Source: Alcanivorax sp. 24 (GTDB taxonomy: Bacteria; Pseudomonadota; Gammaproteobacteria; Pseudomonadales; Alcanivoracaceae). From it: a stretch of 64,000 nucleotides of DNA. The notes beneath the pieces were generated by a model that was not told the DNA's origin, made no database searches, and saw nothing but the letters and a program-made list of their open reading frames with translations. The stretch is taken from contig NZ_SNUA01000009.1 in assembly GCF_004360225.1 (NCBI RefSeq), positions 1-64,000 of the forward strand. The letters run 5' to 3'. Both the position numbers and the translations under genes were made by a program. The stretch's first letter is position 1; each line of letters starts with the position of its first letter. This document shows positions 1-64,000 of this stretch, one piece after another.

Positions 1-1
1 C

Positions 2-277
2 GCGCTGCAATGCTGGCAGGCTTGGTACCAACAACGGCTCGCTTGCCATACCAGTGACGATTTAACGGAACTCTTTCGTCTGATCGGCCAGCAGCGTGTG
101 GGGAATCGACCAGGACGTATTGAACCCAGAGCAGTCAAGCGACGACCGAAGCCGCTTCCGCTGTTAACCCGTCCCCGGCATGAGGCGCAGGCTTGGATAC
201 GTCAGCATGGGCATCCACCGAAGCAACGCCCATGGAATAAAACGGCCTCGGGCGGAAAGAAGGCGAGCGTTAAGTAA
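2..277 (+). CDS. IS4-family transposase, C-terminal fragment (cut by window edge)
   Basis: An open frame runs from the window edge to TAA at 275-277 and encodes about 91 residues. The segment RVGNRPGRIEPRAVKRRPKP, followed by a basic tail, is typical of the C-terminus of IS4-family DDE transposases. The DDE catalytic core must lie left of the window, so intactness cannot be judged. The tail sits about 300 bp upstream of the amidase gene and reads toward it. I could not define the insertion sequence's terminal inverted repeat. The family call is by recognition of the tail only. Confidence 0.75.
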   Translation, partial: ALQCWQAWYQQRLACHTSDDLTELFRLIGQQRVGNRPGRIEPRAVKRRPKPLPLLTRPRHEAQAWIRQHGHPPKQRPWNKTASGGKKASVK

Positions 278-392
278 GTACCATTCAGACCTGACGCCAA
301 TAACGTTCTTTAAGAGAAAAAATCAACAATCTCTTTACAAGAATCATAAATATAGGGCTCGTACTCTTCGATACAAGCCTTCTTTTCTTCAC

Positions 393-475
393 GGCTTTTG
401 GGTCAAGTCTTGCCTTTTGCCCTCCCAAGCAAGAACCGCCTCACAAAGGCAGATGGCAAGACTTGAACCCAAGCC
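393..475. repeat. Imperfect inverted repeat between IS fragment and amidase
   Basis: The arm at about 393-414 (core GGGTCAAGTCTTGCC, 400-414) is the reverse complement of the arm at 455-475 (core GGCAAGACTTGAACCC, 455-470) with a one-base bulge. The loop is about 40 bases. It lies in the 294-bp stretch between the transposase stop and the amidase start, which otherwise shows no gene. It may be a terminator-like or REP-like hairpin, or part of the IS margin; function is unknown. Confidence 0.5.
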
Positions 476-571
476 CGGAAGAATTGGCTCATCAAGACCT
501 TGGCGGCAACTAAAAATGGTACCATCGTGCAAAAATCATTTTTCTGCGATGGAAAGGGACCAATACGACCG

Positions 572-2017
572 ATGGAGAACTCACTGGAGAAAATAAAGGG
601 GCAGCAACAGGGGCGACAACGAAGAGTTCACGCTTTCGAGGACGACGCCCTTGGCCATGACGATGCCGTGGCGCTCACCGAGCGTCTGAAGAAAGGCCGT
701 GTGAGCGCGAAGGAACTGGCCAAGGCCGCCATTGACCGGGCGGAAAGGGTGGACGGCATCCTGCACGCCATCCAGTTGCGCGATTACGACTATGCACTCG
801 CATCAGCGCACGATCCAGCACAGGGCATCTTTTCCGGTATCCCCACTTTCATAAAGGACAATACCGATGTGCGTGGCCTACCCACCAATCATGGCTCCTG
901 CGCTTTTGTAGCCAATCCCGCTAAAAAAACGGGCGCCTTCGCACGTCAATACATGGCCCAGGGGTTCACCCTGCTTGGCAAAAGTACGTTGCCTGAATTC
1001 GGTTTCAATGCCACCACGGAATTCATGGATCCGAAGCTGGCCACACGCAACCCCTGGCACACAGAATATTCCTGCGGCGCGTCCTCAGGCGGTTCGGCAG
1101 CGCTGGTGGCGGCAGGCGTGATTCCCATCGCGCACGCCAACGACGGCGGCGGTTCCATCCGCATCCCCGCCGCCTGTTGCGGCCTGGTGGGCCTCAAGCC
1201 GACCCGTGGCCGTCTGGTGGATGGAGAAGCAGCACGCTCACTGCCTATCAACATCATCGGCGAGGGTGTGGTGACGCGCAGTGTGCGTGATACCGCGGCT
1301 TTCTTTGCCGGCGCGGAGCGCTACTGGCGTAATCCGAAATTGCCGGAGTTAGGCCTCATCGAGGGCCCGGGCAGCCGGCGCCTCAAGATCGGTTTGGTCA
1401 CCAATTCAATCATGGGTACGCCCATCAGCGATGAGACACGGGCAGTAGTAACGGAAACCGCGACCCTGTTAGAAAGCATGGGACATATTGTGGTGGAAAC
1501 ACCGCTTCCAGTGACGGATCGTTTCGGCAGCGACTTCACGGTTTACTGGGGCCTGATGACATTCCTGGTAAGCAAATTCGGCAAGCGCCTTTTCAGTCCG
1601 GACTTTGATCCTTCCAAACTGGATGGTCTGACACAGGGACTGGCCGCCCTTTACCGCGAAAAAATTTGGGGAACGATAGGTGTGTTGCGACGTCTACGCG
1701 GCACGACGCGGACTTACCGCGATACCTTCCGCGATTATGATCTGATACTGTCACCGGTGCTGTGTCATGCGCCTCCAAAGCTCGGACATCTGAGTCCGGA
1801 GGTGCCGTTCGACACATTGCTGGATCGGCTTGAAAAATACACGGGCTTTACGCCTTACAACAACATTTCTGGTGGGCCAGCAATCTCCTTGCCCATGGGA
1901 ACGAGTGCGGAGGGATTGCCGATCGGAGTGCACTTCTCGGCCGACCACGGTGACGAAAAAACCTTGCTGGAAATCGCCTTCGCATTGGAGGAGGCAAAAC
2001 CCTGGGCGACGTTGTAA
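572..2017 (+). CDS. Amidase (amidase-signature family)
   Basis: This 481-residue protein is a member of the amidase-signature hydrolases, which cleave C-N amide bonds with a Ser-cisSer-Lys triad. Counting from the ATG at 572, the lysine is K95 (FIKDNTD), the cis-serine is S171 in GASSGGS, and the nucleophile is S195 in DGGGSIRIPA. The S171-S195 spacing of 24 matches fatty-acid amide hydrolase numbering. No signal peptide is seen, so it is probably cytoplasmic. An upstream in-frame TTG at 500 would add 24 atypical residues. ATG 572 lacks a well-placed Shine-Dalgarno, so the true start is uncertain and may have been altered by the neighbouring insertion sequence. The substrate is unknown. Confidence 0.85.
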   Translation: MENSLEKIKGQQQGRQRRVHAFEDDALGHDDAVALTERLKKGRVSAKELAKAAIDRAERVDGILHAIQLRDYDYALASAHDPAQGIFSGIPTFIKDNTDVRGLPTNHGSCAFVANPAKKTGAFARQYMAQGFTLLGKSTLPEFGFNATTEFMDPKLATRNPWHTEYSCGASSGGSAALVAAGVIPIAHANDGGGSIRIPAACCGLVGLKPTRGRLVDGEAARSLPINIIGEGVVTRSVRDTAAFFAGAERYWRNPKLPELGLIEGPGSRRLKIGLVTNSIMGTPISDETRAVVTETATLLESMGHIVVETPLPVTDRFGSDFTVYWGLMTFLVSKFGKRLFSPDFDPSKLDGLTQGLAALYREKIWGTIGVLRRLRGTTRTYRDTFRDYDLILSPVLCHAPPKLGHLSPEVPFDTLLDRLEKYTGFTPYNNISGGPAISLPMGTSAEGLPIGVHFSADHGDEKTLLEIAFALEEAKPWATL

Positions 2018-2093
2018 TGTTCAGAGCCCTTTATCCATTGTTTCAACAGCGACCCCAAAAGATGATCGAGTCACCTTCAGGCAATCAGAAAGA

Positions 2094-2113
2094 AGGGCGC
2101 CATCCGGCGCCCT
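2094..2113 (-). terminator. Rho-independent terminator of the LamG lipoprotein gene
   Basis: The stem AGGGCGCC (2094-2101) pairs with GGCGCCCT (2106-2113) around an ATCC loop. On the minus strand it is followed by a short T-rich tail (tctttct). It lies between two convergent genes, so it may also stop the amidase transcript. Confidence 0.65.
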
Positions 2114-2139
2114 GAAAATGAGGGTAGTTACTTTTATGG

Positions 2140-4080
2140 TTATCTCTGGTTATACAACCACTCGTCCCGTCCCAAGGCGCGGTTGTTAATACGGATCTCG
2201 GCGATATCGCCGGCGAACAGGTTGCCGGGGTTGCCCTGCCAGCTGTTCACGCCGATGGACCAGGGCTGCCCCGGCTCCACCAGCAGCCCCTGTTGCTCAT
2301 CGACGCCGGTACGCATGACCAGGGAGCCGTCCACGTACATCCGCACCCGCTCGCCGTCGTTGACCATCGCGATGTGATACCAGTACTCGTTGCTCACTTC
2401 CCAGGACCAGTTGTCCTGCCCCTTGCCGTTCTGGGAGGTGCTCACCCACTGGAACTCTTTCAGGGAGGAGACATTCAGGCCCAAGGAGGCGTCACTGCCT
2501 GAGCAGGAGACCGAGTGATAGTTACATACCCGGGTAATGCCGGGTTGATGATTGAGAATACCGGACCACTGATTGCTCCCGGGTGTCCAGTCTTCCGGCA
2601 GACGCACTACCGCTTCAATGGTGTACTGAGGCAGATAACCCGGTTGGCCGGCGCCGCTTTTTTCAAAGGTCAGGCCAGGACCGTCGGTGGTCAGGTAGTA
2701 GCCCCCGATGGCATTGTTGCCCATGAAAGCAGCGCTGCCTGTGGCGTATCCGAACGGCGGTGCGTCGGCGGTGACCTGGAAGAAATCGGAGAGCGCGCCT
2801 TGCGGATCGTTACCTTCCGCATTGTTATAGGACACCAGCGTCATGGTGTTGCCGTTGCCGGAGGCGTCCATGAACTTCACGCTGTTGTCAGTGGCGGTGA
2901 GTTGGTGGTCGGAGTCCAGAATCCAGTAGGCCTGGGTACCTTCGATGCTGCCCGGCGCCACGACTCCCTCGCCCTGGTTCATATTCGAGAAGCGTTGCTC
3001 GAAGTCCATGGGCACACTGAATTCCCAGCGCGACAGCTCGTCCTGGGGTTGCCGGCTCGCTTCGTCGATGGCCGCCACCCACGGAGAATAGGAGATGAAG
3101 TCCAGTTCATCGTCGCTGTAGTCAAACGTCACCAGTTGCATCATGCCGTTACCGCCCCAGAAACCGGATTGGTAATCCACCACCACCATGACCACATCAC
3201 GGCCATAGTCGTTCTTGCCCACCATCATCGCTTCGCCGTGGTGGTGGCCGTTGAAGGTCAGGAAAATCTGATCGTTGGAACGGATCAGCTTTTCCCACAG
3301 CGGCGCCCCGTGCTCCGGAGTAAAGATCGCGGTTTCACCGTCAGCGGCGATGTTCAACAATTGGTGGGTGGTGAGAATCGCCGGCAGGTCGGGGTGCTGA
3401 TCCAGCACGTCCTGAGCCCAGGCAATAGTCTGATCGGAAGAGCGCCAGTCAAGCGCCAGCACCAGGAACGCCTGGCCGTCGGTCTCGAAAATGTGATAGC
3501 TGTTGAAACCCGTGCTGTCGGTACCCTTGAAGGTACTGAAGTTGGCGGCCTGCAGGGACGCCGGGAAATGCTGCAGGAACGGCTCCGCGCTCAGGTCACG
3601 CTGATCGTCCCATTGCCCGCTGTTGAGCACATCATGATTGCCAGCGAGAACGCTGTAGGGCGTTTCCGGATTCGATTCCAGAATCTGCATGGCCTCACGC
3701 GCATTGGACCACTCATAGCTTTCTCTGGCACGATCCACCACGTCGCCAAGATGCAGCGTGAACTTGATATTTTCATCCTGATAATGGTCCGCGATCCATT
3801 GCGTCTGCACCGTGTAGCGTTCCTGGGAATAACGGGCATACTTCTGGGTATCCGGAATCACCGCCACGGTGAAGCTCTGGCGGGTGTTCCCACCGTCACC
3901 GTCACCACCATCATCCCCACCACCGTCTCCATCACCACCATTATCACCGTTTCCGGTATCCGGAGGCGTGGGGTCACCACCGGAATGGCTGCTGCTGTCG
4001 CCCCCACAGGCGCTCAGAAACAACGACAAAAGAATAACGAGCCAGGTGGCACGCCACCCGACGGGTCTCAACGCATTCAT
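2140..4080 (-). CDS. Lipoprotein with metallophosphoesterase and LamG-like domains
   Basis: The 646-residue product starts with a lipoprotein signal (LFLSAC, lipidated C25). A low-complexity linker rich in Gly, Asp and Asn follows to about residue 68. A calcineurin-like phosphoesterase domain comes next, with the metal-binding motifs PDTQ, HLGDVVD, GNHDVLN and a later GHHHG. The C-terminal third resembles a concanavalin-A/LamG fold, usually a carbohydrate or surface-binding module. The ATG at 4080 has a GGAG eight bases upstream; an upstream TTG is less likely. It is probably an envelope-anchored, secreted phosphoesterase, possibly for organophosphate scavenging. Substrate and exact LamG boundary are inference. 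Confidence 0.82.
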   Translation of the reverse strand: MNALRPVGWRATWLVILLSLFLSACGGDSSSHSGGDPTPPDTGNGDNGGDGDGGGDDGGDGDGGNTRQSFTVAVIPDTQKYARYSQERYTVQTQWIADHYQDENIKFTLHLGDVVDRARESYEWSNAREAMQILESNPETPYSVLAGNHDVLNSGQWDDQRDLSAEPFLQHFPASLQAANFSTFKGTDSTGFNSYHIFETDGQAFLVLALDWRSSDQTIAWAQDVLDQHPDLPAILTTHQLLNIAADGETAIFTPEHGAPLWEKLIRSNDQIFLTFNGHHHGEAMMVGKNDYGRDVVMVVVDYQSGFWGGNGMMQLVTFDYSDDELDFISYSPWVAAIDEASRQPQDELSRWEFSVPMDFEQRFSNMNQGEGVVAPGSIEGTQAYWILDSDHQLTATDNSVKFMDASGNGNTMTLVSYNNAEGNDPQGALSDFFQVTADAPPFGYATGSAAFMGNNAIGGYYLTTDGPGLTFEKSGAGQPGYLPQYTIEAVVRLPEDWTPGSNQWSGILNHQPGITRVCNYHSVSCSGSDASLGLNVSSLKEFQWVSTSQNGKGQDNWSWEVSNEYWYHIAMVNDGERVRMYVDGSLVMRTGVDEQQGLLVEPGQPWSIGVNSWQGNPGNLFAGDIAEIRINNRALGRDEWLYNQR

Positions 4081-4177
4081 CAGCAAGCTCCGCAATCACG
4101 ATAAGGACTGGGCGCGTACTCTAGAAAGCGGAAGTGACCGGACAGTGACGACGAAATGTCATTTCAATAACAAAAGT

Positions 4178-4210
4178 GCCAATACCGACAGGTATGCCAT
4201 CGGTATTGGC
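4178..4210 (-). terminator. Terminator-like hairpin after HD-domain gene
   Basis: An 11-bp perfect stem (GCCAATACCGA at 4178-4188 with TCGGTATTGGC at 4200-4210) has an 11-base loop. On the minus strand it is followed by acttttgtt, a weak T-tract. It lies 18 bp past the stop of the HD-domain gene. Confidence 0.55.
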
Positions 4211-4227
4211 GCTCAGGCAGGCTTTGA

Positions 4228-4836
4228 TCAGGCGGTGGCTTCCTGTTTATCGAAGCTCTTTTTGTACAGGGAGCGTTTTGGTTTTTCCATTACCCGGCGC
4301 AGCATCGGCTCGAAAAACGACAGAGGCAGGGTTTCCGCTTCCGGATCAAAGGCGGCGCCGTCGTATTTCGCGCAAAACTCCACGGTACGTTCGAAGCACG
4401 GATGGTCCCGGAACTGGTCACGCAGATTGCGATCCAGCCCCAGATGATGGAAGAAATAGTAGCCCTGGAAAATGGCATGGTGTTTCACCATCCAATAATT
4501 TTCCTCGCTGACGAACGGCTCCAGCAGGGAAGCGGCGATGTCGGCATGATTGTACGGGCCAAGGGTGTCGCCGATGTCATGCAGCAGCGCGCACACCACA
4601 TACTCCTCGTCCTTGCCGTCCTGATGAGCCAGGGTCGCGGTCTGCAGACAGTGGGTAAGCCGATCCACCGGGAAGCCGCCGCAATCGCCTTCCAGCAGAC
4701 GCAGGTGTTCGATCACCCGGTCCGGCAGTTCCCGGGCGAAACCGCCAAAGGCATCGGAAATGATCTGCCAGTCTTCGGCCTTGCCGTCTTCCATGTGGGT
4801 GAAGCCGGCTCTGAGTTCGTCGTGCTGACCTTGCAT
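4228..4836 (-). CDS. HD-domain protein, possible PhnZ/MIOX-type diiron oxygenase relative
   Basis: The 202-residue soluble protein carries an HD-domain metal site. From the ATG at 4836, which has GGGAGAA eight bases upstream, the candidate ligands are H62 (HCLQTA), H86-D87 (LLHDIGD), H97, H119 or H120 (KHH) and D159 (KYDG). This six-ligand order resembles the mixed-valent diiron oxygenases PhnZ and myo-inositol oxygenase more than a mononuclear HD phosphohydrolase. Members are usually annotated only as HD-domain or phosphohydrolase proteins. The neighbours do not reveal a substrate. The HD assignment is firm; the oxygenase idea is inference. Confidence 0.75.
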   Translation of the reverse strand: MQGQHDELRAGFTHMEDGKAEDWQIISDAFGGFARELPDRVIEHLRLLEGDCGGFPVDRLTHCLQTATLAHQDGKDEEYVVCALLHDIGDTLGPYNHADIAASLLEPFVSEENYWMVKHHAIFQGYYFFHHLGLDRNLRDQFRDHPCFERTVEFCAKYDGAAFDPEAETLPLSFFEPMLRRVMEKPKRSLYKKSFDKQEATA

Positions 4837-4943
4837 AATGTGGTTCTCCCGAACCCCGGCGCGGGGGCCACCGATCACACGGCCCGGGGTGCGGGTCACG
4901 GTGGCGGCAGGCTGGCGCGACGGGTCATTATTGAACGTTATTT

Positions 4944-5211
4944 AGGGCCTGTTCACACTATTTACATCGCGCCTGCTGGATGCCCTTTTTGCCTCCAGCG
5001 AGGCGGAGGGCGCGCGGTTTGGTCATTCCAAATGAGCAACCGACAACGACGCTGGAGGTAAAAAGGGCTCCAGCCCTTCGGGTTGCGGCTAAAACGTCAC
5101 CACTCCGCGTTACTCGTCGTTCATTTGGAACGACCAAACTTCTCTCCTCGTGCCTGGATTGGTGACGTTTTAGCCGCAACAGGCGCGATGGAAATAGTGT
5201 GAACAGGCCCT
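4944..5211. repeat. Fold-back element C with 32-bp terminal inverted repeats
   Basis: The terminal arms at 4944-4975 and 5180-5211 match over 32 bases with one mismatch and begin AGGGCCTGTTCACACTATTT. Inside are two further inverted repeats: 4979-5000 with 5050-5071, and a perfect 20-bp pair at 5083-5102 with 5160-5179. The loops of these two hairpins are complementary to each other (about 5016-5034 and 5121-5139, one mismatch). No convincing gene lies inside. It occupies most of the 528-bp gap between the HD gene and the Crp/Fnr regulator. It could be a MITE-like mobile element or a structured RNA; I cannot tell which. Confidence 0.8.
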
Positions 5212-5364
5212 GCTATCGGTCCGCGCCACGGCGGGCGCCAAACAATGGAACCGTGGGTTCAGTCTAGGTCCGGGGGCAGCGACAAACCGTCAATTTCTTT
5301 ACACTTGAAAGATGACGGAAGAAGAGGCGCGAAGAATGGCGAAAAGAGCGATGGGGAAACGACC

Positions 5365-6054
5365 ATGAGTGACCGGACCCTGGCCATTTTACGCAGCTGC
5401 TCCCTGCTCTCCGGATTGCCCGAACCGGCCTTGCGGGAAGCCGCCACGGCGGCCCGTATCCGGCCGTTCCAGACCGGCCAGGTGCTGTACGAGCGCGGAG
5501 AGGTGCAATCGACTCTGTCGGTGGTGGGCACCGGTAACGTGCGGATCAGTTCCACCAACCCCGAGGGGCGCGAGGTCATTCTGACTCTGTTCCAGGCCGG
5601 CGCCTGGTTCGGCGATACAGTGTTCTCCCCCGGCATGCCGCGGGTGTTCGGCGCCACCGCCCACAGCGATGGCGAGCTGCTGGAGATCCCCGGTCAGGAT
5701 TACCGGGCCCTGCTGAGCCGCCATCCGGAGGCCTACCCCCGCACCCTGGACATGCTCAGCCGCCGTCTGTGGTCGGCCATTTCCGTGATTGAGGACAACG
5801 CCCTGCGTGATATGCCGGGACGGCTTGGCCGGCGCCTGTTGTTCCTGGCGGAAACCCTGGACGGCCACGCCCTGGTCGAGCCGGTGACTTTCAAGCTGAC
5901 CCGGGAACACATCGCCAGCATGCTGGGTATGAGCCGCCAGGGCGTGCATGGTGTGCTCAAGCAGTTGGAAGCGGAGGGTCTGATCCGCTTCGGTTATGGC
6001 ACCGTCACCCTCCCTGACCCCCAAGCCCTGCGACGCTACCTGGATGGGCACTGA
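5365..6054 (+). CDS. Crp/Fnr-family transcriptional regulator
   Basis: The 229-residue protein has an N-terminal cyclic-nucleotide-binding fold (about residues 10-125), a dimerisation helix and a C-terminal winged helix (REHIASMLGMSRQGVHGVLK). It lacks the N-terminal cysteine cluster of oxygen-sensing FNR; only one cysteine lies near the start. A different ligand or a cAMP-like signal is therefore more likely. The ATG at 5365 has GGGGAAA upstream, and earlier in-frame codons read through low-quality sequence. It stands alone, so its targets cannot be inferred from context. Confidence 0.88.
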   Translation: MSDRTLAILRSCSLLSGLPEPALREAATAARIRPFQTGQVLYERGEVQSTLSVVGTGNVRISSTNPEGREVILTLFQAGAWFGDTVFSPGMPRVFGATAHSDGELLEIPGQDYRALLSRHPEAYPRTLDMLSRRLWSAISVIEDNALRDMPGRLGRRLLFLAETLDGHALVEPVTFKLTREHIASMLGMSRQGVHGVLKQLEAEGLIRFGYGTVTLPDPQALRRYLDGH

Positions 6055-6133
6055 AGGCGAACGCCGACGATGCGATGACTCGGAGCCGAATGCCGCCCAT
6101 CATGCCTAACGGTGACTTTCAGGTTAGACAGAA

Positions 6134-6151
6134 TTAACACTTTAGTATTAA
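6134..6151. promoter_or_regulatory. AT-rich inverted repeat upstream of small membrane gene
   Basis: TTAACACTTTAGTATTAA is an imperfect palindrome in the only AT-rich part of the 6055-6233 gap. It is a candidate operator or promoter core for the downstream small membrane gene. No regulator assignment is possible. Confidence 0.3.
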
Positions 6152-6233
6152 CTGTGATAGCATTTAGCCACTAAATCATTATTGGCGGCACACGGAATAA
6201 AGCACCGCCACGGTCATTCAAGGACGGCTTGCT

Positions 6234-6530
6234 GTGGGGGCACCGCCGTTGTTTTCCGATTTATTACCTGAACCTGTCTTACCGATCCGGCTTCTGGACT
6301 GGGCTGATGTCACACCGCCGGATTGGCTGGCCGCGCCCATGGCGGTGGTCGTCGTGGTCGGCGCCTTGCTGTGGAGCGGACGCATCCGTCAGACCGTGGT
6401 GGTGAATTTCCTGGCGCTGGGGATGATGTTGCCGGCATTGAATCTATGCCTGTTCGGCATGGCCGTTCATCTCAGCCATGGCTATATGACCCAACAGCTG
6501 GTCGAGTTGCTGCCGCCCTGGCTGAGCTGA
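6234..6530 (+). CDS. Small hypothetical membrane protein
   Basis: The 98-residue product starts at GTG 6234 and has two hydrophobic segments (about residues 34-48 and 55-80). I do not recognise a family. The start is uncertain: a later start is possible, and no strong Shine-Dalgarno is visible. It ends nine bases before the convergent hydrolase gene. Because nothing else occupies this interval and the hydrophobic pattern is coherent, it is probably real. Confidence 0.5.
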   Translation: MGAPPLFSDLLPEPVLPIRLLDWADVTPPDWLAAPMAVVVVVGALLWSGRIRQTVVVNFLALGMMLPALNLCLFGMAVHLSHGYMTQQLVELLPPWLS

Positions 6531-6539
6531 AAGCCCGCG

Positions 6540-7463
6540 CTACCCGCCGGCCGCCGGCGCGGCCGGCTCATCGCTCGGAGCCAGAATGCGCCGCAGGAAG
6601 GCCAATTGTTCCCGCAGAGCGCGCTCCCGGTGCTCGCCCTGGTAAATATCGAAGTGTCCGATGGAATAGCGGCGCACCGTCGCGTTCGCCATCCGGGCGA
6701 TCGCCCGGTCCGCGTCCCGTGCCGGCGCCACCGTGTCCTCATCGCAGACCAGCACCAACGCCGGACATTGCACCCGGTCGGCCACGGTCACCGGGCGAAA
6801 CAGCGGCAGACTGAAGGCAATCCGCGCCGCCACCTGGTTGGGAACCCCGTCCGCCAACAAGGCGGTGTAGCCCTGATAAGCGTCTTCACTGCTCATCGCC
6901 GCCGCTTCGCCGGGGTGGCCGGCACTGGCCACGTAGCACGGTGACAAGCCCACCGCGCCGCGCACCGCGTCCAGAGCCCCAAAAGCGGTAAGCCGCCCCC
7001 CCTGCATCAACCCACCGTAGCGGATCACTTCCAGCACCGCGTTGAAGCCGTCCATCATCGGGCACTGGCTGATAATACCGGCCACCCGCTCACGGGCGGC
7101 CACCGCGGTGACCAGGCCGCCGGAAAAGGACGTTCCCCACAGGACGATGCGATCCGAGTCCACCTGAGGATGGCCACGCACGGTATGCAACGCCGCCTGC
7201 CAGTCCGCCACCTGACGGGCCGGCGACAGCAGTTGCCGGGGTATGCCTTCGCTATCACCGAAGTGCCGGTAATCAAACCAGAACACCGCGTAACCGGCGG
7301 CCAGGAAAGCGTCCCGGAACGGCGCCAGTCCGCATTCCCGGGTCAAACCGAAACCGTGCGCCATGATCAGCGTGGCGAAGGGCCCGCCCCCTTCCGGCAG
7401 GAACAAATCACCGCAACAGGACTGGCCGGCGCTGACGAATCGGATGGCTTCGCTCTGACTCAT
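6540..7463 (-). CDS. Alpha/beta hydrolase
   Basis: This 307-residue cytoplasmic alpha/beta hydrolase has an oxyanion segment AHGFGLT (about 35-41) and a nucleophile elbow WGTSFSGG with S112. A late acid lies in CDEDTVAP and the catalytic histidine in GHFDIYQG. The pattern resembles dienelactone-hydrolase/S9-like esterases. It is the third gene of the nudE-cysQ-hydrolase operon, with its start two bases after the cysQ stop, suggesting translational coupling. The substrate is unknown. Confidence 0.85.
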   Translation of the reverse strand: MSQSEAIRFVSAGQSCCGDLFLPEGGGPFATLIMAHGFGLTRECGLAPFRDAFLAAGYAVFWFDYRHFGDSEGIPRQLLSPARQVADWQAALHTVRGHPQVDSDRIVLWGTSFSGGLVTAVAARERVAGIISQCPMMDGFNAVLEVIRYGGLMQGGRLTAFGALDAVRGAVGLSPCYVASAGHPGEAAAMSSEDAYQGYTALLADGVPNQVAARIAFSLPLFRPVTVADRVQCPALVLVCDEDTVAPARDADRAIARMANATVRRYSIGHFDIYQGEHRERALREQLAFLRRILAPSDEPAAPAAGG

Positions 7464-7465
7464 GG

Positions 7466-8278
7466 TTACTCCAAGGCGGGCGCGATGAACCGCCAGCTGT
7501 CCACAGCCTGGCCGAACACCAGGAAGTGGGGATTAAGAATGTCCGGTTTATTGTAGACCAACGGCTGAAAGGCAGTGTTCACCACCACGCCGCCGGCGGC
7601 GGACACCACCGCATGGGCGGCGGCGGTGTCCCATTCGCTGGTGGGCGCCAGACGCGGATAGAGGTCCGCCTTGCCTTCCGCCACCAGGCACAGTTTCAGC
7701 GAGGAGCCCATGGAAGTGCGTTCCACATCGCCGACTTCCTCGCGAATGAAGGCCTCCAGTTTTTCCACCGCTTCGCCGCCATGGCTGCGGCTGGCCACCA
7801 TCACCACCGGTGTGGTGCGCTCACGGCACTGGATGGCGCCCCGCTCGCCGTTCTCCTCCTTGAAGGCACCGACGCCGCGCCCGCCCAGGTACAGCACCCC
7901 GGTGACCGGCACGTAGACCACGCCCAGCACTGGCGTATCGCCTTCGATCAGCGCGATGTTCACGGTGAACTCGCCGTTACGCTTGATGAATTCCTTGGTC
8001 CCGTCCAGCGGGTCCACCAGCCAGAACCGCGGCCAGTCCTTGCGGGTGGCGTAGTCGATGTCCCCGGATTCCTCGGAATACACCGGAATTTCCGGGGTCA
8101 ACGTCTCAAGGCCGGCGACGATAATGTCGTGGGCGGCTTTATCCGCCTCGGTGATCGGTGATTTGTCGTCCTTGGTTTCCACGCCCAAATCATCCCGCTC
8201 GTACACGGTCAGAATGGCGCTGCCCGCGTCACGGGCGATCTTGGAGAGGGAGTCCAGCAGGGCATTAAAGTCAGTCAT
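7466..8278 (-). CDS. cysQ: 3'(2'),5'-bisphosphate nucleotidase CysQ
   Basis: The 270-residue enzyme belongs to the inositol-monophosphatase-like, lithium-sensitive Mg-dependent phosphatases. Motifs seen are EESG, DPLDGTKEF and EWDTAAAHA, which supply the metal ligands. CysQ removes 3'-phosphoadenosine 5'-phosphate, a by-product of sulfate assimilation. The ATG at 8278 has GGAAAG upstream. It follows nudE by 23 bp, and a nudE-cysQ pair is common in gammaproteobacteria. Confidence 0.93.
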   Translation of the reverse strand: MTDFNALLDSLSKIARDAGSAILTVYERDDLGVETKDDKSPITEADKAAHDIIVAGLETLTPEIPVYSEESGDIDYATRKDWPRFWLVDPLDGTKEFIKRNGEFTVNIALIEGDTPVLGVVYVPVTGVLYLGGRGVGAFKEENGERGAIQCRERTTPVVMVASRSHGGEAVEKLEAFIREEVGDVERTSMGSSLKLCLVAEGKADLYPRLAPTSEWDTAAAHAVVSAAGGVVVNTAFQPLVYNKPDILNPHFLVFGQAVDSWRFIAPALE

Positions 8279-8301
8279 TACGGCTTTCCGCTTTTCGTTG
8301 G

Positions 8302-8856
8302 TCAAGAATGGCGTTGGTCGAGAAGGCGTTGCGTCATATACAGCGCGGCGATGACCCGCGCTTCGGTCATATCGTCCCGCTCGATCAGACGATCCAGCTC
8401 GGACAGTTTCCAGGGGACCACTTCCAATGGCTCCGGTTCATCGCCGGGCAATGATTCCTCGTAGAGGTCTTCCGCCAGCACCACACCAATATGGTGGCCC
8501 ATGTAGCCGGGAGACAAGGACAGTCGCTTCATGAAGGTCAGCTTGCGGGCACCGTGGCCGGCTTCTTCCTTCAACTCACGGTTGGCCGCCTCGCGCCAGT
8601 CCTCGCCGTGCTCGTAGGCGCCCTTGGGCAGGGTCAGCAGATATTCCTCGACGCCGGCGCCGTACTCCCGAATCAGCAACACCGTATCCTCGTCCAGCAT
8701 CGGCACGCACATGACGCCGGCCAACGGCGGAGTGCGCAGGCGTTCGTAGGTTCTCTCCTCGCCGTTGGAGAAACGGAGGTGCATCTCTTCGATGCCGAAC
8801 AGGCGGCTTTGCGCCACCAGGCGGGTATCCAGAATGCGCGGCTTTTGTTCGTCCAT
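8302..8856 (-). CDS. nudE: ADP compounds hydrolase NudE
   Basis: The 184-residue Nudix hydrolase acts on ADP-ribose, NADH and Ap3A-type nucleotides. The Nudix box is visible as GAYEHGEDWREAANRELKEE followed by AGH, and the N-terminal region matches NudE. The ATG at 8856 is chosen because AGGAG lies four to eight bases upstream; the longer frame upstream is read-through into a repeat element. It is the first gene of the nudE-cysQ-hydrolase operon. Confidence 0.92.
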   Translation of the reverse strand: MDEQKPRILDTRLVAQSRLFGIEEMHLRFSNGEERTYERLRTPPLAGVMCVPMLDEDTVLLIREYGAGVEEYLLTLPKGAYEHGEDWREAANRELKEEAGHGARKLTFMKRLSLSPGYMGHHIGVVLAEDLYEESLPGDEPEPLEVVPWKLSELDRLIERDDMTEARVIAALYMTQRLLDQRHS

Positions 8857-8873
8857 GGGGGCTCCTGTGTCAG

Positions 8874-9188
8874 GAGCCTGTTCATGATCGTTACGCCGCC
8901 GCGTTGCCACCGGAAAAGCCGCCAGAGGGCGTCGCGGACTGCGGGCTCTGGTGGGGCCAAAGGCAAAGGCCGGGGCGTCATCTGGCGGCCCTGTGCCCTC
9001 CGGGTATTTTCCAGCGCAACCCGAAGGGCCGGGCCCCACTTTCTTTAGGTGGAGAGTCCGCCAGGCCGCGATTACGCTTGTTTATGTAGATGGACTACAC
9101 CGCACAATCGGAATCACGACCTGACAACACTCTCTACCGGGTAAACAGGGAACTCCGGCGCGGCGGCGTAACGATCATGAACAGGCTC
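8874..9188. repeat. Fold-back element A with perfect 30-bp terminal inverted repeats
   Basis: The left arm (8874-8903) and right arm (9159-9188) are perfect 30-bp reverse complements starting GAGCCTGTTCATGATCG. The interior is homologous to the element at 47437-47722, including a TGTAG-N5-CTACA hairpin and the sequence CTTTAGGTGGAGAGT. No protein-coding content is convincing. It begins 18 bp upstream of the nudE start codon, so it may influence or carry the nudE promoter. It is probably a MITE or structured-RNA type element. Confidence 0.8.
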
Positions 9189-9342
9189 TCGGCCCCAAGC
9201 CTAACGGGATTGGCTCGTGAAAGGAATCGCGGCTCGTGGGTCGTTGCTGTCCCACAGTTGTGGAGCGGCCCGCTTGGCAGCGAAGGCTGTGCGAATTCGT
9301 GTCTGCGAGGCTGCGCAAGCGAACCAAGGGTTTGGCGTGTAA

Positions 9343-9398
9343 GCGTGTTGCGTGTTGCGTGTTGCGTGTTGCGTGTTGCGTGTTGCGTGTTGCGTGTA
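9343..9398. repeat. Heptanucleotide tandem repeat (GCGTGTT)7 plus partial
   Basis: Seven perfect GCGTGTT units (9343-9391) are followed by a variant GCGTGTA. It lies in the non-coding stretch 9189-9501 between fold-back element A and the terminal hairpin of the DUF6351 gene. No promoter is obvious next to it. Confidence 0.9.
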
Positions 9399-9419
9399 AG
9401 CGAATTATGAGACACCACT

Positions 9420-9479
9420 GGCTCGTGAGCCGCTCCCACAGAGCCCATCAACGTCTTTTGTGGGAGCGGCTCACGAGCC
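9420..9479. repeat. REP-like hairpin, possible terminator of DUF6351 gene
   Basis: Perfect 21-bp arms at 9420-9440 (GGCTCGTGAGCCGCTCCCAC plus one base) and 9459-9479 surround an 18-base loop. The GTGGGAGCGGC core is shared with other REP-like palindromes here. It lies 22 bp beyond the stop of the convergent lipoprotein gene and may stop its transcript. Confidence 0.7.
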
Positions 9480-9501
9480 GCGATGCTTTTTTACTTCCGA
9501 A

Positions 9502-11910
9502 TCAGGGCCGGCCCTGGTCCGGTTGGCTGTAGTCACACACCCCTTGCGGGAAGATGGCGTTGAGTTCGGCGATCTGCTCCGCCGATGGCGCCCAATCGCC
9601 GTAGGTTCCGTCTTGCAGAGCCGTGCTGACGGGTTTCAGCGCGCATTTGAAGACATCACCCTGATAGGGCGCGCCAGCGACGATGCGCGATGTGGAATAA
9701 AGCGGGAAGGTCTCGGTACAGGCTCCTTCCTCTTGCTCATTGAGCACACCATCCCACACATCGTCACCACGGGCGATCAGGCTGCCATCGGTGGCGAAAC
9801 AGGCATCCCGGGCGCGTTCCGGCCGGCTTTGGGCCACCGACGCTTGCGGGTCCGCCAGCAGATTGGCCATCCATTCATCCACCACTTCCAATGCCAGCGC
9901 CACCTGATCCGGCCCTTCCTCGGGACGGGCATCACTGAACCAGATCACCTGATTGTCCGCGTTGCCGGCGAAGTCGATCATGCGTTGGCGCACGGCGAAG
10001 GACTGGTGGGCGTTGTGCATATCCAGCTCTTCTTCCAAGTACGGGCGCCAGTCGATCACCGGAATGCCGATCTCGCCGTGGAACACGATACCGGCCTCAT
10101 AGGCGGCGCGAATCGCTTCCAGATTGCCTTCGGTACGCGGCGCCGGGGTGGACGGATCCTCGCTGAGAGTCATGTTGCGCTTGCTCCACGGATCAAACGT
10201 GCTCGGGTCCGCCAGCACGTCGTCCAGGGTACCGATGAACGGAAAGCCTTCCTGCACCATGTCCTTCTGCGGCTTCCAACCCCCCACCCGGGCGTTCAGG
10301 TTGAGGAACTCCTCGGCGGAGATATGGCCATCCAGCAAGGATTGCAGACCGTACTGCACACCGACATTGTCAAACAGACGGCGGGGATAGCCCTCGCCGT
10401 CCATGCCATAGACGTTGCGCAGATCGTCGTAATGGCTCCAGTTCACCGCATCCATGATGCCCGCCGGCTGCATCTGCTCCTGGTTGCGGGCCTGACCATA
10501 GTGCGGGTTCATGGTCAGCGGCGTCAGTCCTCGCCAGGACTCCACGCACTCGGTGGAACCCGGCGCGGTGCCATACCCCAGTTGCGTTTTGGCGCCGGCC
10601 AATGGATCGGGTACCTCATCAGTGGCGTTCAGCCCCACCAGCCAGGTGCGGTTCTTGGTGACATGCCATTTTTCGTTAGTGCGGTCCGTGGCATCCATGA
10701 AGTACTCCAGCAACTCACAGTCGCCGATGTGGATGGTCTGGGTGACCATGTCCGGATAGCTCTGCACCGGAATCGCCGCGTCGATCAGCCCCGGGTGATT
10801 CTGCCCGTACACGTACTGCTGAATGGCACCGCCGGACGCACCGAGACCAACGGTATACAGCGGTTTGCCATACAACTCGACGAAGCGTTCCTTGACCATC
10901 AGCGCGGTCTCACCGCCCACCTGCACATTGTAGTGCTCGGACATGCGGTTACCGGTGGAATAAATGATGGCGTATCCCTTGCCCAGAACATCCGGCTGCA
11001 ACGCCCGGCGGTTGACGTCCATGCGTCCCTGGGTGTGGCCGATGCCGACGCCGCCCTGAAAGCGGTACATGAGCCGTCCGTTCCAGAGGCTGGTATCCAG
11101 CGATCCAGCCTCCTCGCCGGCTTCCGCGAGCATGGCGATGGAATAAAGGAAACGGTTGATGGTGCCACGTTCCCAACGCACCACGAAGTCCACCTCGCGG
11201 CCGTCCATCAGCGTGGTGGTGGCGATGTCCGCCGGCCGGGAACCGTCTTCCGGCATCGGTTTGTAGCTGCCGTCGGTGCCGCGGTAAACGTATTCCACGA
11301 ACGGCTCCAGACCGCAGTCCCGGCTCAGGCCGATCTGTTGCCCGCCTTCGTCGTATACAGGGAAGCCCTCGTCACCGCCGGTATCCACCAACGGCTGCTT
11401 GCCGAATTCAGATACCGTGGTGCACACGAACGGGTACTGATGCGGCCCGGAGAACATGGGCCCTTCCTGCGGGTGGTTGGTGAGCGTGAGCGTGCTCAGA
11501 ACGCCACCTTCCGAGTCACTCACGGTCAGCTCGTTATCGCCCAGAGCCAGACCAGAGATTACCCCTTCCAGACCATTCTCTTTTTCTGACAGGCTGTCGG
11601 CTGTCACCGGCTCACCGTTCAGAGCCAGGGTCGCGCCTTCCGGCGCCCCTTCGATACGAATGCGCGCATCACCACCGCTGACCCATTGCGGGTCGCTGGA
11701 CAGCACGCTCAGGAATACTTCCGGGGCGCGATCGCGGGAGCTCGAACCGCCCCCACAAGCACTCAGCGCCAGGGCCGCGCCAACCAGCAAAGCGCCGGCC
11801 ACCCCCTGCTTCCATCCGTTGTTGTCTGACCCGTTACTGTCCGACTCTCTGTCGCCCGACCGTCTATAGCCCGACAACGCGCGCGCGCCCGATCCTGTCA
11901 CGGACATCAT
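9502..11910 (-). CDS. DUF6351-type lipoprotein, alpha/beta-hydrolase-like
   Basis: The 802-residue envelope protein has an unusually long N-region before its lipobox (ALALSACGGG, about residues 48-57 from the chosen start). An Ig-like stretch follows, then a large domain of the type I recall as DUF6351. GLGASGGAIQQYVYG is a plausible Ser nucleophile elbow, and DMHNAHQSF may supply a histidine. ATG 11910 has GAGGAGAG upstream; an adjacent ATG at 11907 and a longer in-frame extension exist. It is divergent from another hydrolase lipoprotein at 12373. A secreted esterase or polyester-hydrolase role is inference. Confidence 0.75.
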   Translation of the reverse strand: MMSVTGSGARALSGYRRSGDRESDSNGSDNNGWKQGVAGALLVGAALALSACGGGSSSRDRAPEVFLSVLSSDPQWVSGGDARIRIEGAPEGATLALNGEPVTADSLSEKENGLEGVISGLALGDNELTVSDSEGGVLSTLTLTNHPQEGPMFSGPHQYPFVCTTVSEFGKQPLVDTGGDEGFPVYDEGGQQIGLSRDCGLEPFVEYVYRGTDGSYKPMPEDGSRPADIATTTLMDGREVDFVVRWERGTINRFLYSIAMLAEAGEEAGSLDTSLWNGRLMYRFQGGVGIGHTQGRMDVNRRALQPDVLGKGYAIIYSTGNRMSEHYNVQVGGETALMVKERFVELYGKPLYTVGLGASGGAIQQYVYGQNHPGLIDAAIPVQSYPDMVTQTIHIGDCELLEYFMDATDRTNEKWHVTKNRTWLVGLNATDEVPDPLAGAKTQLGYGTAPGSTECVESWRGLTPLTMNPHYGQARNQEQMQPAGIMDAVNWSHYDDLRNVYGMDGEGYPRRLFDNVGVQYGLQSLLDGHISAEEFLNLNARVGGWKPQKDMVQEGFPFIGTLDDVLADPSTFDPWSKRNMTLSEDPSTPAPRTEGNLEAIRAAYEAGIVFHGEIGIPVIDWRPYLEEELDMHNAHQSFAVRQRMIDFAGNADNQVIWFSDARPEEGPDQVALALEVVDEWMANLLADPQASVAQSRPERARDACFATDGSLIARGDDVWDGVLNEQEEGACTETFPLYSTSRIVAGAPYQGDVFKCALKPVSTALQDGTYGDWAPSAEQIAELNAIFPQGVCDYSQPDQGRP

Positions 11911-12126
11911 GTCTCTCCTCGATGTTGTTGTTATCGGTTTAGAAGGTAGGCATGGCGGCATCGCCAAAACAGACACAGTTCCGGCAAAGTTGCTGACACA
12001 GTATCGCCATCGGAAGTGGCCGGATCAGGCTATGCAACTGTTTCAGCCAAATGGCGGCAACTGTATCTGTTATGCCGCCGCGCGAGACGGTTAGATAACC
12101 GCCGAGGTCGTTAGCTATTAGTGAGC

Positions 12127-12198
12127 GCTCTCGGGAGAGCTATTAACGTCCTTACCTTTTGCACTGCCTCACCACGCCGGCGTCAGCCGGCGTTTTTT
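12127..12198 (+). ncRNA. Orphan hairpin plus rho-independent terminator, candidate small RNA 3' part
   Basis: A hairpin (GCTCTC-GG-GAGAGC, 12127-12140) is followed by a canonical terminator: ACGCCGGC (12174-12181), GTCA loop, GCCGGCG (12186-12192) and six Ts (12193-12198). No plus-strand gene ends upstream; the nearest gene to the left is divergent (start 11910). The 11911-12372 gap (462 bp) otherwise holds only presumed promoters. The terminator therefore ends either a small RNA or a leader transcript of the 12373 gene. The 5' end is unknown. Confidence 0.4.
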
Positions 12199-12372
12199 AT
12201 CGCGTCCCCCCCTATTTTCCCAAGCCGGTCCGCGGCTACCCGGCGGCTTCAAATCCAGGATTTTCCCCACTGTTCCAGCCGCTTCTTCCAAACTGTGCCT
12301 TTCATCAAAGGCCCCGGTGATGGCTAGATAAAAAGGCCAACAACAACAAAATGTCGTTCTGGAGAATGATTC

Positions 12373-14577
12373 ATGTTTAGTATCCGACATCCTCGCCTGG
12401 CCATTGCCGGTGCGGCATGCTCCTTCCTTTTGCTCACCGCCTGCGGGGGCTCCGGCTCATCGTCCGGTCCCGCCACCGGGGAGCCGCCCCCCGACCTGTC
12501 CGATCTGGACCTGTCCAGCGCCGAATACTGCGATCTGACCGTCACCGCTCGTTGTCTGTACCCGTTTCCGAACAACTACTTCACCAAAGCCGATGCGGCC
12601 ACACCAACCGGCCTCCGGGTCAATTTCCAGCGGCAGGCGATGCCCATCGCCCAGCCGGTCGCCATCGACGCCAACCCCTATGCCCCAACCGGAGTACATA
12701 CCACCGAGGCCACGCCAGTGGATCCCGCCGAGTGGAACCGGAACGATGGTTTCTCGCCCGGCGCCATGATCCAGACCTGGACCGGAAACGTGGATCTTGA
12801 GGCCAGCGGCGCCGTCACTATCGACGATCTGTCCAAGGCGATGGACACGGACGCCCCGGTACTGCTGCTCGACGCGGAAACCGGTGAGCGGCAACTGATC
12901 TGGGTGGAGATGGACGCCAATGCCTCCAGCACGGAAGGCCGCGCCCTGCTCATCCGGCCCGCCCGGAATTTGCTGGAAGGACGGACCTACATCGTGGCCC
13001 TGCGCAACCTGGTTGATGACCAGGGGGAAGCCCTTGAAGCGTCCGCGCTCTTCAAAGCCTACCGGGATGGTCAAGATACCGGGGAGCCGGTGCTGGAAGC
13101 CCGCCGGGAAAGCATGAACACCCTGTTTGCATCCCTGGAAAGCCACGGTATCGCACGGCGGGACCTGATACAGGCATGGACCTTTACCGTCGCCAGCCAG
13201 AAAAACCTGACCGAGCGGCTCCTTCATATCCGCGATCAGGCCTTCGCCAATCTGGGAGGAGGCGCCCCCGCGTTCACCATTGATCAGGTCGGCACGGATA
13301 TTGAGGGCAAACCCCGCTCCGGCCTTAGCCGTGGCATCACCGGCACCTTCGAAGTCCCCAACTTTCTGAATAAAACTGGAGGCGTTCCCGGTGCCAGCTT
13401 CAACTATTCCGGGAACAACGCACCGGACGCTCTGCCGGAACAGTGGAACGGCGATGACACCCTTACCGCCCGCTTTCGCTGCCAGGTCCCGGACTCCACG
13501 GTGCAGGATTTCTCCGATCCGGACAGCCCGGTGACTCCCGCCCGGCCCGCGCTTTACGGCCATGGTCTGTTTGGCGAAGGCCCTGGCGGTGAGTTCCGCT
13601 CCGGAAACGTGCGCGCCATGCAAACGGAGCACAACATCCTGTTTTGCGCCACCGACTGGATAGGCATGGCTCAAGAGGATTTTATCGCCGGCGTGATCCA
13701 TCACATCCTCGCTGACATCTCTCTGTTACCGCGCCAACTCGACCGTAGCCAACAGGGCCTGCTCAATGCCATGTTCCTGGCCGAGCTGCTGCGCCATCCC
13801 GATGGCTTCGCCTCCGACCCGGCGTTCCACCATGGCCCGGACAACACCCTGATCCACGACCCCACCGAGGTGTTCTACGACGGCAACAGCCAGGGCGGCA
13901 TCCTGGGCGGCGCCCTCATTGCCACCGCCCCGAATCTGCATCGTGGTGTCCTGGGCGTGCCCGGCAGCAACTACAGCCTTTTGCTGCGCCGGTACGGCCC
14001 TTTCAATGAACGGTTCGGCGTCATTCTCAACCAGGCTTACCCGAACGAACTGGATCGCAGCCTGGTGCTGGGATTGATGCAAATGCTCTGGGACAGAGCG
14101 GAAAACAACGGCTACCTCAGCCATCTTGCCGGCCGTTCCCTGCCCGGCACCCCCACCGGCAAGCGCGTTCTTCTTCACCCCGCCCTGGGTGATCACCTGG
14201 TCACCACCTGGAGCGCGGAAATCATGGCTCGCACCATCGGCGCGGCCATGCATGAGCCGACCGCCCGATTGGGAGAACACCCGGACACCGTGCCCTATGT
14301 CGATATTGAGCGCATCCAGCAGTACCCCTATCACGGCCATGCCCTGATGGTCTGGGACAGCGGCGCCCATGACCCGGACAGTGGCCACGGCACGCCCTAT
14401 GCTCCGCTGACCAATACCGGCCCAAGCGCCGGCGAGGATCCTCACGAGTCCCCGCGCAACACAGTGAGCGCACGGCAACAGAAATCAGCGTTCCTGGAAC
14501 AGTTCGGTTCGGTGATCGATGTATGCGGGGAATCGCCCTGCTACACGGACGACTACACCGGCCTCAGCCGCGATTAG
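12373..14577 (+). CDS. Large lipase-like lipoprotein (virulence-factor-lipase type)
   Basis: The 734-residue product has a lipoprotein signal ending LLLTACGGSG (C24). A segment with YPFPNNYF resembles the N-terminal domain of bacterial virulence-factor lipases. An alpha/beta-hydrolase region carries the elbow YDGNSQGGILGG, and a late histidine may be in YHGHALMVWD. The ATG at 12373 has GGAG eight bases upstream. It is divergent from the DUF6351 lipoprotein, and its 3' end overlaps the convergent MocR gene by 14 bp. It is probably secreted and anchored in the outer membrane, acting on esters; the substrate is unknown. Confidence 0.8.
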   Translation: MFSIRHPRLAIAGAACSFLLLTACGGSGSSSGPATGEPPPDLSDLDLSSAEYCDLTVTARCLYPFPNNYFTKADAATPTGLRVNFQRQAMPIAQPVAIDANPYAPTGVHTTEATPVDPAEWNRNDGFSPGAMIQTWTGNVDLEASGAVTIDDLSKAMDTDAPVLLLDAETGERQLIWVEMDANASSTEGRALLIRPARNLLEGRTYIVALRNLVDDQGEALEASALFKAYRDGQDTGEPVLEARRESMNTLFASLESHGIARRDLIQAWTFTVASQKNLTERLLHIRDQAFANLGGGAPAFTIDQVGTDIEGKPRSGLSRGITGTFEVPNFLNKTGGVPGASFNYSGNNAPDALPEQWNGDDTLTARFRCQVPDSTVQDFSDPDSPVTPARPALYGHGLFGEGPGGEFRSGNVRAMQTEHNILFCATDWIGMAQEDFIAGVIHHILADISLLPRQLDRSQQGLLNAMFLAELLRHPDGFASDPAFHHGPDNTLIHDPTEVFYDGNSQGGILGGALIATAPNLHRGVLGVPGSNYSLLLRRYGPFNERFGVILNQAYPNELDRSLVLGLMQMLWDRAENNGYLSHLAGRSLPGTPTGKRVLLHPALGDHLVTTWSAEIMARTIGAAMHEPTARLGEHPDTVPYVDIERIQQYPYHGHALMVWDSGAHDPDSGHGTPYAPLTNTGPSAGEDPHESPRNTVSARQQKSAFLEQFGSVIDVCGESPCYTDDYTGLSRD

Positions 14578-16012
14578 CGTTCCCCGCCACGGCCGCCAGC
14601 TCGGCGGCCGCTTTTCCCAGCCAGCGTAACGCCCGCACTACCTCTCCAGTGACCGGGCCACCAGCGTTCAGGCGCAAGTAATCCGAGTGCTTGTTGTCCA
14701 GCGAGAACACACCGCCGGGGAAGACATGGATCCCTTCCCGGGCCGCTTTTTCGAACAGCGCCGCGGCATTCACCCGGCCCGGCAACCGTACCCACAGCAC
14801 GCAGCCGCCAGTGGGGCGGGTCAATCGGGTACCCGATGGGAACGCCGCGCGCACCTCCCGGGCCGTGGCCTCCACCTGCCTCTGCAGGGTAGCGCGCAAA
14901 TCCCGGATATGCTGAGCGTAGAAACCACTTTCCAGCAACCGCCCCATGACGATCTGCGACAGGGAGGTGGAGGTGATGGTGCTTAGCTGTTTGAGTTCCA
15001 GAAAGCGCCGCTGGAACCGGCCCGGCGCCGCCCAGCCGATGCGCAGGCCGGGCATCAGGGTTTTGGAAAAGCTGTTGCAGTAGAGCACCCAGCCGTCGTC
15101 GTCGAAGGCCTTGACCGGTACCGCGCCATCTTCATAGACGGTATCGCCCCAGACATCATTCTCGATCAGCGGGATCTGATAACGCCGGGCCAGCGCCGAC
15201 AATGCCTGCTTGCGCTCCCGGCTCATGGTGAATCCCAGCGGATTCTGCGCATTGGCGGACACGATGCAGGCGGACACTCCGCGCTCGGCGAAGACCCGCT
15301 CCAATGCCGACAGGCTGATGCCATGGCGCGGATGGGTGGGAATCTCCACTACCCGCCGCTGGTGCGTCTTCAACAACAACAGGGTGCCGTAATAGGTGGG
15401 CGATTCCACCGCAACGGCGTCGCCGGGCCGGCTGACGCTGCGCAGCGCCAGGGACAAGCCCTCCATGGCGCCGCCGGTGACGATGATATCGTCCGGCACC
15501 ACCGGTACGTCGTAGGACAGGCTGCGACGGGCAAGATGATGGGTGAACTGCGGAAACCCATGGGGATGCATGTAATCCCAGGTCTCCTGGGGGTAATTCC
15601 GGGCCACTTCGCGGATGGTCGAGGTGACCCGCTCCACCGGCATCACCTCGACACCGGGCAAGGCGATACCAAGCCGCACCTGGCGCGGCATCACATGCAA
15701 TTCCATGTAATGCAACACCTCCTCGCTCAGCGACACCTCCACCGGCAGCAACGGGTAGCGCGACCCATCCGGCTCCGGCACGTCATGGACTTCACAATGA
15801 CGCACATAGGCGCCGGACTGGGGGCGAATCTCCAGATAGCCTTCCGCCTCCAATTGGCGGTAACTCTGCATCACCGTGTTGACACTGACCTGGAACAGGC
15901 GGCTCAAATGTCGAACCGAGGGCAGCTTCTGCCCCACCGCGTAGCTGCCAGCACCGATTTGCTCCAACAACCGGCGGCTGATCCGCTCGTAGAGGAATCC
16001 TTCTTCGTTCAC
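14564..16012 (-). CDS. MocR-family GntR regulator with aminotransferase-like domain
   Basis: The 482-residue protein has an N-terminal GntR winged helix (about residues 7-72; LPSVRHLSRLFQVSVNTVMQ). It is fused to a fold-type I aminotransferase domain with the PLP-binding lysine K317 in NSFSKTLMPGLRIGW. Such proteins act mainly as PLP-responsive regulators. It is divergent from yrfG with a 139-bp gap. Its target is not evident. Confidence 0.9.
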   Translation of the reverse strand: MNEEGFLYERISRRLLEQIGAGSYAVGQKLPSVRHLSRLFQVSVNTVMQSYRQLEAEGYLEIRPQSGAYVRHCEVHDVPEPDGSRYPLLPVEVSLSEEVLHYMELHVMPRQVRLGIALPGVEVMPVERVTSTIREVARNYPQETWDYMHPHGFPQFTHHLARRSLSYDVPVVPDDIIVTGGAMEGLSLALRSVSRPGDAVAVESPTYYGTLLLLKTHQRRVVEIPTHPRHGISLSALERVFAERGVSACIVSANAQNPLGFTMSRERKQALSALARRYQIPLIENDVWGDTVYEDGAVPVKAFDDDGWVLYCNSFSKTLMPGLRIGWAAPGRFQRRFLELKQLSTITSTSLSQIVMGRLLESGFYAQHIRDLRATLQRQVEATAREVRAAFPSGTRLTRPTGGCVLWVRLPGRVNAAALFEKAAREGIHVFPGGVFSLDNKHSDYLRLNAGGPVTGEVVRALRWLGKAAAELAAVAGNANRG

Positions 16013-16151
16013 CGAACCTTCTCATTTTATTGTCGTATGTGCCCCAATTATGCACCGCCGCACCAGGACCGGACACCCGGCGTATTTCGGCGCCGGCGCC
16101 GATCCTGCATACTGTGCCACCGCGACAGGTACTTCCCCGACAGGCATGACA

Positions 16152-16805
16152 ATGATCAACTGGAACGCTATCGACACGGTGCTGCTGGACATGGACGGCA
16201 CCCTGCTGGATCTGCGCTTCGACAACTGGTTCTGGCAGCAGCACGTCCCCGAACAGTACGCCCTGACCCACGGGCTGCCCGCCAATCAGGCGGAACACAA
16301 ACTGCACGCCTGGATCGCCCGCCACCAGGGCACCCTGAATTGGTATTGCCTGGACTTCTGGACGTCGGAGCTGGGACTGAACATCGCCGAACTGAAACGT
16401 GCGGCGGCGGACCGGATCGCCATCCGCCCCGGCGCCGAGGCGTTCCTCAACGCTCTCGCCGCCAGCTCGCAAAGGGTAATCATGGTCACCAACGCCCACC
16501 GCGACGCGCTGCGGGTGAAACTGGAACGCACCGGCATCGAGCGGTACTTCGATGCCCTGGTGTCCAGTCACGACTACGGCCACGCCAAGGAACACCAACC
16601 GTTCTGGCGGGATCTGCGCGAGGCGCACCCGTTCGATCCGGCCCGCACACTATTGGTGGACGACTCTCTTCCGGTGCTACATTCCGGCCGGCGTTTTGGC
16701 CTGGGCCATCTGGTTTCGATCCGCCGCCCCGACTCCGGCCTGCCGGAGCGCGACGACACCCGCCCGTTCGAGGCCATCGACGATTTCCTGCGGGTCCTGC
16801 CGTGA
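16152..16805 (+). CDS. yrfG: GMP/IMP 5'-nucleotidase YrfG (HAD family)
   Basis: The 217-residue HAD hydrolase begins INWNAIDTVLLDMDGTLLDL, containing the DxDGT motif I with its nucleophile Asp. TNAH is motif II and LLVDDS motif IV. NTLNWYCLDxW-type sequence near residue 60 matches E. coli YrfG. ATG 16152 is preferred over 16146 because AGG lies eight bases upstream. Its stop overlaps the hslR GTG start by four bases (GTGA). It opens the yrfG-hslR-hslO-pckA block conserved with E. coli. Confidence 0.92.
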   Translation: MINWNAIDTVLLDMDGTLLDLRFDNWFWQQHVPEQYALTHGLPANQAEHKLHAWIARHQGTLNWYCLDFWTSELGLNIAELKRAAADRIAIRPGAEAFLNALAASSQRVIMVTNAHRDALRVKLERTGIERYFDALVSSHDYGHAKEHQPFWRDLREAHPFDPARTLLVDDSLPVLHSGRRFGLGHLVSIRRPDSGLPERDDTRPFEAIDDFLRVLP

Positions 16806-17185
16806 GCGAGGGCACCCGCATCGACTCCTGGCTGTGGGCGGCCCGCTTCTTCAAAACCCGCAGCCTGGCCAAGCAGGCCGTTGAAGGCGGCAAGATCCAG
16901 GTCGATGGCGCCAAGGCCAAGCCCAGCAAAACCGTGCACCCCGGCAGCGAAGTGCTGATCCGCAAAGGCGATGAGCAGTGGACGGTGCGGGTCCAGGGCC
17001 TCAGCAACAAGCGCGGTCCAGCCAGCGTCGCCCAGACGCTCTATCAGGAAACCGAGGAGAGCCGCCAGCAACGCGAGAACAAGGCGGAGCAACGGCGCAT
17101 GGCGCACAGCGCCAGCCCGGATCACCGCCCCAGCAAGAAGGAACGGCGCGATCTGGCCCGTTTCAAGCGCGACAACGACATCTAA
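16802..17185 (+). CDS. hslR: Heat-shock protein 15 (Hsp15), S4-domain RNA-binding protein
   Basis: The 127-residue protein has an S4 RNA-binding domain at residues 5-60 ([20 protein letters not shown]) and a highly basic C-terminal tail. Hsp15 binds 50S subunits that carry a stalled nascent chain and recycles them after heat shock. The start is GTG 16802, overlapping the yrfG stop; no ATG lies nearby and the conserved N-terminus begins here. It is followed by hslO after 53 bp. Confidence 0.93.
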
Positions 17186-17238
17186 GGGCCGTTTACCATC
17201 GATTCGGCAGCGCCCCGAAAACAGCAGGAAAAGTACCG

Positions 17239-18093
17239 ATGCAAGACCAAAAGCAACGTTTTCTCTTCCCGGACTCCGACATCCGTGGCGAACTGATCCG
17301 CCTGGAAAGCAGTCTGGCGTCGATCACCGGCAACCGGGACTACCCGCTGGTGGTGCAGAGCCTGATCAGCGAGGCGGTGGTGGCCGTGGCCCTGCTCGCC
17401 AGCACCCTCAAATTCAAGGGCCGCCTGGCTCTGCAGGCCCAGGGCAAGGGACCGCTGTCGCTGCTGATGGCGGAATGCAGCGACGACGGCAAGGTGCGCG
17501 CACTGGCCCGCCACGCGGAATCCCTGCCGACGGACCGCGCCAACCTGCCGGCGCTGCTGGGCGAGGGCACCATGGTGATCACCATAAGTCCGGAGCAGGG
17601 CCGCCAGTATCAGGGCATCGTCCCTCTGGAAGGGCCGGACCTGGCTACCTGCCTGGAAGGGTATTTCCGGCAATCCGAACAGCTGCCCACCCGCCTGTGG
17701 CTGGCGGCGGGCAACGGCCGTGCCGCCGGCCTGATGCTGCAACGCCTGCCCAATCAGGTCGCCGAGGCCGACCACAACGCCATCACCTGGGAACACCTGG
17801 AAACACTGGCCAGCACACTAAGCGGCGAGGAACTGTTGGACCTGGACACCACCACCGTGCTGCACCGGCTGTTCCACGACACCCCGCCGCAGCTGCCGCC
17901 GGCCCAGCCGCTGGCGTTCGGCTGCACCTGCTCCCGCGAGCGCACCCAGCGGGCGCTGGTTTCCCTGGGCAAGGAAGAACTGCAGGCGATCCTGGACGAG
18001 CAGGGGGAGGCCACCCTGACCTGCGACTTCTGCGGCCATCAGGAACACTTCGATGCGGTGGATTTGGCGGAGCTGATTCACAAAGAAACATAA
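17239..18093 (+). CDS. hslO: Redox-regulated chaperone Hsp33
   Basis: The 284-residue cytoplasmic holdase is activated by oxidation and unfolding. Near the C-terminus it carries the zinc-binding cysteines GCTCSRE and CDFCGH (CxC and CxxC), which form disulfides on oxidative stress. The ATG at 17239 has AGGAAAA upstream. It is the third gene of the conserved block and is followed by a 319-bp leader region before pckA. Confidence 0.95.
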
Positions 18094-18144
18094 AACCGTG
18101 GCAACGGACCCCGGCGCGGCGTCGCCACCTTTTGGCTTTTCTGG

Positions 18145-18412
18145 CATAATCGCGCCCCTGTCGGGCTTCCCGAAGCCATCCACCCGGTTGCTTCCTTGGG
18201 CCCGTGCAGTCGCCGTCCGGCTACCCTTGGCCTGTTTTTCCGGGTCCGGAAACGGCGAAAGGTGGGAAACACCACCGGTTCAGGTCTTGCCCCGAAAGGG
18301 CACGAGACCGGCACTGTCACCCGCAATGCGAACTAGGGGGCTTTGCTACCTTGAACGCGGTTTCGGCCGCCGAGTACAAGCCCGCAGCTCGGCCACAAGC
18401 CCAGGAAAAACC
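18145..18412 (+). promoter_or_regulatory. Putative promoter and structured leader of pckA
   Basis: The gap between hslO and pckA is 319 bp, long for this block. An extended -10-like TGGCATAAT lies at 18142-18150. Downstream are GC-rich hairpins: CCGGT...GCCC-CGAAAG-GGGC...ACCGG (about 18272-18315) and a later CGGTTTCGGCCG. A stretch CACTGTCACCCGCAATGCG superficially recalls part of a cobalamin riboswitch, but the rest of that consensus is missing. A cis-acting RNA controlling pckA is possible; identity unknown. Confidence 0.4.
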
Positions 18413-19957
18413 ATGACCGATCCCATTATTTACAACGATTTGAGCCCGGCCCAACTGGTGGAGCTGGCGATTCAGCGCAACGAAGGCCAATTGGCCGCCA
18501 ACGGGTCCCTGGTGGTGGAAACCGGTCACCGTACCGGCCGCTCCCCGATGGACCGTTTCATCGTCGACGAACCCTCCACCAGTGAGCAGATCCACTGGGG
18601 TCCGGTGAACCGCCCGTTCCCGGTGGACAAGTTCGACGCCCTCTGGGATCGGGTGGCGTCTTTCGTTACCGAAAGTGACAGCTTTGTTTCCCATCTTCAC
18701 GTTGGCGCCGCCGAAGAGCACTACCTGCCGGTGAAGGTCACCGCCCAGACCGCCTGGCACAATCTGTTCGCCAACACCCTGTTCATCCGCCCGGACACCT
18801 ACAATCCGGCCGGCAAGGCCCAATGGCAGATCCTGCACGCGGTGGACTTCCAGTGTGATCCGGAACGCGACGGCACCAACTCCGACGGTTGCGTGATCCT
18901 CAACTTCGCCCAACGCAAAGTGCTGATCGCCGGCATGCGCTACGCCGGTGAAATGAAGAAAGCCATGTTCTCGGTACAGAACTTCCTGCTGCCGGCCAAG
19001 GACGTGCTGCCGATGCACTGCTCCGCCAACGTTGGTGAAAGCGGCGATGTGGCCCTGTTCTTCGGCCTCTCCGGCACCGGCAAGACCACCCTGTCCGCGG
19101 ACCCGGCCCGCTACCTGATCGGCGACGATGAGCACGGCTGGGGCAAAGGCGTTGTGTTCAACATCGAAGGCGGCTGCTATGCCAAGTGCATCGACCTGAG
19201 CCAGAAGAACGAGCCGGTGATCTGGGACGCGATCAAATTCGGCGCGGTGCTGGAAAACGTCATCATCAACGACGAAACCCGCCTGCCAGACTACAGCGAT
19301 GTGTCCCTGACCCAGAACACCCGCGCCGCCTACCCGCTGGAAAACATCGAGAAGCGGGTACCGCAGAACCGCGCCGGCGAACCCAAGCATGTGATCTTCC
19401 TGACCTGCGACCTGACCGGCGTGCTGCCGCCGGTGTCCTGCCTGAGCAAGGAAGCCGCCGCCTACCACTTCCTGAGCGGCTACACCGCTCTGGTCGGCTC
19501 CACCGAAATGGGTTCCGAGCCCGGCATCAAGAGCACTTTCTCCACCTGCTTCGGTGCCCCGTTCTTCCCGCGCCGCGCCGGTGAATACGCCGAGCTGCTG
19601 ATCAAGCGCATGGAAGAGTTCGGCTCCAAGGTGTTCCTGGTCAACACCGGCTGGACCGGCGGCCCCTACGGCCAGGGCGATCGTTTCAGCATCCCCACTA
19701 CCCGTGGCGTGGTCAATGCCATCCTCAGCGGTGCCCTGGACGACACGGAAACCGAACACCTGGACATCATCAACCTGGATGTGCCGAAGACCGTGCCCGG
19801 TGTGGACGACAGCCTGCTGCAACCGAAAAACACCTGGGCCAAGCCGGAAGAGTACGACGCCAAAGCCCGTGATCTGGCACGGCAGTTCGAGAAGAACTTC
19901 GCCGAGAAATACGCGGACGTGTCCGAAGAAATCCACGCCGCCGGCCCCAAGGCCTGA
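18413..19957 (+). CDS. pckA: Phosphoenolpyruvate carboxykinase (ATP)
   Basis: The 514-residue enzyme decarboxylates and phosphorylates oxaloacetate to PEP, the first step of gluconeogenesis. It suits an organism that grows on acids, amines or alkanes. The P-loop GLSGTGKTT is at 218-226 and the kinase-2 motif LIGDDEHGW at 236-244. Substrate-binding RSPMDRF lies near 43-49. ATG 18413 has AGGAAAA upstream. In E. coli envZ lies immediately downstream and convergent; here envZ is 40 kb away. A strong terminator follows. Confidence 0.96.
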
Positions 19958-19998
19958 TCCGCTGATCAGCCTCTGGTAGTAAAAAGGTGGCCACAAAA

Positions 19999-20020
19999 AG
20001 CCCGCTTCGGCGGGTTTTTT
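19999..20020 (+). terminator. Rho-independent terminator of pckA
   Basis: CCCGC-TTCG-GCGGG (20000-20013) is followed by seven Ts and preceded by five As. It is a textbook terminator with a UUCG tetraloop, 42 bp past the pckA stop. Confidence 0.92.
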
Positions 20021-20077
20021 TGTGGGTCTGACCCGCCCTGAACAGAGTTGGCCCAGAAGACGCCACGAGGCCGCTGT

Positions 20078-20139
20078 GGGAGTTTGCTCGCAAGCGAACG
20101 GGCTTCAGGGCTCCAACGTTCGCTTGCGAGCAAACTCCC
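20078..20139. repeat. REP/BIME palindrome downstream of pckA
   Basis: Perfect 23-bp arms lie at 20078-20100 and 20117-20139 (core GGGAGTTTGCTCGCAAGCG) with a 16-base loop. It belongs to the same GTGGGA...GCAAGCGAA family seen at other junctions. It occupies the 390-bp gap between pckA and the AraC gene; the rest of that gap (20165-20347) is probably the AraC promoter region. Confidence 0.85.
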
Positions 20140-20347
20140 CATGGCCGCGTTGTAGCCCCCTCCTCCCTCTGCCTGATTGCCCCGATTCATTAATTTGTTA
20201 TATTTCCCTAAAAGTCCAACAACCCAAAGCGAAAAGGCCCTCTTGGCACGGCGCTTGCTGCGCCGGTAGCCGCATTAGCGGAAGCGTCATCACAACAAGA
20301 CAGCGACCGTTCTCTCCTTTTCGCCAACGCCTACGCGGAGGGTCCCG

Positions 20348-21301
20348 ATGGAACCCGCAACCAGCACCAGCCATCTTGTGGAAACCCGCACCCTGCGGGG
20401 GTTTCAGCCGTGGCGGCAGTTCGTCAACGACAACTTTCCCTGGCTCAGCATCGCCTCGCCCCGGGATGATGACTTCCATGCCCGGGTGCGCCTGACCAGT
20501 CTCGGCGAGCGCTCGGTGGCGGTGATCCGTGCCGACCAGTGCCAGCTCACCCGCACCGATTACGCCATCAAACAGGCGGAAACCGGCTATCTCAAGGTCA
20601 TGTGGCAGCAGGCCGGGCGCATGCGGGTGGAGCAGGATGGCCACCACGCGGTGCTGTGTCCCGGCGATATCACCGTGTGCGATACCAGCCGCCCCTATCG
20701 GTTGGAGAAAGATCACCAGGCGCAATTGGCGGTGCTGACCCTGCCCTACCATGCGGTGCCCGGCTGGCACCAGATCAGTGACCGTCTCTGCGGCCGTTCG
20801 TTGAGTGATCGCACCACCGCCCGCGCGGCCCTGGCCGCCCTGCTGGCGTTACTGGACCGACCCGGCGATGGCGATAGCGCCCAGACTATCTTCCAGGCGG
20901 TGCAGTTGATGCTGTCCGCCCTGATCCATTGTTCCGTCAGGCCGGCAAATCAAACCCCGCACACCCTGCGATTGGATACCGCCCATCAACACGTGCTCGC
21001 CCATATCGACGACCCGCATTTGAGCCCGGACGAACTGGCCGACGCGCTGCATGTGTCCCGGCGCGCGCTGTATCGGCTGTTTCAGGAACATCAGGTCACC
21101 CCCGGGCGCTTTATCCGCCAGGTGCGTCTGGACGCGGTGCGTGACGCGCTCGCCCTGCCCGACAACGACCATCGCAGCATTCTGGAAGTGGCTCTGGATT
21201 ACGGCTTTACCGACAGCGCGTCCTTCAGTCGCAGTTTCAAGGCCGCTTTCGCCATCAGCCCCAGCGACTGGCGTCTGCAGGCACGGGGCCGTCCCAACTG
21301 A
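20348..21301 (+). CDS. AraC-family regulator (FeaR-like), likely activator of the amine dehydrogenase operon
   Basis: The 317-residue protein has an N-terminal AraC-binding-like domain (about 20-200) and a C-terminal double helix-turn-helix (about 215-310; LSPDELADALHVSRRALYRL, then DYGFTDSASFSRSFKAAFAISP). FeaR, the E. coli activator of phenylethylamine catabolism, has the same architecture. ATG 20348 has GGAGGG upstream. It lies 1.5 kb upstream of the amine dehydrogenase operon, separated by two unrelated genes. The regulatory role is inferred from family and position. Confidence 0.87.
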   Translation: MEPATSTSHLVETRTLRGFQPWRQFVNDNFPWLSIASPRDDDFHARVRLTSLGERSVAVIRADQCQLTRTDYAIKQAETGYLKVMWQQAGRMRVEQDGHHAVLCPGDITVCDTSRPYRLEKDHQAQLAVLTLPYHAVPGWHQISDRLCGRSLSDRTTARAALAALLALLDRPGDGDSAQTIFQAVQLMLSALIHCSVRPANQTPHTLRLDTAHQHVLAHIDDPHLSPDELADALHVSRRALYRLFQEHQVTPGRFIRQVRLDAVRDALALPDNDHRSILEVALDYGFTDSASFSRSFKAAFAISPSDWRLQARGRPN

Positions 21302-21315
21302 TCCGGAGAACCGGG

Positions 21316-22110
21316 TCAATCATCTCTTTCTGAGAGCCCGGTGGCATGGAGGGTCAGGTCATAGTAGGCGGCCCTCTCACCGCTGACCTCCACCTGGTAG
21401 CGGCCCGGTGTCACACGGGTACGAACGCTATCCGTTTCATCATGGGCACGTGCCAGAATGCGCCGGCCATCGGCGGACAGAATCCGCAACGCCGGCATCG
21501 GCCCGGTCACGCCGAGCGTCGCTTCCAACAACACCTGGCGGTCGATTCTCACCAGATAGCGATGCGTCAGTACCGGTGCCTCCAACTGTTCGGTCACCAG
21601 GATCGGCTCCCGCGACAGACACCCCAGTTCCGCGCTCCAGATCTCCGGGGGCCGGCGCGATGGCGCCGTCATGAACACGGTGTAGGTGACCGGCTTGCGT
21701 TCCGGCGACGCCACCCACAAGGCATAACGTCCTGGCGCCAGGACACCTGCGAACCAGGCTCCTTCCTTCGGCTCCGGTCCCGTGGCCAGATCATAGCTGC
21801 CCGGTCCGCCCCAGATGTCCCCCATCTCCCGACTCAACCTGGCCGCCACCCTGTCTTCCACACCACCGACATTGATCTCGGCGGCGACCCAATCCGATAG
21901 CAGGAAATACACCGGCTCGGTGAATTCCGGCGCAGTCAGCCGCCCTTGGTACCGGTCCTGGCGGTCGCCGGCGAAATCCAGATAGACGCCCGGCGGACCA
22001 ATCTCGGTCGCCCAAGGCACCGCCGGCCACAACCACAGCAGCAATACCTGGAGAATGAGGCGGACAGGGGCGGCGGCATCGCTTTCCATTTTATGTTTGA
22101 ATCCGTTCAT
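21316..22110 (-). CDS. Hypothetical secreted protein
   Basis: The 264-residue product has a hydrophobic signal segment (LILQVLLLWLWP, about residues 18-29) and a likely cleavage near PWA-TE. The mature part looks beta-rich, with a segment near the end (TRVTPGRYQVEVSGE) resembling prepeptidase C-terminal-like beta-sandwich sequences. I do not recognise a named family. The start at 22110 is weakly supported; ATG 22089 is an alternative. It is divergent from the next gene. Confidence 0.6.
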   Translation of the reverse strand: MNGFKHKMESDAAAPVRLILQVLLLWLWPAVPWATEIGPPGVYLDFAGDRQDRYQGRLTAPEFTEPVYFLLSDWVAAEINVGGVEDRVAARLSREMGDIWGGPGSYDLATGPEPKEGAWFAGVLAPGRYALWVASPERKPVTYTVFMTAPSRRPPEIWSAELGCLSREPILVTEQLEAPVLTHRYLVRIDRQVLLEATLGVTGPMPALRILSADGRRILARAHDETDSVRTRVTPGRYQVEVSGERAAYYDLTLHATGLSERDD

Positions 22111-22129
22111 GGACGCTTACCGGCGAAAT

Positions 22130-22666
22130 ATGGACATGGCAACATCCTACTACCTGAAGCGCTATCCCACCGCCATCTCGGGCAGCATTTTCACTTTCAT
22201 GGGCTTACTGCCGGTCTGGATCTGCCTGGGCACGGGTGAATCGCTGAAGGACAGCGTCCTTTTCTATCTGACCTCGCTGGTCAGCTTTCCCGGCGTCATC
22301 ATGGCGGGTATGTCCTTGCTGTTTCTGATCCTCGGCTTGGCATTGCTGTGGCGTACCGGCCGGGTTATCCGTTGCCGACTGGACGATCACGGGGTCCACT
22401 ACGTCCCTCTGGCGCCGCTGCCCGACCGGCCGGCCCTGTTCGGGGACATCCTCGGAGCTCTGTTCGGTACGACTCTGCGCCCACGGCTGGCCCTCATTCC
22501 CTATGAGGACATCGCCGATGTTCAGGTGCGCGGCGACCGCCGCAAAGGCTTCAATCTCTACATTCAACGCAAGAGCAGCGGACTGCCTGAGCACCTGCAG
22601 ACGCTCACCACGCTCAGCCAGCCCCAGCTTCTCGACATTCAGCAGCGGGTGCGCGCCCGCCTCTAA
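22130..22666 (+). CDS. Small membrane protein of unknown function
   Basis: The 178-residue product starts at ATG 22130 (22109 and 22136 are alternatives). It has two transmembrane segments (about 18-35 and 45-73) and a cytoplasmic tail. Residues 120-170 (IPYEDIADVQV and following) look like a PH-like domain. I do not recognise a specific family. A perfect 8-bp stem with a two-base loop (CTAAGAGC/GCTCTTAG, 22663-22680) overlaps its stop codon. Confidence 0.55.
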   Translation: MDMATSYYLKRYPTAISGSIFTFMGLLPVWICLGTGESLKDSVLFYLTSLVSFPGVIMAGMSLLFLILGLALLWRTGRVIRCRLDDHGVHYVPLAPLPDRPALFGDILGALFGTTLRPRLALIPYEDIADVQVRGDRRKGFNLYIQRKSSGLPEHLQTLTTLSQPQLLDIQQRVRARL

Positions 22667-22682
22667 GAGCCTGCTCTTAGTC

Positions 22683-22708
22683 TTGGCAAGAATAGCCAAC
22701 GGGTTGGC
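22683..22708. promoter_or_regulatory. Candidate operator upstream of amine dehydrogenase operon
   Basis: TTGGC (22683-22687) and GCCAA (22695-22699) form an inverted repeat, followed by a third TTGGC (22704-22708). The spacing between the two TTGGC copies is 21 bp, two helical turns, as often seen for AraC-type direct repeats. It lies about 90-110 bp upstream of the operon start. Binding by the 20348 regulator is inference. Confidence 0.4.
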
Positions 22709-22794
22709 ACCCATTCTCAAGCTTCCCCTTCCCTGACCGGCGCAGACTGAAGGCAGTGTTCCATGCCATCGATAACCAAAAACAGGGAATCACC

Positions 22795-23937
22795 ATGCCT
22801 TTGTCCAAATTTGCCGCCGGCCTGCTGGCGCTGGGATCCGCGCTGATCCCACCGTCCTTGTACGCGGCGCTGCCGACCGAAACCGTCGGCCAGGCCGAAC
22901 TGCCTTTCCCTCCCAGTCCTCATCGCAGTTATCTGATCGACTTCGAGTTCGACAACATGGTCGCCACCCGGGTGGTGGTGGTGGATCCGGACCGACAAAA
23001 AGTGCTGGGCATGCTCAGTACCGGCGGCGCGGCGCCGGCGGTGCTGGCCCACGATCAGAAGACGGTCTACACCGCCGATATCTTTTTCAGCCGCTATGTG
23101 CGCGGCACCCGCACCGATGTGTTGACCGCCTGGGATACCCGCACGCTGTCCCCCTCCTGGGAAGTGGAAATCCCGGCCAAACGCGCCTCCACGCTGACCG
23201 AGAAGTACGCGCTGTCGATGAGCGGCGATGACCGCTTTGTTTACGTTTACAACTTCACGCCCTCACAAACCATTACCGTGGTCGATACCCAGGCCCGAAA
23301 AGTGGCCAGCGAGGTCAACATCAACGGCTGCATTCTCGCTTACCCGATTGGTGACCGGCGTTTCGCCTCCCTGTGCGGCAGCGGCGATCTGCAAGTCACC
23401 ACCCTGGATGACAACGGCAAGGTCAGTGATCGCACCACCAGCAAATTCTTCGACCCGGAACAGGAAAAGCTGGTGGAAAGGGCCATCCATCTGGGCGACA
23501 CCTTCTATTTCGTTACCACCGAGGGTGTGATTCACGGTGTCGATTTCTCCGGCGCCAAACCCAGGATCCTGCCCACCTGGTCCCTGACCACCGAACAGGA
23601 AAAGAAAGACGGCTGGGCCCCCGGCGGCTGGCAGTTGATGGCCATAGCCCCGCGACTGAATCGTCTTTACGTGCTGATGCACCCCGACCATGAGCGGCAC
23701 AAGTGGGAAGACCCGAGCACCATCATCTGGGCGTTCGATCTGAAAACTCACAAGAAGGTCGGCACGCTGGAAGCGCCGAATCTGATCTGGAGCCTCAACG
23801 CCACCAACGATGACGCCCCGCTGCTGCTGGGCACCAACATCGAGGGCGGCCTGGAGACCTTTGATCTGAAAACCGGCAAGCACCTTCACACCATGGAAGG
23901 CGTCAGCAAGACCCCAACGCTGATCCTCAATCACTGA
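22795..23937 (+). CDS. aauB: Aralkylamine dehydrogenase large (heavy) subunit
   Basis: The 380-residue periplasmic beta-propeller subunit of a TTQ amine dehydrogenase has a signal peptide (cleavage near SLYA-ALP). The motifs HRSYLIDFEFDNMVATRVVV and GWAPGGWQL are typical of the MADH/AADH heavy chain. The ATG at 22795 has AGGGA upstream. It starts the run large subunit-MauE-MauD-light chain, the standard order. The enzyme would be an alpha2beta2 complex that deaminates primary amines to aldehydes. An aromatic-amine (AADH) assignment is favoured by the adjacent phenylacetaldehyde-type dehydrogenase and AraC regulator. Confidence 0.88.
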   Translation: MPLSKFAAGLLALGSALIPPSLYAALPTETVGQAELPFPPSPHRSYLIDFEFDNMVATRVVVVDPDRQKVLGMLSTGGAAPAVLAHDQKTVYTADIFFSRYVRGTRTDVLTAWDTRTLSPSWEVEIPAKRASTLTEKYALSMSGDDRFVYVYNFTPSQTITVVDTQARKVASEVNINGCILAYPIGDRRFASLCGSGDLQVTTLDDNGKVSDRTTSKFFDPEQEKLVERAIHLGDTFYFVTTEGVIHGVDFSGAKPRILPTWSLTTEQEKKDGWAPGGWQLMAIAPRLNRLYVLMHPDHERHKWEDPSTIIWAFDLKTHKKVGTLEAPNLIWSLNATNDDAPLLLGTNIEGGLETFDLKTGKHLHTMEGVSKTPTLILNH

Positions 23938-23951
23938 GTGGAGGAATAACC

Positions 23952-24491
23952 ATGACGCTGGATCCGATTATCAGCATCGCCGGCGCTCTGGCCCTGGCGG
24001 TGATCCTGGCCAGCGCGGCGCTGCATAAATGGCAGGCGCCGGCCTGGTTCGAACGCCAGTTGGATGCCTACCAGCTGTTGCCAACGAGCCTGACCACGGT
24101 AACCGCCCGCGCCCTGCCGGTTCTGGAAGGCGCGCTGGCCCTCGGCTTGCTGTTCCAGCCCAGCCGCGTCACCAGCGCCATTCTCGCCGCCGGCCTGCTC
24201 GCACTCTACGCCCTGGCCATGACCACCAATCTACTGCGCGGGCGCCACGATCTCGATTGCGGTTGCGCCGGCCCCAACAGTCAGCAACCCCTGCATCCGT
24301 TGCTGCTGATCCGCAATGGCTTGCTGATCGCCCTGGCGATACTGGCCGGCCTGCCCGTGGCCGAACGCACCCTGGGTTTATTCGACGGTTTCGTGGTGCT
24401 GGCCGCCGGCGCCGCGACCCTGCTGATTTACGCCGCGACCGATGCCCTCTTGGCAAATCGGCCGCGCCTGCTTGCTTTGACCGGAAGGTAA
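23952..24491 (+). CDS. mauE: MauE-family membrane protein for amine dehydrogenase light chain maturation
   Basis: The 179-residue protein has about four transmembrane segments and a DCGC motif (about residue 101) in a loop. MauE works with MauD to produce and stabilise the light chain, probably through disulfide transfer. It lies 14 bp after the large subunit with GGAGGAA as ribosome site, and six bases before mauD. Confidence 0.85.
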   Translation: MTLDPIISIAGALALAVILASAALHKWQAPAWFERQLDAYQLLPTSLTTVTARALPVLEGALALGLLFQPSRVTSAILAAGLLALYALAMTTNLLRGRHDLDCGCAGPNSQQPLHPLLLIRNGLLIALAILAGLPVAERTLGLFDGFVVLAAGAATLLIYAATDALLANRPRLLALTGR

Positions 24492-24497
24492 TACGCT

Positions 24498-25103
24498 ATG
24501 ACTGCTCTATTGATTTCCAACATTCTGCTCTGGTGTTTGCTGATTGCCCTGGCCCTCGTGGTGTTCAGTCTGATCCGTCAGATCGGCGTCCTGCATGGCC
24601 GTATCGCGCCCGCCGGCGCGCTGATGGTGGACAAGGGCGTGGCGGTGAATCAGCCCGCGCCCCAGGTTACCGCCGAGGATCTGTTGGGGCGTCCGGTGAA
24701 CTTTGGCTACGCCAACGATCACACTCAACTGCTGTTCTTCCTGTCGCCGACTTGCCCGATCTGCAAATCCCTGTTGCCGGCGCTGCGCGCCATCGACAAG
24801 GCCCGCGACGATCTGGAAGTGGTGTACATCAGCGACGGTGAGCCAGAACAGCAGAAAAAGCTGATCAAGGAATTCGGGCTGGAAAACTCGCGCTACGTGG
24901 TCAGCCCGCAGGTGGGGATGACCTATCAGATCGGCAAGCTGCCCTACGCGGTGATGATCGACCGTCAGGGCGTGCTCAAGGCCAAAGGGCTGGTGAACTC
25001 GCGGGAACACCTGGACAGCCTGTTCGAAACCGAGCACCTGGGCGCCGCCACGCTGCAGGAATACCTCAGCAAGCCATCTCCTTCCATGCATACGCCGTCC
25101 TGA
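24498..25103 (+). CDS. mauD: MauD-family thioredoxin-like protein
   Basis: The 201-residue protein has an N-terminal membrane anchor (residues 5-27) and a periplasmic thioredoxin fold with a CPIC active site (C86-C89). A cis-proline is likely in GKLPYAV. MauD is required for correct disulfide formation in the cysteine-rich light chain. GGAAGG precedes the ATG. It is tightly coupled to mauE and followed by the light-chain gene after 15 bp. Confidence 0.9.
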   Translation: MTALLISNILLWCLLIALALVVFSLIRQIGVLHGRIAPAGALMVDKGVAVNQPAPQVTAEDLLGRPVNFGYANDHTQLLFFLSPTCPICKSLLPALRAIDKARDDLEVVYISDGEPEQQKKLIKEFGLENSRYVVSPQVGMTYQIGKLPYAVMIDRQGVLKAKGLVNSREHLDSLFETEHLGAATLQEYLSKPSPSMHTPS

Positions 25104-25118
25104 GCCAGGAGTCCGACC

Positions 25119-25643
25119 ATGAAATTTCTCGACCGGTTTTTCGAACGCTCCAGCCGGCACGTGGCCAGCACCACGTCGCGGCGAAACTTTCTCTCCAAGC
25201 TGGGTTCCCTGATGGTGGTGGGCACCGCCATGCCGGTGCTGCTGCCCATCGACCGTACCGCCAAGGCACTGGCCGCGGAGTCGCCATCCGCTGGTGATCC
25301 GGGCGATCCCAACAGCTGCGACTATTGGCGTTACTGCTCCGTGGACGGCTTTCTGTGCAGCTGCTGCGGCGGCTCGGTAACCAGTTGTCCGCCGGGAACG
25401 GAAGTCTCCCAAGTCACCTGGATCGGCACCTGCCGCAACCCGGCGGACGGCCTGGACTACATCATCTCCTACAACGATTGCTGCGGTAAGCACAGCTGCG
25501 GCCAGTGCGCCTGCACCCGTAACGACAGTGAGGAGCCGATGTACCGGCCGTTCAACAACAACGACATCAACTGGTGCCTGGGCGCCAAGGCCAACGTCTA
25601 CAACTGCACCGTCGCCGTGATCCGCGGCGTGGCCACCGGTTGA
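25119..25643 (+). CDS. aauA: Aralkylamine dehydrogenase light subunit (TTQ-bearing)
   Basis: The 174-residue precursor has a Tat signal (SRRNFLSKLG, residues 20-29) and a mature domain with 14 cysteines. W101 (QVTWIGTC) and W152 (INWCLG) are 51 residues apart, exactly as the TTQ tryptophans in MADH (57/108) and AADH (109/160). D120 is 19 residues after W101, matching catalytic Asp128 of AADH, and T164 matches Thr172. All residues for TTQ formation and catalysis therefore look present. It is exported folded by Tat to the periplasm. Confidence 0.92.
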   Translation: MKFLDRFFERSSRHVASTTSRRNFLSKLGSLMVVGTAMPVLLPIDRTAKALAAESPSAGDPGDPNSCDYWRYCSVDGFLCSCCGGSVTSCPPGTEVSQVTWIGTCRNPADGLDYIISYNDCCGKHSCGQCACTRNDSEEPMYRPFNNNDINWCLGAKANVYNCTVAVIRGVATG

Positions 25644-25652
25644 GGGTCGGTC

Positions 25653-26186
25653 GTGAAGTCGCTGCCGCCACTATTACTGGTGTTCACTTGCCTGGCCGCG
25701 CCGGCCGGGCACGCGCGGGCGTTTCCCAACCCCGATCAGAAACCGGCCCCCGGCAATGAGCAGCCTCAGGTGCCGTTGTCACAAGCCGGATATCGCCCCG
25801 AAGTGAATTATCAGCTGCAGTGCGCGGGCTGCCATCTCCCCCAGGGGCAAGGCGCGCCCGCCAACGACGTTCCCAACATGATCGGCTTTGTCGGCAGCTT
25901 TCTACGCGTACCGGGGGGAAGGGAATTCCTGGTGCGTGTACCCGGCGTGGCTCAGGCGGCCTTGAACGACGAACAGTTGGCGGCACTGCTGAACTGGATT
26001 CTGCGCCGCGACGGCATCGCCGGTGACAGCACGCCGGCCGACGCCGAACCCTATAGCGCCGATGAGGTGGCGGCGATTCGCCACCGGATGATGGACAACA
26101 TCCCCGGCACCCGGTCCGGTCTGATCCACGCCATGCGCGAACAGGGCATCGACATCAACGACGGCATGCCCGCGCCAAAACCATAA
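25653..26186 (+). CDS. Periplasmic monohaem c-type cytochrome
   Basis: The 177-residue product has a signal peptide (cleavage near HARA-FPN) and one haem motif CAGCH (about residues 57-61). It lies nine bases after the light chain, starting at GTG 25653 with GAGGG upstream. It is the likely electron acceptor of the amine dehydrogenase, in the place where other clusters use azurin or amicyanin; this is inference from position. With one CxxCH it is not a dihaem MauG. Confidence 0.85.
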   Translation: MKSLPPLLLVFTCLAAPAGHARAFPNPDQKPAPGNEQPQVPLSQAGYRPEVNYQLQCAGCHLPQGQGAPANDVPNMIGFVGSFLRVPGGREFLVRVPGVAQAALNDEQLAALLNWILRRDGIAGDSTPADAEPYSADEVAAIRHRMMDNIPGTRSGLIHAMREQGIDINDGMPAPKP

Positions 26187-26204
26187 CAACAGAGGATCCG
26201 CATC

Positions 26205-27536
26205 ATGCTTTATTCCACCTCACGCCGGCGCTTGTTTCTGGCTGGCGGCTATGCCTTGCTGATCAACAGTAACGGTGCCCAGGCCCTGGAACTGACCGCG
26301 AACGACCATACCACCCTGAACTTCGATCTCTCCGGCACCGCCGCCTGGCTACACAGTCAGGAAAGCTACGACCAGGCCGGCACGCTGAATGAAGGCAGTG
26401 TCACCTGGCAGGAGGCGGCGGTGAAGTATGGCTTCAGCGCGGAGCATCGTTTGAATCGTGACCAACGCATCACCGGCGCACTGCGCTGGACCACCACTGG
26501 CACTTGGGGCGACGGCGACGCCGGCGGTTTTTCCGACGGCAGTGAGCGCACCACGAAACTGGAAGACGCTTTCCTCGCCTGGCATTCCGGAACCCTGTTT
26601 CCCGCTCTGGGCAAAGACGGTCTGGCGGTGTCCGCTGGCCGGCAGAGTGTGATCGTCGGCGACGGCTTCCTGATCACCAGCGATTCATTGAACTTCGGCA
26701 AAGGCATCGCCAACGGTGTTATGAACCGCGGCGGCGCTTACTATCTTGCCGGTCGCAGCGCCTTCGACAAGACCGCCATCATCAGTCTGGGTGGCGAACA
26801 AGGCTGGCGCGGTGACGTCATGTGGCTGCAATCGGACAACCCCGCCCAGGCCAAACCGGAACTCAACGTCGGTGTGCTGGAGCATGTAAACGACAAGGGC
26901 ACCGTGGGCCTCACCTACGTCAAGGTCGCCGATCTCGACGACGAATTCGCCTTTCTCTATCCACAACGGGATGACATGGAAACCGTCAGCCTGCGCGCTC
27001 AGGGCAACGCCGGCGTTGAGAATCTGTTTCTGGCGGCGGAATACGCCTGGCAGGACCAGGATCAGGACGACGAGAACGCCTGGTACGCGGAACTGGGCTG
27101 GACCTTCGCCGGACTGCCCTGGCAACCCAGTATCAATTACCGCTTCAGCCGTTTCTCCACCGGCTACGATCCGCTGCTCTACGGTAATGGCCGCGCTCTA
27201 GGCACCTGGTTCCAGGGCGAAGTGGCGGCGAATTACGCTGGACCGTTCAACACCAATTCACGAGTCCATCATCTCGCCGCGACCGTGACGCCAAAGGAAA
27301 ACCTGTCGCTCGGTTTGCTGGCCTACGACTTCACCACTCTGGACCGGGACGCCGGAGCGGACACCAGTGCCCGGGAATACGACCTCTATCTGGAATGGGC
27401 GGTGAACGACCACCTCGCCCTGATTCCGGTCATCGGCCTGTACCAACCGGACCGCGCCGCCGCCGATGGTGGCACGCAATTAGGTAATGACGATCGCAAC
27501 CTGTACAGCCAATTGATCGTCGCCTTTTCGTTTTAA
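26205..27536 (+). CDS. Outer-membrane beta-barrel channel (alginate-export/porin type)
   Basis: The 443-residue protein has an N-terminal signal (cleavage near AQA-LEL) and alternating beta strands, and ends in an aromatic-terminated strand (LIVAFSF). It resembles alginate-export-like outer-membrane barrels. It lies in the amine dehydrogenase operon, 18 bp after the cytochrome, and probably admits arylalkylamines to the periplasm. Substrate is inference. AGAGGA precedes ATG 26205. Confidence 0.8.
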   Translation: MLYSTSRRRLFLAGGYALLINSNGAQALELTANDHTTLNFDLSGTAAWLHSQESYDQAGTLNEGSVTWQEAAVKYGFSAEHRLNRDQRITGALRWTTTGTWGDGDAGGFSDGSERTTKLEDAFLAWHSGTLFPALGKDGLAVSAGRQSVIVGDGFLITSDSLNFGKGIANGVMNRGGAYYLAGRSAFDKTAIISLGGEQGWRGDVMWLQSDNPAQAKPELNVGVLEHVNDKGTVGLTYVKVADLDDEFAFLYPQRDDMETVSLRAQGNAGVENLFLAAEYAWQDQDQDDENAWYAELGWTFAGLPWQPSINYRFSRFSTGYDPLLYGNGRALGTWFQGEVAANYAGPFNTNSRVHHLAATVTPKENLSLGLLAYDFTTLDRDAGADTSAREYDLYLEWAVNDHLALIPVIGLYQPDRAAADGGTQLGNDDRNLYSQLIVAFSF

Positions 27537-27554
27537 TGCAATGAGGACTGGACC

Positions 27555-29042
27555 ATGAGCGACATCGCTTTATTACCCGAGGTGCGGGCATTCCTGCAGC
27601 AAGGCCATGATTGTTTCATCAACGGCGACTATGGCCGGGCCACCGGTCCGGCCCATCCGGTGGTGAACCCCGGCACCGGAGAAACGTTCGCGGAGGTACG
27701 GGAAGCACAGCCCGAGCACATAGACGCCGCGGTGAACGCCGCCCACCACGCCTTTCACAGCGTCTGGCGGGATATGGCGCCACTCCAGCGTGGCGCCATC
27801 CTCAACCGGCTCGCCGATCTGATCGATCAGCATGGGGAAGAGCTGGCTCAGTTGGAAACCCTGTGCTCCGGCAAGACCATTCAATTGTCCCGAGCCTTCG
27901 AGGTCGGACAAAGCAGTCATTTTCTCCGTTATTACGCCGGCTGGGCCGGCAAGATCAACGGTGAAACACTGACACCGTCACTGCCTTCCATGCAGGGCGA
28001 ACGCTACACTGCCTTCACGTTACGCGAACCGGTCGGCGTGGTGGCCGGTATCGTACCGTGGAACTTCTCATTGATGATCGCCATCTGGAAAATTGCCTCG
28101 GCGCTGATCTGCGGTTGTACCGTGGTGATCAAGCCCAGCGAGTTCACCCCCTTCACGTTGCTGCGTGTGGCCGGACTGGCAAAGGAAGCCGGCCTGCCCG
28201 ACGGCGCTCTCAATGTGGTCTGCGGCACCGGTGCCTGCGGCCAGGCGCTGATCAAGCACGAAAAGATCAGCAAGGTTTCGTTCACCGGTTCCATGAACAC
28301 CGGTCTCAAGGTCGGTGCTCAGGCCATGCAGGCCAACCTGACCCGCGCCACGCTGGAACTGGGCGGCAAGAACGCCGCTGGCTTTCTCGCTGATATCGAC
28401 ACCCCAAAAGCAGTGGCGGGCGTCATGGAAGCGGCCTATCTGCATCAAGGTCAGGTGTGCGCGGCGGCGGAACGGTTTTACGTGCACCGCTCACGGCTGG
28501 ATGAAATCGTCCACGGCGTGGCGGCACAGCTGAAGCAGCTCAAAATCGGCTCGCCGCTGGATGAAAGCACCGACTTTGGACCGCTCTCCAACCGCCCGCA
28601 CTTCGAAAAAGTCAGCCAGTACTTCGCCAGTGCCCCCGATCAGGGTTGCGAAATCGTCCACGGCGGCAGGACGCTGGACCGCCCCGGCTTCTTTATCGAA
28701 CCGACCCTGGCGGTGGCGGATCGTCGCGATGCCACTTTGCTGCAAGAGGAAGTGTTCGGCCCGGTGGCGTGCTTCCTGCCTTTCGATGACGAAGAGGAAT
28801 TGCTCTCCCTCATGAACGACAGCCCCTACGGCCTCACCGCCAGCCTCTGGACCCGGGACCTGTCCAGCGCGCTGCGGCTGGTGCCGCGCATCGAAGCGGG
28901 CACGGTGTGGGTGAACATGCACACCTTCATTGATCCAGCGGTGCCGTTCGGTGGCGTCAAGGGCTCCGGCATCGGCCGGGAGTTCGGCAGCGCCTTCATC
29001 GAGGATTACACCGAACTGAAATCGGTGACAGTGCGGTATTAA
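27555..29042 (+). CDS. Aldehyde dehydrogenase, phenylacetaldehyde dehydrogenase type
   Basis: The 495-residue NAD(P)-dependent enzyme has general base E268 (LELGGKN) and catalytic C302 (QGQVCAAA), matching classical ALDH numbering. FTGSMNTG is the cofactor-loop motif. The closest resemblance is to FeaB/PadA phenylacetaldehyde dehydrogenases. It lies 18 bp after the porin and would oxidise the aldehyde released by the amine dehydrogenase. It is cytoplasmic, so the aldehyde must cross the inner membrane. Confidence 0.9.
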   Translation: MSDIALLPEVRAFLQQGHDCFINGDYGRATGPAHPVVNPGTGETFAEVREAQPEHIDAAVNAAHHAFHSVWRDMAPLQRGAILNRLADLIDQHGEELAQLETLCSGKTIQLSRAFEVGQSSHFLRYYAGWAGKINGETLTPSLPSMQGERYTAFTLREPVGVVAGIVPWNFSLMIAIWKIASALICGCTVVIKPSEFTPFTLLRVAGLAKEAGLPDGALNVVCGTGACGQALIKHEKISKVSFTGSMNTGLKVGAQAMQANLTRATLELGGKNAAGFLADIDTPKAVAGVMEAAYLHQGQVCAAAERFYVHRSRLDEIVHGVAAQLKQLKIGSPLDESTDFGPLSNRPHFEKVSQYFASAPDQGCEIVHGGRTLDRPGFFIEPTLAVADRRDATLLQEEVFGPVACFLPFDDEEELLSLMNDSPYGLTASLWTRDLSSALRLVPRIEAGTVWVNMHTFIDPAVPFGGVKGSGIGREFGSAFIEDYTELKSVTVRY

Positions 29043-29088
29043 AAGTACGGCCGCGGAATAACGAAGGGACTACAGCATCGCAGTGGTA

Positions 29089-29195
29089 AGCGGCCCGGCC
29101 GGCGCTCCGCTTGGCCGCGAATGCCCCCGGGCCGTTGGCCATTCGCTTGCAAGCAAGCTTCCCACAGCGGCTGGTAGCACGCTGCTGGCGAATGG
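29089..29195. repeat. Hybrid REP/BIME element
   Basis: The first half (GGCGCTCCGCTTGGCCGCGAA) is a GC-rich REP variant and the second half (ATTCGCTTGCAAGCAAGCTT) is the common REP variant in inverted orientation. The same mosaic recurs at 55100-55195. It fills the start of the 353-bp gap between two convergent genes. Confidence 0.75.
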
Positions 29196-29265
29196 CATGA
29201 TCAGTGAGCTTGCAAGGCCCCACGATAGAGGACAATGCCGGTTCCCACTAAATCTCAATAAACCC

Positions 29266-29292
29266 AATAAAAAGCCGGCCCAATGGGCCGGC
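29266..29292 (-). terminator. Rho-independent terminator for acyl-CoA synthetase gene
   Basis: GCCGGCCC (29274-29281) pairs with GGGCCGGC (29285-29292) around AAT. On the minus strand it is followed by a T-rich tail (TTTTTATTGG). Confidence 0.85.
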
Positions 29293-29304
29293 GCAAGGCA
29301 GAAC

Positions 29305-29390
29305 AAAAAATCGCCGGGAGCGATTTTTGACGTCGCCTTGGCAACAGCCCACAGGGTGGCCGCCATGGACGGCAGGTCACAAAGAAGCGT
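29305..29390. repeat. Two-hairpin dispersed repeat, copy 1 (bidirectional terminator)
   Basis: A stem AAAAATCGC (29306-29314)/GCGATTTTT (29320-29328) with A and T tracts can terminate on both strands. It is followed by a second weak palindrome around CCGCCATGGACGGC. A homologous inverted copy lies at 55283-55360, where the first stem is AAAAATTGC/GCAATTTTT. It sits immediately downstream of the acyl-CoA synthetase stop. Confidence 0.75.
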
Positions 29391-29395
29391 CAGGA

Positions 29396-31051
29396 TCAGG
29401 CCGTGGCGGCCGCCTGGCGTTGCCGCGCCACTTCTTCATTGCGCAGCAGGAAGCGTTGTATCTTACCACTGGGTGTCTTCGGCAGCGACTCCACGAACTC
29501 AATTTCTCGCGGATAGGCATGAGCGGACAATCTCTGACGGACTGCTTGCTGGAGTTCCTTCGCCAAGTCGTCATCACCTCGGTAGCCGGCCCCCAACACC
29601 ACGAACGCTTTTACCAATTCGGTGCGCTCTTCATCGGGTTTGCCGATCACCGCCGCTTCCACCACCGATGGGTGTTCGATCAGAGCGCTTTCCACATCGA
29701 ACGGGCCAACCCGGTAACCGGAAGTGGTGATCACATCATCGGAACGCCCGACAAAGCTGATGCTGCCGTCGTCGTTCAGTTCCACCGTGTCGCCGCTCAT
29801 GTAATAGTGTTTCAACATCGACTTTCGCGGATCCGCCGGATAACCCGGGAACCAGAATAACGGCGACTGACTGCGATCCACGGCGAGAATACCCGGTTCG
29901 CCCACCGGCAGTTCCTCGCCGTCCTCGTTGACCACCACAACCCGGTGCCCGGGTACGGCGAAGCCGGCCGCGCCAATCCGCACCGGGTGCTCCAGCTCAT
30001 GGTGATTGCACAACACCATGCCCAGCTCGGTCTGGCCGTAATGGTCATGGATAGTAGTACCCAGCTCTTTGCCGAACCAACGGATCACCTCCGGCGTCAG
30101 CGGTTCACCGGCACTGCTGACGGCCCGCAATTTGCCGCGCAGCGCCTTGACCACGGCGTCACCACCAGCCATCAACAGCCGGTAAGCGGTGGGCGAGCCC
30201 GCCAGATTGGTGATGCCGTATTTATTGATCACCCGACAGGTGCTTTCCACGGTAAAGCCGCCGTCGTAGAAGGTGGTGGGATGACCGAGGGACAGCGGCC
30301 CGGTCACCGCATAGTAGAGCCCGTAGGCCCATCCAGGATCCGCCAGGTTCCAGAAAGCATCGTCTTCACGCAGGCCAACCGCGTATTGCATATAACCGGC
30401 GAAAGCGACGATGGCCTTGAGCGGCACCGGCACCGCCTTGGGCAGGCCGGTGGTGCCGGAGGTGAACATCATCAAAAACGGATCCTCGGCACCACGCATC
30501 ACCGGCTCTACGCCATCGTTGGCGTTATCCAGTTCCGCCCAGAAGCTGAAGTCACCCCGGCGGATGCCGCGGCCTTTGTCGCCGCCGACGGTGACCACCA
30601 ACGGAGCACTTTCCAAACCATCCAGTTTGCCGCGATTGTCACCATCGGTGATCACTACCCGGGTGCCGGCGGTTTGCAGACGGTGATCAATGGCCTTGGG
30701 GCCGAAGGCGGTGAACAACGGCTGGTACACCGCGCCGAGCCGCCAGGTAGCCAGTACCGTAATCAGCAACTCCACCCGACGGGGCAGCAGCCCGGCCACG
30801 CAATCGCCGGCGCCCACGCCCTGATCGGCGAGAAAGGCGGCGAAACGGGAAGCCTTGTCACGTAATTCGCTAAACGTATAGGTGGCGCTGTCGCCGTTGG
30901 CGCCTTCCCAGAACAGGGCGATACGTCCGGGCAGGGCATGGCGGTCGCAGCATTCCACACAGGCGTTCAAGCGCTCCAGGGATCCGGTCAGCGTGATGCC
31001 CACTTCGTTTTCAAGATCAAACTGCTCCATCGCCTCACTGTATTGGCGCAT
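29396..31051 (-). CDS. AMP-dependent acyl-CoA synthetase (acetyl/medium-chain type)
   Basis: The 551-residue adenylate-forming enzyme activates carboxylic acids to CoA thioesters. Motifs: P-loop-like MFTSGTTGLPKAVPV (A3), HDHYGQTE (A5), YYMSGDTV (A7), SGYRVGP (A8) and PKTPSGKIQR with the catalytic lysine (A10). The overall type is acetyl-CoA or medium-chain synthetase. ATG 31051 has AAGGAGAG upstream. It is convergent with the phenylacetaldehyde dehydrogenase gene and may activate an acid from that pathway, but this is not shown. Confidence 0.9.
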   Translation of the reverse strand: MRQYSEAMEQFDLENEVGITLTGSLERLNACVECCDRHALPGRIALFWEGANGDSATYTFSELRDKASRFAAFLADQGVGAGDCVAGLLPRRVELLITVLATWRLGAVYQPLFTAFGPKAIDHRLQTAGTRVVITDGDNRGKLDGLESAPLVVTVGGDKGRGIRRGDFSFWAELDNANDGVEPVMRGAEDPFLMMFTSGTTGLPKAVPVPLKAIVAFAGYMQYAVGLREDDAFWNLADPGWAYGLYYAVTGPLSLGHPTTFYDGGFTVESTCRVINKYGITNLAGSPTAYRLLMAGGDAVVKALRGKLRAVSSAGEPLTPEVIRWFGKELGTTIHDHYGQTELGMVLCNHHELEHPVRIGAAGFAVPGHRVVVVNEDGEELPVGEPGILAVDRSQSPLFWFPGYPADPRKSMLKHYYMSGDTVELNDDGSISFVGRSDDVITTSGYRVGPFDVESALIEHPSVVEAAVIGKPDEERTELVKAFVVLGAGYRGDDDLAKELQQAVRQRLSAHAYPREIEFVESLPKTPSGKIQRFLLRNEEVARQRQAAATA

Positions 31052-31120
31052 GGTCGCTCTCCTTTTTTGGTCGCGGCCCGGCGGCATGGGCCGGACCTTA
31101 TTGTCACAGGCTCGGGAATA

Positions 31121-32803
<1,683 letters not shown>

Positions 32804-32863
32804 GGCAGGCTCCTTGTCGTTCGTTGTTGTGGGTATGAGGGGCTCGTCCAGCCCCATTTCACG

Positions 32864-32883
32864 CCTTTACGTTAACGTAAAGG
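32864..32883. promoter_or_regulatory. Perfect 20-bp palindrome, LiuR-like operator
   Basis: CCTTTACGTTAACGTAAAGG is a perfect palindrome between the acyl-CoA ligase (minus) and the NADH dehydrogenase-like gene (plus). It resembles the TTTACGTTAACGTAAA-like operators I recall for MerR-family LiuR regulators of branched-chain acyl degradation. No such regulator is in the window. Confidence 0.6.
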
Positions 32884-33060
32884 TAAACTTTAACGACGTC
32901 ACTTATACTTAAGTCGTGACTGCCTGTCCACGCTTTTAGTTCATAAGGACCAGGTCAGGCTTTTCCGTTCATCCGGAGATGCCGGTAAACTGTGCTTTTC
33001 GCCGCCCTGCTCCCTGTCCGGGACCGGGGCGGCCCTGCTTTGAAGGACGGAGCCCCCTGC

Positions 33061-34353
33061 ATGAGCAAACCCAAGATCCTGGTAGTAGGAGGTGGTGCCG
33101 GCGGCCTGCCGCTGGTCACCCAACTCGGACGGAAGCTGGGCAAGCGCGGTCGCGCCGACATCACCCTGGTGGATACCAGCAACATTCACGTGTGGAAACC
33201 GCGCTATCACGAAGTGGCCACCGGCGCCATCGACGCTGACCTGGATGCCGTGGACTACCGCGCCCATGCCCGACTCAATCACTACCGGTTCGAGCCGGGC
33301 ACCCTGACCCACGTGGATGCCGCCGCGCGGACCGTCACCCTGGCGGCGATGAACGGCCCGGACGGCGAAGAGGTACTGCCCGAACGCCAGCTCGACTACG
33401 ACTACCTGGTGCTTGCCATCGGCAGCCAGAGCAATGATTTCGGCACTCCCGGCGTGCGCCAGCATTGCCTGTTCATGGATACCCGCACCCAGGCGGAACG
33501 CTTTCGCGAGCGCTTCCTGAACACCTGCCTGCACGCCAACTACCACAATGATCCGGTGTCCGTGGCAATTGTCGGCGGCGGCGCCACCGGTGTGGAGCTG
33601 GCGGCGGAAATCCATCATGCGGTGGCCATGCTCAAGCTCTACGGCCACGAACACCTGGACCGCAAGCAACTGCGCGTCACCGTGGTCGAGGCACTGCCAC
33701 GGATTCTGCCCGCTCTCAGTGAGCGAGTCTCCGCCGCCGCCACGGAACGGCTGCAGGCACTCGGCGTATCGGTCCGCACCGGTGTGATGGTGGCGGAGGC
33801 CACCGGACAGGCGCTGGTCACCAAGGACGGCGAGGAGATCAAGGCCGACCTGATGGTGTGGGCGGCGGGGGTAAAGGGCCCGGATGTCTTCGGACAGTTG
33901 GAGGGTTTCACCACCACTCGCGTCAACCAGGTCGAGGTGGAGCCGGATCTGCTGGCCAAGGGCCATGGCAATGTCTTCGTCATCGGCGACAGCGCCTTCC
34001 TCAAACCGGAAGGGGCGGAGCGGCCGATTCCGCCGCGCGCGCAATCCGCGCAGCAAATGGCTCATCACACCGCCCGGAATCTGGTTCGCCTGCTCAACAG
34101 TCAGGAGCCGAGACCGTTCGAGTACAAGGACCACGGTTCCCTGGTGTCGCTGTCCAACTACAGTTCCGTGGGCATGCTGATGGGCAATCTGAAAGGCGGC
34201 AATTTCTTCGTCGAAGGCTGGCTGGCCCGGATCATGTACGTGGGATTGTACCGCATGCACCAGGCCGCCCTGTATGGCTGGCCGCGAACCATCATGCTGC
34301 TCACCGCGGGCCGCTTCAGTCGCCTGGTGCGGCCGCGTCTTAAGCTGCATTGA
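33061..34353 (+). CDS. Type II NADH dehydrogenase-like FAD oxidoreductase
   Basis: The 430-residue flavoprotein has an N-terminal FAD motif (VVGGGAGGLPLV), a central NAD(P)H motif (VAIVGGGATGVELAAE) and a late FAD motif (VFVIGDSAF). This is the plan of non-proton-pumping NADH:quinone oxidoreductases (Ndh). C-terminal hydrophobic residues may attach it to the inner membrane. It is divergent from the acyl-CoA ligase genes and may share the palindromic operator. A role in sulfide or other quinone reduction is less likely but not excluded. Confidence 0.85.
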   Translation: MSKPKILVVGGGAGGLPLVTQLGRKLGKRGRADITLVDTSNIHVWKPRYHEVATGAIDADLDAVDYRAHARLNHYRFEPGTLTHVDAAARTVTLAAMNGPDGEEVLPERQLDYDYLVLAIGSQSNDFGTPGVRQHCLFMDTRTQAERFRERFLNTCLHANYHNDPVSVAIVGGGATGVELAAEIHHAVAMLKLYGHEHLDRKQLRVTVVEALPRILPALSERVSAAATERLQALGVSVRTGVMVAEATGQALVTKDGEEIKADLMVWAAGVKGPDVFGQLEGFTTTRVNQVEVEPDLLAKGHGNVFVIGDSAFLKPEGAERPIPPRAQSAQQMAHHTARNLVRLLNSQEPRPFEYKDHGSLVSLSNYSSVGMLMGNLKGGNFFVEGWLARIMYVGLYRMHQAALYGWPRTIMLLTAGRFSRLVRPRLKLH

Positions 34354-34394
34354 CAGCAACGGGCACCGCCCGGCAACCTTCCCACGGACCAGAC

Positions 34395-34488
34395 TACGAA
34401 GCCGCTGTGGGAAGCTTGCTTGCAAGCGAATCGCACTTTGGAACCCTGAAAATTCGCTTGCAAGCAAGCTTCCCTCAGCGGCTTCGTA
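34395..34488. repeat. REP/BIME palindrome
   Basis: Arms 34395-34431 and 34452-34488 are 37-bp reverse complements with one mismatch; the core is GTGGGAAGCTTGCTTGCAAG. It lies after the Ndh-like gene and before the BrkB-family gene. Confidence 0.88.
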
Positions 34489-34594
34489 GCAATCACCAGA
34501 TCCGGTCACCTCCTACGAAGAAAAGTGGACTTTCTTCTCGGCGCGCATAGCGGAACAATAGTCCCATCGACAATCTCCGCCAGGACGACACCGC

Positions 34595-35506
34595 ATGCAA
34601 AAGATCAAGGACATCGTCCTCTATTGGTTCGGCATTCTCAAAGCCTCCATCGGCTATTGGTTAAGAGGTGATGCCCTGATCCACGCCGGCGCCCTGGCGT
34701 TCTTCACGCTGTTTTCCATCGCGCCGGTGGTGATCCTGGCGGTCCAGGTGATCGGTTTGGTGATGAGCACCGACGCCGCCATGCAGCAAATCATGAGCCT
34801 GCTGGAAAACAACGTCGGCGCCGACGCCGCCCAGGCGGTGGCGGAAGCGGTGGAGCGCACCCGCATCACCGAGGGCGGCCTGCTGCCCACCGTGATTGGT
34901 GTTGGCGCCATGCTGATTGGCGCCACCACTGTCTTCGCCCAGATGCAGCGTTCACTCAATAACATCTGGGACATCGCCCCACGGCCGTCACGCAATACGT
35001 TATTCGCGCTAATCAAGAACCGGCTGTTATCGCTTACCGTGGTGCTCTCCATCGGTTTCGTGATGATGGTGTCGCTACTGCTCAGCGTGGTCACTCAGGC
35101 GCTGATGGTGTTCGCCCAGGAATGGCTGCCAGTGCCCGGCATCGCGATGGTGGCGGTGGAAACGCTGGTATCGGTAGCGGTGACCACACTGCTGTTCGCC
35201 ACCATCTTCAAGGTCCTGCCGGACGCCATTCTGAGTTGGCGTGACGTGTTGCTCGGCGCGCTGGTCACCGCCTTATTGTTCATTCTCGGCCGCTTCCTGA
35301 TCGCGCTGTATCTTTCCCACACCGCCACCGCCTCCACCTATGGCGCCGCCGGTTCGCTGGTGTTGCTGTTGTTGTGGGTGTACTACTCGTCGCTGATCCT
35401 GCTGTTCGGCGCCGCCGTCACCCGCGCCCGCGCGGAAGCCCGTAACAGTATCGTCCGGCCACGCGCCACCGCGGTACGGATACGGCGCATACTGGAAGAT
35501 CAATAA
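34595..35506 (+). CDS. YihY/BrkB-family inner-membrane protein
   Basis: The 303-residue protein has about six transmembrane segments (residues 30-60, 95-115, 140-165, 180-205, 215-240 and 248-270) and the family pattern HAGALAFFTLFSIAPVV near the start. Members were once called ribonuclease BN, incorrectly; their function is unsettled. ATG 34595 is used. It is followed by the lytic transglycosylase gene after 39 bp. Confidence 0.88.
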   Translation: MQKIKDIVLYWFGILKASIGYWLRGDALIHAGALAFFTLFSIAPVVILAVQVIGLVMSTDAAMQQIMSLLENNVGADAAQAVAEAVERTRITEGGLLPTVIGVGAMLIGATTVFAQMQRSLNNIWDIAPRPSRNTLFALIKNRLLSLTVVLSIGFVMMVSLLLSVVTQALMVFAQEWLPVPGIAMVAVETLVSVAVTTLLFATIFKVLPDAILSWRDVLLGALVTALLFILGRFLIALYLSHTATASTYGAAGSLVLLLLWVYYSSLILLFGAAVTRARAEARNSIVRPRATAVRIRRILEDQ

Positions 35507-35545
35507 CCGGGGCTCCGCCCCGCCCCCTGCTGTCATGGAGAGATT

Positions 35546-36799
35546 ATGCCCCGCCCCTTTTTATTCACCATACCGGCTTTGTTGTTCGGTCTCGTTGCCG
35601 GTGCCCATGCCTTGGAACAGGAGGATTTCCAGGCGTGTCTGGGTGAACTGGAACAAAAAGCCATGGAGGACGGTATTGATCCGGAACTGGCCCACCAGCG
35701 GATCCCCGCCCTGACCCTGCAGACCCGGGTGGTCGAACTGGACCGCAAACAGCCGGAATTCACCAGCAGTTTCGCCGACTACTATGGGCGCCGGGTCACC
35801 ACGCAGCGGATAAAACAGGGCCGGGAGCTACGCCGCCAGCACGCCGATCTGTTGGCCAAGGTGGAAGCGGAGTATGGCGTCCCCGCCGCTTACCTGCTGT
35901 CGTTCTGGGGCCTGGAAACCAACTACGGCGGCTTTTACGGCAACACTCCGGTTCTCGACGCGCTCGCCACGCTGGCCTGTGAAGGCCGCCGCGGCGCCTT
36001 CTTCACCGCCGAGTTGATGAACGCCCTGCGCATTGTCGAGGAAGGCGCCATTACAGTGCCGCAAATGGAAGGCTCCTGGGCCGGCGCCATGGGCCATGTC
36101 CAGTTCATGCCGTCGACGTTCCTCCGCTACGCCGTTGACGGCGACGGCGACGGCCGTCGGGATCTCTGGCACAGCCTGCCGGACGCGCTCTCCTCCGCCG
36201 CTAATTTCCTCAACGCTCTGGGCTGGCGGGCCGGCGAGCGCTGGGGCCGCGAAGTCTCGTTACCGGAAACCTTCGACTACAGCTCGGCCGGCCTGGGTGA
36301 ATCCTGGCCGCTGAGCTACTGGCGTGAACGCAATGTGCGTCTTCCCAATGGCCAGCCGCTGCCGGACGCGCCGATGAACGCTTCATTGTTACTGCCTTCC
36401 GGTGCCAATGGTCCCGCCTTTCTGGTGTACGAGAACTTCCGCGTGATCATGGGCTGGAACCGTTCCGAGGCCTATGCCCTGGCCGTGGGCCGTCTGGCGG
36501 ACCGAATCAATGGCGCGGGAAAACTCAGCCGGGCGCCGGTACCAGCACCTCGCCTGCACCGGGACCAGGTCAAGGCACTGCAGGCGCGTTTGAACGCCGA
36601 CGGCTTCCAGGCCGGTTCCGAAGACGGCCTGCTCGGTCCGGGCACCCGCGCCGCGCTCGGCCGCTTCCAACAACGACAGGGACTGCCTGCCGATGGCTTC
36701 CCGGACGAAGCCAGCCTCAAGGCATTGGGTATTCTCCAGGAGGAAGCGGCAGCCGAATCAGGCGGATCGCCACCACAGCGGCGGATGCCGCGGGAATAG
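35546..36799 (+). CDS. Lytic murein transglycosylase (MltB family) with peptidoglycan-binding domain
   Basis: The 417-residue periplasmic enzyme has a signal peptide (cleavage near AHA-LEQ) and a catalytic domain (about 30-320). The catalytic Glu is in FWGLETNYGG, and MGHVQFMPSTF follows. The C-terminal peptidoglycan-binding domain is at about 330-400 (LQARLNADGFQAG...FQQRQGLPADG). It lacks a lipobox, so it is the soluble MltB-like type. GGAGA precedes ATG 35546. It is followed ten bases later by the PQQ dehydrogenase gene. Confidence 0.92.
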   Translation: MPRPFLFTIPALLFGLVAGAHALEQEDFQACLGELEQKAMEDGIDPELAHQRIPALTLQTRVVELDRKQPEFTSSFADYYGRRVTTQRIKQGRELRRQHADLLAKVEAEYGVPAAYLLSFWGLETNYGGFYGNTPVLDALATLACEGRRGAFFTAELMNALRIVEEGAITVPQMEGSWAGAMGHVQFMPSTFLRYAVDGDGDGRRDLWHSLPDALSSAANFLNALGWRAGERWGREVSLPETFDYSSAGLGESWPLSYWRERNVRLPNGQPLPDAPMNASLLLPSGANGPAFLVYENFRVIMGWNRSEAYALAVGRLADRINGAGKLSRAPVPAPRLHRDQVKALQARLNADGFQAGSEDGLLGPGTRAALGRFQQRQGLPADGFPDEASLKALGILQEEAAAESGGSPPQRRMPRE

Positions 36800-36809
36800 G
36801 AGCTGTACC

Positions 36810-39215
36810 GTGATTCGTGTGGTTATCGCCCTGCTTATGCTCGTGCTGGGTCTGGCCATGGCCGCCGGTGGCGGCTGGCTGGTGTCCCTGAACGGCAGCC
36901 CCTATTACCTGGTGGCTGGCGCGGTGCTGGTGCTTTGCGCGCTGCTGCTGATAATGAAACGGCGCAGCGCGTTGAGCCTGTACGCCCTGCTGCTGGTTGG
37001 CACCCTGAGTTGGAGCCTGTGGGAGGTTGGACTGGACTGGTGGGCCCTGGCGCCACGCGGCGCCCTGCTGGTACTGCTGGGTTTGCTGTTGGTGATTCCC
37101 GGCGTGGCGGGCCCGATCCGGGGCGGACGCATGCCTTTGCTGCTGGCGGTATTGCTGAGCACGGCGGTGGCGGTTGCCGGCTACTACCAGGATCCCCATG
37201 ACCTGAGCGGGGCACTGCCCGGCCCGGTCAATCCCGGCGCCGGTCATTCCGAGCAAGTGCCCGACGGGGACTGGCATGCTTATGGACGAACCGCCTTCGG
37301 CCAGCGCTATTCACCACTGACACGAATCACACCGGATAACGTGACACGGCTACGCCGGGCCTGGGTGTTCCATACCGGCGACACCAACGCCACCACTTTC
37401 GAGGCCACGCCGCTGAAAGTGAACGATACGCTGTACCTGTGCACGCCACGCCATGAACTGATCGCACTGGACGCCACCACCGGCGTGGAGCGCTGGCGCC
37501 TCGATCCCGACATCGAGCCCGAGTTGAATCGCCGGCGTCAGATTTGCCGGGGCGTGGCCTATTTTCCCGGCCATCGCCAGCCCCCTCTGGCCACGGTGGA
37601 ACGTACCAACCCGCAACCGGAGGAAATGCTCGCCGCCACCGGCAGCGAACGGGACAGCCTGATCGACCCGGAAGATCTGCATTGTGAACGGCGGCTGTTC
37701 CTGCCCACCGCCGACGCCCGGCTCATCGCGCTCGACGCGGACAGCGGAGAACGGTGCGCCCGGTTTGGCGGCAATGGCGAAGTGGATCTGTGGGCCGGGA
37801 TGCCCAATCCGCAACCGCCGCTTTACTATCCGTCCTCGCCGCCGGTGGTCACCGACCAACTGGTGATCATCGGCGGTCTGATCAGTGACAACGTTTCCGT
37901 TTCCCAGCCTTCCGGCGTCATCCGCGCCTACGATGTGGACGACGGCGACCTGGTCTGGAACTGGGACCCCGGCAGCCCGGAACGGACCGAACCGCTGCCG
38001 GACGGCGAAACCTACAGCGCCAGCAGTCCCAACAGCTGGTCGGTGGCCAGCGTCGACGAAACCCTGGGCATGGTCTATCTGCCCATGGGCAACCACACGC
38101 CGGATCAATGGGGGGAACAGCGCGACCCCGACGCCGAGCGTTTCAGCTCCTCGGTGGTGGCGTTGGACCTGGCCACCGGCAAGGTGCGCTGGGTGTCCCA
38201 GACCGTGCGTCACGATCTCTGGGACATGGATGTGCCGGCGCAACCGAGTCTGCTGGACCTGGATACGCCCCAAGGCCGTGTCCCCGTGCTGGTGCAACCC
38301 ACCAAGCAGGGCGACATCTATGTGCTGGACCGCCGCACCGGCGATCCGGTGCTGCCGGTACGCGAACAGCCGGCGCCGGCCAGTCTCGGTTACCAGACCG
38401 TGGCCACCAGCCAGCCCAGCTCGGCACTCAACTTCAACCCGCCGCCACTGCGTGAGCGGGACATGTGGGGCGCCACTCCGGTGGACCAATTGCTTTGCCG
38501 CATCCGCTTCCGCCAGCTTCAGTATCAGGGCCGTTATACGCCGCCTTCGGAACAAGGAAGCCTGATCTACCCGGGAAACTTCGGTGTGTTCAATTGGGGC
38601 GCCCTGGCGGTGGATCCGGTCCGCCAGGTGGCGTTCACCTCCCCCTCCTACCTCGCCTACGTCTCCACTCTGGTACCCAGAAAAGACGACCATAGCCGCC
38701 ATGTCTCCTCCCGGGGGCCCGGCGCCAACGAAAACTATGGCGCCCCCTACGCGGTGAAGATGAAACCGTTCCTGTCACCACTGGGCCTGCCTTGTCAACA
38801 ACCGCCCTGGGGTTACGTGGCCGGGGCTGATTTGCGGACCGGTGAAGTGGTGTGGCGCCACCGTAATGGCACCATCGGCTATCCGTCACCGATTCCGTTG
38901 CCGGTGACCATCGGTGTGCCGGATATCGGCGGGCCGATCATTACCGCCGGCGGCGTGGCGTTCATGAGCGGCGGCCTGGATAACCACGTGCGCGCCTACG
39001 ACCTCACCAGTGGGCGCACGCTATGGGAAGACCGCCTGCCCATCGGCGGTCACGCCACACCGATGACCTATCTGGACGACACCGGCCGGCAGATCCTGCT
39101 GGTGGTGGCCGGCGGCCACAGCGCGGTCGGCTCCAAGGGCCGAAGCCCTGACGCGGTAATCGCCTATGTGCTGGATGACGAAGCGGAGGAGAAAGAAACC
39201 GATCCGGTACGCTGA
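36810..39215 (+). CDS. gcd: Membrane-bound PQQ-dependent glucose dehydrogenase family
   Basis: The 801-residue protein has five N-terminal transmembrane segments (to about residue 140) and a periplasmic eight-bladed PQQ propeller. It oxidises an aldose or polyol at the periplasmic face and passes electrons to ubiquinone. LWDMDVPAQP holds the residue equivalent to catalytic D466 of E. coli Gcd, and TKQGDIYVLDRRTG the PQQ-contacting K493. Length matches Gcd (796). The start is GTG 36810 with AGGAG upstream. Quinate/shikimate dehydrogenases share this architecture, so substrate is not certain. No PQQ synthesis genes are in the window. Confidence 0.88.
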   Translation: MIRVVIALLMLVLGLAMAAGGGWLVSLNGSPYYLVAGAVLVLCALLLIMKRRSALSLYALLLVGTLSWSLWEVGLDWWALAPRGALLVLLGLLLVIPGVAGPIRGGRMPLLLAVLLSTAVAVAGYYQDPHDLSGALPGPVNPGAGHSEQVPDGDWHAYGRTAFGQRYSPLTRITPDNVTRLRRAWVFHTGDTNATTFEATPLKVNDTLYLCTPRHELIALDATTGVERWRLDPDIEPELNRRRQICRGVAYFPGHRQPPLATVERTNPQPEEMLAATGSERDSLIDPEDLHCERRLFLPTADARLIALDADSGERCARFGGNGEVDLWAGMPNPQPPLYYPSSPPVVTDQLVIIGGLISDNVSVSQPSGVIRAYDVDDGDLVWNWDPGSPERTEPLPDGETYSASSPNSWSVASVDETLGMVYLPMGNHTPDQWGEQRDPDAERFSSSVVALDLATGKVRWVSQTVRHDLWDMDVPAQPSLLDLDTPQGRVPVLVQPTKQGDIYVLDRRTGDPVLPVREQPAPASLGYQTVATSQPSSALNFNPPPLRERDMWGATPVDQLLCRIRFRQLQYQGRYTPPSEQGSLIYPGNFGVFNWGALAVDPVRQVAFTSPSYLAYVSTLVPRKDDHSRHVSSRGPGANENYGAPYAVKMKPFLSPLGLPCQQPPWGYVAGADLRTGEVVWRHRNGTIGYPSPIPLPVTIGVPDIGGPIITAGGVAFMSGGLDNHVRAYDLTSGRTLWEDRLPIGGHATPMTYLDDTGRQILLVVAGGHSAVGSKGRSPDAVIAYVLDDEAEEKETDPVR

Positions 39216-39236
39216 GCCGCCGCTTTCCCCAGGGCC

Positions 39237-39320
39237 GTCCCACGGTTGTGGGACAGCCCGGATCGCTGGCAAGCCAGCTTCCCACGGAGGGGGCACGAAG
39301 CCGCAGTGAGAAGGGCACTC
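39237..39320. terminator. Hairpin terminator and REP remnant between convergent genes
   Basis: GTCCCAC-GGTT-GTGGGAC (39237-39254) is followed by a GCTGGCAAGCCAGC hairpin and a CTTCCCACGGA...GAAGCCGC REP remnant. It lies between gcd (plus) and the TonB receptor gene (minus); there is no T-tract. Confidence 0.5.
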
Positions 39321-39333
39321 GCTTGGGCGGGCC

Positions 39334-41577
39334 TCAGAACCGCACGGTGATGCCGGCGTTATAACGACGGCCGTCCAGTACCCGGCCATAGGTATCGTTG
39401 TCCACTTCCTTGTCGAACAAGTTATAGACACCGCCGTACACGCTCACCAGTTCGGACAGCTGATACTGCATACCCGTGTCCACCAGCGTGTAGCTCGGGT
39501 AGCGCTCGGTCAGGCCACCACGTCCGGCCACTTGTTCGGCACGCCCCTTGAAGCGGGCTTTGGACCAGATCCGGGCTTTGTCGGTGGCCTGCCAGTCGAA
39601 GGCGACGTTGGCACGATGACGGGGCTGATCATTGAGTGGGTTGCCCTTGTTGTCACCGGAAAGCTGCTCGCTGTCGGTGAAGGTGTAGTTGGTGTGCACG
39701 CGCATATCGTGACGTATCGGAAAACCGAACGTCACTTCCACTCCCCGTACCCTGGCCTCGTCCACGTTGGTGTACTGATACAGTTTTTCGTAGTCGTAGC
39801 CCTGATAAATACAGTCGGTGTCGGTTCCGCTGACGCGATCACAGATCAACGGTTTCTCGATTTTGTCCTTGTAGTCGGTGTGAAACCCGGTGACGCTGGT
39901 TTCGATGCCGTTACGGCCCTGCCACAACCCCGCCAGCTCATAGGTGACACTTTTTTCCGGTTTCAGATCGGAATTGCCGATGTCGCCACCGTCGGTGGAC
40001 GGGCCACCGCCGCCTTCCACCCAGTTGGAATCACCCTGTTTAAGATCCGGCGTGCGATAGCCGGCGCTGACGCCGCCTTTCAGAGTGAAGGCCGGCGACA
40101 GCGCATGGACCGCATAGGCCCGTGGCACCACTTCGCTGCCGTAGTTCTCGTCCTTGACCCAACGCAGGCCGCCGGTGAGAGACAGCGGGTCGCTAATGAA
40201 CCACTGGTCCTCGGCGAACAACGCCGCATCCCAACGTTCCAGATTCGCTTTGTTGATGGCGCGCGCCGGGTTCTCGGTTTTCTGCAACCGATACTGAGCC
40301 CCCACCGTCATCACATGGCTGTCGAACGGCAGCACCGTGGAAGTGTTGGCGGTGGTGCGCTCGTACAACGCGCTCTGAGTACGGTTCAGCATTTCCTCAT
40401 GCTGCACATAGCTCTTGGTGGTGAAGCCGTTGCCCCAGGTGAGATCGTGGGACAGCGCCTGATGGCGCCGCACCGTTTCCAATTCGCTGTCGCTGCCGGT
40501 GCGCGCCGCGGTGCCAACGATATCCTGGGTGGCATACCCTGCTTCCAGTTGCAGGGACTGGCGCTCGCTCGGGGTCCAGCCCAGCCGCGCCGTGGTGTTG
40601 TCACGGTCCAGATCGCGGTAGCCGCTGGGGATATCGTCTTCGTCACGCACATAGCGGGAACCGAACACGGTGAACGATAACCGGTCCGGAACCAGCGGCC
40701 CGCTCAGATAGTAGCGGTTCTGATGGTAATCGCCGGCATCGTGGCTTTCCTGCATGACCCGGTCCAGCGTCACCGAACCGCTCCACTGGTCCGGCGTTTT
40801 TTTGGTGATGACGTTGATGACGCCCCCCAAGGCGTCGGAACCGTACAGCGAGGACATGGGCCCGCGAATCACTTCGATCCGCTCGATGGCGGACACCGGC
40901 GGCAACCAGCCGTACTCGGCACCGGCGCCAAAACCGTTGTAATAACCCTGCCCGGATCCCTGCGGTTTGCCGTCCACCAGAATCAGGGTGTACTTGGAAT
41001 CCATGCCACGGATGGAAATTTCCTCGGTGCCGCCCTTGCCGGACGGGCCGTCGTCCACGTACACACCGGGTACCGCCTGCAGCGCCTCGGTAATGTCGCG
41101 ATACGCCTTGCCTTCCAACTCCTCGCGGGTAATCACGGAAATGCTGGCCGGGGCATTGGTCACATCCACCGCCTGCCCGGACGCCGAGGCGGACGTGACA
41201 GTGACTTTTTCCAGAGTATGAGGAGAGCCGGACCGCACCGGGCGCGCGCGCAGACGGTAGCTGCCGTTACCCTGGGCCACCGCCTCCAGCCCGGAACCGG
41301 CCAGCAGCACGCCCAACCCTTCCAGCGGTGAGTATTCGCCGCTCAATCCGGCGCTGCGCTTGCCCTCGGTAAGACGGCCATCAATCACCAGAGTCAGACC
41401 GGCGGCACCAGCGAATTCAGCCAGGGCACCGTCCAACGGCCCGGCAGCCACCTGGTAGAGGCGGGTGCCGGCACTCTCCTGGGCCACCGCCGGCCCGCTG
41501 ACCACGGCGGCCCCGGCCATCACGCCACACAACGACAACGTCAATGGCAGATGCCGAAAACGGGAAAAACACATCAT
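39334..41577 (-). CDS. TonB-dependent siderophore receptor with STN signalling domain
   Basis: The 747-residue outer-membrane receptor has a signal peptide (cleavage near AVA-QES) and an STN domain (about 38-112; VAAGPLDGALAEFAGAAGLT). A plug domain follows (about 125-260; INVITKK near its end), then a 22-strand barrel ending in ITVRF. The STN domain signals to a FecR-type anti-sigma factor, which is encoded just upstream with a FecI-type sigma. ATG 41577 has AAGGAT upstream. The ligand is probably a ferric siderophore; which one cannot be read from sequence. Confidence 0.92.
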   Translation of the reverse strand: MMCFSRFRHLPLTLSLCGVMAGAAVVSGPAVAQESAGTRLYQVAAGPLDGALAEFAGAAGLTLVIDGRLTEGKRSAGLSGEYSPLEGLGVLLAGSGLEAVAQGNGSYRLRARPVRSGSPHTLEKVTVTSASASGQAVDVTNAPASISVITREELEGKAYRDITEALQAVPGVYVDDGPSGKGGTEEISIRGMDSKYTLILVDGKPQGSGQGYYNGFGAGAEYGWLPPVSAIERIEVIRGPMSSLYGSDALGGVINVITKKTPDQWSGSVTLDRVMQESHDAGDYHQNRYYLSGPLVPDRLSFTVFGSRYVRDEDDIPSGYRDLDRDNTTARLGWTPSERQSLQLEAGYATQDIVGTAARTGSDSELETVRRHQALSHDLTWGNGFTTKSYVQHEEMLNRTQSALYERTTANTSTVLPFDSHVMTVGAQYRLQKTENPARAINKANLERWDAALFAEDQWFISDPLSLTGGLRWVKDENYGSEVVPRAYAVHALSPAFTLKGGVSAGYRTPDLKQGDSNWVEGGGGPSTDGGDIGNSDLKPEKSVTYELAGLWQGRNGIETSVTGFHTDYKDKIEKPLICDRVSGTDTDCIYQGYDYEKLYQYTNVDEARVRGVEVTFGFPIRHDMRVHTNYTFTDSEQLSGDNKGNPLNDQPRHRANVAFDWQATDKARIWSKARFKGRAEQVAGRGGLTERYPSYTLVDTGMQYQLSELVSVYGGVYNLFDKEVDNDTYGRVLDGRRYNAGITVRF

Positions 41578-41697
41578 GTTCCGATCCTTAACAGGGTGTA
41601 TTACCTGTTATCCCGAACGGGCGCCGGAAAAGTGCTACCCCTAATTGGATTTTTTTCGGATCCCGATTCTTGCACCCCATTGGGGGAAACCAAAACG

Positions 41698-42699
41698 CTA
41701 GACCGCCGCCACGCGCACCAGCCAGGGGGTGCGGTAATGAATCGCCACCGGCAGCGCCCGGGCCAGGGATTCCAACACATAGTCGGTATCCTTGAGCGGA
41801 TAGGCACCGGACACGATCAGGTCCGCCACCTCGTCGTCGCAATAGAGCAGGCCGTCGCGATAACGGCTCAGCTCATCGAGAAAATCCGCCAGCCGCCAAC
41901 GGTCCGCCTGCAATACGCCGCGGGTCCAGGCCAGCGCCCGCTGCCTGGACAATGGCGTTACCGACAGCCCGTCCGGGTCAAAATGAACCTGCTGGCCGGC
42001 ATTCAGGGTGACGGCGGCCTGGCGGGGATAGGCGGTAACCAGTTGCGCCCCGCCGGCCAGCACACCCACCGTGCCGGCCCCATGCCCCAGGTCACGCGCG
42101 GTCAGCCAGGCGCCTTGCACATTCAACAATGCCGCCGGCAGGGCCAGCGATAATGGGCCGGCCTTCTTCAGGGTGGAGGATCGCGTATCCAGGGCGACTT
42201 CACTTTCCGGCGCCAGGGAGATTCGGCGGCGGTCTTGGCCGAAGTCCACCGACACGGCACTGGCGGTGTTCAGTATCAACGACGAGCCATCTTCCAACCG
42301 GAACCGCTGCTGTTCGCCACGGGCACAGCGATAATCCGCCATCGCTTTTTGCCAGAACCCGCCACGCGCTCCGGCAAGCATCAGCATCGATCCCACCCCC
42401 ACCGCCGCCAGGGCGCCGAGCGCCCGGCGCCGGCCCACCGACGATGGCCGCTCCAGGGTGCGCCGCGCCACTTGCGGACTCAGAGTACCCAGTGTGCCCG
42501 CCATCCGCGCCACCGCGTCCCAGGCCTGGCGATGCTCCGCGTCGGCGTTGAGCCAGCGGCGCCAACGCTCCCGGTCGGCGGCTTGCTGTTCCCCGGACCA
42601 GAACAGCACCTGCCAGTCCAGAGCGGCTTGCAGGCTGGCGCTGTCCAGACCATGACGGTCGGCGTACTGGCGCAGAGGGCCGGGCAAAGCGTCACTCAT
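41698..42699 (-). CDS. FecR-family anti-sigma/sigma regulator
   Basis: The 333-residue inner-membrane protein has an N-terminal cytoplasmic domain (LQAALDWQVLFWSG...RWRRWLNADAEHRQAW), one transmembrane segment (about 92-110) and a periplasmic FecR domain. It would relay the STN signal from the receptor to the ECF sigma factor. Its start overlaps the sigma stop by four bases (ATGA). It precedes the receptor gene by 120 bp. Confidence 0.92.
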   Translation of the reverse strand: MSDALPGPLRQYADRHGLDSASLQAALDWQVLFWSGEQQAADRERWRRWLNADAEHRQAWDAVARMAGTLGTLSPQVARRTLERPSSVGRRRALGALAAVGVGSMLMLAGARGGFWQKAMADYRCARGEQQRFRLEDGSSLILNTASAVSVDFGQDRRRISLAPESEVALDTRSSTLKKAGPLSLALPAALLNVQGAWLTARDLGHGAGTVGVLAGGAQLVTAYPRQAAVTLNAGQQVHFDPDGLSVTPLSRQRALAWTRGVLQADRWRLADFLDELSRYRDGLLYCDDEVADLIVSGAYPLKDTDYVLESLARALPVAIHYRTPWLVRVAAV

Positions 42700-43214
42700 A
42701 CCGGTTCGAATTCGCTCAGCGCCAACAGACAGGACTGGGCGGCCCGCAGCATGTACTTGCGAACCGATCCATGGGACACACCCAAACGCTCGGCGATACG
42801 GCTATAGGTCAAACCCTCGAAACGGGAACACAGGAAGGCCTCGCGCACCTTGGAGGGCAGTTCGTCCAGCGCCTGGTCAATACGGGCCAGAGTCTCCAGG
42901 GTCAGCGCACGCTGCTCAGCGGAAGGCGCGCTGTCTTCCGGCAGTGCCGCCAGGGCTTCCCGGTAGGCAAGCTCCAACCGGCGCCGGCGGTGCATATCGA
43001 CCATCAGCCCCTTGGCGATGCGGGCCAGGAATGCCCGGGACTGCTCCGGCGCCGGAAAGCGGCCGGAGACCATCAACCGGACATAAGTGTCCTGGACCAG
43101 ATCGGCGGCATCAGCGCCGTCTCCGCCCAGGCGCCGGCGCAGCCAGCCCAGTAACCAATGGGCATGATCGCGGTACAGCGAACCGATGTCGGTTTGCGTG
43201 GCGTTCGTCATCAT
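42696..43214 (-). CDS. FecI-type ECF sigma factor
   Basis: The 172-residue sigma-70 family protein has region 2 (DAADLVQDTYVRLM) and region 4 (LPSKVREAFLCSRFEGLTYS). It belongs to the iron-responsive FecI group by context. Two adjacent ATGs (43214, 43211) are possible starts; a TTG further upstream is less likely. The promoter region has Fur-box-like sequence. Confidence 0.9.
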   Translation of the reverse strand: MMTNATQTDIGSLYRDHAHWLLGWLRRRLGGDGADAADLVQDTYVRLMVSGRFPAPEQSRAFLARIAKGLMVDMHRRRRLELAYREALAALPEDSAPSAEQRALTLETLARIDQALDELPSKVREAFLCSRFEGLTYSRIAERLGVSHGSVRKYMLRAAQSCLLALSEFEPV

Positions 43215-43265
43215 CAGCGGGCTATCGTCCGGACATGGCAGCAAATAAAAACGAATAGCGGTTAG

Positions 43266-43282
43266 TAATAATTATCAATAAG
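43266..43282 (-). promoter_or_regulatory. Fur-box-like site upstream of FecI-type sigma gene
   Basis: TAATAATTATCAATAAG (plus strand) reads on the minus strand as TTGATAATTATTA, similar to two Fur hexamer repeats. It lies 52-68 bp upstream of the sigma start. Iron repression fits the gene family. Confidence 0.45.
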
Positions 43283-43368
43283 AAATGAAGTCTAGGGATC
43301 GATTCTCACAGGGGCAAGCCCTGCCCTGCACATTTCTTACACATTTTCGATATTGATTTGCCGATAGC

Positions 43369-43384
43369 AACAATTATCATTCAC
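43369..43384 (+). promoter_or_regulatory. Fur-box-like site upstream of DUF3649-PepSY-DUF3325 operon
   Basis: AACAATTATCATTCAC contains ATTATCATT, close to the Fur consensus half sites. It lies about 50 bp upstream of the DUF3649 start. Together with the site at 43266-43282 it suggests iron control of both divergent units. Confidence 0.45.
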
Positions 43385-43430
43385 TGCCCATAATGGCACC
43401 ACTCTCCGCCGATCCGACTAGAGAAACACC

Positions 43431-43718
43431 ATGTCACAATTAAAGAACGCCACCCGGCTGTCGGTGGCGTCGCGTGCAATCGCCGCGGTGCTGGGGGGAT
43501 ACGCACTGAGCGCCACCGCCACCGCCGCCCTCAGTGTGGGGTTGCCGATGTCCCGCATGGACGCGGTGATCACCGCCTCGGTGCTGTCGTTTCTCATCTA
43601 CAGCGTGGCGGTGATCTGGGCCTTCGCCTGCGCCACCACCGCCCGCGCCTGGGCCGGCATCGCCATCCCCACCCTGCTGTGCGGTGCTCTGGTCTGGCTA
43701 CTGGGGCCGGCATCATGA
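43431..43718 (+). CDS. DUF3649-family small membrane protein
   Basis: The 95-residue protein has three transmembrane segments. It matches the small iron-uptake-associated DUF3649 family by size, composition and position before a PepSY protein. Its stop overlaps the next ATG (ATGA), indicating coupled translation. The exact function is unknown. Confidence 0.8.
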   Translation: MSQLKNATRLSVASRAIAAVLGGYALSATATAALSVGLPMSRMDAVITASVLSFLIYSVAVIWAFACATTARAWAGIAIPTLLCGALVWLLGPAS

Positions 43719-45322
43719 ACGGCTCCCTGCGGCAGTCCATGGCCTGGCTGCATACCTGGAGCGGGCTATTGCTGGGGTGGCTGTTGGTGGCCGTGTTCGT
43801 GACCGGCACCAGCGCCTACTACCGCGAGGAGATTTCCCTGTGGATGGAGCCGGAACTGCATCAGTCCACCGCCTCCGATGACACCATGGATCTGGCCTGG
43901 CAAACACTGGGGCGGATCGCCCCTGAGGCCCGCTCCTGGGATATATCCCTGCCGGATGCCCGCAATCCGGCGGTACAACTGCGATGGCAGCCCGCCGGAG
44001 AGGAGCAGCCGCGTCAGGGCGGAGGCCGTAACCGTGGTGAGCAGGCGTGGATGGACGCGGGCAGTGGCGAGGTGCTCACGCCACGGGAAACCCGTGGCGG
44101 CCATTTCCTCTACCGCTTCCACTTCGAGCTGTACGGCGTGCCGCGTTTGTGGGCGCGTTGGCTGATCTGCGTCGCCACCATGTTCATGCTGGTGGCGATC
44201 ATCAGCGGGGTGATCACCCACAAGAAGATCTTCAAGGATTTCTTCACCTTCCGCCCCGGCAAGGGACAGCGATCCTGGCTCGACGCCCACAACGCCAGCG
44301 CCGTTCTGGCGCTGCCGTTTCACTTCATGATCACCTATTCCGGGCTGCTGCTGTTCATGGTGATGTTGATGCCGTGGGGCATCGACGCCGCCTACGATGG
44401 CGACCGCCGCGCTTTCTTCGACGAGGCGTTTCCGCGTTCCACGGAGGCGCCCGGACCAGCCGGCGAACCGGCGGACATGGTCGCCATCGGACCGCTGGCC
44501 GCGGCCACCGCCGCCCGCTTCGAACGCCCGGTGAGCCGTATCGAAGTGCAGCATCCCAACCGCGAAAACGCGCGGATTCGCATCAGCGTGGAGCAGGACG
44601 TGGCCATTAGCGGGCGCCGTCGCGGCGGCTCCCCCACCCAGGTCTTCCAGGGCTCAAGTGGCGACCTGCTGGAAACCATCGAACCACGGGAGGCGCCGAC
44701 GCCGCTGATGGGCAAGGTCTACAATGTCATGACCAATCTGCACCTGGTGCGTTTCGCCGACCCGCTGGTGCGGCTGTTGTTCTTCTTCTCCGGGCTGGCC
44801 GGCTCGGCCATGGTGGCCACCGGCATGCTGCTCTGGGTGTCGAAACGCACCCAGCAACTGCGCCGGCAACAGCCGGGCGCCGCACTGAAACTGGTGAACG
44901 GCCTCAACATGGCGTCGATCACCGGCCTGCTAGCCGCCATCGGCGCTTACTTCGCCGCTAACAGAGTGCTGCCGGCGACCCTGGCTGAGCGTTCCTCCTG
45001 GGAGATCCGGGTGTTTTTCCTGGTCTGGCTGACGAGTCTGGTGCATGGCCTGCTGCGCCCGCATCGGCGCGGCTGGATCGAACAACTGGCGGTCATCACC
45101 GTGCTGTGGCTGGCCCTGCCGTTTCTGGACATGGTCACCACCGACAGCCACTTGTTCAGCGCCGCCGCCTGGCGCCTGGGTGCCCTGGCCGGCTTCGATC
45201 TGATCTGCCTGCTGCTCGGCGCCCTGTGGGGATACGCGCTTTGGCGGGTGGCAAAACCCAAACCGGACAAACGGAAACCGGCGCGCGCCCGTGAACCGGC
45301 TCTGGCGGAGGGCAATGCATGA
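43715..45322 (+). CDS. PepSY-associated transmembrane protein, likely siderophore-iron reductase
   Basis: The 535-residue inner-membrane protein begins RQSMAWLHTWSGLLLGW, the typical PepSY_TM N-terminus, and has two conserved internal histidine-bearing segments (HKKIFKDFFTFRPGKGQRSW and LDAHN). At least five transmembrane segments are visible. Family members such as FoxB, FsrB-like and PiuB-like proteins are linked to ferrisiderophore reduction in the inner membrane. It is the middle gene of a three-gene overlapping operon. Confidence 0.88.
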   Translation: MNGSLRQSMAWLHTWSGLLLGWLLVAVFVTGTSAYYREEISLWMEPELHQSTASDDTMDLAWQTLGRIAPEARSWDISLPDARNPAVQLRWQPAGEEQPRQGGGRNRGEQAWMDAGSGEVLTPRETRGGHFLYRFHFELYGVPRLWARWLICVATMFMLVAIISGVITHKKIFKDFFTFRPGKGQRSWLDAHNASAVLALPFHFMITYSGLLLFMVMLMPWGIDAAYDGDRRAFFDEAFPRSTEAPGPAGEPADMVAIGPLAAATAARFERPVSRIEVQHPNRENARIRISVEQDVAISGRRRGGSPTQVFQGSSGDLLETIEPREAPTPLMGKVYNVMTNLHLVRFADPLVRLLFFFSGLAGSAMVATGMLLWVSKRTQQLRRQQPGAALKLVNGLNMASITGLLAAIGAYFAANRVLPATLAERSSWEIRVFFLVWLTSLVHGLLRPHRRGWIEQLAVITVLWLALPFLDMVTTDSHLFSAAAWRLGALAGFDLICLLLGALWGYALWRVAKPKPDKRKPARAREPALAEGNA

Positions 45323-45654
45323 CGGTCCTGCTGGCTCTCGCTCTCGGCTACACCGGTCTCACCTGTCTTGCCCTGGGTATGAAGCGTCACCATCAGGAAC
45401 TGCTTGGGCGCAAACCCACCGAGGCACGGCTGCGGCTGTTCAAGACCATTGGCTGGCTGCTGCTCCTGGCCACCACGGCGGCCTGCCTGATGCTGTGGCC
45501 GTTGGGGCTGGCCTTATCCATGGTGCCGGTTCTGGTGACTCTGGTCGGGTTGCCGCTGATCTTTCTGCTGCCCTACCAGCCGACGCTGGCACGCCATCTG
45601 GCCTGGGCGCTGCCGTTGGTCGCCGGTGGTCTGGCGGTGGCCGGCCTGGGTTGA
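45319..45654 (+). CDS. DUF3325-family small membrane protein
   Basis: The 111-residue protein has three hydrophobic segments and a basic loop (GMKRHHQELLGRKP). This fits DUF3325, which commonly follows PepSY proteins in iron-uptake operons. Its ATG overlaps the preceding stop. Function is unknown. Confidence 0.8.
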   Translation: MTVLLALALGYTGLTCLALGMKRHHQELLGRKPTEARLRLFKTIGWLLLLATTAACLMLWPLGLALSMVPVLVTLVGLPLIFLLPYQPTLARHLAWALPLVAGGLAVAGLG

Positions 45655-45684
45655 TGGCCCGATGACAGCCCATTGCCCTCTGTA

Positions 45685-45696
45685 TAGACTGGTCTA
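45685..45696. promoter_or_regulatory. TetR operator 1 (autoregulatory)
   Basis: TAGACTGGTCTA, in the context ATAGACTGGTCTAGAT, lies 26 bp upstream of the TetR start. The same motif occurs at 46524-46535. It resembles LmrA/YxaF-type operators with ATAGACCAGTC-like half sites. Confidence 0.75.
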
Positions 45697-45721
45697 GATC
45701 CTTCGCTGACGGACACAGACC

Positions 45722-46300
45722 ATGGCAGCCCGCCCCAAGCACCGCGACCGCCTGATCCACAGCGCCGTAGCCCTGTTCCGCAAGCAGGGTTACGCCAGCA
45801 CCGGCATCAACGACATCCTGGCCGCCACCGGTGCCCCCAAAGGCTCGTTTTACCATTACTTTCCCAACGGCAAGGAGCAGCTTGGCGAAGCCGCCGTGCG
45901 CCACGCCGGGGAGCGGGTACTGGAAACGCTGCGAGACCTGCGCCACCAGTACGGCAACAGCGCCGACGCCCTGCGCGCCTATGGCGAGCTGCTGACCGGC
46001 TGGATGGCGCGATCCGGTTTCGCCGACGGCTGTCCGCTGGCCACTACCTTGCTGGAAACCACTCCCGGTTCCCGTCTCATCACCGACGCCGGGCGCGAGG
46101 CGATACAGAACTGGCGCCGGGAATGGGAGACGCTGCTGATCGACGACGGTATCCCGGCCGACCGGGCCCGCCCGCTGGCGTCCCTGATTCTCTCCGCCCT
46201 GGAAGGCGCCCTGATCCAGGTCCGGGTGGAATGCCACGGCCAGGCCATCGCCGACGCCTGCGCCAGTCTGGCCGACCAGATCAACGCCCTGCGTCCCTGA
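45722..46300 (+). CDS. TetR/AcrR-family regulator (LmrA/YxaF type)
   Basis: The 192-residue regulator has a DNA-binding helix-turn-helix at residues 10-50 (YASTGINDILAATGAPKGSF) and a C-terminal ligand domain with the CPLATTLLETTPG segment typical of the LmrA/YxaF group. It probably represses itself and the two thioesterase genes downstream, as the same palindrome lies before each unit. The inducer may be an acyl compound; this is inference. Confidence 0.9.
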   Translation: MAARPKHRDRLIHSAVALFRKQGYASTGINDILAATGAPKGSFYHYFPNGKEQLGEAAVRHAGERVLETLRDLRHQYGNSADALRAYGELLTGWMARSGFADGCPLATTLLETTPGSRLITDAGREAIQNWRREWETLLIDDGIPADRARPLASLILSALEGALIQVRVECHGQAIADACASLADQINALRP

Positions 46301-46331
46301 CACCGGAACCTGGATATCATCCCCCGGGATA

Positions 46332-46433
46332 GCTACGAAGCCACTGTGGGAAGCTTGCTTGCAAGCGAATACCGTAAACGCCTGAGCAAGCCTCATTCGC
46401 TTGCAAGCAAGCTTCCCACAGTGGCTTCGTAGC
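46332..46433. repeat. REP/BIME palindrome with perfect 39-bp arms
   Basis: Arms 46332-46370 and 46395-46433 are perfect reverse complements with a 24-base loop. The core GTGGGAAGCTTGCTTGCAAG equals the copy at 34395, but an ACTGTGGG/CCCACAGT base pair replaces GCTGTGGG, so both arms changed together. Confidence 0.92.
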
Positions 46434-46523
46434 ACCCAAAGAAGACATTGGCAGGCCGCCATGCGCGCCGCCCCTTTATCAGCCTTCTCTTTCATTTCGG
46501 CTTGTCGTTGCCTTGAAATTATA

Positions 46524-46535
46524 TAGACTAGTCTA
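46524..46535. promoter_or_regulatory. TetR operator 2 upstream of thioesterase pair
   Basis: TAGACTAGTCTA is a perfect 12-bp palindrome 24 bp upstream of the first thioesterase start. It differs from operator 1 only at the centre. Confidence 0.75.
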
Positions 46536-46559
46536 ATTAAAACTAATGGGAGACCCGTC

Positions 46560-46997
46560 ATGTCCGACCTCGCCGTCCCCGCCGGTTACCAACGGCACCG
46601 CCGCGCCAGCGGGCTCACCGCGCCCTGGGAGCCGATTTTCATCCGTCATCATGATCACGGGCTCAGCCTCGCCATCCGCGCCGGCCAGCCCCACGCCAAC
46701 AGCCGCGGTTTTGTCCATGGCGGCCTGATCTCGGCGCTGGCGGACAACGCCATGGGACTGAGCTGCGCGGATCGGCTGGGCGGCATTTCCGGCCTCGTCA
46801 CGGTGAGTATGACGCTGGATTTTCTGGGCAGCGCCCGCCTCGGCCAATGGGTGGAAATCCGCGCCGAGGCCACCCGGACCGGCCGTTCCCTGAACTTCGC
46901 CGCCGCCCAGGTATGGGCGGACGACGCTCTGTGCGCCCGCGCCACGGCGGTTTTCAAAGCCCTGGCTCCACGCCCGTCACCGGAGACCCCGTCATGA
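46560..46997 (+). CDS. PaaI/ACOT13-type hot-dog thioesterase
   Basis: The 145-residue single hot-dog protein has the motif RGFVHGGLISALADNAMG, where the family's HGG loop and following acidic residue contribute to acyl-CoA hydrolysis. GGGAGA precedes ATG 46560. Its stop overlaps the start of a second thioesterase (ATGA). A TetR operator lies upstream. Confidence 0.9.
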   Translation: MSDLAVPAGYQRHRRASGLTAPWEPIFIRHHDHGLSLAIRAGQPHANSRGFVHGGLISALADNAMGLSCADRLGGISGLVTVSMTLDFLGSARLGQWVEIRAEATRTGRSLNFAAAQVWADDALCARATAVFKALAPRPSPETPS

Positions 46998-47410
46998 GCG
47001 ACACCTCCGAGATACTGGAACGCATCCGCACCCTTTCCCGCCAGGCCCCTTTCAACAACTGGCTCAATCTCGAGGTACACCGGATTGAATCCGGCGAGGC
47101 GGAGCTGCATTTGAGATGGCGCGACGAATTCGCCCAATACAGCGGTTTTCTGCATGCCGCTCTGATTGGCGGCCTGATCGATACCGCCTGCGGCTTCGCC
47201 GCCGCGTCACAAGCCGGCAATGTCACCGCCTCACAATTTTCCGTGCGTTGCCTGAGACCGGCGGTGGCGGAGACTTTCGTGGTACGCGCCCGGGTGCTCA
47301 AGGCCGGCCGGCGGCAGGTGTTCGTGAATGCCGAGCTGGGCGACCTGGCCGACACCGGCGGAGCGCCCTTCGCGGTCGGCGAGGCCCTGATGGTGCCCAT
47401 CCCGTCCTGA
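46994..47410 (+). CDS. Second PaaI-type hot-dog thioesterase
   Basis: The 138-residue hot-dog protein has FLHAALIGGLIDTACGFAA in place of the HGG-loop motif of its neighbour (HAALIGG rather than HGG). The catalytic loop is therefore altered and its activity or partner may differ. It overlaps the first thioesterase by four bases; the pair could form a heteromer. No terminator is seen before fold-back element B. Confidence 0.87.
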   Translation: MSDTSEILERIRTLSRQAPFNNWLNLEVHRIESGEAELHLRWRDEFAQYSGFLHAALIGGLIDTACGFAAASQAGNVTASQFSVRCLRPAVAETFVVRARVLKAGRRQVFVNAELGDLADTGGAPFAVGEALMVPIPS

Positions 47411-47436
47411 CCCCCTCAGGTCGCCTGTCGCCGTCC

Positions 47437-47722
47437 TAGAGCCTGTTTAAGGTCTCCACGTCGCCGCGTTGCCGCTGGAAAAGCCGCCAGAGGGCGTTGG
47501 GGACTGAAGGCTCTGGTGGGTCCAAAGTCAAAGGCCACAGCGTCCTCTGGCGGCTTTTCCAGCGCAACCCGAAGGGCCGGGTCCACTTTCTTTAGGTGGA
47601 GAGTGCCGCCAGACCGCGATTACGCTTGTTTATGTAGAATGACTACACCGCACAATCGAAATCACGACCTGACGACAAAATGAACTCCGGCGCGGCGACG
47701 TGGAGACCTTAAACAGGCTCTA
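47437..47722. repeat. Fold-back element B with perfect 32-bp terminal inverted repeats
   Basis: Arms 47437-47468 and 47691-47722 are perfect 32-bp reverse complements beginning TAGAGCCTGTTTAAGG. A perfect internal 21-bp inverted repeat lies at 47473-47493 with 47544-47564. Smaller hairpins are TCCAC/GTGGA (47582-47600) and TGTAG/CTACA (47635-47649). The interior is homologous to element A at 8874-9188. It fills the gap between the thioesterase and SDR genes and holds no convincing gene. Confidence 0.85.
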
Positions 47723-47798
47723 AGTGCCGCTTTCGACATGCCGGTTTTCCACCGGAATCCGATACAGTAGAGAGCGAACCCCAACGGAGACACGACAG

Positions 47799-48590
47799 AT
47801 GCGGGATGAACAACTGGCCGGCAAGGTCATTCTAATCACCGGTGCCGGCGGCGGTATCGGCCGGGTCACGGCGGAAAGCCTGGGCGCGGCGGGAGTACGG
47901 TTGATGCTGTCCGATATCGACGCCCACGCGGTGGAGTCCACCGCCGCCGCCATCCGCGAAGCCGGCGGCACCGCCCGGGCCATGGCCGTGGATGTCACCC
48001 TCGCGGATCAGGTGTCCGCCCTGGTGCAGGCCACGCTGGAGGCCTATGAACGTCTGGATGGCGCTTTCAACAACGCCGGCGTGGAGGAAGAAAACGCCAA
48101 GATCGTGGCCGTGGAAGAGAGCCTGTTCGACCGCATCATCGATATCAATGTCAAAGGCGTGTGGCTGTGCATGAAATACCAGATCGCCGCCATGGCCAAA
48201 CAGGGTGACGGTGGCAGCATCGTCAATACCGCTTCCATCGCCGGCCTGGTGGGCGCTCCCAAGCGCGCCGCCTACGCCGCCAGCAAACATGCGGTGGTGG
48301 GATTGACCAAGAGCGTGGCGGCGGAATACGCCCGTCAGAACATTCGCGTCAACGCGGTCTGTCCAGGCATCATCCGTACCGCCATGATGGAGCGTGCCAT
48401 CTCTCAGGTGGAGCGCGACGACGGCATCGACGCCGAACAGCAACGGCGCCTGCACGCGGCCCTGCATCCCATGGGCCGTGTCGGTGAAGCAACGGAAGTG
48501 GCGCAGGCGGTACAGTGGCTGCTGTCGGACGCGTCCTCTTTCGTCACCGGTCATCAACTGTCGGTGGACGGCGGCCTGACCGCTTTATAA
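47799..48590 (+). CDS. Short-chain dehydrogenase/reductase
   Basis: The 263-residue classical SDR has the NAD(P)-binding motif TGAGGGIG (14-21), NNAG (91-94), active-site S146 and the YxxxK pair Y159/K163. D39 in the LSDID strand end suggests NAD rather than NADP preference. ATG 47799 has GGAGA upstream. It is followed 22 bp later by a GST gene, probably one operon. Substrate unknown. Confidence 0.92.
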   Translation: MRDEQLAGKVILITGAGGGIGRVTAESLGAAGVRLMLSDIDAHAVESTAAAIREAGGTARAMAVDVTLADQVSALVQATLEAYERLDGAFNNAGVEEENAKIVAVEESLFDRIIDINVKGVWLCMKYQIAAMAKQGDGGSIVNTASIAGLVGAPKRAAYAASKHAVVGLTKSVAAEYARQNIRVNAVCPGIIRTAMMERAISQVERDDGIDAEQQRRLHAALHPMGRVGEATEVAQAVQWLLSDASSFVTGHQLSVDGGLTAL

Positions 48591-48612
48591 CGGACTGTTC
48601 AGGAGAACAACA

Positions 48613-49272
48613 ATGCTCAAACTGCATGGCTTCAGTGCCAGCAACTACGTCAACATGGTGAAGTTCGCGCTGCTGGAAAAAGGCATGGCCTTCGAGCAGG
48701 TCAACGACTACCCGTCCCAGGAAGCCTCCTTTCTGGACATCAGCCCCATGGGCAAGGTGCCAGTGCTGGAAACCGGCCAGGGGTTTCTCGCTGAAACCAA
48801 CGTGATCCTGGAATACATCGATGAAACCGGCGAGGGCCCGGCGCTGTACCCCGCCGATCCGTTTCAGCGCGCCCAGGTCAAGGAACTGGCCAAACTGATC
48901 GAGCTGTATATCGAACTGCCGGCGCGCCGCTGCTACCCGGAGGTCTTCTTCGGCGGCAAGGTCAGCGATGAAACCAAGCAACAGACCCGGGACGCGCTGA
49001 TAAAAGGCGCCGCCGCCCTGAAGCGGGTGGCGAAGTTCGATCCGTTCGTGGCCGGCGCCCAACTTACCGCCGCCGACGCCGTCCTGCTCTACAGTCTGGA
49101 TCTGGCCGCCGGTATCGCCGGCAAGCTGTTTGATCTGGACCTGCTGACGGAGATCCCCGGCAGCAAGGCGCTGCTTGATCAACTCAACCAAAGAGACAGC
49201 GCACGCCAGGTGGACGAGGAACGCAAGGCCGGCATGGCCGAATTCATGGCCCACGTGCGCGGCGGCAAGTAA
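48613..49272 (+). CDS. Glutathione S-transferase family protein
   Basis: The 219-residue protein has an N-terminal thioredoxin-like GSH domain (about 1-78; SPMGKVPVLE is the cis-Pro loop and ETNVILEYI the GSH-binding turn) and an all-helical C-terminal domain. AGGAG precedes the ATG. It lies downstream of the SDR, possibly the same pathway. A REP palindrome follows. Confidence 0.9.
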   Translation: MLKLHGFSASNYVNMVKFALLEKGMAFEQVNDYPSQEASFLDISPMGKVPVLETGQGFLAETNVILEYIDETGEGPALYPADPFQRAQVKELAKLIELYIELPARRCYPEVFFGGKVSDETKQQTRDALIKGAAALKRVAKFDPFVAGAQLTAADAVLLYSLDLAAGIAGKLFDLDLLTEIPGSKALLDQLNQRDSARQVDEERKAGMAEFMAHVRGGK

Positions 49273-49335
49273 GCACTGAATTGTAACCGCCATCGCGGTC
49301 CGTCCATTGGTATTGGAGATATGCATTCACGCTGT

Positions 49336-49406
49336 ATTCGCGGCCGAGGCCGCTTCCCACGGAAGGCACCGCGAAGCCGATGTGGGAAGCGGCCTTGGCC
49401 GCGAAT
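49336..49406. repeat. REP/BIME palindrome (GC-rich variant)
   Basis: Arms 49336-49360 and 49382-49406 are 25-bp reverse complements with one mismatch. The core ATTCGCGGCC...GGCCGCTTCCCAC is the second REP variant, also present as one half of the element at 60157-60249. Confidence 0.85.
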
Positions 49407-49519
49407 GGTCTGTAACAGCATCGGCCCGCTTCATAAAAGAAAGGACCGCGACACCGGCACTGTTTTGCCGCCCTCCATCCCGCTAAGCTGACCGGGCCTT
49501 TCAGCCAGGACTCTCCGTC

Positions 49520-50635
49520 ATGCTGCTCCGCTCTTGCCTGGCGCTTCCCCTCGTTGCTCTGTTGAGCGGCTGCGCCGACGCCACCTCCCCCATTACCCCG
49601 GAAAACGGGCCACCACTCACCGTCACCGTTCTCTCTGAAGGGCTTGAGCACCCCTGGGCCCTGGCCTTTCTGCCCGGAGGCGAGGTTCTGATTACCGAAA
49701 GGGGCGGTACCCTGCGCCGTTTCCATGATGGTGTACTGGTGGAAGAACCGGTTCCCGGTGTTCCCGCCGTGGCGGCCCGGGGCCAGGGCGGCCTGTTCGA
49801 TGTGCTGCCTCACCCCCGCTTCGAGGATAACCGGCGGCTGTATCTGAGCTACGCCAAAGCCTGTGACGGCGGCGCCACCACCGCCGTGGGCCACGGTGAA
49901 TATCGTGACGGCGAACTACACCGCTTCCGCGATGTGTTGGTGGCCGACGCCTGCAGTGATACCGGCCAGCATTTTGGCGGGCGGCTGTTGTTCGATGACG
50001 ACGGCCATCTGTTTCTCACCATCGGTGACCGGGGACAACGGCAGCGGGCCCAGGACACCGGCGATCACGCGGGCAGTGTGTTGCGTCTGGATCAGGATGG
50101 CGCCGCCGCCAGCGGTAATCCGTTCGCCAACGGCGGCAACGGCCGCGCGGAAATCTGGAGTTGGGGGCATCGAAACCCCCAGGGCCTGGCGTTACACCCC
50201 GACACCCGCCAGCCCTGGCTCAACGAGCATGGCCCGCGCGGCGGCGATGAAATCAACGCGGTGAAACCGGGGGTGAACTACGGCTGGCCGGAAATCACCT
50301 ACGGCCGCGAATATTACGGCCCCGCCATCGGCGAGACCCACCAGGAAGGCCTGGCCCAACCACTGCATTATTGGGTGCCCTCCATTGCCCCCTCCGGTTT
50401 CGCATTCGTCGGGGGCGATCGGTATCCGCAATGGCGGGGCGATGCGTTATCCGGCGCGCTTAAACTGACGCATCTGAACCGGGTGCGATTCAAGGGTGAG
50501 ACACCGAAGCAGGAACTGCGTTATCTGCGGCAGCGCGAGCAACGTATCCGCGATGTGCGCCAGGGCCCGGAGGGTTACCTGTATTTGCTCACCGACAGCA
50601 ATGACGGGCAACTGCTGCGGGTGGAGCCGGATTGA
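49520..50635 (+). CDS. Soluble PQQ-dependent aldose sugar dehydrogenase (YliI/Asd type), lipoprotein
   Basis: The 371-residue six-bladed propeller resembles YliI. It starts with a lipobox (ALLSGC, C18), so it is probably membrane anchored in the periplasm. Motifs: GLEHPWALAFLPGG, RGQGGLFDVLPHP, SDTGQHFGGRLLF and GHRNPQGLALHP; the HRNPQG segment is the PQQ/Ca-binding hallmark. It oxidises aldoses to lactones. With gcd, it is the second PQQ enzyme here. Confidence 0.9.
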   Translation: MLLRSCLALPLVALLSGCADATSPITPENGPPLTVTVLSEGLEHPWALAFLPGGEVLITERGGTLRRFHDGVLVEEPVPGVPAVAARGQGGLFDVLPHPRFEDNRRLYLSYAKACDGGATTAVGHGEYRDGELHRFRDVLVADACSDTGQHFGGRLLFDDDGHLFLTIGDRGQRQRAQDTGDHAGSVLRLDQDGAAASGNPFANGGNGRAEIWSWGHRNPQGLALHPDTRQPWLNEHGPRGGDEINAVKPGVNYGWPEITYGREYYGPAIGETHQEGLAQPLHYWVPSIAPSGFAFVGGDRYPQWRGDALSGALKLTHLNRVRFKGETPKQELRYLRQREQRIRDVRQGPEGYLYLLTDSNDGQLLRVEPD

Positions 50636-50669
50636 ACGCCACCCTGGATCCCGGCCTTGCGCCAACCGA

Positions 50670-51464
50670 TCAGTTCAAGCCCTCGGAATGGACCAGGTGG
50701 AAACGGACGCCGCCAATGCTGACCTGACTTTGATCCACCGGCAGGCCCCGCTCAAGAGCGCGCGCCTTGATCGCCTCCAGATCATTCACCAGGATATCCA
50801 CGCCACTGAGCCCTTCACCGCGCCCATCCCGATCAGCGACAAAATGCAGATAGGCATTATCCAAGACCACCTGTTGGCCGCCGCCACTGCTTTCTCCGCT
50901 GTTCTCCACCGGCCGGCGCAACAGGCTCCCCCAACGACGCGCCATATCCTCCGGCTCCGCCCCCTGCAGTTCGACACCGACGATGCGTTGCACCCGCTCC
51001 GTGTTAACGAAACTCTGCCAGTCCGGTCCCGCCGGGTTATAGGGGCCGTCCAGGGATTCACCGTAGCGGGTGTGGTTGATTTCCAGCAACGTGCCGCCCA
51101 GATCCTTGGGATGCAACTGCATGCCCCGATAATCGCCATGGCCAAGAAAAGCGGCCACTCGCACGCCCTGCGCATCCACATGAGGCCCCCAGCGGTCCAC
51201 ATCGTCGGTATCGAGGATCACCATGTAACCGCCGTCCCCGCCCCGACGCCGTAGAAAACGGCCGGCGGTGGTGTCCTCACGAGTCGGCGCCACGACTTCG
51301 ATGAAGGTGTTGCCCACTGGCAACAGTGCGTTATGCAGGCCGAACGCCTGCACCGCCGGATCCCGATGGCACACCTGAATCCCGAAAACGTCGGCCAGGT
51401 CCTCCACCACCGGTTCCAACTGGCTGGCCACCAAACACAACTGACGGAAGCGAAGATAGGTCAT
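50670..51464 (-). CDS. VOC-fold glyoxalase-like protein
   Basis: The 264-residue protein appears to be two VOC modules in tandem: residues 1-135 (LRFRQLCLVASQLEPVV...GNTFIEVVAP...GGTLLEINH) and 145-260. Possible metal ligands include E61 and E126. ATG 51464 has AAGGAG upstream. The family contains dioxygenases and isomerases; function here is unknown. It ends convergent with the PQQ sugar dehydrogenase. Confidence 0.8.
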   Translation of the reverse strand: MTYLRFRQLCLVASQLEPVVEDLADVFGIQVCHRDPAVQAFGLHNALLPVGNTFIEVVAPTREDTTAGRFLRRRGGDGGYMVILDTDDVDRWGPHVDAQGVRVAAFLGHGDYRGMQLHPKDLGGTLLEINHTRYGESLDGPYNPAGPDWQSFVNTERVQRIVGVELQGAEPEDMARRWGSLLRRPVENSGESSGGGQQVVLDNAYLHFVADRDGRGEGLSGVDILVNDLEAIKARALERGLPVDQSQVSIGGVRFHLVHSEGLN

Positions 51465-51646
51465 TGATTGTTCTCCTTGATTCACGGACTCCGACGATCA
51501 ACACGCCGGCATGCTGACACGCCAAACCCAAAGACCTGAAAACCGTCATGCCGGACTTGATCCGGCATCGCCCTCCATGAAGTGACGCGCCCCCCGGAAG
51601 GGATCCCGGGGCAGCCCGGGAATGAGCGCGAGATCAACGCGGATTG

Positions 51647-53044
51647 TTACGACAAGGCCCGCGCCAGCGCGCGTACGCCGACGTCGATATCTTCGTCATC
51701 GATCATACCGAAGCCGATCAACAGTCCCTTCGTCCCTTCGGACGAAGCGTAAAAGTCACCGAGATCTTCCGCGTTGATGCCCGCGCCAAGCAAGCGGGCT
51801 TCCAGCTTGTCCACCGATTCCCGGAATGCCAGCGCCAGATGAATGCCGGCCACCTGGGGCAAACAGTTCCACAGATCCGGCCGCCGCGCCAGCGCCACCA
51901 GTAATCGCTCCCGGCGCCCTTGATAAAGCCTCTGCATGCGACGCAAGTGGCGGACGAAAGCGCCCTCCTGGATCAGATTGGCCAGGGCTTTTTGCATCAG
52001 ATTGGGGGCACGCCCGTCGGTCAGGCTCTTGGCCTGGCGCAGCGCCGGTTGCAGCCCCTTCGGCATGATCATGTAGCCGAGTCGCAGATCCGCATGCAGC
52101 ACCTTGGAGAACGAGCCGAGATACGCCACCTGCTGGTGCCGGTCCAGACTCTTGAGCGCTTCCAGGGACCGGCCGTCGAAGCGGAATTCGCCATCGTAAT
52201 CGTCCTCGACGATCAGCACGTCGCGCCCGCGAACGAAATCCAGCAGTCGCAGCCGCCGCTCCAGGGTCATTGGCATACCCAGGGGAAACTGATGAGATGG
52301 CGTCACATAGATCATCGAAGCCGCCTCCGGCACCTGGTCCACGCACAGCCCCTGTTCATCCACCGGCACTCCCACCACATGGGCACCATAGGATTCAAAC
52401 ACCCAGCGCGCCGGCGGATAGCCCGGTTCCTCCACCGCCACCACCGTCCCCGGCGCGATCCGTACCCGGGATAGCAAATCCATTCCCTGCATGGCCCCCT
52501 GGGTGACCATGACGTCATCCGCCGAGCACGGCAAACCGCGACTGTAACCCAGATAATGGGCGATCCCTTCGCGCAAACCGATGTCCCCCTGGCATTCGCC
52601 CTGCAGGGTGCGGTCGCGGGCCTCCTCGCGCAGCGCACGCATCACTGCCCGCCGCCAATCCGCCAGCGGCAGGAGACGCCGGTCGGTCACGCCACCGGAG
52701 AAGTTATAGCGGCGCGGCGCCTCCCGGTCTCCCCATACGGGTAACGGACGCCAATGACAGCCCGGCCCCACTCCCGGTTCCGCCTGTTCTCCGGTCACCA
52801 CTGGTGGCAACCGACAAACAAAGGTTCCGGCCCCCCGGCGCGCTTCAAGGAAGCCCTCGGCAACCAAACGCTCATAGGCATCCACCACCGCCTGACGGGC
52901 AATACCCAGCTCCGCCGCCAAGGCACGGCTGGGTGGCAACCGTTGGCCGGGAGCCAGACGGCCCTCCACCAGTGCCGAGCGCAGGTCGCGGTAGAGCCGC
53001 TGGGGCACCGTGCCGGAGCCATTCAGCGGTAAATGGATTTGCAA
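51647..53044 (-). CDS. MocR/PdxR-family GntR-aminotransferase regulator
   Basis: The 465-residue protein has an N-terminal GntR helix-turn-helix (PPSRALAAELGIARQAVVDA) and an aminotransferase-like domain with the PLP lysine in GSFSKVLHADLRLGY. EDDYDGEF is the conserved Asp/Tyr region. I chose TTG 53044 because GGGAG lies six bases upstream; an in-frame ATG at 53131 would add a basic extension atypical of the family. It is divergent from two AhpD-like genes, the usual arrangement for a regulator and its target. Confidence 0.87.
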   Translation of the reverse strand: MQIHLPLNGSGTVPQRLYRDLRSALVEGRLAPGQRLPPSRALAAELGIARQAVVDAYERLVAEGFLEARRGAGTFVCRLPPVVTGEQAEPGVGPGCHWRPLPVWGDREAPRRYNFSGGVTDRRLLPLADWRRAVMRALREEARDRTLQGECQGDIGLREGIAHYLGYSRGLPCSADDVMVTQGAMQGMDLLSRVRIAPGTVVAVEEPGYPPARWVFESYGAHVVGVPVDEQGLCVDQVPEAASMIYVTPSHQFPLGMPMTLERRLRLLDFVRGRDVLIVEDDYDGEFRFDGRSLEALKSLDRHQQVAYLGSFSKVLHADLRLGYMIMPKGLQPALRQAKSLTDGRAPNLMQKALANLIQEGAFVRHLRRMQRLYQGRRERLLVALARRPDLWNCLPQVAGIHLALAFRESVDKLEARLLGAGINAEDLGDFYASSEGTKGLLIGFGMIDDEDIDVGVRALARALS

Positions 53045-53066
53045 ATTGGTCTCCCAAAACCGTTCA

Positions 53067-53092
53067 AATTGGATCTGCCAAGCCTTCCAATT
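53067..53092. promoter_or_regulatory. Candidate MocR operator
   Basis: AATTGG (53067-53072) and CCAATT (53087-53092) form an inverted repeat with 14 bp between; a third AAATTGG occurs at 53043-53049. It lies between the MocR gene and the AhpD-like genes. MocR proteins often bind such repeated half-sites; binding is inferred. Confidence 0.45.
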
Positions 53093-53172
53093 CAGCCCTA
53101 ATCTGAACCGGCTTTTCAACCTCTTTGCCATCCGGCCTGTTCAACAGGCCTGTTTGCTTAACAGGAGCAATC

Positions 53173-53613
53173 ATGAAAGCCCGTATCAACTTCTTCACCG
53201 CTTCGCCGGACACCATGAAAGCCATGCTCGGCACCTCGGAAGTGATCGAGAATACCGGCCTGGATCACCGTCTGTTGGAATTGATCAAGATACGAGCGTC
53301 GCAGATCAACGGCTGCGCCTTCTGCGTCCACATGCACGCCCGTGATGCCCGCGCCGCCGGCGTGCCCAATGAAGTGCTCGATACCGTGTCCGGCTGGCGT
53401 GAAGCACCCTGGTTCAGCGAACGGGAACGGGCCGCCCTGGCCTGGACCGAACGCCTCACCCGCCTCGGCGAAGGCCATCATGACGACGAGGCGGAATACG
53501 ACTATCTGGCCACCCACTTCAGCGAAAAAGAACGCACCGATCTGACCTACGCCATCGGTGTCATCAACATGTGGAACCGGTTCAATGTCGGCTTCCGTCA
53601 CCAGCCGGAATAA
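53173..53613 (+). CDS. AhpD-like carboxymuconolactone decarboxylase family protein, copy 1
   Basis: The 146-residue protein has the CxxC-x3-H motif (INGCAFCVHMH), the peroxidase/disulfide site of AhpD-like proteins. ATG 53173 has AGGAG upstream. A paralogue of equal length follows after 22 bp. The two share nearly all conserved positions, so a tandem duplication is likely. It is probably antioxidant, under MocR control. Confidence 0.9.
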   Translation: MKARINFFTASPDTMKAMLGTSEVIENTGLDHRLLELIKIRASQINGCAFCVHMHARDARAAGVPNEVLDTVSGWREAPWFSERERAALAWTERLTRLGEGHHDDEAEYDYLATHFSEKERTDLTYAIGVINMWNRFNVGFRHQPE

Positions 53614-53635
53614 CGCTCTTGTTGAGGAGGAAAAG

Positions 53636-54076
53636 ATGAAAGCCCGCTTCGATTTCTACAGCGCCTCACCGGACACCATGAAGGCGGTGTTCGCCACCCA
53701 GAAAGTCATCGATGCCACCGGCCTGGAACATCGCCTGGTGGAACTGGTGAAGCTGCGCGCTTCGCAGATCAATGGCTGTCTGTTTTGCATGTCCATGCAC
53801 GCCGCGGACGCCCGCAACCGAGGCATTCCCAACGAAGTGCTGGACACCCTGCCAGGCTGGCACGAAGCGCCCTGGTTCAGCCAACGGGAAAGGGCCGCCC
53901 TGGCCTGGACCGATCACCTGACCCGCCTCAGCGACGCCAGCCACGATGACGAGGCGCTTTACCAGGCGCTGGCGGATCAGTTCACCGAGCAGGAATGCAC
54001 CGATCTCACTTATGTGATCGGCGTGATCAATATGCTCAACCGGTTCGGTGTGGGATTCCGGCGCGCGCCGGATTGA
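53636..54076 (+). CDS. AhpD-like carboxymuconolactone decarboxylase family protein, copy 2
   Basis: The 146-residue paralogue of the preceding gene has the motif INGCLFCMSMH. GAGGAGG is a strong ribosome site. Both copies share the frames KARxxFxxASPDTMKA and VPNEVLDT/IPNEVLDT. It ends 147 bp before a large REP array. The paralogues may form hetero-oligomers, but that is not shown. Confidence 0.9.
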   Translation: MKARFDFYSASPDTMKAVFATQKVIDATGLEHRLVELVKLRASQINGCLFCMSMHAADARNRGIPNEVLDTLPGWHEAPWFSQRERAALAWTDHLTRLSDASHDDEALYQALADQFTEQECTDLTYVIGVINMLNRFGVGFRRAPD

Positions 54077-54223
54077 GTTGGACGCCAGACGCCGATAATG
54101 CAAAACCAGACCCAACGCCCTGGCAAGCACTAAAACGCTTTTCTATGGTTCATCGCGGTTTAGCGGGCCACGGCGCTTCAATCATGGGCACGGGTCTGTA
54201 ACCGGAAGGGGTTACCAGCCGCT

Positions 54224-55107
54224 GTATTCGCCAGCAAGCTGGTCTCCCACGGATCTGCCACGAAGCCGCCGTGGGAAGCTTGCTGGCAAGCGAATATCCC
54301 AACACCAAAGGGTCGGAATTCGCCAGCAAGCTGGGCTCCCACGGATCCGCCACGAAGCCGCTGTGGGAAGCTTGCCGGCAAGCGAATACCCCAACACCAG
54401 AGGGCCGGAATTCGCCAGCAAGCTGGGCTCCCACGGATCCGCCACGAAGCCGCTGTGGGAAGCTTGCTGGCAAGCGAATATCCCAACACCAGAGGGCCGG
54501 AATTCGCCAGCATGCTGGTCTCCCACAGGTCCGCCACGAAGCCGCCGTGGGAAGCTTGCTGGCAAGCGAATATCCCAACACCAAAGGGTCGGAATTCGCC
54601 AGCAAGCTGGGCTCCCACGGATCCGCCACGAAGCCGCTGTGGGAAGCTTGCCGGCAAGCGAATACCCCAACACCAGAGGGCCGGAATTCGCCAGCAAGCT
54701 GGGCTCCCACGGATCCGCCACGAAGCCGCTGTGGGAAGCTTGCTGGCAAGCGAATATCCCAACACCAGAGGGCCGGAATTCGCCAGCATGCTGGTCTCCC
54801 ACAGGTCCGCCACGAAGCCGCCGTGGGAAGCTTGCTGGCAAGCGAATATCCCAACACCAAAGGGTCGGAATTCGCCAGCAAGCTGGGCTCCCACGGATCC
54901 GCCACGAAGCCGCTGTGGGAAGCTTGCCGGCAAGCGAATATCCCAACACCAGAGGGCCGGAATTCGCCAGCAAGCTGGGCTCCCACGGATCCGCCACGAA
55001 GCCGCTGTGGGAAGCTTGCTGGCAAGCGAATATCCCAACACCAGAGGGCCGGAATTCGTCAGCAAGCGGGGCTCCCACGGATCCGCCACGAAGCCGCTGT
55101 GGGAAGC
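54224..55107. repeat. 92-bp BIME tandem array with 276-bp higher-order period
   Basis: Units begin near 54224, 54316, 54408, 54500, 54592, 54684, 54776, 54868, 54960 and 55052 (last one partial). Each has an inverted pair: ATTCGCCAGCAAGCT...CTCCCAC and GTGGGAAGCTTGCyGGCAAG. Variants alternate in an A-B-C order, so three 276-bp blocks (54224-54499, 54500-54775, 54776-55051) are nearly identical. The array fills most of the 1.35-kb gap between the AhpD-like and ilvD genes. Confidence 0.95.
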
Positions 55108-55195
55108 GGCCCGGGCGGCGCTCCGCTTGGCCGCGAATGCCCTGAGCCGTTGGCGATTCGCTTGCCAGCAAGCTTCCCACAGCGGCGCTGTAGCC
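55100..55195. repeat. Hybrid REP element at end of array
   Basis: It begins at GTGGGAAGCGGC, continues with GGCGCTCCGCTTGGCCGCGAA and ends with a GCTTGCCAGCAAGCTTCCCA arm. It is homologous to the element at 29089-29195. Confidence 0.75.
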
Positions 55196-55282
55196 CCCTC
55201 TGAAGGGAGGTCTTCGAGGTAACCGGGCAATGCGGGAGCCCCCCGCCGGAGCGACCCTTCCCGCTAAACCGCGAGGAACCTT

Positions 55283-55360
55283 TTTTATGACCGCCGTCCA
55301 TGGCGGTCACCCTTCGGGCCGTCGCGCAGCAACGTTAAAAATTGCTCCCGGCAATTTTTT
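55283..55360. repeat. Two-hairpin dispersed repeat, copy 2 (terminator)
   Basis: Inverted relative to copy 1 at 29305-29390. The stem is AAAAATTGC (55337-55345)/GCAATTTTT (55351-55359), followed by T or A tracts. The second palindrome is GACCGCC-ATGGAC-GGCGGTC in reverse complement. It lies 68 bp past the ilvD stop and can act as its terminator. Confidence 0.75.
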
Positions 55361-55427
55361 ATTTCCGCAATGCCCTCAGCCCCGGGTTTTGACTTTAGCG
55401 TCCGGCGTCCGGCTCTTCTTCCACCGC

Positions 55428-57104
55428 TCAGTCGCCGTCGGTCACCGCGCCCCGGGAAGCCGAACCCACGGTGCGGGCGTACTTGGCCAGCACTCCGCGG
55501 GTATAGCGCGGTGCCGGTGCCTGCCAGCGGGCATGACGTTCGATCATCGCCTGCTCGGACACTTTCAGGGTGATGGTGTTGCTCTCCGCGTCGATGACGA
55601 TTTCGTCACCGTCCTCCACCAGGGCAATGGGACCGCCTTCCTGCGCCTCGGGAGTAATGTGGCCCACTACGAAACCGTGGCTGCCACCGGAAAAACGGCC
55701 ATCGGTGATCAGCGCCACGTCCTGGCCCAGACCACGTCCCATGATCGCCGAAGTGGGCGTCAGCATTTCTCGCATGCCCGGGCCACCGCGCGGGCCTTCG
55801 TAGCGGATCACCACCACGTCGCCGGCCACCACGGCGCCCTCCATGATGCCAACGGTGGCCTCTTCCTCGGAGGAAAATACCCGTGCCTTGCCACTGAAGT
55901 GGGTGCCTTCATGGCCGGTGATCTTGGCCACCGCGCCGGTCGGCGCCAGGTTGCCGTGGAGAATACGCAGATGGCTGTCTTTCTTGATCGGGTTATCCAG
56001 CGCGCGAATGATGTTCTGTTCGTCGGGATAGGGCGCTACCCCGGCCAGATTTTCCGCCAGGGTACGGCCGGTGACGGTGAGGCAGTCACCGTGCAGCAGC
56101 CCTTCCTCCAGTAACGTTTTCATCAGTGGCTGAATGCCGCCGATGGCCACCAGTTCACTCATCAGGTAATGCCCGCTGGGGCGCACGTCCGCCAGCACCG
56201 GTACTCTTTCACCGATGCGGGTAAAGTCTTCCAGGCTCAGCGGCACGCCGATGGTGTGGGCCATGGCCATCAAATGGAGCACCGCATTGGTGGAACCGGC
56301 CAGGGCGATGACCACGGTGATGGCGTTCTCGAACGCTTCCCGGGTCAAAATGTCGCTGGGCTTGATGTCCCGTTCCAACAGATCCAGCACGGCGGCGCCA
56401 GCGGCCCGGCAGTCGGCCAGCTTGTCAGCGGATTCGGCGTTCTGCGCGGAACTGCCCGGCAGGCTCATGCCCAGGGCCTCAATGGCGCTGGCCATGGTGT
56501 TGGCGGTGTACATCCCGCCACAGGAGCCGGCGCCAGGCACCGCCACCTTTTCCACCTGCTCCACCTCGATCAGACGCTTGTCGCCCTTGGTGTAGGCCCC
56601 CACCGCCTCGAACACGGAAATCAGATCGGTGTGCCCGGGACCGGGCTTGATGGTACCGCCGTAAACGAACACCGACGGCCGGTTAAGTCGCGCCAGTCCC
56701 ATCAGGCAGCCGGGCATATTCTTGTCGCAGCCGCCGATGGCCACCAACCCGTCGAAGCCTTCGCAACCGGCCACGGTTTCGATCGAATCGGCGATCACCT
56801 CGCGGGAAACCAGGGAGTACTTCATCCCTTCGGTGCCATTGGCGATGCCATCGGAGATGGTAATGGTATTGAAGATCACGCTTTTGCCACCGGCAGCGTC
56901 AGCGCCTTCACCGGCCTCGCGGGCGAGACCGTCGATATGCATGTTACAGGGTGTCACCCGACTCCAGGTGGAGGCGATGCCGACCTGCGGTTTCTGGAAG
57001 TCCTCGTCGGTAAACCCGGTGGCACGCAACATGGCCCGACTCGGCGCCTTGGCAATACCGTCCACCACCGGCGCGGAATAGCGGCGGCGTTTGTCTTCAG
57101 TCAT
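55428..57104 (-). CDS. ilvD: Dihydroxy-acid dehydratase
   Basis: The 558-residue Fe-S enzyme converts 2,3-dihydroxy-isovalerate/methylvalerate to the 2-oxo acids of valine and isoleucine synthesis. Cluster cysteines are seen in [16 protein letters not shown] and [20 protein letters not shown] is the C-terminal signature. It is the short IlvD/Edd class (E. coli IlvD is about 616). ATG 57104 has AGGAG upstream. It stands alone, divergent from the PiT-like gene. Confidence 0.95.
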
Positions 57105-57220
57105 CGTTGTTCTCCTGATCACGAGCTGATGCCAGCATAACGCTTTTCCCGCCACGTCATAGAGTCGTAAACAATCAGGCACAGGCTGGTTGACGGACTT
57201 CATTCACAAGGAACGGGAAT

Positions 57221-58180
57221 ATGGGCGACATTCTGATGGTAGCGGGTTTCCTGTTGGCGGCGTATTCGATTGTCGCCAACGACGCCATCCAAACCCTGGG
57301 TACCTTTATCTCCTCGAACCATCACCGCCCCTGGTGGCTACTGTGGGCCTTCGCCAGCGCCATTCTGGTAATCGTGCTGCTGTACGGATGGTTCAGTCAC
57401 GGCGGGGATCCGGCCTATGGCCGTCTGGAAAAATTCCCCATGCCCGAACAGGGCATCACCTGGCTTTATGTGATTCCACCGCTGGCCATCCTGATTCTGA
57501 CCCGCTACGGCATACCGGTAAGCACTACCTTTCTGGTGCTGTCGGTATTCGCCGCCGGCAACGTGCAGTCGATGCTGAGCAAGTCCGGGCTCGGGTACGC
57601 CGTGGCGTTCGTCGTCGCCTTGTTCACCTACCGGTTCGTGATCCGGCATCTGACCGAGTATTTCGACCGCACCTACGGCAACCCCGTGCCCGCCTACTGG
57701 ATCGCGTTGCAATGGGCCTCCACCGGTTTCCTGTGGAGCCAGTGGCTGATCCAGGATCTGGCCAACATCTACGCCTACCTGCCGCGGGAGCTGGATGGTC
57801 AGCAGTTCTTTTTATCACTCCTGGTGCTGCTGGTTCTGCACGCCTGGATCTTCAAAACCGCCGGCGGCGCCATCCAGCGCATCGTCACCACCAAGACCGG
57901 CACCGTGGATATCCGGGCCGCCACCATCATCGATTTCATCTACGCCATCATTCTGTTCGTATTCAAGGAGATGAGCAGCATTCCCATGTCCACCACCTGG
58001 GTGTTCCTGGGGCTGCTGGCCGGACGGGAATTCGCCATCTCCATGCACATGTTCACCCCCTCGACGCGGGAAACCGCGCGCGTGGTGATGTCGGATGCGA
58101 TGAAAGCGATGCTGGGTCTGGCGGTGAGTCTGCTGTTGGCGTTCGGTTTGCCGCCGCTGTTCCGGATGCTCGGTGGCTAG
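57221..58180 (+). CDS. Multi-pass membrane protein, distant PiT-like transporter
   Basis: The 319-residue protein has about eight or nine transmembrane segments. ANDAIQTLGTFI near the N-terminus and two STT motifs (GIPVSTTFLVL and IPMSTTWVFLG) recall the PHO4/PiT family signature (ANDVANAFG..., PVSTTH) but the sequence is divergent. An ion or phosphate transport role is therefore inference. AAGGAA precedes ATG 57221. Confidence 0.7.
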   Translation: MGDILMVAGFLLAAYSIVANDAIQTLGTFISSNHHRPWWLLWAFASAILVIVLLYGWFSHGGDPAYGRLEKFPMPEQGITWLYVIPPLAILILTRYGIPVSTTFLVLSVFAAGNVQSMLSKSGLGYAVAFVVALFTYRFVIRHLTEYFDRTYGNPVPAYWIALQWASTGFLWSQWLIQDLANIYAYLPRELDGQQFFLSLLVLLVLHAWIFKTAGGAIQRIVTTKTGTVDIRAATIIDFIYAIILFVFKEMSSIPMSTTWVFLGLLAGREFAISMHMFTPSTRETARVVMSDAMKAMLGLAVSLLLAFGLPPLFRMLGG

Positions 58181-58199
58181 GGCTCGCCGACAACGGGAT

Positions 58200-58688
58200 T
58201 CAGCGCGCCTCGCCAACCCGGGCGCTCAACGCCTTGATCAGAAGCGCCGGGTCGAATCCGGGCCCGGTCGCCGCCTTGGGCACGATGTAGTACAAGCGCG
58301 GCATCGGATAGATCAGAATATAGCGGTCGTTATGGCGCCATTTCCGTATCTTGTCCCAGCTGACCATGGCGGTGCCGCTCTCCGCCTCGAAGCGGATCCC
58401 GGCGTCCATCAGGGCCATCGTGGTGGGTTCCTGAATCGCTTTGTAGCTCCGATAATGGCGCCGTGAAAGCCAGGGCGCGACCAATAACCGCAGCAGCAGG
58501 AAAGTCACACCGCCACCGATCAGGCCGCCCATCGCCCCGGCCCGCACCACCGGCGGCCCAAACAGCGCCAGCACCACCAGAACCGCCAGTACCAATGCGT
58601 AGACCACCTTCGCCCTGGGCGTCGGCCGGGCAAACAATCCGGCGGCACGGACATAATCGTCTTCGCTTATGGTGTACCGCGCTTCCAT
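58200..58688 (-). CDS. YcxB-like membrane protein
   Basis: The 162-residue protein has an N-terminal YTISEDDYVRA segment, two transmembrane segments (about 28-44 and 50-70) and a C-terminal domain (SWDKIRKWRHNDRYILIY). This is the YcxB pattern. GGAGG precedes ATG 58688. Function unknown. Confidence 0.72.
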   Translation of the reverse strand: MEARYTISEDDYVRAAGLFARPTPRAKVVYALVLAVLVVLALFGPPVVRAGAMGGLIGGGVTFLLLRLLVAPWLSRRHYRSYKAIQEPTTMALMDAGIRFEAESGTAMVSWDKIRKWRHNDRYILIYPMPRLYYIVPKAATGPGFDPALLIKALSARVGEAR

Positions 58689-58839
58689 GGCGGCGCCTCC
58701 CTCACATTGATGAACACAGAGTGTACCGGATTCACGATGCGAATCCGCACCCGGCGCGGTGAAATCGCGACGCGATCGTCACCATCAGGGCATTGGCTTT
58801 TCTCATCAATGCCATAAACAAAATCTTTTCTTTTGTTTA

Positions 58840-58915
58840 GGAATAATTCCGTCACAATAGCGTCCTTCCTTACCTCATTCCCGGCCGCCGGCTTCTCCGG
58901 CGGCTTTTTGTTTTT
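58840..58915 (+). terminator. Palindrome and leader terminator upstream of MFS gene
   Basis: GGAATAATTCC (58840-58850) is a palindrome in an AT-rich promoter-like region. About 34 bp downstream GCCGCCGG (58884-58891) pairs with CCGGCGGC (58897-58904) and is followed by TTTTTGTTTTTT. The terminator ends just 24 bp before the MFS ATG, with no gene upstream on this strand. It may be an attenuator or end a short RNA. Confidence 0.6.
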
Positions 58916-58939
58916 TCCGCACGGCGGCAAGGAGCGTCC

Positions 58940-60127
58940 ATGTCCACCCAAACCGGCAAGGCCGCCATGGCCAGGCACCCCCGCATCGCCGAGCTGGCCC
59001 TGGCGCTGGGCGGCTTTGGCATCGGCACCGGGGAATTCGTCATCATGGGCCTGCTCAGCCGGATCGCCCTGGATCTGCAGGTGGACCCGCAGGACGTGGG
59101 CTATGCCATCAGCAGCTATGCCCTGGGCGTGGTGGTGGGTGCGCCGATCATTTCCACTCTGGCGGCCCGGGTGCCACGGCGGGCCCTACTGATCATTCTG
59201 ATGCTGGTGTTCGCGCTGGGGAATCTCGCCAGTGCCCTGGCGCCGGGATTCTGGTCCTTCATCGCGCTCCGTTTCATCGCCGGCCTGCCCCATGGCGCCT
59301 ATTTCGGCGTCGCCGCCCTGGTGGCGGCATCGGCGGTGCCGTTCCATCAACGGGCACGGGCGGTGGCCCGGGTGATGACCGGCCTGACCGTGGCAATCCT
59401 GTTGGGCGCGCCCCTGGGCACCTGGGCCGGGAATCAGTTCGGTTGGCCAGTGGCGTTCGCCGGGGTCGGCGCCATTGCCCTGCTCACCGCTCTGATGGTG
59501 AGGCTGTTCGTGCCGGCGCAACCGGTGGACCCGCACGCCAGTCCGCTACGTGAGCTGTCCGCGCTGCTCAAACATCGGGTGTTGTTCACCCTGGGCATCG
59601 CCAGCATCGGTTTCGGCGGCATGTTCGCGGTGTTCAGTTATGTGATGCCGACCCTCACCGAGCAAGCCGGCATGGACGAATCTCTGGGTCCGCTGGTGTT
59701 GGCGATCTTCGGTATCGGCACCATTCTCGGCACCCTGGCCGGCGCCCGGGCCGCCGATGGCAACCTGATGAAATCCATCCCCGGCATTCTGATCTGGTGC
59801 GCGGTGATTCAGGGGTTGTTCTTCGTGGCCGCCAATTCAATGTGGTGGGGGCTGCTGTTCGTGGGTCTGGTGGGCACCAGCATGGCGCTCGGGCCGGCAT
59901 TGCAGACGCGGCTGATGGATGTGGCCGGAGACGGCCAGACCATGGCCGCGTCCCTCAACCACGCCGCCTTCAACCTGGCCAACGCCCTCGGCGCCTGGCT
60001 GGCCGGCGTCGCCACCCGTGGCGACCTGCCCTGGTCCACCACCGGACTGGTGGGCACCGCTCTGGCTCTGGGCGGCCTGCTGGTGTTCTGCGCCGGCCAG
60101 GCGGTGGAGCGGGCCACCGACCATTAA
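58940..60127 (+). CDS. MFS drug/sugar efflux transporter (DHA1, AraJ/Cmx-like)
   Basis: The 395-residue transporter has 12 transmembrane segments. GEFVIMGLLSRIALDLQV in TM1 and RFIAGLPHGAYFGVAALVA in TM4 match the DHA1 AraJ/CmlA-like group. AAGGAG precedes ATG 58940. Substrate unknown. It is preceded by a leader terminator, suggesting control by attenuation. Confidence 0.9.
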   Translation: MSTQTGKAAMARHPRIAELALALGGFGIGTGEFVIMGLLSRIALDLQVDPQDVGYAISSYALGVVVGAPIISTLAARVPRRALLIILMLVFALGNLASALAPGFWSFIALRFIAGLPHGAYFGVAALVAASAVPFHQRARAVARVMTGLTVAILLGAPLGTWAGNQFGWPVAFAGVGAIALLTALMVRLFVPAQPVDPHASPLRELSALLKHRVLFTLGIASIGFGGMFAVFSYVMPTLTEQAGMDESLGPLVLAIFGIGTILGTLAGARAADGNLMKSIPGILIWCAVIQGLFFVAANSMWWGLLFVGLVGTSMALGPALQTRLMDVAGDGQTMAASLNHAAFNLANALGAWLAGVATRGDLPWSTTGLVGTALALGGLLVFCAGQAVERATDH

Positions 60128-60156
60128 CCGCCCGACCGCTTCACACAGACCGAACC

Positions 60157-60249
60157 ACGAAGCCGCTGTGGGAAGCTTGCTTGCAAGCGAATGGTCAACG
60201 GCCCGGAGGCATTCGCGGCCAAGGCCGCTTCCCACAGCGGCTTCGTAGC
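60157..60249. repeat. REP/BIME palindrome (mixed variants)
   Basis: One half is GAAGCCGCTGTGGGAAGCTTG...GCGAAT and the other ATTCGCGGCCAAGGCC...CCCACAGCGGCTTCG. The outer stems pair (GAAGCCGCTGTGGGAAGC) but the inner parts belong to different REP variants. It lies after the MFS gene and before envZ. Confidence 0.85.
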
Positions 60250-60354
60250 CCAATCCGTGGGAAGCCCGTTGCCTTGGCAGTAGCCGTGTTGCGTGCAAGC
60301 CGGCTCTTCAACGGCGGTGGCCCATGGATGGCGCTTGACGTCACCAGCTCCGGT

Positions 60355-61674
60355 TCACCGCACCCCGGCGGAGAGCGTCTCCGGCTGCACCAGTTGGCCG
60401 GTGACCGGGAAGCGAATACGCACCTGCAAGCCGCCTTCCGGGTGATTGTCCAGCGCCATCTGGCCATGGTGCATGTCGACGATGCGCTTGACGATGGCCA
60501 GGCCCAGGCCGCTGCCGCTGAGCGTGCGTGCCTTCTCGCCACGAGAGAACGGCTGCAACAGCATGGGGATGTCTTCCTCGCGCACCCCTCGACCATGATC
60601 GCGGACGATCAGCAACACTGCGTTGTCATCCATTATGGTGTGGATCTCCACCGGCGCGGCACCGTATTTGAGCGCGTTGGTGATCAGATTGGTGAGCATG
60701 CGCTTGGCGGTGAGCCGCTTGAGCATCAGGCGCGGCACCTCGGCCAGAGTGATACGGAGCTGCTCCGCCGGGTATTTGCCGCACACTTCCTCGATCAACG
60801 CGTTGAGGCTTTCATAGGAAGGCTGCTCGTCGGCGCCGTCGCGAATGAAAGCGATGAACTGCTCGAGAATCGCGTCCATGTCCTCAATGTCGGCGATGAT
60901 GCCCTGGGACAGCTCTTCGTCGTCGAGGAACTCGGCGGACAGACGCAGCCGGGTCAGCGGCGTGCGCAAATCATGGGACACCCCCGCCAGCAGCAAAGCC
61001 CGGTCCCGCTGCGCCTGTTGCAGATCCCGGGTCATGCGGTTGAAGGCGCGGTTCACCGCCTGGATCTCGGTGGGACCGATGGTATCGTCCAGCACCGGCA
61101 CCGCTTCCCCCCGGCCGACTTTGAGGGCGACCCGGGCCAGCCGGCGCAGCGGCCGGTTCAGGCTACGGGCAATCAGCAAGCCACCGATCACCGCCAGCAG
61201 CGGCACGGTGACCCCCCAACCCAGCAACAGATAGCGGTCATAGTCGCGGAAGAACACCATCGGCACGCGCAGCCAGGCGCCTTCGAACGACGGTGCGTTG
61301 ACCCACAACACTGGTTGGCGGGCGTCTTCCAGCCGAACCGTCACCGGCTCGTCCAGCAACCCCGCCAGTTCGTCACCGAACTGATTCACCACCGGCCGCG
61401 TGAGCAACAGGCTGTCCGGCTCTCGCAAACTCGGTGGCGTTCCCACGCCAATACCGGTGGTGGCTCCCAGGCGCTCTTCCAGAAAGTCGCTGTCGGCGCC
61501 CTCCTCGAAGATCAGTTCCGCTTGCAGGGCGGTAAGACGGGCGTACTCACGAATACCCGGAAGATAGGCGTTACGGGCAAAAAACCACAGGGTGATGGCC
61601 TGGCTCAGGCCGATTACCAGCCCGACGATCAGGGCCGCGCGGAAAAAGGCGGTGCGGGGGTAAAGTTTGGGCAT
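60355..61674 (-). CDS. envZ: Osmosensor histidine kinase EnvZ
   Basis: The 439-residue kinase has a short N-terminal tail, TM1 (about 12-33), a periplasmic domain, TM2 (about 150-170), HAMP, a dimerisation helix with H234 (GVSHDLRTPL) and the N box (NLITNALKYG), G1 (DHGRGV) and G2 (GSGLGLAI) boxes. The match to EnvZ is clear in the H-box context. It follows ompR on the same strand, but a 294-bp spacer separates them. Confidence 0.93.
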   Translation of the reverse strand: MPKLYPRTAFFRAALIVGLVIGLSQAITLWFFARNAYLPGIREYARLTALQAELIFEEGADSDFLEERLGATTGIGVGTPPSLREPDSLLLTRPVVNQFGDELAGLLDEPVTVRLEDARQPVLWVNAPSFEGAWLRVPMVFFRDYDRYLLLGWGVTVPLLAVIGGLLIARSLNRPLRRLARVALKVGRGEAVPVLDDTIGPTEIQAVNRAFNRMTRDLQQAQRDRALLLAGVSHDLRTPLTRLRLSAEFLDDEELSQGIIADIEDMDAILEQFIAFIRDGADEQPSYESLNALIEEVCGKYPAEQLRITLAEVPRLMLKRLTAKRMLTNLITNALKYGAAPVEIHTIMDDNAVLLIVRDHGRGVREEDIPMLLQPFSRGEKARTLSGSGLGLAIVKRIVDMHHGQMALDNHPEGGLQVRIRFPVTGQLVQPETLSAGVR

Positions 61675-61689
61675 AGGGTCTCATTCCAA

Positions 61690-61850
61690 TCACAGCTCGC
61701 GAGCCGCTCCCACGGCCGCTTCGTAGTGCCCATTGTGGGAACGGGAACAGACCGCTAACACGCAAGACTCCATTGGCTGCTAAAGCAGCTTCCCACAGCG
61801 GCCTGGTAGCGCTCTCCGTGGGAAGCGAACCGGGCGCCCAAGCCGCGAAA
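61690..61850. repeat. REP remnants in the ompR-envZ spacer
   Basis: GCTCGCGAGC (61695-61704), GCTGC-TAAA-GCAGC (61776-61789) and CTTCCCACAGCGGCCTGGTAGC are fragments of the REP family. They occupy part of the 294-bp spacer where E. coli has overlapping genes. The rest of the spacer shows no gene. Confidence 0.65.
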
Positions 61851-61968
61851 ATTGATCCGCCAGCCGTGATTCACGAGCCGCCCATACCGGCCTGAATTCA
61901 TATCTCCAAGGGCTCGTAAACCGGATTTGAGTTTAGCGCGCCGACGTGATGCGTGTAAGCGAATGATG

Positions 61969-62679
61969 TCAGTCCGGCACGAACACATAACCCACGCCCC
62001 ATACGGTCTGGATGTAGCGGGGCTTGGAGGGATCCTCCTCCAGCAGGCGGCGCAGCCGCGACACCTGCACATCAATGGAACGCTCCATGGCGGACCATTC
62101 CCGCCCCCGGGCCAGGCTCATCAACTTATCCCGGGTCAGCGGCTCCCGCTGATGCTGGATCAGCGCTTTGAGCACGGCGAACTCACCGGTGGTCAACGCC
62201 TGCGGCTCACCATCACGGCTCAGCGTGCGGCTGGACAGGTCCAGCGTCCAGGGCCCGAAGTCCACACTGCCTTCCGCTTTGCTTGGCGCCCCCGGTACTT
62301 CGCGTACGTGACGGCGCAGTACCGCGCGGATACGCGCGCTCAGCTCCTTCGGATTGAATGGCTTGGGCAGGTAATCGTCGGCGCCGGCATCCAGCCCTTC
62401 GATGCGCTCGGCGTCATCCCCCTTGGCCGTGAGCATGATGATCGGCAGGTCGTTCTCACTCTCGCGCAGGCGCCGGCAGATCGACAGGCCGTCCTCGCCA
62501 GGCAGCATCAGGTCCAGAACCATCAGCGAATAGATCTCCCGGGACAGGGCCCGGTCCATCTGCTCGGCGTCCGCCACCGCTTTCACCGCGTAGCCCTGCT
62601 CCTCGAGGAACCGTTGCAGCAGGCCGCGCAGGCGGGCGTCGTCGTCCACCACCAGAATCTTGTCCACTTGTTCGCTCAT
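61969..62679 (-). CDS. ompR: Response regulator OmpR
   Basis: The 236-residue regulator has a receiver domain with phospho-acceptor D56 (LMVLDLMLPGEDG) and a C-terminal winged helix (about 140-232; REWSAMERSIDVQVSRLRRL). It regulates porins and other genes with EnvZ. GGGAAG precedes ATG 62679. Its 3' end is unusually far from envZ. Confidence 0.95.
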   Translation of the reverse strand: MSEQVDKILVVDDDARLRGLLQRFLEEQGYAVKAVADAEQMDRALSREIYSLMVLDLMLPGEDGLSICRRLRESENDLPIIMLTAKGDDAERIEGLDAGADDYLPKPFNPKELSARIRAVLRRHVREVPGAPSKAEGSVDFGPWTLDLSSRTLSRDGEPQALTTGEFAVLKALIQHQREPLTRDKLMSLARGREWSAMERSIDVQVSRLRRLLEEDPSKPRYIQTVWGVGYVFVPD

Positions 62680-62913
62680 GAGGCTTCCCGAATCGTTTTG
62701 ACTGCCGAATGACCCGTCTCATACCCGTCACTGTGACGGCGGGCAAGTTTTACGATGATTAAGATTGTATATAAAGATTACTGTCGACACCCGATGTGCC
62801 GATCCGCGGCCTGCCCGGAAACGGCACCCGGCTGACGTTTTTCATCAGCTTACCTTTGTCGGACGGACTGCTATCATTTTCACGACGTGCTGTTTTTAGG
62901 GGGGATAACACGC

Positions 62914-63276
62914 ATGGCCAAGATACTGGTGGTGGACGATTCACCCACCCAGCTCACCAACCTGGCGAGGATCGTCGAGGGACAGGGGCATCAGGTGATC
63001 ACCGCCGTGAACGGCGTGGAAGGCATAGAACGGGCGCGCAGCGAACGGCCGGACCTGATTCTGATGGATGTGGTGATGCCGGAACTGAATGGTTTCCAGG
63101 CCACCCGCAAGATCACCCGGGATGCGGATCTGGGAGGCATTCCCGTGATCCTGGTGACCACCAAGGACCAGGAGACCGACAAGGTCTGGGGGGAACGCCA
63201 GGGCGCCTCCGGCTACATCGTCAAGCCTCCCAGGGAAGCGGAGCTACTGGCGGAAATCGACCGGGTATTGCGCTGA
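62914..63276 (+). CDS. pilH: PilH-like response regulator of type IV pilus/chemosensory system
   Basis: The 120-residue single-domain receiver has D52 (LILMDVVMPELNG) and the segment VTTKDQETDKVWGERQGASG, which matches PilH closely. PilH is normally part of the pilGHIJ chemosensory operon; no other pil gene is in the window, so it stands alone. ATG 62914 has GGGGGG upstream, somewhat far. A terminator follows. Confidence 0.88.
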   Translation: MAKILVVDDSPTQLTNLARIVEGQGHQVITAVNGVEGIERARSERPDLILMDVVMPELNGFQATRKITRDADLGGIPVILVTTKDQETDKVWGERQGASGYIVKPPREAELLAEIDRVLR

Positions 63277-63319
63277 TCTTCGGCGATAACCACAGCCATC
63301 CGGGCAAGTCAATCTATGA

Positions 63320-63357
63320 ACGACCGGAGTCATTCCCTATGATTCCGGTCGTTTCTT
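63320..63357 (+). terminator. Terminator of pilH
   Basis: ACGACCGGA (63320-63328) pairs with TCCGGTCGT (63344-63352) and is followed by TTCTT. The loop is 15 bases. Confidence 0.7.
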
Positions 63358-63414
63358 ATATACGTGCCGGAAACGCCGGCGTGATGCGGATCAGCGTGCA
63401 ATCCAGGAATACCC

Positions 63415-64000
63415 ATGCAGAGCATCGAACAGATCATCGCCCAGGAACTCAACGCCCAGCCGCAACAGGTGACCGCCGCCGTGGCCCTGCTGGACGAAGG
63501 GGCCACCGTGCCGTTTATCGCCCGCTACCGGAAAGAAGCCACCGGCGGACTGGATGATACCCAGCTGCGGAACCTGGAAGAGCGGCTGCGCTACCTGCGC
63601 GAGCTGGAGGAGCGCCGCGAGGCAATCCTCAAGAGCATCGACGAGCAGGAGAAGCTGACTCCGGAATTGGAGAAGGCGATCCGCGAGGCGGACACCAAGA
63701 CCCGGCTCGAGGATCTGTATCTGCCGTACAAGCCCAAGCGCCGCACCCGCGCTCAGATGGCCCGCGAGGCCGGCCTGGAGCCGTTGGCGGATGCTCTGCT
63801 GAACGATCCTGGCCTGGACCCGGAGGGCGAAGCCGCCGGTTATCTCAACGAAGAGCACAAGATCGCTTCCGCCAAGGATGCCCTGGATGGCGCCAAGCAG
63901 ATCCTGATGGAACGCTTCGCCGAAAACGCCGAACTGCTCACCCGCATGCGCACCTTCCTTTGGGAACGGGCCCAGATCCAGTCCCGGGTGGCGGAGGGCA
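63415..64000 (+). CDS. tex: Transcription accessory protein Tex, N-terminal part (cut by window end)
   Basis: The frame is open from ATG 63415 to the window end (195 codons), starting [39 protein letters not shown] and [15 protein letters not shown] are Tex hallmarks in the N-terminal helix-hairpin region. Tex is a nucleic-acid-binding protein of about 770 residues with an S1 domain at its end; most of it lies beyond the window. In E. coli tex (yhgF) also lies near ompR. Confidence 0.95.

Follow-up and report, generated by a model that had tools for sequence, protein, structure and literature searches.

Matched arm variation in a dispersed fold-back element of Alcanivorax sp. 24 and its relatives

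Introduction

Bacterial MITEs leave target duplications, as do the fold-back elements described here. According to PMC3733652, MITEs of the RUP, NEMIS, ERIC and Nezha type measure 70–300 bp, have no coding capacity, carry terminal inverted repeats of 15–30 bp, often lie beside genes and form robust folds. The present family resembles them in length, terminal repeats, position and folding, and may likewise be non-coding. It differs in that no parental insertion sequence was found in the searches made, in that the arms vary between copies with matched changes, and in that core and fold are recognizable over a bacterial order. The repeats of Pseudomonas fluorescens offer a comparison by description, not by sequence. 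R0, R1, R2 and R6 are, like the present family, multi-copy, intergenic and bounded by inverted ends of 24–43 bp; R26 and R200 are similar in length but are listed without inverted ends (PMC2718517). The REP sequences and REPINs associated with RAYT transposases are likewise intergenic palindromic repeats of related bacteria, as outlined in PMC3733652. The elements described here are much longer, have GAGCCTGTT tips instead of the GTAG tag, and show TNA duplications; GTAG does not end a 20–40 bp palindrome but lies inside helix P4. Template switching is a described source of compensatory changes, and the hairpins presented in PMC8794818 show, as here, matched and sometimes multi-base changes in both stem strands. 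There, switching is inferred for RNA genes, whereas the present family is a dispersed mobile element whose arms lie more than 200 bp apart. No description recognized as this element was found in the open-access literature searched.

Elements A and B

The window (the whole stretch analysed, 64,000 nucleotides from the start of contig NZ_SNUA01000009.1 of Alcanivorax sp. 24) contains two such elements, A and B, whose features are collected in table 1. The arms of A are 30 bp long and those of B 32 bp when the flanking TA is counted (47437–47468 and 47691–47722); both pairs are 100% complementary. The element proper is GAGCC...GGCTC, and the outer TA of B is part of the insertion site. On direct reading, the arms of A and B differ at positions 10, 12, 14, 17, 18, 19 and 23, and seven of seven differences are compensated. 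The interior of A is homologous to that of B, with 79% identity over query positions 3–285 (BLAST). Comparison of the arms thus confirms an earlier note on this DNA, which had reported perfect arms within each element, seven compensated differences between them and homologous interiors. The TGTAG-N5-CTACA hairpin that it had placed inside both elements is also there, with a varying loop (ATGGA in A, AATGA in B). Both elements form very stable predicted folds: the DNA fold of B has z = -14.15 (0/200 shuffles equally stable) and the RNA fold of A has z = -9.09 (0/100).

Table 1. Positions of elements A and B and of their parts in the window.
Feature	Position	Strand	Basis or remark
Element A, 315 bp, canonical orientation +	8874..9188	+	one of 23 own-genome spanning copies
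Element A left arm (P1 5' strand)	8874..8903	+	100% complementary to 9159-9188
Element A right arm (P1 3' strand)	9159..9188	+	inverted-pair comparison
Element A inner hairpin P2	8918..8989	+	arms 8918-8940 / 8967-8989, 78% complementary; P2 in consensus folds
Element A conserved CCCGAAGGG (P3)	9020..9028	+	read in sequence; conserved block of family
Element A tip of P4, TGTAG-ATGGA-CTACA	9085..9099	+	read in sequence; helix 10 of consensus fold
Element B, 282 bp, canonical orientation +, TA on each flank	47439..47720	+	sequence, BLAST, inverted pair
Element B left arm	47439..47468	+	inverted-pair comparison
Element B right arm	47691..47720	+	inverted-pair comparison
Element B inner hairpin P2	47473..47564	+	arms 47473-47505 / 47532-47564, 88% complementary
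Element B conserved CCCGAAGGG (P3)	47568..47576	+	read in sequence; conserved block of family
Element B tip of P4, TGTAG-AATGA-CTACA	47633..47647	+	read in sequence; consensus fold

Element A lies 17 bp upstream of a minus-strand NUDIX gene (8302–8856; start codon picked by the analyst). Element B is flanked by a thioesterase gene (46847–47410) and a short-chain dehydrogenase gene (47799–48590), both on the + strand and named by family assignment. Beside A, a tandem heptamer repeat (GCGTGTT, 9344–9398) adjoins REP-like palindromes at about 9418–9481. The stretch of genome G012 compared at site A has neither the heptamer repeat nor the REP-like palindromes.

Copies and distribution

Element B has 49 BLAST matches in its own genome, a member of Alloalcanivorax, many of them self-complementary or short; 23 copies span the model and part copies are also present. 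From 13 genomes of two genera, 76 spanning copies were extracted; four Alloalcanivorax genomes supplied 47 of them, and nine sister-genus genomes the other 29. Copies with an HMM match that does not span the model were left out of the 76 (for example L024, L025, L026, L028, L086, L089 and L104, and further L120, L154, L156, L164 and L165), and L024 and L120 were brought in for the analysis of shared insertions. Duplicate loci were omitted, as were L059–L077, taken as the same genomes as G012 and G001. One-per-site sets were obtained by dropping fifteen shared-site copies, which left 40 and 21. Most members of the family are 265–315 bp long (254–315 bp among the copies) and carry the conserved tips GAGCCTGTT...AACAGGCTC; their length differences, judged from lengths only, are not multiples of three.

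The earlier note had staked its reading on further copies in relatives, and these are present, in the 13 genomes and in further families of the order. The genus search matched 5/13 genomes (one of these at 4.2e-4 only), the family-level search 17/46, and an order search with a sister-genus copy as query 26/390, a lower bound for which two candidates were scored per genome. Named records with the P4 pattern belong to Alloalcanivorax xenomutans and A. balearicus (19 stretches). Related copies occur in plasmid records of Pseudomonas aeruginosa (1), Azotobacter chroococcum (2) and Halomonas (1). No match was obtained with element B in the plasmid and phage collections, with the P4 pattern in viral contigs, or with the Pseudomonadaceae-type copy L256 in phages.

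Order-wide relatives were examined at 20 places, in eight genera of seven families. At all of them the core lies between inverted sequences of 15 or more bases, with the exceptions of L252, L253 and L254 (short or shifted outer ends) and L264 (imperfect). At L260 the arms were absent at the expected span in one setting and a 20-bp pair was found at span 167 in the other; this locus was excluded from the arm comparison. Among the other 19 of the 20, 8.15 of 18 arm bases differ from copy to copy, against 0.53 of 18 from one arm to the other inside a single copy, and 12/19 match at 18/18, a matching that is partly by construction because these arms were located by the best inverted pair. Copies from other families (L250, L265, L264, L254) have tips such as AGGGGGCGTT or GGGCCTATT, and what they have in common with A and B is the core and the fold-back plan. 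Conservation of the core across the order suggests that the element does something.

Short elements carrying the family tips were seen at L083, L088, L090, L122, L211, L078, L084 and L201. Five are palindromes of 56–58 bp, the others measure 75, 93 and 20 bp, and some have arms unlike those of the family. Loss of the interior from longer copies may explain them, or they may represent a minimal form. There are also lone arms for which a 700-bp search range yielded no partner (L079, L081, L094–L097, L123, L128, L132, L133, L195, L209 and others); some recur at one location in two species, and some adjoin a hairpin of the neighbouring DNA.

Insertion sites and genomic context

Site A is filled at the same base in G000 and G012 and is empty in G001 and G002. 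Site B is empty in G002, and G001 and G012 are without the element there. These two genomes (L190, L189) have a 16-bp inverted pair of element tips, GAGCCTG-TT-CAGGCTC, about 20 bp upstream of the B site. The flanks of 64 distinct sites, with L017 and L136 left out and 10 repeated flanks counted once, show TNA on the left in 43 and on the right in 39. Equal flanking 3-mers are found at 18/64 sites and are TNA in 18 of 18 (shuffled mean 8.0, P = 1e-4); the other 46/64 are without equal 3-mers, and A and B are without a clean duplication. Together, TNA duplications and empty sites demonstrate past mobility. The family has terminal inverted repeats, a target-site duplication and empty sites as MITEs do. 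Where the earlier note had suggested a structured RNA or a transposable element, the repeated copies, TNA duplications and empty sites speak for the transposable element.

TNA duplication is a mark of the IS1031 group (IS5 family). The duplication is present here; an IS1031-like element with family ends was not found in the transposase searches. A search by end pattern saw no transposase with family ends in the own genome, three relatives and 17 sister-genus genomes. Among PF01609 loci, the 5 in the own genome and the 25 in 14 relatives are without family ends, the one-mismatch pairs being chance-like only.

A rough gene caller places 13/61 one-per-site copies over a called frame, among them A, wrongly so on direct reading. 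For the other 48 copies, the right-hand gene shares the strand of the element in 34 and lies on the opposite strand in 14. Some copies start at a called stop codon, which supplies the TNA. At L005, L009, L021, L032, L118 and L162 the called upstream gene ends at element base 1 or one base inside, so that the TNA target overlaps the stop codon. The orientation bias of the right-hand gene and the starts at called stop codons are no more than suggestive.

Covariation of the arms

Over all copies, both arms share the same non-consensus base in 114 cells in Alloalcanivorax (37.1 expected) and in 116 in the sister genus (34.6 expected). One-armed departures number 71 and 38, respectively, and cells in which each arm departs in its own way number 1 and 8. 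In the 40 one-per-site copies, 103 cells are both-sided against 31.7 when shuffled and at most 14 when slid, and 19/30 arm pairs have changed on both sides (8.0 shuffled). The consensus fold as a whole gives 33/93 both-sided pairs (9.9 shuffled) and 144 both-sided cells (39.2 shuffled). The compensation first read from A and B alone therefore holds in the larger sample, and covariation across the collected copies stands well above shuffled values in arms and whole fold alike. The variable core of the arm is formed by positions 10–20. Positions 1–9 vary little in Alloalcanivorax (5/423 mismatch cells) and somewhat more in the sister genus.

Left and right arms share their history closely, with a correlation of pairwise distances of 0.915 in Alloalcanivorax and 0.865 in the sister genus. 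Correlation of arm with interior distances is 0.10–0.14 and 0.24–0.28, respectively, and rises for some segments to 0.23 and 0.32 (nominal P < 0.05). Within the interior, the two strands of the P2 middle correlate at 0.82 and 0.77 and other neighbouring segments at -0.13 to 0.56; the strands of P4 correlate at 0.11 in Alloalcanivorax and 0.67 in the sister genus, and those of the P2 base at 0.31 and 0.42 (all strand values without a permutation test). History thus tracks pairing more than adjacency, with exceptions. Element B and L002 illustrate the separation of arm and interior: their interiors are 98.2% identical, yet nine compensated differences distinguish their arms. Two shared sites have different interior modules in different species, and there the arms are the same but for one base. 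We infer that recombination between copies swaps interior modules more freely than arms. Strict coupling of two interior modules was rejected, since a rough classification finds their main types in each of the four combinations. An interior that flips between its arms was likewise rejected (0 inverted or one-sided orthologous pairs among the 76 copies).

Changes after insertion

Thirteen insertion groups are common to several species, and within them four compensated changes stand against 20 in a single arm. Positions varying in both arms at shared insertions number four where chance gives 0.80 (P = 0.004). One of these is at site A, where two species differ at one base, in the left and the right arm alike. 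Another of the four is at the noisy position 25, and two belong to a single group of four species with copies of unequal length (266–315 bp), so that replacement by another copy is possible there. Among 274 non-orthologous pairs whose interiors share 92% identity or more, the mean is 3.45 compensated differences, and among 17 shared-site pairs the total is three; in neither set are the pairs independent. Mismatches per copy are 1.52 in shared copies (29) and 1.57 in unshared ones (47). The idea of copies born perfect that then decay is not supported by this comparison, shared copies having no more mismatches than unshared. With loads so equal, pure decay from a perfect start does not suffice by itself as an explanation, and neither does rapid correction.

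RNA or DNA level

Selection on RNA should favour G.U over A.C. Positions 22 and 25 of the arm carry an old linked asymmetry common to many copies, for which reason the count was restricted to positions 1–21. There, the 76 copies have 16 G.T and 15 A.C mismatch cells, and the one-per-site sets 12 G.U and 13 A.C, which argues against an RNA helix in this part of the arm. All 30 positions together give 52 G.T and 51 A.C. The inner arm in Alloalcanivorax has 14 G.U against 5 A.C, position 25 being left out by the fold. The equal counts in positions 1–21 and over all 30 positions weaken the case for a structured RNA behind the matching of the arms; P2 of the sister genus leans the opposite way (22 G.U vs 6 A.C, p = 0.004). 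P4 has 15 G.U vs 7 A.C in Alloalcanivorax (p = 0.134) and 5 vs 14 in the sister genus (p = 0.064). Summed over all helices of both genera, 89 G.U face 64 A.C, an excess expected under some selection on RNA but to be read in the knowledge that a predicted fold itself favours G.U columns. Transversions make up 54/192 compensated cells. No gathering-level Rfam match was found in the window, and two further sets (4 loci and 7 loci) gave sub-threshold miRNA hits only. The structured RNA put forward by the earlier note is thus disfavoured for the arms.

Discussion

A and B are probably, though by no means securely, copies of a non-autonomous, MITE-like fold-back mobile element, in which DNA copying from one arm to the other is what mainly keeps the two alike. 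The proposed mechanism would run as follows. (i) The element would be moved in trans by a transposase. (ii) A change in one arm would be transferred to its partner by DNA copying, so that the arms match. (iii) Copying could occur when a strand is folded, or when a transposition intermediate holds the ends next to each other, and the polymerase switches template between arms; repair of a hairpin mismatch would be an alternative route. (iv) Copying would be incomplete, so that single-arm changes persist as well. (v) It would be slow in residence, and perhaps faster when movement brings the ends together. Selection for a foldable DNA strand may act together with arm copying. Several results weigh against the account: the searches made for a transposase with family ends found none, A and B have no clean duplication and 46/64 sites no equal 3-mers, 20 of the 24 arm changes at shared sites affect a single arm, shared and unshared copies carry similar numbers of mismatches, some arm–interior correlations are nominally significant, G.U exceeds A.C in sister-genus P2 and over all helices, and the core is conserved across the order. 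The earlier note had offered selection on base-pairing and conversion between arms side by side; the compensation on which both rest stands, and beside it are the shared insertions, with four compensated and 20 one-armed changes.

That a folded single DNA strand is itself selected, its hairpin being recognized by a transposase or other factor so that only pairing copies survive or move whatever their arm sequence, is less probable but a serious alternative. It would account for arm sequences that change greatly across the order while pairing stays, for the five palindromes of 56–58 bp, some with quite different arms, and for strands that track each other in the P2 middle (0.82, 0.77) and in P4 of the sister genus (0.67, against 0.11 in Alloalcanivorax). 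The 20 one-armed changes that persist at 13 shared sites count against it, as do the TNA duplications. Such duplications are atypical of single-strand movement of the IS200/IS605-like kind. Selection on a transcript that acts as a structured RNA appears improbable. The consensus fold, with 33/93 pairs changed on both sides, the very stable folds of A and B, the surplus of G.U in sister-genus P2 and its slight counterpart over all helices agree with it, and so does a right-hand gene on the element's strand in 34/48 copies (rough gene calls). However, A.C equals G.U in P1 positions 1–21, the lean of P4 is inconsistent (15 vs 7 in Alloalcanivorax, 5 vs 14 in the sister genus), and Rfam gives no match.

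Inheritance from several source elements, each with matched ends and with nothing acting later, would fit the contrast between 3.45 compensated differences on average in the 274 non-orthologous pairs and three in all in the 17 shared-site pairs. It leaves unexplained how the sources gained matched changes, and it conflicts with arms nearly independent of interior ancestry and with the four compensated changes at shared insertions; we regard it as very improbable. Arm-to-arm copying in a mobile element may have a wider form, which is put forward as a doubtful extension. The family would then belong to a new order-wide mobile class with an intermediate that is either a folded single strand or end-joined, one arm being rewritten from the other in each cycle. 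Pairing, not sequence, would be inherited, and helices would be the units exchanged between copies, their two strands staying matched.

Covariation of paired bases is usually read as strong evidence for functional RNA. The A/B family has no Rfam match, yet it reaches several families of the order. It shows strong covariation, yet its arm substitutions look like DNA-level copying, which would call for caution in covariation-based RNA discovery. Bacteria that carry the family would also offer naturally occurring inverted repeats at which template switching could be measured.
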